The notes under the pieces were generated by a model that was given only the letters and a program-made list of their open reading frames with translations, was not told the origin of the DNA and searched no databases. A stretch of DNA of 38,633 nt, taken from contig JAFZSR010000088.1 of NCBI GenBank assembly GCA_017619275.1, forward strand, positions 1 to 38,633. The letters run 5' to 3'. Positions 1-38,633 of the stretch are shown here, piece by piece (the stretch's first letter is position 1; each line of letters begins with the position of its first letter). The DNA comes from Prevotella sp. (lineage in GTDB: Bacteria; Bacteroidota; Bacteroidia; Bacteroidales; Bacteroidaceae). The position numbers were made by a program, and so were the translations under genes.

Positions 1-48
1 ACCCGAGTCGGGGCTGCGCAAAGTACTTGCGAAACTTGACTTCGTGAG

Positions 49-56
49 CAAAATTA
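49..56 (-). promoter_or_regulatory. possible -7 promoter box for a gene left of the window
   Basis: Read on the minus strand this is TAATTTTG, which fits the Bacteroidetes -7 consensus TAnnTTTG. No TTTG lies at the expected 19-20 bp upstream, so only half the promoter is present. It would drive a leftward gene starting beyond the window edge. The first 270 bases hold no gene, only this box, the hairpin at 151-191 and a small hairpin at 252-269. Confidence 0.25.
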
Positions 57-150
57 TAGGCAATTAGGAAAATTCGTTTCGAAAAATCAAGCTGTATTTT
101 CTGTTTTCATTCACGATGCCATTCCAACCGTACAGATCGAAAAAAAGCGC

Positions 151-191
151 CGACTTTTTTGAAAACGGTAACGAGATTTTCAAAAAAGTCG
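151..191 (-). terminator. hairpin terminator after the MFS transporter gene
   Basis: A 15-bp perfect inverted repeat (CGACTTTTTTGAAAA at 151-165, its complement at 177-191) surrounds an 11-nt loop. It lies about 80 bases beyond the stop of the leftward transporter gene. The A/T run is inside the stem, so it could work in both directions. The A/T-run stem resembles the hairpin at 7863-7919, although the loops differ. Confidence 0.5.
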
Positions 192-271
192 ACGAGATTT
201 TTGAGCGGGGTGGCACTACGCCCCAAAATGCATAAAAATACAGATTTGGCCGAACGATTCTTTAATCGTTA

Positions 272-1660
272 CTATACTGTGTCGCCATAGCGCTCCTTGA
301 CGATGTCGTCGAGTGAGCGGCCACGGGTGTTGGGGGCGCCGATGAAGCCCACGATGAGGGCGATGAGCAGCAGCACTATCATGCACCAGGCGGCCACGGT
401 GAAGCCCTCGCCGTTCTCGCCATAGATGAAGGTGAACACCAGTCCCCATACGGCCGACAGGCCACGCACGATGAAGAACATGAGTCCCTGCGCACCGGCA
501 CGGAACTTGGCAGGGAACAGCTCGCTGCCCCACAGGGCGTAGAACACCTGCACGGAGCTGCCGTTGTTGATGCCCCACAGGATGGTGAAGAGCCAGATGC
601 CGCCAATGCTGGTGATGCTACCGCCGATGACCAGGATCCAGGCCGTGAGCGCTGCCGCCAGTCCGAAGACGTAGAAGAAGCGGTGGGCCACCTTGTCCAC
701 ATAGAACGAGATGATGAACGTGGTGACGACCACGAAGACCCAGCTGATGCAGCTCAGCATGTTGGCTGTTTCGTTGCTCAGTCCGCCAGCGGTTTCGTAG
801 ACGTGGGGCATGAAAAAGCCCATGACGGAGGCCACGAGGTTCCACGTGAGGTAGATGGTGGCCAGGAAGATGACCGACCGCACTGCCACACGGCTGGAGA
901 AGAGCATCTTGATGTTTTCCACGATGCCGCTCTTCTCCTTCGCCTTACCCTGCTCAAACACGGCGCTCTCCTGCAGTTGGCGTTGCAGGTTCCAGGCAAT
1001 GAAAGCCACGACGAAGAGCGTGAAGAACACCACGCGCGACGAGAACACCTCGACGGCCGACTGCGCTGCGTCGGCACCGATGACGGCGTGCGCCAACGAC
1101 TCCACGGGGGCATAGAGGTAGCCGCCGGGAGCGAAGAGCATGCCGAAGAAGAGGATGACCATAGGGCCGATGCCCCACGACATCTGCGAGATGCAGATAT
1201 TGCGGCCACGGTTGTTCACCTCGCTCGACTCGGAGATATACGTCCACGAGGCGGGCACGCCGATACCCACGCTGATGCCAGTGATGAGGAATCCGCAGAG
1301 CAACATGGGATAGCTGAAGGCGAGCATGATGATGAGCACACCGAGCATGTAGACCAGCAGGTTGTAGGTGAAGATGAACTTGCGCCCGAACTTGTCGGCC
1401 AGGAAGCCGCCGATGATGGCACCGATGGCAGCACCCAGCGCATTGGCGCTGAGGGCGTTGAGCCATCCCAGATGCATCTCGCTCAGTCCGAGGTAGTTCT
1501 GCCACAGGGTGATTCCGCTGGAGCCGGCCACGATGGCACCAGCATCCAGGTAGTTGTTGAGGGAGACAGCGAGGGTGCTCTTAAGGGATGAGGAAGACCC
1601 TCCCCCTTGCCCCTCCCTTGTAGGGAGGGGAGTAGAATGACTTGTTGAATTCTTATTCAT
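272..1660 (-). CDS. MFS sugar transporter, probably for L-rhamnose
   Basis: A 462-residue inner-membrane protein of the major facilitator superfamily, sugar-porter type, with about 12 hydrophobic segments. The loop after TM2 carries the signature GGFLADKFGRK, and PNTRGRSLDDI near the C-terminus resembles the family's PETKG motif. It is the last gene of the leftward rhaB-rhaA group, so uptake of L-rhamnose or a related deoxysugar by proton symport is the likely role. The substrate is inferred from context only; Bacteroides usually uses a different (DMT-type) rhamnose permease. The start is odd: residues of about 9-20 (TPLPTREGQGGG) are translated from an interspersed palindromic repeat at 1602-1633, and no other ATG precedes the first membrane segment. 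The original start codon was probably lost when the repeat arrived. Confidence 0.85.
   Translation of the reverse strand: MNKNSTSHSTPLPTREGQGGGSSSSLKSTLAVSLNNYLDAGAIVAGSSGITLWQNYLGLSEMHLGWLNALSANALGAAIGAIIGGFLADKFGRKFIFTYNLLVYMLGVLIIMLAFSYPMLLCGFLITGISVGIGVPASWTYISESSEVNNRGRNICISQMSWGIGPMVILFFGMLFAPGGYLYAPVESLAHAVIGADAAQSAVEVFSSRVVFFTLFVVAFIAWNLQRQLQESAVFEQGKAKEKSGIVENIKMLFSSRVAVRSVIFLATIYLTWNLVASVMGFFMPHVYETAGGLSNETANMLSCISWVFVVVTTFIISFYVDKVAHRFFYVFGLAAALTAWILVIGGSITSIGGIWLFTILWGINNGSSVQVFYALWGSELFPAKFRAGAQGLMFFIVRGLSAVWGLVFTFIYGENGEGFTVAAWCMIVLLLIALIVGFIGAPNTRGRSLDDIVKERYGDTV
1602..1633 (-). repeat. inverted palindromic repeat, copy inside the transporter N-terminus
   Basis: This is the left arm of the pair flanking the DUF559 gene. 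It is translated as part of the N-terminus of the MFS transporter. Confidence 0.75.
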
Positions 1661-1688
1661 TGAAAAATCTTCTATTAGAAAAAAACTT

Positions 1689-2065
1689 CTATTTGAAATA
1701 ATCTTCTATTTTTTGTAATACATTATCGATGTCGTATAAGACCTCTTCGTTCGTAAAACGCAGGATATGAAAACCCATTTGTTCCAAGGCGCTCTCACGA
1801 ATGGCATCGTTCTCCATTTGTTGCCGTTCTGCATGATAGCCACCGTCAACTTCGACAATCACCCCCCGTGCCGTGATGCGAAATCTGCAATGTAATCGCC
1901 AACGATATGCTGCCGTAGGAAATCGACGCCTAAAGCTCCATTCCTAAGATGTTCCCACAGAAACTCTTCAGCTATCGTGGCATTCTTCCTGTTTTCACGT
2001 GCATAAGCACGCAACAGCGCATATCGGTCAGGCGAAGCAGTTTTATATGACGCAGTCTTTCCCAT
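1689..2065 (-). pseudogene. DUF559 / Vsr-like endonuclease, frameshifted
   Basis: The N-terminal 62 residues (starting MGKTASYKTASPDR, then EEFLWEHLRNGALGVDFLRQH) match the usual start of short DUF559 (very-short-patch-repair-like) nucleases of about 120 residues. The frame then runs into a stop at about 1859. The rest of the domain, VIVEVDGGYHAERQQMEND through FTNEEVLYDIDNVLQK, continues in another frame to a TAG at 1689-1691. Adding one base in the AAA run near 1881-1883 would restore ADFRITARGVIVEVDGGYH, so a single-base deletion or a sequencing error explains the break. The PD-(D/E)XK-type core residues of the family (the VEVDG strand) are present but out of frame. It lies between inverted repeats inside the rhamnose operon and has no evident role in rhamnose use. 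Confidence 0.8.
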
Positions 2066-2079
2066 TCTCGAATCTAACC

Positions 2080-2111
2080 ACTCCCCTCCCTACAAGGGAG
2101 GGGTAAGGGGG
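2080..2111 (+). repeat. inverted palindromic repeat, copy next to the rhaA stop
   Basis: This is the right arm of the pair flanking the DUF559 gene. It matches the reverse complement of 1602-1633 at 31 of 32 positions and begins four bases after the rhaA stop codon. The palindromic core could also act as a hairpin between rhaA and the downstream genes. Confidence 0.75.
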
Positions 2112-2115
2112 TCCT

Positions 2116-3366
2116 TTATCGCTTCGAAGTCACCTCTTTCTCGTACTGCTGGATGCACTGGATAAACTCCTCACCCACAGGCACATTATTGCGGAGGTTA
2201 AAGTAGTCGTAGACGGCACCGAAGGGCATCGACTTGGCCTCTTCCATCAGGGCGAGGCGCTCAAAGTCTTGTCCGTTGTCCTCATACTCACGCAGCTTTG
2301 CCTTCGGCTCGAGCAGGGCCTGGAGGATGCACTTCTGCGTCGCGCGCGAACCTATAATATATGCTCCTATGCGGTTGATGCTGGCATCGAAATAGTCGAG
2401 GCCCACATGGGCGCGGTCGAGGGCGTCGCTGCGCACCAGCTCCTTGAAGAGGTCGAGCGTCTGGTCGTTCATGATGGTCACATGATCGCTGTCCCAGCGG
2501 ATGGGGCGGCTGACGTGGAGCATCAGCTCGGGCACGTACATCAGCAGGGTGCTGACGAAGTCGCTCACGTTCTCCGTAGGCTCATAGTGGCCAGTGTCGA
2601 GCGTGTACATCTGCTTGCGGGTGGCGCAATAGGCGGTGAAGAAGTCGTGGCTGCCCACGGTGTAGCTCTCCAGGCCGATGCCGAAAAGCTTGGCCTCGAA
2701 GCAGTTCTTCACGCCGTCGAGCTTCTCCTCCATGATCTCGTCGAGCGAGGCGGCCAGGATTTCGCGGTACTTCTTGCGCTGCACGGGCATGTCCTTCGAG
2801 CCGTCGTGCACCCAGATGTTCATGATGCAGGGGTCGTTCTGTGCCTTGCCCATGGCGTCGGCGATGCGGCGACAACGCTTGGTGTGCTCAATCCAGAAGT
2901 CGCGGATGCCCTTGTCGGGGTTGCTCAGCGTGAGACTGCCGCTCTTGGGGTGCGAGAAGGAGGTGCTGTTGAAGTCGAGCTTCATGTTGTTCTCCTTGGC
3001 CCAGTCCATCCAGCTCTGGAAGTGCTTTGGCTCCACCTGGTCGCGGTCGACGAAGGTGCCGCCGAAGTCGCCGTAGATCTCGTGTAGGTTCAGGCGGTGG
3101 TTGCCGCCGAGGAGGGTCTTCACGAACTCGATGTCCTGTCGCACCTCGTCGATGTTGCGGGCACGGCCGGGATAGTTGCCCGTGGTCTGGATGCCTCCGC
3201 TGAGCGCGTCGTTGCGCTCGAAGCCCACCACGTCGTCGGTTTGCCAGCAGTGCAAGGAGAGTTGTTGCTTTTGCAATTGGTCGAGAACTGCGTCGGTGTT
3301 GACGCCAATGGCTGCGTAGCGCTCTTTCGCCACTGCATATGCCTGTTCAATCAGTTTTGCTTTCAT
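2116..3366 (-). CDS. rhaA: L-rhamnose isomerase
   Basis: This 416-residue cytoplasmic enzyme interconverts L-rhamnose and L-rhamnulose; E. coli RhaA is 419 residues. It is recognised along its length: SLHCWQTDDVVGFE near the N-terminus, GGIQTTGNYPGRARN, LNLHEIYGD, DFNSTSFSHPKSG, IWVHDGSKD, FGIGLESYTVGSHDFF and LDTGHYEPTENVSDFVS. The acidic and histidine residues in these last segments form the metal site of the family. The ATG at 3366 gives the standard N-terminus. rhaB ends 39 bases upstream across a short stretch of repeated CCCATTAA-like sequence, so the two genes are probably cotranscribed. Confidence 0.97.
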   Translation of the reverse strand: MKAKLIEQAYAVAKERYAAIGVNTDAVLDQLQKQQLSLHCWQTDDVVGFERNDALSGGIQTTGNYPGRARNIDEVRQDIEFVKTLLGGNHRLNLHEIYGDFGGTFVDRDQVEPKHFQSWMDWAKENNMKLDFNSTSFSHPKSGSLTLSNPDKGIRDFWIEHTKRCRRIADAMGKAQNDPCIMNIWVHDGSKDMPVQRKKYREILAASLDEIMEEKLDGVKNCFEAKLFGIGLESYTVGSHDFFTAYCATRKQMYTLDTGHYEPTENVSDFVSTLLMYVPELMLHVSRPIRWDSDHVTIMNDQTLDLFKELVRSDALDRAHVGLDYFDASINRIGAYIIGSRATQKCILQALLEPKAKLREYEDNGQDFERLALMEEAKSMPFGAVYDYFNLRNNVPVGEEFIQCIQQYEKEVTSKR

Positions 3367-3405
3367 TTTATATGGGTTTTAATGGGTTTTATGGGGTGAA
3401 TGGGG

Positions 3406-4896
3406 TTAATGGGTCTTTGGGGGATTTATACCGAGGAACTGCTCGTAGGCTTTGTCCCAGATGTCCTTGTCCTGGGGCTCATACTTCACCATCTTGGTGC
3501 TGTTGGCAATGATGGCGCGCATCTCCCAGATGTCCTTCACCACACCGGCGGCCTTGGCCTGGAGCATGATGTTGCCCAGGGCCGTACACTCCTGCGGACC
3601 TGCCAAGACGGTGGCACCAGTGGAGTTGGCCGCAAACTGATTGAGGTACTTGTTGAGCGAGCCACCGCCAATGATGTGTAGCACATCGAGCTGGAACGGC
3701 GCAAATTCCTTCAGCCACGTAAAGACCTGACGATAGCGCAGGGCCAGCGAGTCGAAGATGCAACGGCATATTTCGGCTGGTGTCTCGGGCACGGGCTGCC
3801 CCGTTTCGCGACAGTATTGCTGTATGGCCTGAATCATCGAGGCGGGTGCCGCAAACATGGGGTCGTCGGGGTTGATGAGCGACCGGAAGGGTTCTGCCTG
3901 CATGGCCTGGCCTTGCAGCTCGGGATGTGAGAGTTTCTGCACGTCCTCGGGCCACTCCAGTCGGCAGCGCTCATAAAGCCACATGCCGCAGATGTTCTTC
4001 AGGAAGCGCGTGGTGCCCTCTACGCCGCCCTCGTTGGTGAAGTTGCGCTCGTAGCTGAGGTCGCTGATGATGGCATCCTTCGTCTCGATGCCCATCAGGC
4101 TCCATGTACCGCTTGAGAGGTAGGCAAACTTCTCGTCCTTGGCGGGCACGGCGGCCACAGCCGAGCCAGTGTCGTGGCCGGCGACGGCGATGACGGGCAC
4201 CGGGCCCAGTCCCGTCAGGCGTTGCACCTCGTCGGTGAGCACGCCGACGACCGTTCCCGGCTGCACCATGCGCCCGAACTTGCTGCGCGTCAGCCCTACC
4301 GACTGCAGCAACCGTTCGTCGAGCTGCTTGGTGCGCGGGTCGAGCAGTTGCGATGTGGAGGCGATGGTATATTCACATACGGTCTTCCCCGTGAGCATCC
4401 AGCTCAGCGCATCTGGCACAAACAATATCTTCGAAGCATTGCGGAAAGCCGAGTTGCCCTCGCGCTTCATGGCGTAGAACTGGAAGATGCTGTTGAAGTT
4501 GAGGAACTGGATGCCAGTGATGTCGTACACCTCGCGCCGGGAAACAACGTTATGCAAATAATCCTCCATGGCGTCGAAGGTGATGGGGTCGCGATAGGCA
4601 CGTGGATTGCGCAGGATGGCACCATCGTCGCCAACAAACACGAAGTCTACGCCCCAGGTGTCGATACCTATTGAAGTGATCTTCAACCCGCGACGAGCCA
4701 CCTCTTTCAGTCCGCGCAGAATCTCGAAGTAGAGGGCGTGGATGTCCCAATAGTAATGTCCGCCCTGCTCAATCAGATTGTTGGGGAAGCGCGTCACCTC
4801 TTCCAGACTGCAATGCCCATCGTCGATGCTACCCACAATGGTGCGCCCGCTGGTGGCACCCAGGTCGACGGCAAAGAAGTATTGTTTGTAATCCAT
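3406..4896 (-). CDS. rhaB: L-rhamnulokinase
   Basis: This FGGY-family sugar kinase (about 496 residues) phosphorylates L-rhamnulose to L-rhamnulose 1-phosphate, the second step of rhamnose breakdown. The N-terminus has the ATPase phosphate loop (AVDLGATSGRT), then IDTWGVDF in the sugar site, the second-domain motif AVAGHDTGSAV with the probable catalytic Asp, SSGTWSLMG, and IIGGGSLNKYLNQ before the C-terminus. The open frame extends eight codons upstream, but the ATG at 4896 (MDYKQYFFAVDLG) gives the family N-terminus and is preferred. It is the first gene of the leftward operon. The aldolase (RhaD) and the AraC-type regulator usually found with it are not in this window. Confidence 0.96.
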   Translation of the reverse strand: MDYKQYFFAVDLGATSGRTIVGSIDDGHCSLEEVTRFPNNLIEQGGHYYWDIHALYFEILRGLKEVARRGLKITSIGIDTWGVDFVFVGDDGAILRNPRAYRDPITFDAMEDYLHNVVSRREVYDITGIQFLNFNSIFQFYAMKREGNSAFRNASKILFVPDALSWMLTGKTVCEYTIASTSQLLDPRTKQLDERLLQSVGLTRSKFGRMVQPGTVVGVLTDEVQRLTGLGPVPVIAVAGHDTGSAVAAVPAKDEKFAYLSSGTWSLMGIETKDAIISDLSYERNFTNEGGVEGTTRFLKNICGMWLYERCRLEWPEDVQKLSHPELQGQAMQAEPFRSLINPDDPMFAAPASMIQAIQQYCRETGQPVPETPAEICRCIFDSLALRYRQVFTWLKEFAPFQLDVLHIIGGGSLNKYLNQFAANSTGATVLAGPQECTALGNIMLQAKAAGVVKDIWEMRAIIANSTKMVKYEPQDKDIWDKAYEQFLGINPPKTH

Positions 4897-4958
4897 ATGT
4901 TTGTGTTGTAGAGCACGCAACAGCGTGTTACTCGGTTAAGTTAGTAACAATGTGGGTG

Positions 4959-4966
4959 CAAAGTTA
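4959..4966 (-). promoter_or_regulatory. -7 box of the rhamnose operon promoter
   Basis: The minus strand reads TAACTTTGC, a full match to TAnnTTTG, about 63 bases before the rhaB start. The -33 TTTG is not clear. Between this box and rhaB lies the short inverted repeat GTTACT...AGTAAC (4926-4947), which may be a leader hairpin or an operator. Confidence 0.55.
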
Positions 4967-5049
4967 GCAGTTTCGGTCGTATCTGAACATCATATTTTGA
5001 TTTTACATCTGAACTTTTTGATTTAATGGGAAAATGCGAAGAAATTTGC

Positions 5050-5265
5050 TTTTTCTTTTGTTTTTTCGCTCGCTTATTCGTACCCTTGACTTCGTCGAAG
5101 GTACTTCCGCTCGGAAAAAACAAAATAAAAAATGATTTTTCTTTTGTTTTTTCGCTCGCTTATTCGTACCTTTGACTTCGTCGAAGGTACTTCCGCTCGG
5201 AAATGCAAAAGAAAAACGCGTTTTTCTTTTGCATTTTCCTCGCTTATTCGTACCTTTGCACAAAC
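5050..5265 (+). repeat. 86-bp tandem repeat carrying three copies of a promoter
   Basis: Two and a half copies of an 85-86-bp unit start at about 5050, 5136 and 5221. Each has a T-rich stretch with CTTTTG, then CGCTTATTCGTACC; the first two also carry GACTTCGTCGAAGGTAC, which can fold back on itself. Between copies 2 and 3 is a near-perfect 20-bp palindrome (5199-5241) built from GGAAATGCAAAAGAAAAACG and its complement. Every copy keeps TTTG and TAnnTTTG spaced 19-20 bp apart (the first has TACCCTTG). Confidence 0.85.
5228..5258 (+). promoter_or_regulatory. nadB promoter
   Basis: TTTG at 5228-5231 and TACCTTTG at 5251-5258 are 19 bp apart, a textbook Bacteroidetes promoter. It lies 22 bases before the nadB ATG and is the last of three tandem copies; upstream copies have their -7 boxes at 5081-5088 and 5167-5174. 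Confidence 0.8.
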
Positions 5266-5280
5266 AAAATTTATAATACT

Positions 5281-7350
5281 ATGGTTTATAAATACGATTT
5301 CCTGATTATCGGAGCAGGCGTGGCCGGCATGAGCTACGCGCTGAAGGTGGCCCGTGAGAAAAAGGGTTCGGTGTGTATGATTTGCAAGTCATCGCTCGAC
5401 GAGGCCAACACCTCGTTTGCACAGGGCGGTGTGGCATCGGTGACGAATCTGGCTGTCGACAATTTCGACAAGCACATTGAGGACACGATGATTGCTGGCG
5501 ACTACATCAGCGACCGTCAGGCCGTGGAGCAGGTGGTGCGCTGCGCTCCCGAGCAAATCAAGGAACTGGTGCAGTGGGGCGTGAACTTCGACAAGAACGC
5601 CGACGGACAGTTCGACCTGCACCGCGAGGGCGGCCACTCAGAATTCCGCATCCTGCACCATGCCGACGACACCGGCGCCGAGATTCAGCGTGGACTGATG
5701 GAAGCCGTGCGCCACGACCCCGGCATCACCGTGAAGGAGAACCATTTCGCCGTGGAGGTCATCACTCAGCACCATCTAGGCGTGCGCGTCACACGGCGCT
5801 CGCCCAACATCCGCTGCTACGGTGCTTATGTGCTGAACCCCGACAGCGGGAAGGTGGACACGTATCTGGCCAAGGTCACCGTGATGTGCACGGGTGGCTG
5901 CGGGGCCGTCTACCTCACCACCTCTAACCCCGTCATCGCCACGGGCGACGGCATCGCCATGGTATACCGTGCCAAGGGAACCGTGCAGGACATGGAGTTC
6001 GTGCAGTTTCACCCCACCGTGCTCCACAACCCCAAGGAGACGCATCCCGCCTTCCTCATCACCGAGGCCATGCGTGGCTATGGCGGCATCCTGAAGCTGC
6101 CCAACGGCGAGACGTTCATGGAGAAATACGACGAGCGACTCTCGCTGGCACCACGCGACATCGTGGCTCGCGCCATCGACAAGGAGATGAAAATCCACGG
6201 ACTGGACCACGTGTGCCTCGACGTCACCCATAAAGACCCCGCCGAGACGCGCCATCACTTCCCCAACATCTACCAGAAGTGCCTCTCCATCGGCATCGAC
6301 ATCACGCAGGACTACATCCCCGTGCGCCCCGCTGCCCACTACATGTGCGGTGGCATCAAGGTGGACCTGAACGGCCAGACCAGCATCGAACGCCTCTACG
6401 CGCTGGGCGAGTGCTCGTGCACCGGTCTGCACGGCGGCAACCGCTTGGCCAGCAACTCGCTCATCGAGGCCGTGGTGTATGCCGACGCTGCCGCCAAGGA
6501 CTCGCTGAAGCACGTTGACCTCTACGACTGGAATGAGCATGTGCCCGAGTGGAACGACGAGGGAACGATGACCAACGAGGAGAAGGTGCTCATCACACAG
6601 AGCGTGCGCGAGGTGAACGAAATCATGTCAAACTATGTGGGCATCGTGCGCAGCGACCTGCGTCTGCACCGCGCTTGGGACCGCCTCGACATGCTCTACG
6701 AGGAGACCGAGCGCCTCTTCAAGCGCGTAAAGGCCAGCCGCGACATCTGCGAGCTGCGCAACATGATCAACGTGGGCTACCTCATCACCCGCTTCGCACT
6801 GGAGCGCAAGGAGAGCCGCGGTCTGCACTTCACCATCGACTATCCCGTGCACGCCTACGACAAAAAGGATGAGAAAGCGATAGAGATTAGCCATTTCACT
6901 CCCGAAGAACACGACGAAGCCATGCGCATGATGGCTGCCAACCGCTTCAAGGGCGACGAACCAAAGGTCGGCATCTTCTGGTACAATCCAGCGCAAAAGG
7001 AGTTGTTTGGCGTAGTGTCACATAAATACTCCGACTATAACAAGCCAAACGCCAAAGGAGGGCTTGTGTCTTCAAGCGAGATGCCCGAAGACGTGTGGAA
7101 GAAGGAGTTCTACAAGCAGAAATACAAGAAAAACGGAGTGGGACCCTTCAAGGGCGAGTATCAATGGAAACCACGTGGACGCGTATTCTACAATCCAAGC
7201 GAGGATCAGTTCATCATCGCCGTAGGATCATGGACCAACGAAAGCCCCGAAGCCATCGAAATGATACGCGAAGAGTTCGACCTGCCACAAGAGAAAACGA
7301 TTGTGAAGGTTGACCCCCACTGGGACTTAGGACAGACTTGGAACGACTAA
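5281..7350 (+). CDS. nadB: L-aspartate oxidase with an extra C-terminal domain
   Basis: The first 530 or so residues are a flavoprotein that oxidises L-aspartate to iminoaspartate in NAD biosynthesis. The FAD-binding GAGVAG motif is near residue 11, followed by SFAQGGVA, HREGGHSEFRI, DMEFVQFHPT, RPAAHYMCGG and GLHGGNRLASNSL. After DYPVHAYDKKD the frame continues for about 160 more residues (from nt 6868), with GIFWYNPAQKELFGVVSHKY, WKPRGRVFYNP and VGSWTNESPEAIEMIREEF. I do not recognise this part as belonging to NadB, which usually ends at 520-540 residues. By eye the tail is less GC-rich than the NadB part. The ATG at 5281 is chosen because it follows the promoter and starts the FAD fold. 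nadA and nadC are not nearby. The tail could be a fused stand-alone protein of unknown function. Confidence 0.93.
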   Translation: MVYKYDFLIIGAGVAGMSYALKVAREKKGSVCMICKSSLDEANTSFAQGGVASVTNLAVDNFDKHIEDTMIAGDYISDRQAVEQVVRCAPEQIKELVQWGVNFDKNADGQFDLHREGGHSEFRILHHADDTGAEIQRGLMEAVRHDPGITVKENHFAVEVITQHHLGVRVTRRSPNIRCYGAYVLNPDSGKVDTYLAKVTVMCTGGCGAVYLTTSNPVIATGDGIAMVYRAKGTVQDMEFVQFHPTVLHNPKETHPAFLITEAMRGYGGILKLPNGETFMEKYDERLSLAPRDIVARAIDKEMKIHGLDHVCLDVTHKDPAETRHHFPNIYQKCLSIGIDITQDYIPVRPAAHYMCGGIKVDLNGQTSIERLYALGECSCTGLHGGNRLASNSLIEAVVYADAAAKDSLKHVDLYDWNEHVPEWNDEGTMTNEEKVLITQSVREVNEIMSNYVGIVRSDLRLHRAWDRLDMLYEETERLFKRVKASRDICELRNMINVGYLITRFALERKESRGLHFTIDYPVHAYDKKDEKAIEISHFTPEEHDEAMRMMAANRFKGDEPKVGIFWYNPAQKELFGVVSHKYSDYNKPNAKGGLVSSSEMPEDVWKKEFYKQKYKKNGVGPFKGEYQWKPRGRVFYNPSEDQFIIAVGSWTNESPEAIEMIREEFDLPQEKTIVKVDPHWDLGQTWND

Positions 7351-7360
7351 GCCGTAACAC

Positions 7361-7831
7361 ATGCTGAAGTACGTTAACACCGGCATCGTGTTTCAGGAAA
7401 TTCCTGACGAGGTGACGCTGGCCATCAATATCTCCAACTGCCCCTGCCACTGTCCGGGCTGCCATAGCCAGTATCTGTGGGAAGACGTGGGAATGCCTCT
7501 TGATGCCGCCGCCCTCGACGACTTTGTGGCTCGCTACGGCCGCAACATCACCTGCATCGCCTTTATGGGGGGCGATGCCGATCCCATGGGTGTGAACCTC
7601 CTGGCGCAGTATCTCCACGAGGAGCACCCGCAGTTCCATGTGGCGTGGTACAGCGGACGGCTGCGCATACCCCCAGGCGTCAACGCCGCCGATTTCGACT
7701 ACATCAAGATTGGCCCCTACATCCGCCACCTGGGACCGCTGAAGCAGCCCACCACCAACCAGCGCCTCTACCGCGTGCTGAACGACGGAAAGCTCGACGA
7801 CATCACCAGCCGATTCTGGCAACGGCCATAG
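7361..7831 (+). CDS. nrdG: anaerobic ribonucleotide reductase activating protein (radical SAM)
   Basis: This 156-residue cytoplasmic enzyme would install the glycyl radical on NrdD using S-adenosylmethionine and a 4Fe-4S cluster. The cluster ligands are the CxxxCxxC group in NCPCHCPGCHS (about residues 27-34). FMGGDADPM follows at about residue 68, and YIKIGPY is near the end. It starts 11 bases after the nadB stop, so the two are probably cotranscribed. The usual partner nrdD is not next to it, which is uncommon because nrdD and nrdG are normally adjacent. A short bidirectional hairpin closes the transcription unit. Confidence 0.92.
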   Translation: MLKYVNTGIVFQEIPDEVTLAINISNCPCHCPGCHSQYLWEDVGMPLDAAALDDFVARYGRNITCIAFMGGDADPMGVNLLAQYLHEEHPQFHVAWYSGRLRIPPGVNAADFDYIKIGPYIRHLGPLKQPTTNQRLYRVLNDGKLDDITSRFWQRP

Positions 7832-7862
7832 GGAACAAGTATATAGTAATGAGTGGATATAA

Positions 7863-7919
7863 TTTGGAGTACGCCTTTTTTCAAAAGTCAACGCTTTTTG
7901 AAAAAAGGCGTACTCCAAA
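7863..7919. terminator. 24-bp perfect hairpin between convergent genes
   Basis: The arms 7863-7886 and 7896-7919 are perfect inverted copies (TTTGGAGTACGCC followed by a T/A tract) around a 9-nt loop. It lies between nrdG (ending 7831) and the leftward GH43 gene (ending 7990), so it probably terminates both. The stem is much longer than needed for termination. Confidence 0.75.
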
Positions 7920-7938
7920 ATATAGAAAAGCCTAATAT

Positions 7939-7980
7939 CTAAAGTCTATCGTCTAAAGTCTTCAATCTACAGTCTTTATT
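7939..7980. repeat. degenerate 7-bp tandem repeat
   Basis: Six units with a 7-bp period (CTAAAGT, CTATCGT, CTAAAGT, CTTCAAT, CTACAGT, CTTTATT) lie just past the 3' end of the GH43 gene. It is the decayed relative of the array at 25626-25730, also at the 3' end of a leftward gene. Confidence 0.6.
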
Positions 7981-7989
7981 TGAAGATGA

Positions 7990-9414
7990 CTACTTCTTCA
8001 ACTGCCACCAGTCGAAATTGAAGAGCTTGGCGCCCTTGTTGCCGGTGAAGACGAGGAAGAGGTCGTGCTGTCCGCTGGGGCACTGCCTAACGTTTGCCGA
8101 GAGTGTCTGCCAGTGTTCCCATCCTCCTGTTCCGGGAATGTCGAGGCGAGCCAGCATGGGACCACGCAGACTGTCGGCATGCACCTCGATGCGACCTCCC
8201 TGCAGGCCGCTGGCCACACGGGCGGTGAACGTCTGTGCGCCATCGGTGCCCAGGTCGACAGCCCGCAGCTTGATGTAGTCGCCGTTGTGGATGTCGCTCA
8301 CGTAGACGCCCACCTCGGTGTTCTGCTCGGTGTGAAGGCCACGCGAGAAGGCCATCGTCTCAGCTTCGACGCGCTCGAAGGGGTTGAGGGTGCCGATGGG
8401 CTGCACGCCCTCGTCGGTGTGATGGATGATGGGGAAGGTGCCGTCGGCATTGTACTGGAACTCCTCCACGGCTGCGCTGCGACCGAAGCCACCGCCGCCA
8501 GGCAACTTGCCAGTGTGGTAGAAGAAATAGCTATGGCCCTTGAAGTCGACCACGCCGCAGTGGTTGGTGAACGACTTGGTGTCTTCCTGCGGCATGATGG
8601 CACCGCGATAGGTCCACGGCCCTTCAAACGATGGGGCGGTGCTGTAGGAGATGTGCTCGGGGATGCCGCCGGCGGCATAGAGCAGGTAGTAGAGGGCTTG
8701 GGGCTTCTTGGCGGCCTTGCCCTTCTTGTTGAGGGGATAGACGTCGCGGCGCAGGATCCACGGCCCTTCAACGTAGGTGTCGGCATATTTCACCTGGCGG
8801 TCGCGCTCCTTGGCGTTGGGCGCGCCGAAGCCCTCGACGGTCTGGTTCACGATGCTCACAGGACCATCGAAGCTCAGCATGTCGGCGTTGAGCTTGGCAT
8901 AGTGGATGGTGGGATTACCCCAAAAGATCCATGCCTGGTCGTTGTCGATGAACACGGTGGGGTCGATGTTGTCCCATGAGCCATCGTCGAAGAGGGGCTT
9001 GCCAAGGGCATCGCGGAATGGACCTGTGGGTGAGTCGCCCACAGCCACGCCGATGGCCATACCACCGGAGAGCTTGGAGTGGGCACAGATGTACCAGTAG
9101 TACTTGCCGTTGCGCTCGATGGTCTGCGCGGCCCAGGCACGGTCGTCGGCCCAGCTGAAGCTCTCGAGGCTGAGCGGTGTGCCGTGGTCGGTCCAGTTCA
9201 CCATGTCGCTACTGCTGTAGACGCGCCACTCGTACATCCAGAAGAAGTCGGCCTTCTCCTCGTCGTGGCCAGTGTAGACGTAGATACGGTCGCCAGCCAC
9301 CATGGGTGCAGGGTCGCTGGTGAACCAAGTCTGCACAATGGGGTTTTGCGCCCCTACGGGGCTAAATGAGAAATGACAAATGATAAATGATAAAGAAATC
9401 AGCAGTCGTTTCAT
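7990..9414 (-). CDS. secreted glycoside hydrolase family 43 with C-terminal CBM6-type domain
   Basis: A 474-residue exported enzyme, probably an arabinofuranosidase or xylosidase acting on plant glycans. Residues 1-22 are a signal peptide. The five-bladed propeller follows, with the expected acids at D34 (SDPAP, base), D151 (NIDPTVF, pKa modulator) and E216 (YVEGPW, acid). From about residue 345 (FERVEAETMAFSRG) to the end is a carbohydrate-binding module of CBM6 type. It starts 48 bases after the GH98 gene, so the two form an operon. The signal peptide segment LSFIICHFSF is encoded by ATTTATCATTT-type repeat sequence (9363-9394), a common low-complexity repeat in this lineage. The exact substrate cannot be read from the sequence. 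No SusC/SusD pair is in the window. Confidence 0.9.
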   Translation of the reverse strand: MKRLLISLSFIICHFSFSPVGAQNPIVQTWFTSDPAPMVAGDRIYVYTGHDEEKADFFWMYEWRVYSSSDMVNWTDHGTPLSLESFSWADDRAWAAQTIERNGKYYWYICAHSKLSGGMAIGVAVGDSPTGPFRDALGKPLFDDGSWDNIDPTVFIDNDQAWIFWGNPTIHYAKLNADMLSFDGPVSIVNQTVEGFGAPNAKERDRQVKYADTYVEGPWILRRDVYPLNKKGKAAKKPQALYYLLYAAGGIPEHISYSTAPSFEGPWTYRGAIMPQEDTKSFTNHCGVVDFKGHSYFFYHTGKLPGGGGFGRSAAVEEFQYNADGTFPIIHHTDEGVQPIGTLNPFERVEAETMAFSRGLHTEQNTEVGVYVSDIHNGDYIKLRAVDLGTDGAQTFTARVASGLQGGRIEVHADSLRGPMLARLDIPGTGGWEHWQTLSANVRQCPSGQHDLFLVFTGNKGAKLFNFDWWQLKK

Positions 9415-9462
9415 ATTCTATAGCATTAATTCGTGAAAAGCTTTGTCGAACGGATGGGTTGT

Positions 9463-12400
9463 TTAGCGTTTGTCGCTCATGACTTTTCGTGTCTTTCCAT
9501 CGGCTGTGCGGATGATGTTCAAGCCATAACCCATGGTCTGGCGCTTCCGTCCTGAGACATCGAAGATGGTGGTCGTCTGCGTGCCGTCGGCATCCACCAG
9601 CTGAATACCTGTAGAGGGATCGCTGTTGATGCGGCACTCCAAGAGCAGGAACTCGTCGAGGTCGCCAGAGTTGGTCTCGTTGGTGAAGCGGATGACGTAC
9701 TTGCCTTTGGTGGCAACGGTGAATGCAAGGGTACGCAGGGCGGCCGAGCGAACACTGGCCGTCGTGCTTCCATTGGTATTAGGCGTGGCGGTAAACACCT
9801 GCGAGGTGGCGAGGGCACTGCCAGTGCTGGCATCGAGGACGCTCACTTTGTACTTGGGCGACCCTTTCCAAGCGGCCATCGCATAGGTGAGCGTGTAGCT
9901 ACCTGGCTCCAGCGTGAGCGGATAAGCGGTCTGACGGCCATACTCGGCACTCACCTTGCGCCAGTAAAGCGCTTTGCCCTGATAGCCGTTGAAGCCTGTG
10001 AAAGTGCGGGCGCCCGAGCTGAAGCTGTTGGGATACTCGTGCACATCGTTGTTCTCCTGCGTGCATCGCCAGCCGGGAGGTACCGTACCGGTGTCGACAC
10101 TGGCGAAGTCGAGCTTGTAGATGCTGGTGGCATCGGTGAAGCTGGGCTGCAGGGTGACGTTGTCGTTAGGCATCACAAACGTTATGGCAGCGGCATCGGG
10201 AGTCACGGCAATGGTCTTCTCCATCGAGTAGAAGACGGAGTTCACCAAACGCAGTTGAGACAAGCGGAAGCCCTCGGCGGCGTTGACAGTAAGGGTGATG
10301 GTGTCGCCCTCGGCAGCCTCAATCTTGTCGGGGATGACGGTGCCGTTCTCGGCATCGCGGATAGTGACGAGGTATTTCATCGGCTCCACATCGGCGGGAC
10401 GATAGCTCACTTGGTCGATATACATGGGAAGGGCACCTGTGTTGGTGATGATGAGATCGTTCTTACCCTCGTTCAGCGTGCCCTCGACGCTGACCCAGCA
10501 CCACTCGTTTGTGGCAGTCTTCTCGCAGCGCACCGTCTGGTTCGTGCCATTCACTTTGATGCTGATGTTGCCGGCCTTCGTTGTGCAGGTGTAACGCACA
10601 CTGATAACGTAGTCGCCCTCCTGTCCGGCTTTCAGGTTGAGCTGATGGCGCAGGGCGCCACTGCTGTTGGTGCCCATGACAACGAATCCGTTTCCAGCGT
10701 GGCCACGCTCCGTACGGTACTGGCCGTAGGGATCGGTGCAGCAGTTCTGCACGTTCTTGAAGTCCATGTCCTCGGCCTCGATGAGAATCTCGCTGCGGCT
10801 GAGTGCGGGCTGCACAGGCAGGGGCAGGGGCTGCAGGGCGATGGCGTCGGTAGCTTCGGAGCGGTCGTTGGCTCCACTGCAGCTGATGCTCACATCCACG
10901 CCGCCACGGTGCTTCACGGTGACAGTATAGGTGTGGGCGTCGGCATCATATTCGGCGGTTGCGCTGCCGTTGGCATTGCTGTGCCTGGTAAACGTATGCG
11001 TAGGCTCGGCGGCAACACCCTTCACGGTGATGATGTCGGTGCGCAAGGTAGTGGTGTCGTTGCGGAAATTGTTCAGGTAGAAGTCGATGTGGTCGGCATA
11101 CTCGCGTACGAGTCCGCTCGACAGCTTGTCGTACTGCAGCACCAGCGTGTCGCAGGTGTTGTAGAGCAGGGGAATCTCTGCCGAGGCACCCGTCTTTTTG
11201 TTCAGATAGGTATAGGGGGTATAGGTGACGAGCTGGTTACGGTAGCGATTCACATAGAGATCGCCAGTGCTCACCTCAGGGTACTGGGCGTTGAACTCGT
11301 TCACCTTCTTGGTCTGCGAACTCCAGCGCGAGCTGTAGGCCGTCTTCTTCACCTGCACGGGGATGGCCTGGGCAGCTTCGTCATAGAGACCCGTCACCAT
11401 GGGGATGGCACCGTAGCGGCCTGTCTTCTTGAAATAGCAATAGTTGTCCATCCACTGGCCGTTGCCTCGGTTGAAGGGGTCGGTCTGCTTATAGAGACCA
11501 TCGTAGAGCGAGCCCCAGGTGGCATACTTGTCTTCGTCGCTGCCACTGCTCTTGTCGTTGATGACCACAATCTTTGTCTTGGCCACCACCTCCTCACGTG
11601 TGGGGATGTAGAGCGTGCCGTCGAGCATCTTGCGGAACATGTCGATCCAAACGCCGTTCATGTTGGGGAAGCGCTGCCAATTGCGACGCTTGTAACCATC
11701 GACGGTGCTTTGGTTCACCTCATGGATGCACTCCTCGCGCCAGGTGAGTTCGGGGCCATCCCATACGGCACCACCGTTCACACAGGTCTGCTCCATCACC
11801 GTACCGATGCCGGCGGCTCCAGGATATTTTTTCCCGTGGTTCTCGCCCAGGATGGCATCCAGCGCACCGTTCCAACCGCAGTTGTCGTAGCGCACGCCAT
11901 AGTTCTTCGTCAGGCCGCTGATGAACGGGCCGAAGGTGACGCTCTCGTTATTGTAGAAACACGAGCTGGTGGTGTACTTGTAGAGGAAGAGGATGGCCTC
12001 GGGGTATTTCTTGCAGGCATCCATAAAGTTCTTGGTGCGCTTCAGCTCGCCGAGGGGATTCAACGGGTGGCTCCAGATGTTGCCGCAGAACGACACGGTG
12101 AGGAAACCACCGTACTGGTGCGACATCTCCACCAGGCGACCAAAGAGTTCCCAGCGTGCAGCTTGCGTCGACGACGACTTGTCGCCCGACTCGTCGAAGC
12201 CCCAGAACTGCTCGGCATAGTTCCAGCCCAGGAAGTTGGGGAACTGCTTGAAGAAATATTCAAACGTCACCATATCATCGTCCTGAATGTGGGTGTGGCC
12301 ACCGCTGGCGGGCTGGCACGAGAACCAGATGCCGTTCTGCTGGCAGACAGTGCCCCACGACTTGTAGGTCTGGAAGGCGTTCTGCGGCATCTTGTAGATG

Positions 12401-12636
12401 TTCAGGTCCTTGTCGTACTGGCAGGAAAGGCTAAGATTCAGGCAGATGTAGGGCCGAATGTCCTCGGGGATGAGGTCGATGATTTTCTGGGGGTCGGCCT
12501 TATACCACACATCGCAGTGGATGAACCACAACGGGTGTTGCGAGTCGATGGGACGGCGCTCCTGTGCAGAGGCGCTACCGAAGAACAACACAAGCTGAAT
12601 GAACAGCAGTGAACAAATGGTGATGAGTCGTTTCAT
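9463..12636 (-). CDS. secreted multidomain glycoside hydrolase family 98
   Basis: A 1057-residue exported protein (signal peptide 1-24). Residues 30 to about 350 match the GH98 catalytic domain (HPLWFIHCDVWYKADPQKI, LSCQYDKD, GWNYAEQFWGFDES, VRYDNCGW). E142 in NYAEQFWG is the likely acid, and D251 or a nearby acid the base, by analogy with characterised GH98 enzymes. About 360-600 is the GH98 C-terminal region. About 617-748 is a CBM6-like module (ILIEAEDMDFKNVQ), and 753-833 a divergent InlB-type repeat (KYLVTIRDAENGTV). About 840-1000 is a further beta-sandwich. The end (TTIFDVSGRKRQTMGYGLNI) is a short Bacteroidetes tail resembling a type IX sorting domain. Known GH98 enzymes are blood-group endo-galactosidases or endo-xylanases; the GH43 partner favours xylan. 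The open frame starts earlier at 12708, but the ATG at 12636 gives the signal peptide and follows the promoter box. Confidence 0.9.
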   Translation of the reverse strand: MKRLITICSLLFIQLVLFFGSASAQERRPIDSQHPLWFIHCDVWYKADPQKIIDLIPEDIRPYICLNLSLSCQYDKDLNIYKMPQNAFQTYKSWGTVCQQNGIWFSCQPASGGHTHIQDDDMVTFEYFFKQFPNFLGWNYAEQFWGFDESGDKSSSTQAARWELFGRLVEMSHQYGGFLTVSFCGNIWSHPLNPLGELKRTKNFMDACKKYPEAILFLYKYTTSSCFYNNESVTFGPFISGLTKNYGVRYDNCGWNGALDAILGENHGKKYPGAAGIGTVMEQTCVNGGAVWDGPELTWREECIHEVNQSTVDGYKRRNWQRFPNMNGVWIDMFRKMLDGTLYIPTREEVVAKTKIVVINDKSSGSDEDKYATWGSLYDGLYKQTDPFNRGNGQWMDNYCYFKKTGRYGAIPMVTGLYDEAAQAIPVQVKKTAYSSRWSSQTKKVNEFNAQYPEVSTGDLYVNRYRNQLVTYTPYTYLNKKTGASAEIPLLYNTCDTLVLQYDKLSSGLVREYADHIDFYLNNFRNDTTTLRTDIITVKGVAAEPTHTFTRHSNANGSATAEYDADAHTYTVTVKHRGGVDVSISCSGANDRSEATDAIALQPLPLPVQPALSRSEILIEAEDMDFKNVQNCCTDPYGQYRTERGHAGNGFVVMGTNSSGALRHQLNLKAGQEGDYVISVRYTCTTKAGNISIKVNGTNQTVRCEKTATNEWCWVSVEGTLNEGKNDLIITNTGALPMYIDQVSYRPADVEPMKYLVTIRDAENGTVIPDKIEAAEGDTITLTVNAAEGFRLSQLRLVNSVFYSMEKTIAVTPDAAAITFVMPNDNVTLQPSFTDATSIYKLDFASVDTGTVPPGWRCTQENNDVHEYPNSFSSGARTFTGFNGYQGKALYWRKVSAEYGRQTAYPLTLEPGSYTLTYAMAAWKGSPKYKVSVLDASTGSALATSQVFTATPNTNGSTTASVRSAALRTLAFTVATKGKYVIRFTNETNSGDLDEFLLLECRINSDPSTGIQLVDADGTQTTTIFDVSGRKRQTMGYGLNIIRTADGKTRKVMSDKR

Positions 12637-12678
12637 AATGGTTTTCGTAGCTCTTAGATATGTTTTTATATTACGCTG

Positions 12679-12686
12679 CAAAATTA
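12679..12686 (-). promoter_or_regulatory. -7 box of the GH98-GH43 operon
   Basis: The minus strand reads TAATTTTGC, matching TAnnTTTG, 42 bases before the GH98 start. No convincing -33 TTTG is present. Confidence 0.55.
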
Positions 12687-12769
12687 CAGTTTTTCGGCCA
12701 CACCTCATTCATTCTGTGTTTCATTGATTATAATAATTGTTCCGAAGCTGCATTTTCTTCAAAACTAAA

Positions 12770-12804
12770 GCCAGCCGACGCCCCATTGGGGGGAGCCGGC
12801 TGGC
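12770..12804 (-). terminator. GC-rich hairpin after cdsA
   Basis: GCCAGCCG (12770-12777) pairs with CGGCTGGC (12797-12804), with a second inner stem of CCCC and GGGG around ATT. It lies 33 bases past the cdsA stop and probably ends the rsfS-ftsH-cdsA transcript. Its inner part ATTGGGGGGAGCCGG recurs exactly at 23071-23085, so it may derive from an interspersed repeat. Confidence 0.6.
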
Positions 12805-12837
12805 AGTTTTTCGTAATACTTACCTTGTCGTGAAATA

Positions 12838-13683
12838 CTATAGCAAGGTGAGGGTGAACAAATAGATGACAGCGGCAGGGATGGCCAAGAGCGACGAGTC
12901 GAAACGGTCGAGCATGCCACCATGACCGGGCAGGATGTTGCCGCTGTCCTTGATGCCCAGCGTGCGTTTGAAAAGACTCTCCACAAGGTCGCCCCAAGTG
13001 CCGAAGATGACGACGGTGAGCCCCAATCCGGCCCACTGCCAAGCGTTGTAGCCCGTGGCGAAACCATTCGACTCGCTGACAAGGGCGAAGACGACGGCAC
13101 AGACAACGACAAGCAGACCGCCGCCTATGCTGCCTTCCCACGACTTGCCCGGCGAGATGCGGGGAAACAGCTTGTGACGACCAAAGAGGGAGCCGAAGCA
13201 ATAGGCTCCGCTGTCGTTAAGCCATAGGCAGACAAAGATTGAGAGCGGAAGCACATAGTCGTAACGCACCTCAGCGCCGTCGTAGCGGAAGGCCAGCACA
13301 TTGAGCAAACTCAAAGGCAGGGCGATATAGAGCTGCGAGAGCATGGTATAAGCCCAGTCGTTCACGGGGTCTTTCTCCTTCAGGTAAAGCTCGGCCACCA
13401 GCAGATAGACGATGCTCACCAAATAGGGAATGAAGACAGTGCTGGGGGTCAGCCCGCTGTTGTAGCCCGCCATAGCGTAGAACAGGTAGACGCCGGCGAC
13501 GGTGCAGATGAAGCGATTGACCTTCACGCCGTCCCTTTCATTAACGAGTCCACAGAACTCCCACACGGTCATACCCGTGACAATGGAAAACAACAGCACC
13601 ATAGCCCTCGGATTGAGGAAGCTCACCACGATGGCGGTGACAAAGATGATGCCGGTAATGGTACGTACGATGAAATTGTTCAT
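12838..13683 (-). CDS. cdsA: phosphatidate cytidylyltransferase
   Basis: A 281-residue inner-membrane enzyme that makes CDP-diacylglycerol from phosphatidate and CTP for phospholipid synthesis. It has about eight hydrophobic segments. Near the C-terminus it carries the full CDS signature, SLFKRTLGIKDSGNILPGHG followed by GMLDRFDS, whose Asp residues bind metal. SPGKSWEGSIGG upstream is also conserved. The ATG overlaps the ftsH stop (ATGA), so translation is probably coupled. The order rsfS-ftsH-cdsA is conserved in Bacteroidetes. Confidence 0.96.
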   Translation of the reverse strand: MNNFIVRTITGIIFVTAIVVSFLNPRAMVLLFSIVTGMTVWEFCGLVNERDGVKVNRFICTVAGVYLFYAMAGYNSGLTPSTVFIPYLVSIVYLLVAELYLKEKDPVNDWAYTMLSQLYIALPLSLLNVLAFRYDGAEVRYDYVLPLSIFVCLWLNDSGAYCFGSLFGRHKLFPRISPGKSWEGSIGGGLLVVVCAVVFALVSESNGFATGYNAWQWAGLGLTVVIFGTWGDLVESLFKRTLGIKDSGNILPGHGGMLDRFDSSLLAIPAAVIYLFTLTLL

Positions 13684-15701
13684 TGCTCCTCGGTTTTCTT
13701 TTCGTTTTCTTCCTTTTCCTTCTCGGCCAGTTCACGCTCCCGCTCGGCTGCCATGCGCTCGGCGTCGGCACGCATCTGGGCTTCGAGCAGCTCCTCGCTG
13801 CGGCTCACCCAAGGACGCTTGCCGAAGATCTTCTCCACATCGTCGGCAAAGATTACCTCGCGCTCCACCAACAGCTGGGCCAGTTGGGCGTGTCCGTCCT
13901 TGTGCTCCAAGAGTATCTGCTTGGCGCGCTCATATTGCTCGCCAATGATGCGCAGCACCTCGTCGTCCATCACCTTGGCCGTCGTCTCGCTGTAAGGACG
14001 CTGGAACTGATACTCATTATTATTATAATAGCAGATGTTGGGCAACTTATCGCTCATGCCGGCATAGGCAATCATGCCGTAGGCCTGCTTCGTGGTGCGC
14101 TCTAGGTCGTTCATGGCGCCGGTGGAAATGGAACCGATGAACAACTCCTCGGCGGCGCGACCGCCCAAGAGCGAACACATCTCGTCGAGCATGGCTTCCT
14201 TGGTCTGCAGCACGCGTTCCTCGGGCAGGTACCAGGCAGCTCCCAAAGCACGGCCACGGGGCACAATCGACACCTTCACCAGCGGGTTGGCGAACTCGGT
14301 AAACCACGAGATGGTGGCGTGGCCAGCCTCGTGGATGGCAATCGATTTCTTCTCGGCTGCCGTCATAATCTTCGTCTTCTTCTCCAGTCCACCGATGATG
14401 CGGTCGACGGCATCGAGGAAGTCCTGCTTGCCCACCGTCGGGCTGTTGTGACGGGCGGCAATGAGAGCAGCCTCGTTGCACACGTTGGCGATATCGGCAC
14501 CCGAGAAGCCAGGTGTCTGACGTGCTAGGAAGTCCACATCGACAGAGGGGTCGAGCTTCAGCGGCTTCAGGTGGACCATGAACACTTCTTTGCGCTCGTT
14601 CAGGTCGGGCAGATCCACGTTGATTTGGCGGTCGAAGCGTCCGGCACGCAGCAGGGCCGAGTCAAGCATGTCCACACGGTTGGTGGCGGCCAGGATGATG
14701 ATACCGCTGTTGGTGCCGAAGCCGTCCATCTCGGTGAGCAGGGCGTTCAACGTGTTCTCGCGCTCGTCGTTGCCACCCATGGCGGGGTTCTTGCTGCGAG
14801 CACGTCCCACAGCATCAATCTCGTCGATGAAGATGATGCAAGGACTCTTGGCCTTGGCCTGTGCGAAGAGGTCGCGAACGCGGCTGGCACCCACACCCAC
14901 GAACATCTCGACAAAGTCGGAGCCGCTCATGGAGAAGAAAGGCACGCCTGCCTCGCCAGCCACAGCCTTGGCCAGTAGCGTCTTACCTGTTCCCGGAGGG
15001 CCTACGAGCAGGGCGCCCTTGGGAATCTTTCCACCCAGGTCGGTATACTTCTGCGGATTCTTCAGGAAGTCCACAATCTCTTGTATCTCCTGCTTGGCAC
15101 CGGCCTGTCCTGCCACGTCCTTGAACGTGATGCCCAGGTCGCCGCCTTTTTCATACATCTTTGCCTTCGACTTGCCCACGCTGAAGATGCCACCGCCAGC
15201 ACCGCCGCCCATGCCTCGACGCATAACGAGCATCCACAGACCGATGAACAGAATCATGGGGAAGAGCAGACTGAGCAGACTGCCCAATATGCCGGTCCCT
15301 TCCTCGTGCTCGTAGGTCAGACTGCCAGTGAAACTCTCCCGTTTGCGGGCTTCCTCCAGGAAGCTCTCTACCTTGTCGATGCTGCCGATTTCCACTAAGA
15401 GGTATGGTTCGTTGCCCACTTCGCTGGGTGCGCGATTGAACACTTCGCGGATGTATTCGGGCTTCACATACATCTTCAGGATCTTCGAGTCTTTGTTGAT
15501 GACCACCTTCGAAGCATAGCCGCTGTCGACGCGGGCTTTGAACACGTCGTAGCTGGCTTCCTGCTCCGATGAGCGTGGCTGCTGGATGTCGCCGCCTCCG
15601 TGGGTGAAATAGAAAACTGCCAAAATGGCAATGGCGAAGATGTAAATCCAGTTCATATTGAACCGGGGCATCTTGGGTTGGTTGTTTGATGGTTGACTCA
15701 T
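13680..15701 (-). CDS. ftsH: ATP-dependent zinc metalloprotease FtsH
   Basis: A 673-residue membrane-bound AAA+ protease that degrades misassembled membrane proteins and regulatory targets. It has a transmembrane helix at about 17-33, an extracytoplasmic region to about 138, and a second helix at about 139-160. A glycine-rich linker follows. The ATPase domain has Walker A GPPGTGKT (234-241), Walker B IIFIDE (289-294) and the second region of homology ([20 protein letters not shown]). The zinc site HEAGH is at 457-461. The C-terminus is charged, as is common. It is the middle gene of rsfS-ftsH-cdsA. An inverted-repeat element sits in the 131-base gap before it. Confidence 0.98.
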
Positions 15702-15713
15702 TATATTGTTTAA

Positions 15714-15841
15714 GCCCCCTAAGTTAGGGGGTTGGGGGTCTGAACAAGCGAAAATACAAACCCATTTTTGTTCATTTATATCATATTCAGGGGATTGGCA
15801 GTCTGCGCTTGTTCAGACCCCATCCCCCTAACTTAGGGGGC
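15714..15841. mobile_element. MITE-like inverted repeat between rsfS and ftsH
   Basis: About 128 bp. The arms 15714-15750 and 15806-15841 are inverted copies with one mismatch and one missing base. Each has an outer palindrome (CCCCCTAAGTTAGGGGG) and an inner part ending TCTGAACAAGCG. The 55-bp middle is AT-rich and noncoding. The right arm overlaps the end of rsfS and supplies its last codon and TAA stop. It resembles the repeat pair around the DUF559 gene in having a palindrome plus a G-rich tail, but here the palindromes face outward. Confidence 0.6.
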
Positions 15842-16195
15842 GTAGTCGGGGATGCGCGTCAATGGTGCATCGGCCCACAGGTGTTCCAAGTCGTAGAAGG
15901 AACGCATTTCGGGCACAAACACATGCACCAGCACATCGCCATAGTCCATAGCCACCCACAGCGCACGTTCCAAACCCACCACGCGTGCAGGTTTCTCACC
16001 CAGCTCCTGGCGGGCCACTTCTCCCACCGACTCGGCGATGGCCTCCACTTGTGTAGGCGAGCCTCCTTGACACACTACAAACTGGCGACAGATAGCGCCA
16101 TCGATGTCACTCAGGTCAGCCACCACGATGCCAGTTCCTTTCTTTTCTTGTATTCCCTTAACGATTGTTTTTACCAAGCTGTTTGTTTGTTCCAT
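15833..16195 (-). CDS. rsfS: ribosomal silencing factor RsfS
   Basis: A 120-residue cytoplasmic protein of the RsfS/Iojap family. It binds ribosomal protein uL14 and blocks subunit joining when nutrients are scarce. Typical segments are KGTGIVVADLSDID near the N-terminus, FVVCQGGSPTQVEAIAESV, and WVAMDYGDVLVHVFVPEMRSFYDLE near the C-terminus. It is first in the rsfS-ftsH-cdsA cluster. A -7 box, TAACTTTG on the minus strand, lies at 16217-16224. The last codon and stop (GCCCCCTAA) come from the inverted repeat that follows, so the natural C-terminus may have been altered slightly. Confidence 0.95.
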   Translation of the reverse strand: MEQTNSLVKTIVKGIQEKKGTGIVVADLSDIDGAICRQFVVCQGGSPTQVEAIAESVGEVARQELGEKPARVVGLERALWVAMDYGDVLVHVFVPEMRSFYDLEHLWADAPLTRIPDYAP

Positions 16196-16295
16196 TCATC
16201 TTTGTTTAAAACGCCACAAAGTTACGCCTTTTTATTTGATTATGATGCAAAAATGGGAAAAAAATTAGATTTTTTAGAAAAAAGTGCCGAAATAT

Positions 16296-16326
16296 TTTGG
16301 TGGTTCAATAAAAAGTAGTAACTTTG
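16296..16326 (+). promoter_or_regulatory. tRNA-Gln promoter
   Basis: TTTG at 16296-16299 and TAACTTTG at 16319-16326 are separated by 19 bp, a consensus promoter. It shares TTTGGTGG and TTTGCACCCGCAAT with the promoter of the tRNA cluster at 29097-29128. Confidence 0.85.
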
Positions 16327-16367
16327 CACCCGCAATTCAGAAAGGAGTTCTGAAGCAATCAAACGAT

Positions 16368-16438
16368 TGGGGTATGGTGTAATGGTAACACTGCAGATTC
16401 TGGTCCTGCCTTTCCTGGTTCGAGTCCGGGTACCCCAA
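16368..16438 (+). tRNA. tRNA-Gln (CTG)
   Basis: The acceptor strands TGGGGTA and TACCCCA pair fully, the T arm has GGTTCGAGTCC, and the anticodon loop TTCTGGT holds CTG. The base pair closing the anticodon loop is a mismatch (A-C). The 3' CCA is not encoded (ACAG follows). It borders the AT-rich accessory region, but no copy of its 3' end was found farther along that would mark an integration site. Confidence 0.95.
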
Positions 16439-16448
16439 CAGAATAAAT

Positions 16449-16485
16449 TCCGAAATCCCAATAAACAAAGGGGTTTCGGATTTTC
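16449..16485 (+). terminator. terminator after tRNA-Gln
   Basis: TCCGAAATCCC (16449-16459) pairs with GGGGTTTCGGA (16470-16480) with one G-T pair, followed by TTTTCTTTT. This is a standard intrinsic terminator 11 bases after the tRNA. Confidence 0.8.
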
Positions 16486-16555
16486 TTTTCCTTGATTTGG
16501 TGTAATTTGGGCGCCCAAGTTTTCTGATTCTTCTTCTGGGAAACTATCTCCTTTG

Positions 16556-17170
16556 TCAGTCTTCTATTTCAATTATCACTGGTTGATTTTTGAGATTGTA
16601 TTTGCTATCCATCACTGAGGCATTGGAGTAATATACGCCATCTTTCATTGTAATCCCGTAGGCATCATGTTCGTGTCCGAACAAATGGCATGAAATCTTT
16701 AGGTTTTCCAATCTTTCTGCCAATGATGCATCACCACGATGAGCAAGTCCCTTGCCATAATCTGCCAAGTCGCATATACTTTTAGGAGGGATGTGAGTTA
16801 TGAGTATATCGGTATCAGCTGGAATGTTGCGGATGAACGATTCTAATTTTCCATTCCTGGAATCTTCAATGAACATCGGAATACCATAGAACTTCCAGCC
16901 TTCTATCATGACGCTGCTATTACATAGATAGTGAACATTATCAGGAAGCCCTTCAATGCCGTTTGCTCCATACATGCAAACATCATGATTACCTGATATG
17001 AATATCTTATGCTTATATGGCAGGTCACAGAACCAGTTCATGAAATCATAAGCTTCTTCCTCGCTTCCTGAAAAAGTGAAATCACCACTATGCACGATGA
17101 CATCAGCCTTAGGAAGCGAGGAAAGTTTACAATGACAGCTGTGAGTGTCAGAAAGATGTAGAATTTTCAT
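16556..17170 (-). CDS. calcineurin-like metallophosphoesterase
   Basis: A protein of about 204 residues with the complete metallophosphoesterase motif set: LSDTHS at the N-terminus, HSGDF, SGNHD, ITHIPP and FGHEH. These supply the Asp, Asn and His ligands of a two-metal site, so it should hydrolyse a phosphoester. The substrate is unknown; relatives act on cyclic nucleotides, nucleic acids or phosphoproteins. The ATG at 17170 (MKILHLSDTH) is preferred over one 15 codons upstream because it begins the first beta strand. It is the third gene of an apparent leftward group after a WYL regulator and a nuclease-like gene, with a 49-base gap. The region is AT-rich compared with the genes to its right and left. 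Confidence 0.85.
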   Translation of the reverse strand: MKILHLSDTHSCHCKLSSLPKADVIVHSGDFTFSGSEEEAYDFMNWFCDLPYKHKIFISGNHDVCMYGANGIEGLPDNVHYLCNSSVMIEGWKFYGIPMFIEDSRNGKLESFIRNIPADTDILITHIPPKSICDLADYGKGLAHRGDASLAERLENLKISCHLFGHEHDAYGITMKDGVYYSNASVMDSKYNLKNQPVIIEIED

Positions 17171-17219
17171 TTTTTGAAAAGATTGACTTAAATACATCTT
17201 TCTTGTCATTGACAAAAAA

Positions 17220-17981
17220 TTATTTTTTTGAGCTACTGTCTATCTCAATATAAGAGCTATATACTGTAATCCCATCTATATTGTTCTCAAACATTAATGA
17301 TTCATTCTCGGTCTTAATTCGTTTAAAATGCTGAGAATCCATAAAATTAACGTAATCTTCTTTGTTAGTTTTACCTATACTTGTATCAAAATCGGATGTG
17401 TGATATACTATGACTGGCATATATAAAAGACCTTTTACTTTAATTGCCTCAGTTAAACTTCCCGCCAAGTAATATAATAATTGATATCTTATATGAGTTA
17501 GTTCTTCTATACTCTTTCCTCTATAGTATTTTGAACATAAATCTTCTATTCTTTGTTTTGCTTTGCTATTAGGCTTTTCCTTGAATATTTTCTCTGCTAT
17601 TTTATATGCTTCAGGAATACTGTTGCTAAAACATTCATCAACTTTTGCCTCTATGCAAATAACTATTGGTGTATCATTGTTTCCTGCCCATATTACCATG
17701 TCCTGAATCCTGCCATTACCTCGAAATTGATCGAAACGACTTTCATGTTCAATCTCAGCATGGGACATTACCACATCATTTAGTCCAAACTTCGATAAAT
17801 AACTTTTCAAAACACTAATTCCATCAGAAGATTCGATGTTTGGAGATAGAAAATGATATGCAAGAGCATGAGCACTTCTACCTTCACGCCAATGACAAGG
17901 CTTACCATCTACTTCTTTAAAGGCTTTTTCCCAGCTATTAATATCGCTGATTACGGTTCCATTTTTGTTAGTAATTCTCAT
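17220..17981 (-). CDS. PD-(D/E)XK-type nuclease-like protein
   Basis: A 253-residue soluble protein. HWREGRSAHALAYHF is near residue 30. At about 93-114 comes DMVIWAGNNDTPIVICIEAK, where the Asp and the later E-x-K give the D...ExK arrangement of the PD-(D/E)XK nuclease fold. The charged helix after it and IRYQLLYYLAGSL also fit such folds. It resembles the DUF6946 group as I recall it, but I could not search. Its start overlaps the end of the WYL regulator by 14 bases, showing close coupling. DNA cleavage has not been shown for such proteins. The neighbouring regulator suggests a role in defence or in nucleic-acid turnover. Confidence 0.6.
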   Translation of the reverse strand: MRITNKNGTVISDINSWEKAFKEVDGKPCHWREGRSAHALAYHFLSPNIESSDGISVLKSYLSKFGLNDVVMSHAEIEHESRFDQFRGNGRIQDMVIWAGNNDTPIVICIEAKVDECFSNSIPEAYKIAEKIFKEKPNSKAKQRIEDLCSKYYRGKSIEELTHIRYQLLYYLAGSLTEAIKVKGLLYMPVIVYHTSDFDTSIGKTNKEDYVNFMDSQHFKRIKTENESLMFENNIDGITVYSSYIEIDSSSKK

Positions 17982-18903
17982 AATTTCGCTTATTATAAAA
18001 GTTAAACATGTTACTTATTCTCTTCTTCATCTCTTCTCTCAATGATTCTGGTTCCTGCACCTCCACCTTGTCTCCCATCGCTAGCAATAGGCTCACCAAT
18101 TCAGGCGTTATACATAACCTATAGGTGAACTCAGCAAATTCTCCATGTTTGGAATTGCCTTCGGATTGGCTTTTATGAAGCGGAGTTGAACGAAGATATT
18201 CTGCCTGTATGCCGTAAGCACGGATTTTGACGTTGGTGATGGGTAAATCTTTATTCACAAAGATGCCAACGACATTAGCAAAGTACTTGCGGGCATCAAA
18301 GTCTTCAGGCAAGGTGAAGCTATTCGTAAGCATTTTCAACGCAAGTATGCGGTCAAGGGCAATTATGCGCAACCCATCTATTTCTTTAAAAAATCCCAAT
18401 AGATACCAACGTCGATTGAAGACCTTCAAGGCGTATGGCTGAATATGGAATATTTGCAAATGTTCTTCGCCCTGTTCGCCCTCGTATCGCTGATAGTCGA
18501 CGAGCAATTCCACATTACTTTGCATTGCTTCTATGATAGGGTCAAGATAACTGGTTCCATGAGGAATCTCTTCAAGAAGAATCCTGTCACGCATCCTGGC
18601 ATAGGTGGTAAAATCCTGGGGGACGCTGTACTGCTTCAGCAACCACTTGCCAAGTTTGTTGTTATTCAAAACCTCTGGGTTCTTTACGTAATAGGTATAA
18701 CCTTTGGACTTATTGCATTCTATGATTATCCCAAACATTTCTTTTATGCCCTTACGATGCTCATGGAAAGTGCGTAAAGGAAGTCCACCTTTCTTGTATG
18801 GAGAAACTTCCCATAACAACGCAATTTCCTCATAAGTCAATGGGCCTAAATTGAGGATTGTGTCAAGCAGCCAAATGTACCGTAGGTAAGTCTTACTGAT
18901 CAT
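17968..18903 (-). CDS. WYL-domain transcriptional regulator
   Basis: A 311-residue cytoplasmic regulator. Residues 1-75 form a winged-helix DNA-binding region (LTYEEIALLWEVS, LPLRTFHEHRKGIKEMFG). About 120-200 is the WYL domain, with HIQPYALKVFNRRWYLLGF at 153-171 and a typical ILALKML end. About 225-295 is the C-terminal WCX region. Such proteins (BrxR, CapW and others) bind nucleic acid or nucleotide ligands and often repress phage-defence operons. The open frame begins earlier at 18957, but the ATG at 18903 (MISKTYLRYIWLL) begins the winged helix. It overlaps the nuclease-like gene downstream and probably controls its own operon. Confidence 0.88.
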   Translation of the reverse strand: MISKTYLRYIWLLDTILNLGPLTYEEIALLWEVSPYKKGGLPLRTFHEHRKGIKEMFGIIIECNKSKGYTYYVKNPEVLNNNKLGKWLLKQYSVPQDFTTYARMRDRILLEEIPHGTSYLDPIIEAMQSNVELLVDYQRYEGEQGEEHLQIFHIQPYALKVFNRRWYLLGFFKEIDGLRIIALDRILALKMLTNSFTLPEDFDARKYFANVVGIFVNKDLPITNVKIRAYGIQAEYLRSTPLHKSQSEGNSKHGEFAEFTYRLCITPELVSLLLAMGDKVEVQEPESLREEMKKRISNMFNFYNKRNYENY

Positions 18904-19121
18904 TGTAATAATATTAGGCTCAAACGCGAAATTACAGATATATTCTGCAAAAAACATCGCATATAATTTAAAAACGAATATTTAGCTATTATATTGCCTT
19001 ACTATGAGGATAATATGCAGAAAAGGCATCAAAAAAAATCATTTTTTCGCTATGCACATGGACTTAGCGCCAGCCACTGTCATGCAGACAATGGCCAGTG
19101 CAGTCTAATTCGCAAACATCA

Positions 19122-19796
19122 TCAACCTCGTCGATTATTACTTTGGTTGGGTGTGTACTCCTCAAAGCAGTCAATCTTATCTGGATGTGAGCAAATCCAT
19201 TCTCTCAGGACTTTCTCGTATGCCTTGGAATCCCAATAATCCTTTGCTTCGGGAGCCGGTAGTGTTACTTTCTCGGGCAGATAGATGTCTATCGATTTAT
19301 ATTCCTTTTCATCGGCATATCCGAATATCTCATGTCCGCATTCAATGATATGGTGGCAGTTGGAATTGGTACTTTCCAAGTGGGCATGAGCTTGAATACA
19401 ATCTTTCACCACCTTGATGCCGTAGCAAATAGCCTTGCAGAGGTCGGGGTTGCTGTCGAAGTTCTCACGAACCATCTGACGCAGTATTACTTTCCATTGA
19501 TCAAGGCCGACACCTCCGCAAGGTTCCCATTCCTGATACTTACTTGTATTGAACTTCTTGTTGAATCTCCACCAGAAGAACATGGAAGCGCATCCTTGTG
19601 CTGCTTCCGAGTAGACGCTGTCTGTCTCGGAGAAGGTCATCCATAAGCCTTCGATGGCGTCATATAGCACATACCTAAATCCATAAGAGAATCCGCACTG
19701 CCGGATATACTCCTCAATGAGGATGTTCATTGCATACTCTTTGTCAAGTTCCTCACCCTGCTTCTCGAGTTGTTTGATTGTGTAACGTCTCTTCAT
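19122..19796 (-). CDS. hypothetical protein
   Basis: A 224-residue soluble protein that I do not recognise. It begins MKRRYTIKQLEKQGEELDKEY and has aromatic-rich stretches (CGFSYGFRYVLYDAIEGLW, CASMFFWWRF). Several Cys and His residues (CHHIIECGHEIFG at about 147-159) might bind metal. It has no signal peptide or membrane segment. It lies 12 bases after the SLOG gene, so the two are probably one operon. By eye its base composition is like the rest of the AT-rich accessory stretch. The 200 bases to its left hold no gene I can support. Confidence 0.6.
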   Translation of the reverse strand: MKRRYTIKQLEKQGEELDKEYAMNILIEEYIRQCGFSYGFRYVLYDAIEGLWMTFSETDSVYSEAAQGCASMFFWWRFNKKFNTSKYQEWEPCGGVGLDQWKVILRQMVRENFDSNPDLCKAICYGIKVVKDCIQAHAHLESTNSNCHHIIECGHEIFGYADEKEYKSIDIYLPEKVTLPAPEAKDYWDSKAYEKVLREWICSHPDKIDCFEEYTPNQSNNRRG

Positions 19797-19808
19797 GCTT
19801 TTCGTTTT

Positions 19809-20153
19809 TTAGTGAATAAAAATTACTTTTACGCTTTTGTTCATCATTCTTGCCTTTTTGATTGTGTCGTAGGTTCCACGAGATTCAGTCGAAGGGAAGG
19901 CTATAACCCTGTCGCAGTATTCTGCAATCTCATTATTCCTTAAGATGGTGGCGTTGCGACCAAATTTCTTGTAGTCGGGTTTGAAAACCTTGAGTTTGAT
20001 GTTGGACTCCAGTGCCAACTGCTCAGCATAAGTGTCAATACCTTTTGCACCGCCAGAGACAATCTCAGTCACGTTTTCAATACTGAACAGTTTTTTCCAC
20101 TCGTCATAAGGAACAGAAGGATTCCTCGTTCCTACAATTGCTAATTTCATCAT
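19809..20153 (-). CDS. small SLOG-domain protein (DprA/YspA-like)
   Basis: A 114-residue protein covering one Rossmann-like SLOG domain. It has LAIVGTRNPS at the N-terminus, VSGGAKGIDTYAEQLA (about 33-48) as the nucleotide-binding loop, and FPSTESRGTYDTIKKA near the end. SLOG domains bind nucleotides or nucleotide-derived signals; DprA and DUF2493 (YspA) proteins are relatives. It lacks the extra domains of DprA, so a direct role in transformation is unlikely. It is probably cotranscribed with the hypothetical gene that follows. Its place in an accessory region hints at a sensing role in a defence system, which is an inference. Confidence 0.8.
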   Translation of the reverse strand: MMKLAIVGTRNPSVPYDEWKKLFSIENVTEIVSGGAKGIDTYAEQLALESNIKLKVFKPDYKKFGRNATILRNNEIAEYCDRVIAFPSTESRGTYDTIKKARMMNKSVKVIFIH

Positions 20154-20334
20154 GTCAAAGAAAGGGAGTTTTTAAGTAGTCCCATATATTATTATACGAA
20201 TGAGAAAATCGATTTTGGGCGAAAAACGGATTTTGTATGCAGAATTGCCGCACAACATGGCAAATAATTGATAGTTTTTGGGGGGGTGAGAGACTTTACG
20301 CGATTATTGACAAGGGGGAGCAATCATAAAAAAG

Positions 20335-20608
20335 TATTGGTGTCCGGGTAAAATGAGCTAAGACAATCCTACCATCTATAAACATGGACATTCTGAAAGA
20401 ACTGGAGAAAACGGGGCTTTGAGAAAGCTGCTTTCTACAAACATCTGTCAGCTTTTTATTTGTTTAAATTACGTCGTAATCTATATAAATTGTGACGCAG
20501 TTTATATAGATTACGACGTAGTTTATAAAAACCACGACGTGGTCCGAAGAATGTCTGCGTGTTCGGTGCATAAGTCCTGACGCAGGCAACCTTTCCCGGA
20601 CACCAATA
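20335..20608. mobile_element. 274-bp MITE-like element with TATTGGTGTCCGGG ends
   Basis: The ends are inverted: TATTGGTGTCCGGG at 20335-20348 and its complement at 20595-20608. Inside, ATGGACATTCTGAAAG (20382) begins a short frame, MDILKELEKTG, that breaks and, after a one-base shift, runs on through the tandem repeat to a stop near 20580. It looks like a shrunken IS end-pair or a MITE. I have a weak recollection of similar ends on Bacteroidetes IS4-type elements, but I did not confirm this. No transposase is present. The remaining 180 bases between the SLOG gene and this element hold no gene. Confidence 0.65.
20466..20542. repeat. 21-bp tandem repeat inside the MITE-like element
   Basis: There are 3.7 imperfect copies of a 21-bp unit (first AAATTACGTCGTAATCTATA). 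Both strands stay open, giving a 7-residue repeat (for example FYKLRRN, LYKLRHN and LYRLRRN on the minus strand). Adjacent units can pair as a long hairpin. Translation is doubtful. Confidence 0.7.
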
Positions 20609-20653
20609 TGTTAAATGTCTGTTCAGATTTAGTTTATACAAATGAATATTATT

Positions 20654-20738
20654 ATCTACAACAGATTAAAACGGATTTCACGGATTTTGGCTACATAGGA
20701 CCCTCATCCGTTTAATCCGTTTTAATCCGTTGTTGATA
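20654..20738 (-). repeat. 85-bp hairpin repeat, copy A
   Basis: Two arms of about 33 bp, built from ACGGATTAAAACGGATT-like sequence, are inverted around a 20-base loop. The same family recurs at 22941-23020. It lies just past the stop of the leftward DUF1593 gene and probably acts as its terminator. Confidence 0.75.
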
Positions 20739-20763
20739 AAAGATAATAGTGTTCTTCTACTTA

Positions 20764-22194
20764 TTAGTCTATTTTGATGATAACCCGTTGATACGACTTC
20801 AGGCTGAAAGCGCCATTGTCGGTCACTTCGCAAACAAGGTGAAGCGCCTGGCCAGCGGCGTCGGCAGGTATGTGGACGTTGATGATGCCCTTTCCAGCAT
20901 CTTCAATGGCGAGCTTCGCTGTTCCTATCTCGGGTTGTTGCCACCATTGGAACAGGATGTCGTTGCCGTCAGGATCCTTCGATTTCGAGGCATCCAGACG
21001 AATGGTCGCCCCCACCTTGGCCATTAACACCAAAGGCGACAGCCCTTGATGACCATTCTTGCCTTGCAAGCGACCAGAGGTCGAGCGCACCACAACGATA
21101 GGATTGTGATTGCCCTTGCCCTCATCGGCCCACTGCATACGGGCCATGAAGTCGTTGAGCTCGTCCATATAAAACCGCTGCTTATAGCCCACGCTAATAC
21201 TGCGTACGGATTCCTGCCAACTGGTCCATGCGGTGGTGAGCGAGTCGGCACATAGGCCTCGCTCATGGTAGCCAGCCCAACCAGCCTGCAAGGGGTTTTC
21301 TGGGTCGTTCAATCCGTTGGGCAGAACGTAGAGGAAACTCGGCGTATCGCCTTCCACCCCCCATTTGTAGTTGGGGTATTCCTTTCCCAGTGCACCCTTC
21401 GTCTGGATGTGCTGCTGATGCAGCGCCCAAGTTTGCTTACCCAGTTCGCATTGCTCTTGCCAAGCGCCCTCGTCCCAGATGAACTGGAGACAGTCCTTGA
21501 ACTCCTGGCGCAGCCACATGTGTGAACTGCGGGCGCGGTCCATGCGGTGAGCGTAGTCCATATCCTGGTCGGTGATGGTGAAAATGCGGAACTTACTGAC
21601 AAACTTTGTGACTTCCTCTTCCGTTCTGGTCTGTTTCACCCTCCAGATGGCCTGCGCCAGCGTGTTGGCGCCGCCCCAGGCAGCCACATAGATGGGACGT
21701 GGGTCATCCTCGTCGGCCAATCGAATCAGCAACTCACTGCCTGGCGAGTCATTCCGCTCGCCGATGGAGCGGATGCCACCATACATGCTGCCCATGACGG
21801 CACGCTTGCTGAGATACTCTGCACTGGGCCAGTAGCCCATCCGCTGGCTGCCGTTCTCCTTCTTGAGCGCGAGATGCTTTTTCTGTCCGGAGCGCTTCAT
21901 CAGGTTCGGTACATCCTTGGCATAAGCGGTAATCACGCGACCTAAATACTGTGACCACTCCAACGGATACGGGTCGCAGTTCCAGCCCACCGACGTGATC
22001 AGCGCCTCAATCTCGAACATGTCGGCATACACCAAAAGGTGTACCATCGACTCCATGTCGTCGGGCTCCACGTCGGCCGGTGCGATGTCTGTGCATACCA
22101 CCAGTCGAGGTTTCAAGACCGCCTCCTTCGCCAAACTGGTCGCCGTCACGCCTATCAGCCCAAACAACAAAGCTATGATTCTTGTCCTATTCAT
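20764..22194 (-). CDS. secreted DUF1593 protein (nucleoside hydrolase-like)
   Basis: A 476-residue exported protein with a signal peptide (1-22). The main domain (about 28-330) is of the DUF1593 type, related in fold to inosine-uridine nucleoside hydrolases. VVCTDIAPADVEPDDMESMV carries the acidic cluster that binds calcium in those enzymes. AAWGGANTLAQAIW, FTITDQDMD and GVEGDTPSFL are further matches. The C-terminal part (from about 370) is a beta-sandwich with LDASKSKDPDGNDILFQWW, a PKD-like sequence. DUF1593 proteins are often linked to polysaccharide use, but the substrate is unknown. It is the last gene of a leftward group after a lipoprotein gene (14-base gap). Confidence 0.88.
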   Translation of the reverse strand: MNRTRIIALLFGLIGVTATSLAKEAVLKPRLVVCTDIAPADVEPDDMESMVHLLVYADMFEIEALITSVGWNCDPYPLEWSQYLGRVITAYAKDVPNLMKRSGQKKHLALKKENGSQRMGYWPSAEYLSKRAVMGSMYGGIRSIGERNDSPGSELLIRLADEDDPRPIYVAAWGGANTLAQAIWRVKQTRTEEEVTKFVSKFRIFTITDQDMDYAHRMDRARSSHMWLRQEFKDCLQFIWDEGAWQEQCELGKQTWALHQQHIQTKGALGKEYPNYKWGVEGDTPSFLYVLPNGLNDPENPLQAGWAGYHERGLCADSLTTAWTSWQESVRSISVGYKQRFYMDELNDFMARMQWADEGKGNHNPIVVVRSTSGRLQGKNGHQGLSPLVLMAKVGATIRLDASKSKDPDGNDILFQWWQQPEIGTAKLAIEDAGKGIINVHIPADAAGQALHLVCEVTDNGAFSLKSYQRVIIKID

Positions 22195-22208
22195 ATATGT
22201 TCCATTTT

Positions 22209-22697
22209 TCAGTTACCTCTTGTTTGCTCAATCAGGTCGTGAAGGCTGGGCAGAAGCTCGTCGATGAGCGATTGCAGCTGAACCGGGTGTGGAAGAGAGA
22301 GGTTACCGCCGCCGTGCGTGCTATAGGCATCGAAGAACTCGTCGTCGCCATGATAGAGACTGAGCGACATCGTAGAGCTTCCCGTGGAAATGCTCTTCAC
22401 CTCCTTCACTTTTTTGATGCCCAACTGGCTCAACTTATCAACGAACGAGCGGAAGCTTTCCTCGCTGAGGGTAAAGGACTTACTGAGCAACGTCTCACTA
22501 TAGTTGTTGACCTGAAACTCAATGGAATTGGCGGTGACCGTAAGCGTGTAGGAACGGTAATAATCTGGGGCAATCGAAGGGTCGGAATGGCGGTATACCA
22601 CCTTCGAAACCTGCTGCCAATCGACGACCGACGGTTCCTTTCCACAGGTGGAAAACAGAGCTGACAAGGCAGCGCAAAATAACGACAGAATCTTCAT
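22209..22697 (-). CDS. putative lipoprotein
   Basis: A 162-residue protein that I do not recognise. The N-terminus MKILSLFCAALSALFSTCGK ends in a lipobox-like LFSTC, so it is probably lipidated at Cys18 and exported. The rest looks like a single mostly beta domain (YTLTVTANSIEFQVNNYSE, STMSLSLYHGDDEFFD). Its ATG overlaps the stop of the small Cys-rich gene upstream (ATGA), and DUF1593 follows 14 bases later. Confidence 0.65.
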   Translation of the reverse strand: MKILSLFCAALSALFSTCGKEPSVVDWQQVSKVVYRHSDPSIAPDYYRSYTLTVTANSIEFQVNNYSETLLSKSFTLSEESFRSFVDKLSQLGIKKVKEVKSISTGSSTMSLSLYHGDDEFFDAYSTHGGGNLSLPHPVQLQSLIDELLPSLHDLIEQTRGN

Positions 22698-22900
22698 TGT
22701 TTTACGGATTTATCCACATAAGGACAATGCTCGGGCTTGGCGTTCATGCTTTTCACGCCACCGTCTTTCGACGGCTTCAGCGGGCAACCGACACACCCCT
22801 CGCAGGGATTGTGGCGCGAGGCAAACGCACGACCGATAAGAACAGCAGCAAAGACCACCGCTACGGCCACACACACCAATGCCAATACCAGCTGTATCAC
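22694..22900 (-). CDS. small Cys-rich membrane protein, FeoB-associated type
   Basis: A 68-residue protein with one N-terminal transmembrane helix (about 2-24) and a short cytoplasmic tail holding NPCEGCVGCPLK and CPYVDKSVKQ. The CxxCxxC group and the later Cys match the FeoB-associated Cys-rich membrane protein family. These usually accompany feoB, but feoAB here is 7.3 kb away at 30217. The start is GTG (22898-22900). It overlaps the lipoprotein gene by four bases. A promoter was not clear. Confidence 0.7.
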   Translation of the reverse strand: MIQLVLALVCVAVAVVFAAVLIGRAFASRHNPCEGCVGCPLKPSKDGGVKSMNAKPEHCPYVDKSVKQ

Positions 22901-22940
22901 ATCGTCGAAGTTATTAAATTAGTGAACATATTATTCTTAT

Positions 22941-23020
22941 ATCAACAACGGATTAAAACGGATTTAACGGATGACTGCCATGCGCAGCCAATCCGTGAAA
23001 TCCGTGAAATCCGTTGTTGA
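22941..23020 (-). repeat. 80-bp hairpin repeat, copy B
   Basis: Arms at 22941-22972 and 22990-23020 are inverted copies built from ACGGATT and AATCCGT units. It belongs to the same family as 20654-20738. It lies 80 bases past the stop of the leftward lipid kinase gene, where it may act as a terminator, and upstream of the Cys-rich gene. Confidence 0.75.
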
Positions 23021-23060
23021 AAAATAAAAGCCATTTGTATAAACTAAATTTGAACCCCGT

Positions 23061-23092
23061 CCCTCACCCTATTGGGGGGAGCCGGAGGGGGG
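23061..23092. repeat. G-rich interspersed repeat after the lipid kinase gene
   Basis: Contains ATTGGGGGGAGCCGG (23071-23085), identical to 12785-12799 in the cdsA terminator, followed by AGGGGGG. It begins a few bases past the lipid kinase stop. It is another member of the G-run palindromic repeats seen at 1602, 2080 and 15714. Confidence 0.6.
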
Positions 23093-23099
23093 TCACACC

Positions 23100-24080
23100 T
23101 CATTTCTTCGCATGTCCCCTGCCATCGAGCAGATGGCTGAATGCGCTGGCCACCTTGCCGGGTTTCGCCTTGTCCTCGATGGCCTCAGGATTCACGATGG
23201 CCTTCAACGACATGGGCTTGATGGCGATGTCGATGTCGCAGCCCATCACCGAGGGGTCGCCATCGAAGTGCACAGCCCCCTCTTCCTGACGATGGATATG
23301 CAGACTGCGTGCCTGGAAGTGACGCACGTGGTGATTGTCTTTCACGGTTTTCAGCATCAGGTCCATCAGCATCTTCGGGCCTCCCATGCCCTTGAAAGGC
23401 TCCATGATGATGACATCGAGCAAGCCGTCTTGCATCGAGGCGCCGGGAGCTATATAGGTATTATTACCATACTGTGCCGCATTGCCACAGGCGATGAGGA
23501 AGGCGTCGTAGTGGGTCACCTCGCCAGCGGCATCTTCCACCTGCACATCGTAGCTGGCAGGCTTGTATCTCATGCCCTCGCTGAGCACCATCTTGGCATA
23601 GGTGGCCAAGCCACGCTTGCCGCTCTGGGCAAATTTCAGCGACACAAAGGCATCGAAGCCCATGCCGCAGGTGCAGAAGAACGGATGTCCGTTGATGACG
23701 CCGTGGTCGAACATAGACGTGTGTCCCTGGGCAATCATGGCCAGCGAGCCTTTCATGCTCATGGGCAGACACAGATGACGTGCCAGGCCGTTGCCCGATC
23801 CGCTGGGCACGATGCCCAACGCCGTCTGCGTGCCTACCAGCGAGCGGGCCACCTCGTTCACCGTGCCATCGCCACCCACAGCCACACATATGTCAACTCC
23901 GTCGGCGGCACACTGCGAAGCCAGCTCAGCAGCATGACCGGCATACTCGGTGCGCACGATACGCCAATCAAACTGCTCGGCATCCAACACGCGCTCCACC
24001 AATCGGTCGAATCCCTTCTTCGAACTGGTGCCCGAGATGGGGTTCACAATGAAAACTATTTGCTTCTTTTTCGTATGCAT
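23100..24080 (-). CDS. diacylglycerol/sphingoid-type lipid kinase (YegS/DagK family)
   Basis: A 326-residue kinase of the YegS/BmrU family that phosphorylates a lipid hydroxyl. It has FIVNPISGTSSKKG at the N-terminus, the nucleotide loop VGGDGTVNEV (about 68-77), VPSGSGNGLARHL (91-103), GMGFDAFVS, and a C-terminal beta domain with the substrate-side motif HFDGDPSVMG. The ATG at 24080 is used; the frame stays open far upstream only as a shadow of the opposite gene. A TACTTTTG box on the minus strand (24085-24092) is only four bases from this ATG, so the leader would be very short. The gene is divergent from serine palmitoyltransferase, so the substrate might be a sphingoid base or ceramide instead of diacylglycerol; this is an inference. 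Confidence 0.9.
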   Translation of the reverse strand: MHTKKKQIVFIVNPISGTSSKKGFDRLVERVLDAEQFDWRIVRTEYAGHAAELASQCAADGVDICVAVGGDGTVNEVARSLVGTQTALGIVPSGSGNGLARHLCLPMSMKGSLAMIAQGHTSMFDHGVINGHPFFCTCGMGFDAFVSLKFAQSGKRGLATYAKMVLSEGMRYKPASYDVQVEDAAGEVTHYDAFLIACGNAAQYGNNTYIAPGASMQDGLLDVIIMEPFKGMGGPKMLMDLMLKTVKDNHHVRHFQARSLHIHRQEEGAVHFDGDPSVMGCDIDIAIKPMSLKAIVNPEAIEDKAKPGKVASAFSHLLDGRGHAKK

Positions 24081-24186
24081 GCCGCAAAAGTACAAATAAA
24101 GCCGCAGAAAACCCCTCAAAAAGCGGAGAAAAATAATTAAAACAAACATTTTTATGAAAAAAGAGCAGGATTTGAAGATTTTTGTG

Positions 24187-24194
24187 TAACTTTG
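24187..24194 (+). promoter_or_regulatory. -7 box of the serine palmitoyltransferase gene
   Basis: TAACTTTG followed by CAGC matches TAnnTTTG, 39 bases before the start codon. The -33 element is not clear. The divergent lipid kinase starts 107 bases away. Confidence 0.6.
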
Positions 24195-24233
24195 CAGCCC
24201 GAAATAGAGTGAAATACCTATCAACATACGTTT

Positions 24234-25421
24234 ATGGGACAACTGCAAGAAAGATACAAATCCTACCGAGTGCCCCAGGAGGCAATGGCAAAAGGCATCT
24301 ATCCTTATTTCCGTGCCATTACTGGCAAACAGGGCACAGAGGTGGAGATGGGTGGCCACAGAGTGCTGATGTTCGGCTCGAATGCCTATACAGGACTGAC
24401 GGGCGACCAGCGCATCATTGACAAGGCCAAGGAAGCACTTGACAAATATGGCACAGGCTGTGCCGGAAGCCGATTCCTCAACGGAACGCTCGACCTGCAC
24501 ATTCAGCTTGAAAAGGAAATCGCAACGTATATAGGCAAGGACGACTGCCTGTGTTTCTCCACGGGCTTCAGCGTCAATCAGGGTGTCATCCCCGCTTTGC
24601 TGAGCAAAGACGACTATGTGATTTGCGACGACCGCGACCATGCCAGCATCGTCGACGGGCGTAGGCTCGCTTTTGCCAAGCAGCTGCACTATAAGCACAA
24701 CGACATGGCCGACTTGGAGCGCGTGTTGCAGAAGCTGCCGCAAGAGGCTGTGAAGCTCATCGTTGTCGATGGCGTCTTCTCGATGGAAGGCGACCTGGCC
24801 AAGCTTCCCGAAATCGTTGAACTGAAAAAGAAATACAACTGCTCGGTGATGGTGGACGAAGCCCACGGTATCGGCGTCTTCGGACGTCAAGGACGTGGCG
24901 TTTGCGACCATTTCGGACTGACGAAGGACGTTGACCTCATCATGGGCACGTTCTCGAAGTCCATGGCTTCCATCGGCGGATTCATCGCTGCCGACAGCGA
25001 CACTATCAACTGGCTGCGCCACAGCTGCCGCACCTACATCTTCTCGGCTTCCAACACCCCTGCTGCCACCGCCGCAGCCATGGAAGCACTCCACATCATT
25101 CAGAACGAGCCGGAGCGCATGGAACATCTCTGGGAGGTGACCCGCTACGCCTTGAAGCGATTCCGCGAAGAGGGATTCGACATCGGCGACACCGAGAGTC
25201 CAATCATTCCCCTCTACGTGCGCGACACCGACAAGACATTCCTCGTCGTTGCCTTGGCCTTCGAGGCTGGTGTTTTCATCAATCCCGTCATCCCGCCGGC
25301 ATGTGCTCCGCAGGACACGCTGGTGCGCTATGCCCTGATGGCCACCCACACCCACGAGCAGGTGGAGCGCTCGGTGATTGCTTTGAAGAAAATCTTCGTA
25401 GAACAAGGCATCATCAAATAA
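24234..25421 (+). CDS. spt: serine palmitoyltransferase
   Basis: A 395-residue PLP enzyme of the alpha-oxoamine synthase family. It joins L-serine and a fatty acyl-CoA to form 3-ketodihydrosphingosine, the first step of sphingolipid synthesis, which is typical of Bacteroidales. YTGLTGDQRI and GTGCAGSRFLNGT are near the N-terminus. H136 (CDDRDHAS) stacks on PLP, and D208 (VMVDEAHG) binds its ring nitrogen. K242 in GTFSKSMASIGG forms the Schiff base. INPVIPPACAPQDTLVRYALMATHT is the C-terminal signature shared with Bacteroides Spt. Related synthases (2-amino-3-ketobutyrate ligase, BioF) differ in these end motifs. It ends 66 bases before tRNA-Pro. Confidence 0.93.
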   Translation: MGQLQERYKSYRVPQEAMAKGIYPYFRAITGKQGTEVEMGGHRVLMFGSNAYTGLTGDQRIIDKAKEALDKYGTGCAGSRFLNGTLDLHIQLEKEIATYIGKDDCLCFSTGFSVNQGVIPALLSKDDYVICDDRDHASIVDGRRLAFAKQLHYKHNDMADLERVLQKLPQEAVKLIVVDGVFSMEGDLAKLPEIVELKKKYNCSVMVDEAHGIGVFGRQGRGVCDHFGLTKDVDLIMGTFSKSMASIGGFIAADSDTINWLRHSCRTYIFSASNTPAATAAAMEALHIIQNEPERMEHLWEVTRYALKRFREEGFDIGDTESPIIPLYVRDTDKTFLVVALAFEAGVFINPVIPPACAPQDTLVRYALMATHTHEQVERSVIALKKIFVEQGIIK

Positions 25422-25436
25422 AAAACACGAAAATAG

Positions 25437-25468
25437 TTTGCGGGAGTCAAAGATTTTAAGTACCTTTG
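25437..25468 (+). promoter_or_regulatory. tRNA-Pro promoter
   Basis: TTTG at 25437-25440 and TACCTTTG at 25461-25468 are separated by 20 bp. The box is 19 bases before the tRNA, so tRNA-Pro has its own promoter. Confidence 0.8.
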
Positions 25469-25487
25469 CAGCCGCAAACTGAAAGTT

Positions 25488-25560
25488 CGAGGTGTAGCGC
25501 AGTTGGTAGCGTTCCTGGTTTGGGACCAGGATGTCGCAGGTTCGAGTCCTGTCACCTCGA
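25488..25560 (+). tRNA. tRNA-Pro (TGG)
   Basis: The acceptor strands CGAGGTG and CACCTCG pair fully. The anticodon stem CCTGG/CCAGG encloses TTTGGGA with anticodon TGG, and the T arm is GCAGGTTCGAGTCCTGT. The 3' CCA is not encoded. Confidence 0.97.
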
Positions 25561-25572
25561 CAAACAGATTTC

Positions 25573-25615
25573 AAGAATGGCTTGACAAACAAAATGTCAA
25601 GCCATTCTTTTTTTT
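25573..25615 (+). terminator. strong terminator after tRNA-Pro
   Basis: A 15-bp stem (25573-25587 with 25595-25609, GAATGGCTTGACA and its complement), a 7-nt loop and eight or more T residues make a textbook intrinsic terminator. Confidence 0.93.
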
Positions 25616-25625
25616 GCCGCCTCGC

Positions 25626-25730
25626 TATAGCCTACCGTCTATAGTCTACAGTCTATAGTCTATAGTCTATAGTCTACAGTCTACAGTCTATAGTCTACAG
25701 TCCATAGCCTACAGTCTATAGAATATAGGT
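25626..25730. repeat. 7-bp tandem repeat (TAYAGTC), about 15 units
   Basis: Units alternate between TATAGTC and TACAGTC with a few variants, in an unbroken 7-bp period. The last units overlap the final codons and the TAG stop of the leftward phosphopantetheinyl transferase gene. Slippage would change unit number without damaging the domain. A degenerate array of the same period is at 7939-7980. Confidence 0.9.
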
Positions 25731-26252
25731 CAAAACATAGTCGGGAGAAAACTCGTAGTGAACGTCGACAACGACATCGCGCTTCAGGTTTTCCATCTGT
25801 AGCATATTTTCGGCTACAGCCAGCGTGCGCATGTCGTAAAACAGTAGGTTGTCTTCGGAGAAATACTTGTAGAGCGCTTCCTTGGCCGACCATATCAGCA
25901 GTTTTTCGCTGGTGGTCTCAGCCTTTTCGTCGGGACGGATGAAGCGGCTGGCGATGCGCTCCACACGGTCGGAGCGCCGCTCGATGTCGATTCCCAAGCG
26001 CCCGCTGTCGGCCAGCAACAGGGCAGCATAGCCCTGCGTATGACTGATGGAGATGGTCTGTCCGTTGTCGAGGAAGGGCTTCCCGCTGGATTCGTGCTGA
26101 ATGGTGAGTGCGGCGTTGCCCGTCATCGCCTCCAGCAGTCGCGCCACAGCCTTTCGCTCGCGCAGTCGGGGTTTTTCGTAGGCATCCTCTTCCATGCGCC
26201 AAAGGCCCAATTGTGCCCGATCGTCAATCTGCCTGATGTTTATCAGCGCCAT
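25716..26252 (-). CDS. 4'-phosphopantetheinyl transferase
   Basis: A 178-residue enzyme of the Sfp/AcpT superfamily that moves 4'-phosphopantetheine from CoA to a carrier protein. The magnesium site is GIDIE (87-91), with the second motif WSAKEALYK (121-129) and ISISHTQGYAALLL (67-80) upstream. It is short for the family, suggesting a compact or AcpT-like form. It starts six bases after gldE, so it is in the same operon. The stop codon lies in the 7-bp repeat array. Its carrier protein partner is not in this window. Confidence 0.92.
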   Translation of the reverse strand: MALINIRQIDDRAQLGLWRMEEDAYEKPRLRERKAVARLLEAMTGNAALTIQHESSGKPFLDNGQTISISHTQGYAALLLADSGRLGIDIERRSDRVERIASRFIRPDEKAETTSEKLLIWSAKEALYKYFSEDNLLFYDMRTLAVAENMLQMENLKRDVVVDVHYEFSPDYVLTYIL

Positions 26253-26258
26253 AAACTA

Positions 26259-27584
26259 TCAGTGTTTCTCATCCTCCTTGGCCACCACCACCTTTATCTT
26301 GGCAATGCGATGGCCGTCGAGCTGGATGATCTCAAACTTAAAGTTGCGATAGTCTATGCACTCGTGGGGCTTGGGGAAGTCGCCTTTCAGTTCCAGCATC
26401 AAGCCGGCCAGCGTGTCGGCGTCGCCCTGCACCTCGTCGAAGATGTCGTCGTCGAGCTTCAGCAAACGGTAGAAGTCGGTGAGGAGCGTCTTCCCTTCAA
26501 AGATGTAGGTGTTGGCGTTCACGCGTACATAGTTCTTCTCCTCCTCGTCGTACTCGTCGTTGATCTCGCCCACGATTTCCTCCAGGATGTCCTCAAGCGT
26601 GACGATGCCACTGGTTCCGCCAAACTCGTCGACCACGATGGCGATGTGTACCTTGTTCTCTTGGAAGTCGCGCAGCAGGTCGTCGATCATCTTCGTCTCG
26701 GGAACGAAGTAAGGCGGACGGATGAGCGACTGCCAGCGGAACGTGGCGGGCTTGCCCAGATGGGGCAGCAAGTCCTTGATGTAGAGGATGCCGCGGATAT
26801 TGTCGATGGAACCTTGGTAGACGGGGATACGCGAGTAGTTGTTCTCCACGATGCACTTGATGACGTCGGAGAAGGACGAGCGGAAGTCGAGGTCGACCAC
26901 ATCCTGGCGGCTGGTCATCACCTCCTTGGCCGTCTCTGCGCCGAAGCGCACGATGCCCTGAAGCATGTTCTGCTGGTCCACGCGGATGTCGTCCTTGTCG
27001 GTCAGCTCCAGCGCCTGCTCCAAGTCGTCCACGCTCAGCACATGGTTCTCCTTCTGCACCACCTTTCCGGCCAGCACGCCCGAACGCATGAGCACGCTGG
27101 AGAGAGGCTTGAACAGGCGACTGAGCGTCTCGATGGCGGGTGCAAACCTGCGGCACACGCTGAGCGCATGCTGCGTACAATACACCTTGGGGATGATTTC
27201 ACCAAAGAGCAGCAGCAGGAAGGTGAGCAACACAGTCACCACCACGAACTGCAGCCACGTAGCGCTGCCAAAGCTGACCACATGGGCAAAGAAATAATTG
27301 CAGAGCATGATGATGGTGACGTTCACCAGGTTGTTGGTGATGAGGATGGTGGCCAGCGTGCGCTCGGAGTTGTTGCGCAAGTGCTGTATCTTGGCATCGG
27401 CGGGGTTCTTGTCCTCGTCAAGCTCGTTCAGGTCGGTGGGAGAGAGCGAAAAGAAGGCAATCTCCGACCCCGATGCAAAGCCCGACACGAAGAGCAGCAG
27501 TCCAGCGAGGACAATAGCAAAAATGGCACCCGGAGTGGGTGCGTAGAACTGAACCTCGCGGAACAATTGTAGAAAATCGTCCAT
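26259..27584 (-). CDS. gldE: GldE-type membrane protein (CNNM/CBS family)
   Basis: A 441-residue inner-membrane protein. Residues 1 to about 200 are a CNNM (DUF21) domain with about four hydrophobic segments (LAGLLLFVSGFASGSEIAFF; VVTVLLTFLLLLFGEIIPKV). About 215-340 holds two CBS domains (EVMTSRQDVVDLD, IDNIRGILYIKDLLPHL, HIAIVVDEFGGTSGIVTLED). About 350-435 is a CorC/HlyC domain. In Bacteroidetes this family is named gliding motility-associated GldE and is present in non-gliding Bacteroidales as well, where ion export or envelope stress roles are more likely. The conserved order ssb-gldE supports the name. It starts three bases after ssb and ends six bases before the phosphopantetheinyl transferase. 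Confidence 0.9.
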   Translation of the reverse strand: MDDFLQLFREVQFYAPTPGAIFAIVLAGLLLFVSGFASGSEIAFFSLSPTDLNELDEDKNPADAKIQHLRNNSERTLATILITNNLVNVTIIMLCNYFFAHVVSFGSATWLQFVVVTVLLTFLLLLFGEIIPKVYCTQHALSVCRRFAPAIETLSRLFKPLSSVLMRSGVLAGKVVQKENHVLSVDDLEQALELTDKDDIRVDQQNMLQGIVRFGAETAKEVMTSRQDVVDLDFRSSFSDVIKCIVENNYSRIPVYQGSIDNIRGILYIKDLLPHLGKPATFRWQSLIRPPYFVPETKMIDDLLRDFQENKVHIAIVVDEFGGTSGIVTLEDILEEIVGEINDEYDEEEKNYVRVNANTYIFEGKTLLTDFYRLLKLDDDIFDEVQGDADTLAGLMLELKGDFPKPHECIDYRNFKFEIIQLDGHRIAKIKVVVAKEDEKH

Positions 27585-27587
27585 CGA

Positions 27588-27950
27588 TTAGGAATTAGCT
27601 GTTGGAGCCGAAGGCTGCGGTGTCTTGGGGGTAAGCAGCTCCATATTGTCCGCCCAAATCTCGGTATAATAATGTCGGCGCCCCTGCTTATCGTCGTAGG
27701 AGGCATAATGTATCCGTCCTTCGATATACAGCTTGTCGCCCTTGTGCACGTAGCGCTCTACCGTCTCGGCCAGCTTGCTCCAAAGAATAATATTGTGCCA
27801 CTCGGTGCGGTCGGGAACCTGGGTGCCGTTCTGCAGCGTATAGCCACGCTCGGTGGTAGCCATCGTCAGCCGCGCCACCGCCTGCCCCTGGTCCACGTAT
27901 CTCACCTCGGGGTCCTTGCCCACATTGCCTATCAGCATCACCTTGTTCAT
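27588..27950 (-). CDS. ssb: single-stranded DNA-binding protein
   Basis: A 120-residue OB-fold protein that coats single-stranded DNA in replication and repair. MNKVMLIGNVGKDPEVRYVD starts the fold, with TEWHNIILWSKLAETVERYVHKGDKLYIEGRI in the middle and YYTEIWADNMELL as the last strand. After that come only about 15 residues (TPKTPQPSAPTANS). The usual acidic tip (DDDLPF type) that binds partner proteins is missing, so this may be a secondary Ssb or a lineage variant. It lies 15 bases after the hypothetical gene and three before gldE. Confidence 0.96.
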   Translation of the reverse strand: MNKVMLIGNVGKDPEVRYVDQGQAVARLTMATTERGYTLQNGTQVPDRTEWHNIILWSKLAETVERYVHKGDKLYIEGRIHYASYDDKQGRRHYYTEIWADNMELLTPKTPQPSAPTANS

Positions 27951-27965
27951 AGCGCGCTTCGTTTC

Positions 27966-28532
27966 TTACTTCTCACTGGCCTTGGCAGCGCCCAAGAAGC
28001 GGTAGTTGAAGTTCTTGCCCTTTGCCGAGGGGAACTGGCTGCGCTCATCCACCCGCTCGCGCAGATGCTCCACGATGCGATTGTAGCAGTCCATCGGCGA
28101 GATGGCCTTCACCTGCGCCACAAAATGGGTGTCGCGATACTGGAACTTGCCCGTGCCCGGCACCATCAGCACTCGCTTGAAGTCGATGGCGCCCTCGTAC
28201 CAGCCGGGGCGCTCCTCGTTCAGCTTCGTCAGCACCATGTGGGTGTTGTTGCGGTCCTTCATGGGTGCGGCCTCTGCCACATGGCTGCGCAAGGCCTTCT
28301 TGTCCTTGAAGTCTTGCATCGTGGCGGCCTCGGTCTTGATGACAATAAAATAAACGCGGGGACGAATCTTATAACGCTTGGGGAGGAATACGTCGCTCGC
28401 GGCATATTCGCGGATGTCCTGCTCCAAATCGGGATTCATCCCAATCTCGTCAATCGACGACAGGAATGCAATGGCCTCATCGACACTTGTAACAAGCGTC
28501 TCGTGGTCAAAATATCTCAAGTATAAGTTCAT
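27966..28532 (-). CDS. hypothetical protein, first gene of the ssb-gldE operon
   Basis: A 188-residue soluble protein that I do not recognise. It begins MNLYLRYFDHETLVTSVDEA and has YKIRPRVYFIVIKTEA in the middle and VAQVKAISPMDCYNRIVEHL near the end, followed by a basic tail. No signal peptide or membrane segment is present. It is the first gene in a leftward operon with ssb, gldE and a phosphopantetheinyl transferase, and lies 90 bases downstream of the tRNA cluster, with which it may share transcription. Confidence 0.75.
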   Translation of the reverse strand: MNLYLRYFDHETLVTSVDEAIAFLSSIDEIGMNPDLEQDIREYAASDVFLPKRYKIRPRVYFIVIKTEAATMQDFKDKKALRSHVAEAAPMKDRNNTHMVLTKLNEERPGWYEGAIDFKRVLMVPGTGKFQYRDTHFVAQVKAISPMDCYNRIVEHLRERVDERSQFPSAKGKNFNYRFLGAAKASEK

Positions 28533-28621
28533 TGTGGTTTTTACGTTGATTTACTTCTGACTTTTTCTTTTGCCTCTGCTCTAGGCTGTATGAAAAACGT
28601 TCTCCTAAAAATAAAAAAAAG

Positions 28622-28694
<73 letters not shown>

Positions 28695-28725
28695 AATTAT
28701 ATACCCATAAAAAAGTGCCAAATGG

Positions 28726-28809
28726 TGAAGAGGAGGAGACTCGAACTCCCACGTCGCAATTGACACTACCCCCTCAAAGTAGCGCGTCTACCAATTCCGC
28801 CACCTCTCC
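28726..28809 (-). tRNA. tRNA-Leu (GAG)
   Basis: A class II tRNA with a long variable arm. The acceptor is GGAGAGG/CCTCTTC, the D arm GGCGGAATTGGTAGACGC, and the anticodon loop TTGAGGG contains GAG. The next three bases on the minus strand (28725-28723) read CCA, so here the CCA end is encoded. Confidence 0.94.
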
Positions 28810-28838
28810 AGCATGGTTTCACAGTGAAGAAAAGAGAG

Positions 28839-28920
28839 TGCCCAGAACAGGACTCGAACCTGCACGCCTCGCGGCACACGCACCTGAAACGTGCGCGTCT
28901 ACCAATTCCGCCACCTGGGC
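28839..28920 (-). tRNA. tRNA-Leu (CAG)
   Basis: A class II tRNA with acceptor GCCCAGG/TCTGGGC, a leucine-type D arm, anticodon loop TTCAGGT with CAG, and a long variable arm. CCA is not encoded. A GTTGGGG/CCCCAAC hairpin (28933-28952) separates it from the upstream tRNA-Gly and may be a processing or pause site. Confidence 0.94.
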
Positions 28921-28977
28921 ATTTACCGTCATTGTTGGGGCCTTCCCCAACAGCGGCTCTTTTCGTTCAACATGTGG

Positions 28978-29050
<73 letters not shown>

Positions 29051-29096
29051 AATACTAATCCTTATCAAAAAGGAGCATCTCTCTCGATTGCGGGTG

Positions 29097-29128
29097 CAAA
29101 GGTAATACAAAATTTCGAACCCACCAAA
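29097..29128 (-). promoter_or_regulatory. promoter of the Gly-Leu-Leu-Gly tRNA cluster
   Basis: On the minus strand TTTG (29125-29128) and TACCTTTG (29097-29104) are separated by 20 bp. The surrounding sequence (TTTGGTGG before, CACCCGCAAT after) is close to the tRNA-Gln promoter at 16296-16326. Confidence 0.85.
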
Positions 29129-29229
29129 TTTTTCCGTCTTTTTTTTCAAAAAAATTCTTAGAGAGCGGTCGATATTCCAATTGCTGCTGTTTTTTTCTGA
29201 AAAACTGCTGCCTTTCGCTTTATATTTCG

Positions 29230-29237
29230 TAACTTTG
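29230..29237 (+). promoter_or_regulatory. -7 box of the four-helix-bundle gene
   Basis: TAACTTTG matches TAnnTTTG. It ends where an upstream GTG in frame begins, which shows that the ATG at 29261 is the real start of the gene. Confidence 0.6.
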
Positions 29238-29260
29238 TGGCCAAAACTGCAAACAACAGC

Positions 29261-29962
29261 ATGCAGGAGAAAGGAACAGCGCAACACATACAGCATTATG
29301 CCGACGGTACAGCCAGCGTAATGCGCAAAGTGGTGGTATATGGCGAACTGCGGTTCTATCAGCGCAGCGACGTGCTCTATCAGCTCACCCAGGTGTTCTG
29401 CCAGCGCTATTTGCCACGCTATGGCGACCGCACTGTTGACCAGATGGTACAGGCTGCCCGCAGCACCAAGCAGAACATCGCCGAAGGCAGCACCGACGGA
29501 CAGACGTCGGCAGAGACCGAGCTGAAGCTGCTGGGCATAGCACGAGGCAGCAACCAAGAGCTGCTGGAGGACTACCGCGACTATCTGAAGCGCAAAGGCA
29601 TGATGGAGTGGTTCGGGGTGAACGAGCGCTTCGACCGTCTGCACCGCTTTTGCCAGGAGCACTCCCGCTGGGAGGACTATCAGCCCATTACAGCCCGCAT
29701 GAACGACGAGGAGCTGGCCAATATGGCCATCTGCCTTTGCCATCAGGTGGATAAGGCCCTGGCCAAATACATCGAGCGCAAAGACCGCGAGTTCACTACC
29801 GAGGGCGGTGTCCGCGAGCGCATGATGGCAGCACGCCTGGGACAGCGCGAGACCCAGCGGCAAATCATCGAGCGCCAGGCAGCCGAGATAGCCGCCCTCC
29901 GCGAGGAGAACGCACGCCTAAAGGCGCTGCTTGGAAAGGTCATCGATGCCTCAGAGCAGTGA
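29261..29962 (+). CDS. four-helix bundle suffix domain protein
   Basis: A 233-residue soluble protein. The middle (about 45-165) matches the four-helix-bundle family related to 23S rRNA intervening-sequence proteins (FYQRSDVLYQLTQVFC, RTVDQMVQAARSTKQNIAEG, KLLGIARGSNQELLEDYRDYL, MNDEELANMAICLCHQVDKAL). The C-terminal 40 residues are a coiled coil (RQAAEIAALREENARLKALL). The ATG at 29261 is chosen because an in-frame GTG at 29237 overlaps the promoter box. Related four-helix proteins include the accessory protein of diversity-generating retroelements, but no reverse transcriptase is present here. The function is not known; a nucleic-acid-binding or scaffold role is plausible. Confidence 0.82.
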   Translation: MQEKGTAQHIQHYADGTASVMRKVVVYGELRFYQRSDVLYQLTQVFCQRYLPRYGDRTVDQMVQAARSTKQNIAEGSTDGQTSAETELKLLGIARGSNQELLEDYRDYLKRKGMMEWFGVNERFDRLHRFCQEHSRWEDYQPITARMNDEELANMAICLCHQVDKALAKYIERKDREFTTEGGVRERMMAARLGQRETQRQIIERQAAEIAALREENARLKALLGKVIDASEQ

Positions 29963-29982
29963 TACTGCCGTTCTCCCGGAGT

Positions 29983-30045
29983 TTCCGGATATTCTGGGTT
30001 TTCTGGATTTTCCGGTTTTTCCGGATATTCCGGATATTCTGGATT
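29983..30045. repeat. 9-bp tandem repeat after the four-helix gene
   Basis: Seven units of a 9-bp period (TTCCGGATA, TTCTGGATT and variants). The minus-strand reading gives a PEYPEKPEN-type repeat, but no gene is evident there. It occupies the spacer before feoAB. Confidence 0.8.
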
Positions 30046-30162
30046 ACACGCCTCCACCTTTTTTATTTGCGCATGTGTACATGCGAGAAATAAGGTGAGT
30101 CATTAACAGCCCCTCGTGTCCTCCACATTTTTAGGTATTTTGGGTAGAATAATGGGAGAAAG

Positions 30163-30195
30163 TTTGGTGTTATTGAGGAGAAAAGTGTAATTTTG
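30163..30195 (+). promoter_or_regulatory. feoAB promoter
   Basis: TTTG (30163-30166) and TAATTTTG (30188-30195) are separated by 21 bp, close to consensus, 21 bases before the chosen start of feoAB. No Fur-type site was recognised by eye. Confidence 0.65.
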
Positions 30196-30216
30196 CAGAT
30201 TACAAGACAAACAGGA

Positions 30217-32568
30217 ATGAAACTATCGGAACTGAAGACTGGGCAGCAGGGCGTCATCGTGAAGGTGCACGGTCACGGCGCGTTTCGCAAGCGCATCGTT
30301 GAGATGGGCTTCGTGAAAGGGAAGAGTGTCGACGTGCTGCTCAACGCCCCTTTGCACGACCCTGTGAAATATAAGGTGATGGGCTATGAGGTGAGCCTAC
30401 GCCGCCAAGAGGCCGAGATGATTGAGGTGGTGGCCCCTTCCAACCTTCCCCAACAAGGTGAGGCTAAAGTTACTTCCACCACAGAGGCGGGCTACAGCCA
30501 AGTCCCTCTTGCTTGGGGCGAAACCGAGGGCGAAACGGCTATCCGTTCTGAATGGCTCCGTGCCCGCCGCACCATCAACGTGGCGCTCATCGGCAACCCC
30601 AACTGCGGCAAGACCTCGCTCTTCAACTTCGCCAGTGGGGCACACGGACGCGTGGGCAATTACAGCGGAGTGACGGTCGACGCCAGCGAGGCCCACGCCA
30701 AGCTGTTCGGCTACGACTTCAACCTCATTGACCTGCCCGGCACCTACTCGCTCACGTGCTATTCGCCCGAAGAGCTTTACGTGCGTCAGTATCTGCAAGA
30801 GCAGATGCCCGACGTGGTGATCAACGTCATTGACTCGAGCAATTTGGAACGCAACCTATATCTGACGACACAGCTGGTGGACATGGACCTGCGCGTGGTG
30901 TGCGCCCTGAACATGTACGACGAGTTTGAGCGGCGCGGCGACCACGTGGACCTCCCTACCCTATCCACGCTCTTCGGCATGCCGATGGTGCCCACGTCGT
31001 TCAAGAGCGGCGCTGGCGTGAAGGATTTGTTCCGAGCCGTCATTCAAGTCTACGAAGGTCGCAGCCATCACGCCCGCCACTTGCACATCAACTACGGCCA
31101 CGAGATTGAGGACGGCATCAAGAAGCTGCGACACGGACCCCTGAAGATTCCCGCCGAAGGCGAGGCTCTGAAGCTTCCCCCTTCGCTCAGCATGCGCTAT
31201 GTGGCCATCAAGCTGCTCGAGGGCGACAAGAGCGTAGAGGATTTGGTGGAGAAAGCCATCCCAGGAACCGCTTGGCGACCCCTGCGCGACAAAGCGAGGG
31301 CGCGCGTACTGGAGGAGACGGGCACCGATGCCGAGACGACCATCATGGACGCGAAATACGGCTTCATAAACGGTGCCCTCACCGAAGCGGGCTACGAGAC
31401 GGGCACAAAGGAAGACACCTATCGCACCACCCACCTCATCGACCGCGTGCTGTCGAGCAAGTATGTGGGCTTCCCCATCTTCTTCCTCATCCTCTTCGTT
31501 ATGTTCCAAGCCACCTTCGCCCTCGGACAATATCCGATGGACTGGATTGAGGCAGGCGTGGAGTGGCTGGGCGAATGGATTGGCGCCACGCTGCCCGAGG
31601 GTCCTCTACGCTCGATGCTCGTCGACGGCGTGATAGGCGGCGTGGGAGCAGTCATCGTGTTCCTACCGCAGATATTAATATTGTACCTGTTCATATCATT
31701 GATGGAGGACTCGGGCTATATGGCCCGCGCAGCTTTCATCATGGACCGCCTGATGCACCGCATGGGTCTGCACGGCAAGTCGTTCATCCCCCTCATCATG
31801 GGCTTCGGCTGCAACGTGCCAGCCGTGATGGCCACCCGCACGGTGGAGAGCCGCCGCTCGCGCCTCATCACCATGCTGGTGCTGCCTTTCATGTCGTGCT
31901 CGGCCCGTCTGCCCATCTACATCATGGTCACCAGCATCTTCTTCGCCCCTCAGTGGCGCTCATGGGTGATGCTGTCGCTCTATGCCATCGGCATCTTCAT
32001 GGCCATCGTGGTGAGCAAGATCCTGTCGCGCTTCGTCATCAAGGGCGAAGATACGCCCTTCGTAATGGAGCTGCCGCCCTACCGCTGGCCCACGTGGAAG
32101 GCCACCATGCGCCACACTTGGGAGAAGGGTAAGGAGTATCTGAAGAAGATGGGTGGCATTATCCTTGTGGCCAGCATCATCGTGTGGGCCCTAGGCTACT
32201 TCGGCACGATGGGCGTGGCGCCCTCGATGGAGCAGAGCTTCATCGGCTCACTGGGACACGCCGTTGAGCCGCTCTTTGCGCCGCAAGGCTTCGACTGGAA
32301 GCTCGACGTGAGCCTCATCGCCGGCGTAGGCGCCAAGGAGATTGTAGCCAGCACCATCAGCGTGCTAGGCGGTCTACAGGGCATCACGCCGCTGGTGGCC
32401 TACAGCTACCTGCTCTTCGTGCTGCTCTACTTCCCCTGCATCGCCACCATCGCCGCCATCAAGAACGAGACGGGTTCGTGGCGCTGGGCCATCATTGCCG
32501 CCGTCTACACTACCGCCGTAGCGTGGGTGGTGTCGGCCATCGTCTATCAGGTGGGGATACACTTTTGA
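30217..32568 (+). CDS. feoB: FeoA-FeoB fusion, ferrous iron transporter
   Basis: A 783-residue inner-membrane protein that imports Fe(II). Residues 1 to about 75 are the FeoA domain (SH3-like, MKLSELKTGQQGVIVKV through the LRRQEAEMIEV strand), fused through a linker to FeoB. The G domain has G1 GNPNCGKT (126-133), G2 in NYSGVTVD, G3 DLPG (172-175) and G4 NMYD. The membrane part has about eight helices with the conserved GCNVPAVMATRTVES and the gate residues of the family. The Feo fusion is usual in Bacteroidetes. The ATG at 30217 follows the promoter box. The small Cys-rich partner protein often found with FeoB is not adjacent. Confidence 0.96.
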   Translation: MKLSELKTGQQGVIVKVHGHGAFRKRIVEMGFVKGKSVDVLLNAPLHDPVKYKVMGYEVSLRRQEAEMIEVVAPSNLPQQGEAKVTSTTEAGYSQVPLAWGETEGETAIRSEWLRARRTINVALIGNPNCGKTSLFNFASGAHGRVGNYSGVTVDASEAHAKLFGYDFNLIDLPGTYSLTCYSPEELYVRQYLQEQMPDVVINVIDSSNLERNLYLTTQLVDMDLRVVCALNMYDEFERRGDHVDLPTLSTLFGMPMVPTSFKSGAGVKDLFRAVIQVYEGRSHHARHLHINYGHEIEDGIKKLRHGPLKIPAEGEALKLPPSLSMRYVAIKLLEGDKSVEDLVEKAIPGTAWRPLRDKARARVLEETGTDAETTIMDAKYGFINGALTEAGYETGTKEDTYRTTHLIDRVLSSKYVGFPIFFLILFVMFQATFALGQYPMDWIEAGVEWLGEWIGATLPEGPLRSMLVDGVIGGVGAVIVFLPQILILYLFISLMEDSGYMARAAFIMDRLMHRMGLHGKSFIPLIMGFGCNVPAVMATRTVESRRSRLITMLVLPFMSCSARLPIYIMVTSIFFAPQWRSWVMLSLYAIGIFMAIVVSKILSRFVIKGEDTPFVMELPPYRWPTWKATMRHTWEKGKEYLKKMGGIILVASIIVWALGYFGTMGVAPSMEQSFIGSLGHAVEPLFAPQGFDWKLDVSLIAGVGAKEIVASTISVLGGLQGITPLVAYSYLLFVLLYFPCIATIAAIKNETGSWRWAIIAAVYTTAVAWVVSAIVYQVGIHF

Positions 32569-32586
32569 CAACAATTCGCAATTAAA

Positions 32587-33309
32587 ATGGATGCAAAGAA
32601 AATACTGGACTTCCTGAAGCAGGTGATGGCGAACAACAACCGCGAGTGGTTTCACGCCCACAAAGCCCTCTACGACGATGTTCGCCAAGAGTGGTCCAAT
32701 GGTGTGGCGAAGGCGCTCGAGCGCATCATCTCCTTCGATGCCGAGATTGCGCCCATAGAGCTGAAGGACTGCCTATACCGCTTCAACCGCGACACGCGCT
32801 TCTCGCCCGACAAGTCGCCCTACAAGAACCACTTCGGGGCCTATATCAACGCAAAGGGGAAAAAAGCCCTGCGCGGCGGCTACTACATTCACATGGAGCC
32901 GGGCAACTGCTTGGTGGCCGTGGGCAACTACTGGCTGCCCACCAACGTGCTCACCGCCTGCCGAAATGAAATCATGGCCAATACCGAGGCTTGGCTAAAG
33001 TGTGTGCAAAGGGAGGACTTCAAGCACTACTTCCTGAGCGATGCCAACAGCGAGAACCCCTTCTGGGGCGAGGCCAAAGGCAACAACTCATCGGGTTTCG
33101 GACTGGAGCGCCTGAAGACCTGCCCAGCCGGGTTCCCCCGCGACTGGGAGCACGTGGAATGGCTGCGGATGAAGGATTACTGCGCCTGGCACAACGTTGG
33201 CGACGACTTCTTCGAGGGCGACGCCTGGCTCGACGAGTGCGAACGCATCTTCTGCGCCGCCAAGCCCATGATGGACTTCGTCAACGCCGTCATCGACGAC
33301 TACGAATAA
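32587..33309 (+). CDS. DUF2461 domain protein
   Basis: A 240-residue soluble protein matching DUF2461: ILDFLKQVMANNNREWFHAH at the start, DCLYRFNRDTRFSPDKSPYK and GAYINAKGKKALRGGYYIHM in the middle, and LKTCPAGFPRDWEHVEWLRM near the end. Its biochemical function is unknown. It starts 18 bases after feoAB and is probably cotranscribed with it. It ends 11 bases before the stop of the convergent M16 gene. Confidence 0.92.
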   Translation: MDAKKILDFLKQVMANNNREWFHAHKALYDDVRQEWSNGVAKALERIISFDAEIAPIELKDCLYRFNRDTRFSPDKSPYKNHFGAYINAKGKKALRGGYYIHMEPGNCLVAVGNYWLPTNVLTACRNEIMANTEAWLKCVQREDFKHYFLSDANSENPFWGEAKGNNSSGFGLERLKTCPAGFPRDWEHVEWLRMKDYCAWHNVGDDFFEGDAWLDECERIFCAAKPMMDFVNAVIDDYE

Positions 33310-33320
33310 CTGTCTTCCCC

Positions 33321-36218
33321 CTACCGCATGATGTCCTCCTTCTTGAGGAACACCACCCTACCATAGTTCGACAGCTGCTGCAAGTCGAGCTGTTTCTTGT
33401 TGCCAATGATGTAGTAGATGCGCGGCTTGTGCTGAATGTTCTTGCGATAAAAATCGGTCATGTCCTGGGCCGTGAGCGTGGGCATCAGACGCGCCAGAGC
33501 GGTGCGCGGATCTTCCTGGTAGCCATTCATCTGATAGGTACACACATAGTCGGCCCTTTGTCGGAACGAGGGATAGTTGTTGTTGATGCTGTTCAGCACA
33601 TCCTGCTTGGCGGCATCGATGTTCTGCTCGTTCAGGGGCATCTGCTCCATCAGCGAGTCGAGCACGGCCAGCGCCTGCATGGCCTTGTCGCCCTGCGTGC
33701 CCAAATAGGCCAGGAAGCCCGAGGGATGGTCGCGGTGCAGGGCACGGTTGGGGGTGATGTCCTCGCCACCAGTAGCATAGGCCATAGCGCGGAACTCGCG
33801 AATCTCCTGGAACAACAGCGAACTCATGCCGCCTCCCATATACTTGCTCCACAGTCGCAACTGCGCCACCTCTTCATCGGTGAGCGAGGGTTTGATGCTG
33901 CAGTAGGTGCCGATGAGGGTCTGTCGGCTGCTGGGCATGTCGTAGACGTAGACCATCGGCTCCGTGTACTCCAATAGCCGCTCGGTGTTGTCGGGCTTTG
34001 GCAGATGCGCGGTTTCAATGGGCAGATAGTTGCGGCAGAGCTGGGCCACCTCGCTCGATGTGCGAGTGCCGCTATAGAGCACGGAGCAGTCGTACTGGCG
34101 CACATCGTCGAACAGCCGCAGCAGCTCCTCGCCCTTCGTCTTCTTCACCTCGGCCACCGTGGGCTGCCGCAGATAGGAGGAGCGGTCGCCCAGCAGCAGC
34201 CTTTCGTTCACCATATCGCGCACCGATGCATTGGTGCGGTCCAGCTGCACGTGCTCCATCTTGTATTCGTCGGCCAGCTCCTTCATCGCCTTCTCGTCGG
34301 CCTTCTTACGGGTGAGGAAATGGCGCAGCAATGTGAGCGACGGAACCAAGTTGCGCTCGAAGCCCATGATGGTAAGCATCAGGCTGCCGTTCTCCACCTT
34401 CGCCTCCATCGTGGTGCCCAGCCGTTGCCACGCCTCGCCCATCTGGTGCTTGGTCAGCGAGTCGGTACCCAGCTCGGTGAGGTATGTCTCCACCAGCGCC
34501 AGTCGCGGCTCGGCGCGCTTGCCCTTGTGCCATTTCAGCGTGAGCGCGAAGAGGTTGTTCACCTCGTTCTCCACCCTATACAGTGTGGTGTGCTCCGTCA
34601 GCGGTGTCACCTCTGCGTCGTGCGCCATATCGATGAGCCTTGGCGGCCGCTCTGCCACAGGCAGCTTGGCCAGCTCTTTGGCGTAGGCTGACTCTGCACG
34701 GGAGTTCTTCGGCACCACGGGCCGATAGTTGGGCTGCGTCACTTTGTCCTTCGGATATGAGCCAAAGCGCTTCACACCTCGCAGGTAGTGGTCGTCGAGC
34801 AGATAGCGGCGGGCGGCATCCACCACGTCGGCCTTCGTGATGGCGTTGATGGCGTCCACCTCCTTCAGATAGTCGGCCCATGAACGCCCTTGGGCGAAGA
34901 TAGTACCCATCAGCTCGGCGCGGGCGGTGATTGTCTCCAGCTCGTCCTCAATATTGCGCAGCATCCCCTGCTTCAGCTCTGTCAGCTTCTCATCGCCGAA
35001 GTCGCCCGCTTTCACGCGCTCTATCTGCTGCCAGCAGAGCCGCTCGGCCTTCTTCTTGCTGCCGAAGGGAACCTTGGGGATAACCAGCAGACCCACCGCC
35101 CCCGCCTCGTTGAGCGCGAAATTCTCGCCGAGCGCGAAGAGCACCTTGTGGGCGGTGCGCAACGAGTCGAGCAGTCCCGTCTCGTTTTCGTTCGTCAGCA
35201 GTCGCATGGCCAGCTGCAGGGCACGATAGTCCTTTTCGGTGGAGAGCGGTCCCCGGAACAACAGGCCCACCGCCTTCACCAAGGGGATGTTGAGCTTGAT
35301 ACCTATTGTCTCGCCGTTAAAAGGGGTGAGGGGCGTGTTCTGAGAGGTGGACGTGGGGGCTTTGCCCTTCGGCAACCGTCCGAAGGTTCGCTCCAGCAGC
35401 GGCAGGATGTCGACAGCGCTGAAGTCGCCGCTCAACATCAACCCCATGTTGCCGGCCACGTAATACTTTCTAAAAAAGTCCTCCATGTCCGAGAGGCGCG
35501 GGTTCTTCAGGTTCTCCGTGCTCCCGATGATGGGATATTGGTAGGGGTGCCCCTTGAAGGCCACCTCCATCACGCGCTCATAGGCAGTCGTCATCATGTT
35601 GTCGGCAGCGCGGTTCTTCTCCTCGTAGACAGTTTCCAGCTCGCCTTGGAACAAGCGGAACACGGGGTTGAGCATCCTTTCGGAGTTCAGCTCGCACCAC
35701 TGCTCCAGAAACTGCGGCGAAAACGTGTTATGATACTCCGTCACGTCCAACGACGTGGAGGCGTTCAGGGCCGAGCCGCCATATCGCGCGATGAGGCGGT
35801 CGAACTCATTGGGGATGGCATAATCGGCTGCATGCTGGCTCAGTCGGCTGATGTCGCCCTGTATGGTGAGGCGCTGCTGCTCGTCGGTGGTCTGCGACAG
35901 CTCGTTGTATTTCATCGCGATGGAGTCGAGCCACACCTTCTCTTCGTCGTAGCCCACGGTGCCTATGCGCTGTGTGCCCTTGAACAGCACGTGCTCCAGG
36001 TAGTGGGCGATGCCCGTGTTGGGGCAGTCCTTCGCGCCAGCCTTCACCACCAGCGCGCCATAGACCTTCGGTTGCGAATGGTCTTCGTTGAGCCATACGG
36101 TCAGCCCGTTGCTCAGCTTCAGTTCCTTCACCTCCAGCGCGTCCCTTCCTCCGCCGGCAGAAAGTGTGCACCAGCCGCCCATGAGCAGCAAGGCCACAAT
36201 CAAAAAGCGATGCTTCAT
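33321..36218 (-). CDS. M16 family zinc metallopeptidase, exported
   Basis: A 965-residue protein with a signal peptide (about 1-22) and two M16 halves of about 480 residues each. The first half has the inverted zinc motif HYLEH (72-76) and a distal Glu in LETVYEEKNR (about 180). The second half lacks it, as in the pitrilysin/PqqL type. It should degrade peptides in the periplasm or at the cell surface. The open frame begins at 36308, but the ATG at 36218 (MKHRFLIVALLLMG) gives the signal peptide and lies downstream of the promoter. It is convergent with the DUF2461 gene. Confidence 0.92.
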   Translation of the reverse strand: MKHRFLIVALLLMGGWCTLSAGGGRDALEVKELKLSNGLTVWLNEDHSQPKVYGALVVKAGAKDCPNTGIAHYLEHVLFKGTQRIGTVGYDEEKVWLDSIAMKYNELSQTTDEQQRLTIQGDISRLSQHAADYAIPNEFDRLIARYGGSALNASTSLDVTEYHNTFSPQFLEQWCELNSERMLNPVFRLFQGELETVYEEKNRAADNMMTTAYERVMEVAFKGHPYQYPIIGSTENLKNPRLSDMEDFFRKYYVAGNMGLMLSGDFSAVDILPLLERTFGRLPKGKAPTSTSQNTPLTPFNGETIGIKLNIPLVKAVGLLFRGPLSTEKDYRALQLAMRLLTNENETGLLDSLRTAHKVLFALGENFALNEAGAVGLLVIPKVPFGSKKKAERLCWQQIERVKAGDFGDEKLTELKQGMLRNIEDELETITARAELMGTIFAQGRSWADYLKEVDAINAITKADVVDAARRYLLDDHYLRGVKRFGSYPKDKVTQPNYRPVVPKNSRAESAYAKELAKLPVAERPPRLIDMAHDAEVTPLTEHTTLYRVENEVNNLFALTLKWHKGKRAEPRLALVETYLTELGTDSLTKHQMGEAWQRLGTTMEAKVENGSLMLTIMGFERNLVPSLTLLRHFLTRKKADEKAMKELADEYKMEHVQLDRTNASVRDMVNERLLLGDRSSYLRQPTVAEVKKTKGEELLRLFDDVRQYDCSVLYSGTRTSSEVAQLCRNYLPIETAHLPKPDNTERLLEYTEPMVYVYDMPSSRQTLIGTYCSIKPSLTDEEVAQLRLWSKYMGGGMSSLLFQEIREFRAMAYATGGEDITPNRALHRDHPSGFLAYLGTQGDKAMQALAVLDSLMEQMPLNEQNIDAAKQDVLNSINNNYPSFRQRADYVCTYQMNGYQEDPRTALARLMPTLTAQDMTDFYRKNIQHKPRIYYIIGNKKQLDLQQLSNYGRVVFLKKEDIMR

Positions 36219-36239
36219 ATATACTCTTTTTTTAGGCTG

Positions 36240-36270
36240 CAAAGGTACGAAAAAACGAGAGAAATGCAAA
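36240..36270 (-). promoter_or_regulatory. M16 gene promoter, one of several -7 boxes
   Basis: On the minus strand TTTG (36267-36270) and TACCTTTG (36240-36247) are 19 bp apart. Two more -7-type boxes lie upstream on the same strand: TAACTTTG at 36284-36291 and TACCTTTG at 36367-36374. The sequence CTTTTGCATTT...TTCGTACCTTTGCA closely matches the nadB promoter repeat at 5221-5260, so it is a member of the same interspersed promoter repeat. Confidence 0.75.
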
Positions 36271-36540
36271 AGGAAAAGCTCGCCAAAGTTACGAAAAGTC
36301 GAGAGCAAAACGAAGGAACAAGTTCCTTTTTTTGCCGAGACGGAGTAATTTCGCCGTCGTAGACGGCAAAGGTACGAAAAAAGCTTGTAAAGAACAACGG
36401 ATTTAGGAGAATTAGCGCAATTCGCCTAAAAAGGCAAAACGGGGAAACTCCGCAAAGCGCCTTATCTCCTATTAGAGAAAGAAAGACGCGAAGAACGAGT
36501 AAACTTGCTCAACCTTGGTGTGCGGAAACACCCATTGCAG

Positions 36541-36675
36541 CATTGAGGCCATAACGGGGTAGTAGGCTACCCCTGTTGTGGCCTCAATGTGCATGGGTGG
36601 GATTAGACTACCACAATTGTGGCATTCCTGCAAGCAGGGGGTATTAGGCTACCCCCTAATGCAGCTTTGCAAGCA
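36541..36675. repeat. degenerate 38-43-bp tandem repeat with strong hairpins
   Basis: Three units (36556-36598, 36599-36636, 36637-36675) share a G-run, then TAGGCTACC or TAGACTACC, then a TGCAAGCA-type end in the last two. The first folds with 36541-36555 into a stem of about 22 bp around TAGG. The third folds as GGGGGTA/TACCCCC. It lies between the stop of the Abi gene and the M16 promoter. The rest of this 480-base spacer (36271-36540) holds the extra -7 boxes and no gene. Function unknown. Confidence 0.6.
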
Positions 36676-36699
36676 AAATCGACAAAGATTATCTGTACT

Positions 36700-37596
36700 C
36701 TATAACTGCCAAAGGGGTCCTTGTCGCCAATTATATGGGAACCCCATCATAGTCGGATCTAATGACGGATTGCGAAGCAACAACAACTTTAAATCACCTA
36801 CGAAGGTATTGTTTGTATTGATGGCATTCAGCCAATAGGCAATACAGCAGAGTTGGGCATATAATGACTCTTCTCTAAAAGTAAAATCTGTCAGCCATTT
36901 GTTGGGCATCACTCGCGGAGTTGCTGGTTTCAAAGGGTATGCCCTGTTCCACACTCTGGCATGATGGGCACAATGATTGCGCAACGAGGTCAAACTCTCC
37001 AGCCAACTGGAAAGGAACTTGTGGTGGTTCAATCCAAACTCATGTGCGACATCGTGTTTTAATTGCGACTCGCTGAAATTATTGAATAGTTTCGAGAGTT
37101 CACCCAACGAGATCACCTCCAGCGTCTTCCAAACAGGGGGTAGATCTGGATCTGTGTATTTGCGGAAATGTTCGCGGATATACCGTTCCTTAGAACGTCC
37201 AACTTCTTTCCTGATGGCGTCGAGGTTCGTCTGGAAACGCCTTTGGTTCAGGGCTTTCGTTGCATCCATGAACCAAAATGGGCCACATGTGGGGGCGAAA
37301 TGCTTGATGACTTTAGACCTAACGGCAACCTCGATAGTCTGTATAGCTTTGAAGAGCAGAGCCTTCAAGTCCTTATCGAAATAGTAGCAAGCCAGCACTT
37401 CATCAAAATAACTATTGGGTAGGAATTGGTGAGTAAGGTGGTCTGCCTCCAGATGATACCAGTAGTCAGCCAAACGGAAGTAGCTGATAGCATCAAGAGC
37501 ATGCTCTGCCTTATTAGTGTCAGCAATAATCAGACCTCTGCTTTGCAGTGCCTGAATCTGCTGTGTCAGCGTCATCGCTTGTTTGGTATATCTCAT
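36700..37596 (-). CDS. Abi_2 family abortive infection protein
   Basis: A 298-residue soluble protein of the AbiD/AbiF (Abi_2) family, found in phage abortive infection. LTQQIQALQSRGLIIADT and LDAISYFRLADYWYHL form the N-terminal signature. SLTSLRNHCAHHARVWNR (about 201-218) carries the R-x4-H motif (R206, H211) typical of HEPN-type RNases. It would act as a toxin that cleaves RNA after infection; the trigger is unknown. The ATG at 37596 is chosen because the promoter lies at 37664-37694, so the longer upstream frame cannot be translated in full. No antitoxin gene is evident next to it. Confidence 0.88.
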   Translation of the reverse strand: MRYTKQAMTLTQQIQALQSRGLIIADTNKAEHALDAISYFRLADYWYHLEADHLTHQFLPNSYFDEVLACYYFDKDLKALLFKAIQTIEVAVRSKVIKHFAPTCGPFWFMDATKALNQRRFQTNLDAIRKEVGRSKERYIREHFRKYTDPDLPPVWKTLEVISLGELSKLFNNFSESQLKHDVAHEFGLNHHKFLSSWLESLTSLRNHCAHHARVWNRAYPLKPATPRVMPNKWLTDFTFREESLYAQLCCIAYWLNAINTNNTFVGDLKLLLLRNPSLDPTMMGFPYNWRQGPLWQL

Positions 37597-37663
37597 GTCT
37601 ATATACAAAAAATGTCCCGCTGGGTACGCTGTTCTTATGGGAAGCGGGCGGGATTTGTCGGTG

Positions 37664-37694
37664 CAAAGATAGCGATTTTTCTGGAATTTACAAA
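37664..37694 (-). promoter_or_regulatory. promoter of the Abi_2 gene
   Basis: On the minus strand TTTG (37691-37694) and TATCTTTG (37664-37671) are 19 bp apart. It decides the start of the Abi gene and is back to back with the rightward promoter at 37756. Confidence 0.8.
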
Positions 37695-37755
37695 CATTTT
37701 TGAGTTTTTTTTCAATAAAAAGTGTTGAAAGCCTTCTTAATTCGAAATCTTTTCG

Positions 37756-37763
37756 TATATTTG
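37756..37763 (+). promoter_or_regulatory. -7 box of the zinc-ribbon gene leader
   Basis: TATATTTG followed by CATCG matches TAnnTTTG. Transcription would start near 37770, giving a leader of about 195 bases before the ATG at 37967. A -33 TTTG is not clear. Confidence 0.6.
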
Positions 37764-37793
37764 CATCGTGTTTCGTTAGGGACACAAGACATT

Positions 37794-37935
37794 ATTTGCT
37801 CTATAGCCTCTCAATCACCACAACGAGAAAGAGCAAATGCACATTAAGGAGCTGCCCCGTATGGGCGCAGATTTCTCATATATGTGCATGGTTTGTGGTG
37901 AACCGAGAGGCGTATGGCGAAGGTCTGCGCCTCTT
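37794..37935 (+). ncRNA. structured leader or small RNA with competing pairings
   Basis: Four exact pairings can be read. ATTTGCTCT (37794-37802) pairs with 37830-37838. GCCTCTC (37806-37812) pairs with 37905-37911. CACCACAA (37816-37823) pairs with 37893-37900. ATGCACAT (37837-37844) pairs with 37882-37889. A small hairpin GCCC/GGGC lies at 37854-37866. The strand 37905-37912 (GAGAGGCG) can instead pair with CGCCTCTT (37928-37935), followed by TCGTTATAA. One segment can therefore join either a long upstream stem or a terminator-like hairpin. It could be an attenuator or riboswitch for the zinc-ribbon gene, or a separate RNA such as a 6S-like RNA ending at the hairpin. Confidence 0.5.
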
Positions 37936-37966
37936 TCGTTATAATGTGTAACTAAAAAACAGTAAT

Positions 37967-38548
37967 ATGGCATTAATCATTTGTCCTGAATGTGGAAAAG
38001 AGATTAGCGACAAGGCTTTATCTTGTCCTAATTGTGGCAATCCAATGAATCAGCAAACACAACAGCAAGAGGAATATCTCTGCTGTCCTAAATGTGGATC
38101 TCGTGAACTTCATGCCGAACATAAAGGCTTCAGTGGTGGAAAGGCTCTTGCTGGTGCTATATTAACTGGTGGTATTGGATTACTTGCTGGTACAATAGGT
38201 AGTAAAGATACTCAAATTACTTGTTTAAAATGTGGCAACAAGTTCAAAGCAGGTGAAGCAATGGTTAGAAAATCCAATAGAAAGTCCAATGACGATAATG
38301 TTTCGGAAGAAGAAGCCCTAATAATGGGGATTATTCAATCACAAGGGAAAATATCTGCTGTTAAATGGTATAAAGAAATAAATAATTGTGGGCTTAAGGA
38401 AGCTAAAGACGCCGTTGACGATATAGCTGCTAAACATTTTCCAGAGCTATCATCTGCGTTAGCCAGTGGAAATGGTTGCTCAATAATTATATTAATTCAA
38501 GTTTCGCAAGTTCCTAACTTGCCAGTTTTAATTGATAGATTTCAATAA
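37967..38548 (+). CDS. zinc-ribbon protein with an L7/L12-like segment
   Basis: A 193-residue protein. An N-terminal zinc ribbon (CPECGKEISDKALSCPNCG, two CxxC pairs) is followed by a second ribbon (CCPKCGS at about 39-45 and CLKCGN at about 86-91). Between these lies a glycine-rich hydrophobic stretch (ALAGAILTGGIGLLAGTIG) that may touch the membrane. Residues of about 127-155 (GKISAVKWYKEINNCGLKEA) resemble the C-terminal helices of ribosomal protein L7/L12, a piece found in some zinc-ribbon proteins. The function is not known. The last 25 residues look irregular, and the 3' end overlaps a possible gene on the other strand, so the C-terminus may be recent. A structured leader precedes it. 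The gene is AT-rich compared with the core genes. Confidence 0.75.
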   Translation: MALIICPECGKEISDKALSCPNCGNPMNQQTQQQEEYLCCPKCGSRELHAEHKGFSGGKALAGAILTGGIGLLAGTIGSKDTQITCLKCGNKFKAGEAMVRKSNRKSNDDNVSEEEALIMGIIQSQGKISAVKWYKEINNCGLKEAKDAVDDIAAKHFPELSSALASGNGCSIIILIQVSQVPNLPVLIDRFQ

Positions 38549-38633
38549 AATGAGAGAGTTTGTCCGACCTGTTCACAAGCATATCAAGGATCTGTTCATC
38601 CTCGATATTGAAGCACTCTGCGATTTCGCGGAC
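38514..38633 (-). CDS. partial gene cut by the right edge, strand uncertain
   Basis: On the minus strand a frame enters from the window edge (VREIAECFNIEDEQILDML...) and ends at a TAG at 38514-38516, overlapping the end of the zinc-ribbon gene by 35 bases. A short hairpin (GCAAGTT/AACTTGC, 38506-38522) covers its stop. The plus strand also stays open from an ATG at 38550 (MREFVRPVHKHIKD), one base after the zinc-ribbon stop, so a rightward downstream gene is equally possible. No family was recognised on either strand. Confidence 0.3.
   Translation of the reverse strand, partial: VREIAECFNIEDEQILDMLVNRSDKLSHFIEIYQLKLAS

Follow-up and report, generated by a model that had tools for sequence, protein, structure and literature searches.

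Among described systems, REP sequences and their BIME/REPIN doublets, which together with the RAYT (TnpA-REP) enzymes are called 'REPtrons', resemble the element considered here in having short palindromes with an asymmetric tag, inverted doublets and tens of copies, as well as a linked gene of nuclease type that is paired with a palindrome of its own. In the available sections of the REP–RAYT literature, the palindrome is described with a GTAG or CGTC tag alongside (PMC3733652, PMC8266576). Unlike REPtrons, the element described below lacks a constant GTAG or CGTC tag next to its palindrome: by eye, the inner arm edges are AGTA/AGTG in the T1 and T2 types and GGGGGTCTGAAC in T3, and GTAG is present in some, not all, T2 arms. 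Moreover, its enzyme is a DUF559 protein (EDxHD/Vsr-like) rather than an HuH/Y1 transposase, and it forms in-frame insertions in conserved proteins.

A second relationship is with the EDxHD homing endonucleases, of which I-Bth0305I (3r3p) is the best solved homing-endonuclease match and shares the conserved E, D, H, D set. The DUF559 unit differs from them in having palindromic ends and no intron or intein, and in occupying many sites per genome as against one allelic site; the lack of an intron or intein leaves homing possible, because free-standing homing genes exist. Vsr and VsrA mismatch endonucleases belong to the same broad nuclease superfamily, but DUF559 units have palindromes at both ends and reappear at new sites. 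As to palindromic DNA kept in frame inside protein genes, it is known from the Rickettsia palindromic elements (RPE), which, compared by description, are about 150 bp long and for which the accessible part of the source mentions no nuclease gene (PMC10969869). Finally, the Rhizobium-specific intergenic mosaic elements (RIME) may be akin to the palindromes of one Sinorhizobium locus (L341, see below), again compared by description, with no nuclease named in the accessible part of the source (PMC2573895). Overall, the DUF559 unit works like REP–RAYT and in part like homing endonucleases and RPE, without one defining feature of the first two. No family tested contains it. A literature search, which left most subscription papers outside its reach, found no paper linking DUF559 to palindromic repeats; the two papers in which both terms occur are, by their titles, about CRISPR in Aliivibrio and about NAD metabolism.

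The unit between rhaA and the transporter gene

The window, that is, the whole stretch of 38,633 nucleotides analysed (Prevotella sp., contig JAFZSR010000088.1), contains the following features at this locus:

272..1660, minus strand: MFS transporter frame; its listed start lies inside the unit, the left arm being read as its N-terminus
1596..1633, no strand: left arm, outer C-rich tag plus palindrome, an inverted copy of the right arm
1689..2065 (about), minus strand: DUF559 nuclease gene, frameshifted in the window copy (PF04480 matches; open orthologue in the sister genome G059)
2080..2113, no strand: right arm, palindrome plus outer G-rich tag
2116..3366, minus strand: rhaA, L-rhamnose isomerase, flanking the unit opposite the transporter

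The palindromic arms proper (1602–1633 and 2080–2111) are 32 nt each, lie 446 nt apart and are 97% complementary as inverted copies. Each is a palindrome whose loop measures 3 nt, bordered on its outside by a C-rich tag, and forms a 9-bp hairpin that folds moderately better than shuffled sequences (z about −2). With the outer C-rich tag included, the unit spans about 1596–2113 when aligned against G059. Between the arms there is a single gene, on the minus strand, in which PF04480 (DUF559) is matched in two overlapping pieces in two frames. The window copy is thus frameshifted, a point absent from the preliminary description, and the G059 orthologue is open over 125 codons. Otherwise, the layout given there, a DUF559 gene enclosed by inverted palindromic arms between rhaA and the transporter, is confirmed by the arms, the single gene and the neighbours. 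The transporter frame as listed starts at 1660, within the unit, and reads through the left arm.

A search with window positions 1300–2450 in 150 genomes of the genus gave a match in 117. Among the places listed, only G059 (93% identical over the stretch) has the unit at the rhaA–transporter junction, and in at least eight other genomes the two flanks stand side by side without it. Six such junctions were read: the gap between transporter and rhaA is 31 to 137 bases, and none of the six contains a palindromic arm. Hence, the empty junctions that had been proposed as a check do exist in congeners (6/6), and the unit with an open gene is found in the sister genome. Most likely, to judge from these alignments, the unit was gained by the ancestor that the window's species shares with G059, and the copy in the window decayed later.

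The gene product is predicted to be an EDxHD/Vsr-like DNA nuclease. Residues E72, D74, H78 and D87 are among 16 columns invariant across 19 diverse DUF559 members and presumably make up the EDxHD catalytic core. The predicted structure (pLDDT 86.5, pTM 0.79) has its best fold matches in 3hrl (1.1e-6) and in the homing endonuclease I-Bth0305I, 3r3p (1.1e-4), the match to Vsr (1vsr) being weak (0.19); the sequence search agrees on 3hrl and I-Bth0305I (4.6e-4 for the latter). In five unit proteins scanned, DUF559 was matched, MTES_1575/DUF2726 was matched weakly, and no transposase domain, Y1_Tnp included, was found. No intein domain was detected in 22 long frames scanned (see below), and no self-splicing RNA or intron family was detected in six stretches (window 1400–2300 and five loci). 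The sole weak match, RF01872 with 23.8 bits against a cut-off of 60, was taken as chance, and a self-splicing RNA was rejected. For Caulobacter VsrA, a Vsr-like DUF559 protein, the accessible part of the report describes a repair role, a DNA-damage phenotype and a link to a cytosine methyltransferase and the SOS response (PMC12907096); such a role and a palindrome role for DUF559 could coexist.

DUF559 nucleases and their cognate arms

To assess how general the association is, the arm score was defined as the best inverted match between the 300 bases to the left and the 300 bases to the right of the DUF559 domain, with a pass at 14 or more, and windows of equal geometry located 1100 bases away within the same loci served as controls. 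DUF559 was found in 51 of 100 genomes, the own genome counted. A score of at least 14 was reached by 149 of 217 DUF559 loci and by one of 421 control windows, which is also how rarely inverted pairs comparable in strength to that of the window occur in the same geometry. By sample, 63 of 89 loci pass in the genus and order set (controls 0/173), and 31 of 66 in the phylum sample (0/130). Among named Bacteroidales, 50 of 52 pass (0/100); this set was obtained with one query protein, represents largely one or a few orthologous sites and overlaps the genus and order set (L186, L188 and L233 are L009, L013 and L052). Other named loci pass in five of ten cases (1/18). The five belong to Chloroflexi, Melainabacteria, Sideroxydans, a deltaproteobacterium and Methylomirabilota, and two of them score exactly 14; of the five below the threshold, two come from Bacteroidota. 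A plasmid sample, 11 loci out of 42 plasmid records with DUF559 and including cyanobacteria, alphaproteobacteria and Deinococcus, gave seven passes against 0 of 22 control windows: Pseudanabaena, Sinorhizobium, Azospirillum lipoferum, two Deinococcus, Sphingomonas and Sphingobium. Picosynechococcus (13), Azospirillum brasilense, Shinella and Photobacterium were below the threshold. Two of the passing plasmid units sit within operons, one in the paaD/paaZ gap and one between transhydrogenase genes.

When loci were grouped by similar flanks (blastn) and a site was passed if its median score was at least 14, 75 of 115 sites passed (43/56 in Bacteroidales, 28/50 in the wider phylum and 4/9 elsewhere), and 40 of 115 had no arm pair above the threshold. 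The suggestion that palindromes also flank DUF559 genes of relatives is therefore borne out at the level of loci, grouped sites and plasmids. Movement is rare, because most related units are inherited at fixed sites, one similar-flank group comprising 33 loci. Another group, of 15 loci (L033, L036, L052, L056, L062, L068, L071 and others), includes units just upstream of guanylate kinase (Pfam in L052), and its arms are not all alike; it may reflect either targeting that happened repeatedly or an old inheritance.

In a tree of nuclease domains, the arm sequences sort by branch. One nuclease subfamily has CCTCACCCCC ahead of CCCCTCTCC...GGAGAGGGG; the window's subfamily, T2, has GACCCTCCCCC ahead of CCCCTCCCT...AGGGAGGGG; and subfamily T3 has GCCCCCTAAGTTAGGGGG and then TTGGGGGTCTGAACA, with the tag on the inner side. 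Five arm types occur within G059 alone. Because many related units are orthologues of one another, a Mantel test was confined to pairs that differ in both site and genome; in it, arm similarity rose with nuclease identity (rho 0.371 for 57 elements; rho 0.186 for 77 elements, one per site). Neither value was reached in any of 1000 shuffles; shuffling leaves some relatedness, and blastn shows no relation between the flanks of the pairs that were counted. For nucleases at least 60% identical, an arm score of 16 or more was found in 0.857 of 21 pairs and 0.87 of 23 pairs, respectively, as against 0.006 and 0.003 of pairs for nucleases less than 40% identical. In four pairs of paralogous copies within one genome (L011/L040, L250/L251, L038/L047, L028/L048), identity, inspected by eye, stops in the palindrome or at most about 25 bases from it. 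Inspection of the junctions by eye showed no target duplication, with the unit ends placed only approximately. With insertion sequences and MITEs, the unit shares terminal inverted repeats; a transposase domain was not detected in the five unit proteins scanned.

Gene-less doublets and in-frame insertions

A second inverted pair of the window is free of DUF559:

15711..15844, no strand: DUF559-free inverted doublet with T3-type arms (15711–15737 and 15818–15844); likely a non-autonomous relative

The pair had previously been placed at 15714–15841 and is real. Its arm orientation, opposite to that of the rhaA unit, had been thought to weaken the link between the two; this concern is resolved, since the orientation is that of another DUF559 subfamily (L015, L053, L077, L080). 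The doublet is missing from the aligned junctions of G059, G137 and G132. T3 doublets have about 35 bases of arm in common on each side. An interior like that of the window's doublet is found in L292, L294 and L303 (77 to 80% over about 130 bases), one place of the own genome matches it at 94%, and other doublet copies are dissimilar; none of five full T3 units shares more than the arms with it. Two single G-run repeats, at 12785 and 23071, had also been proposed as relatives, and folding tests speak against their identity as arms: the repeat at 12768–12818 forms a strong hairpin resembling a terminator (z −3.5), with a T run behind it, and the one at 23055–23100 folds no better than shuffled sequences (z −0.3). 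Both were rejected.

In the own genome, the T2 palindrome was counted at 51 places, in G059 at 68, and 15 of 100 genomes contain it; a reversed control pattern gave 0. The own-genome places include at least eight pairs spaced 53 to 105 bases apart. Of seven T2 loci printed, three (L395, L399, L400) form inverted doublets whose tags point outward as in the full unit; the other four are single copies. For the T3 palindrome, the own genome has 22 places, and 10 of 100 genomes contain it (control 0). Outside Bacteroidota, the Sinorhizobium DUF559 gene (L341) lies between two inverted palindrome pairs, and its arms match 1200 places in 264 plasmid records, mostly of rhizobia; the Sphingobium arm matches 50 places in 15 plasmid records. 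These matches suggest that known orphan repeats of rhizobia and Sphingobium may be of the DUF559-arm kind.

In 52 of 222 loci, the DUF559 frame extends over more than 200 codons. Domain scans were made for 22 of these long frames, and in 11 of the 20 for which both sides were counted (by Pfam or alignment), host sequence is present on both sides of DUF559. The hosts are:

Leucyl-tRNA synthetase (LeuRS): L010, L031, L035
MetH: L172, L177
HsdR: L162, L164
Type ISP enzyme: L157
ABC-F ATPase: L017
Helicases: L020, L073

The arm scores of these cases range from 8 (L017) to 32 (L073), with L017, L031, L035, L157 and L177 below 14. The hairpins of in-frame units are translated. LeuRS of G078 aligns with the Thermus thermophilus enzyme to residue 236 and again from residue 242, so that 142 residues replace 5. 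The ABC-F gene has the insert in G028, where a hairpin on each side shows poor mutual match (score 8), and the insert is absent from all 12 congeners aligned out of 19 returned. Likewise, the helicase insert is present in G037 and G030 and absent from all nine aligned out of 19. Other units stand in one frame ahead of guanylate kinase or IspF. As a separate observation, DUF559 domains recur in restriction–modification proteins (L157, L160, L162, L164, L169; type ISP, methylase, HsdR, HsdM).

Proposed explanations of the spread and further features of the window

It is probable that a DUF559 gene and its two inverted cognate palindromes constitute one small mobile unit, and that the palindrome pair can also spread without the gene. 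This reading is favoured because the unit is found in two sister genomes and is absent from the same junction in congeners, because each nuclease subfamily retains its arm sequence and arm orientation at sites that are unrelated and lie in different genomes, and because doublets that lack the gene but carry these arms are scattered in tens of copies and units lie in frame inside conserved proteins. The preliminary description had proposed a mobile element, and its proposal is supported, mobility by comparison; the manner of movement we infer. The nuclease would recognise its cognate palindrome, probably as a hairpin or cruciform, and would cut at the palindrome or at a target. Host repair would then copy in the arm-bounded segment, a homing-like step that would involve no intron, intein or transposase. 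With G/C-rich arms that are often open in the host frame, a unit in a protein loop or operon gap might be tolerated and long inherited. As for the likeness to REP/RAYT systems with a different enzyme class, also proposed earlier, inverted dispersed palindromes were indeed found, and the linked enzyme is not Y1_Tnp/PF01797.

A broader reading is advanced tentatively. According to it, DUF559 nucleases might run a second, RAYT-independent REP system across bacteria. Each nuclease would have a matching palindrome of its own and would multiply it in the form of doublets lacking the gene, through a nuclease cut followed by repair in the host; the nuclease would also become established in essential proteins, as a domain that is in frame and is not spliced out. 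The common orphan G-rich palindromes found in Prevotella, rhizobia, sphingomonads and others would be the footprints of this system. It is advanced with less confidence because in half of the T3-repeat genomes no T3 nuclease was detected, and the arm pairs of several in-frame cases are weak. Many bacterial palindromic repeats have no known agent, RAYTs accounting for some. If the broader reading is true, a nuclease of another class would be an agent for orphan repeats, and arm-carrying loci occur in Bacteroidota, Pseudomonadota, Cyanobacteriota, Deinococcota, Chloroflexota and others sampled. The question is testable with a small soluble protein and short DNA, and DUF559, by name a domain of unknown function, would obtain a concrete, assayable role. 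The in-frame insertions would represent mobile DNA entering conserved proteins without splicing, and they bear both on annotation, in which arms are read as odd repeat-like peptides, and on domain gain by proteins.

The distribution of nucleases and repeats across the genus was compared in 60 genomes. All five genomes with a T3 nuclease (G028, frameshifted, G031, G039, G044 and G059) fall within the ten having T3 repeats, for which the chance is 252 in 5,461,512 (about 5e-5), with the carriers' own arms counted and relatedness uncorrected. All four with a T2 nuclease (G000, G047, G050 and G059) fall within the 14 having T2 repeats, the chance being 1001 in 487,635 (about 2e-3) with the same counting of own arms and uncorrected relatedness. 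Conversely, T3 repeats are present with no T3 nuclease detected in five of ten genomes (own, G022, G035, G037, G056), and T2 repeats with no T2-group nuclease in ten congeners, several of the genomes being incomplete.

Palindromes in genomes with no detected cognate nuclease are among the observations that could favour an unlikely alternative, namely, that a free-standing homing endonuclease invades pre-existing palindromes of another system. The homing-endonuclease fold agrees with it, and free-standing homing genes are known, as stated in the accessible part of PMC3943268. However, the six empty rhaA–transporter junctions read have no palindrome and hence nothing to home into, and within one genome, as with the five arm types of G059, different nucleases have different arms, which accompany them into other genomes.

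Still less likely is that a Y1/HuH transposase of the RAYT or IS200/IS605 type moves the palindromes and that the nuclease gene is a passenger. RAYT systems do share the inverted-palindrome layout, according to the accessible parts of PMC8266576 and PMC6006769, and PF01797 (Y1 transposase) is matched in 66 of 100 relatives, the own genome giving one weak match (24.4 bits). Yet no PF01797 match was found in seven of 19 T2/T3-repeat genomes (G026, G027, G032, G035, G039, G047, G056; four at least 90% complete), the arms follow the nuclease and not the genome, and the five unit proteins scanned carry no transposase domain. Y1 transposases fit the repeat distribution no better than DUF559, and the case for a RAYT as the agent is weakened.

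That DUF559 is a vertically inherited Vsr-like repair or regulatory nuclease, with hairpins serving as terminators or RNA-processing signals, is the least probable alternative: it agrees with the many units inherited in place and with the methyltransferase and SOS link of Caulobacter VsrA, as far as the accessible part of that report goes (PMC12907096), but the two sides of the unit are inverted matches of each other, down to the outer tag, the domain sits between arms within open frames of LeuRS, MetH, HsdR and a helicase, and doublets that lack the gene but carry these arms are dispersed.

Several other repeats of the window were observed. Identical 77-bp stretches at 28621–28697 and 28977–29053 each contain a tRNA-Gly(gcc) gene, and two tRNA-Leu genes lie in the interval. 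An array of about 7-base units of the CTATAGT/CTACAGT type lies at 25611–25736, with a smaller related stretch at 7925–7987. Long inverted AT-rich repeats are located at 20652–20754 and 22924–23055, about 2.2 kb apart.
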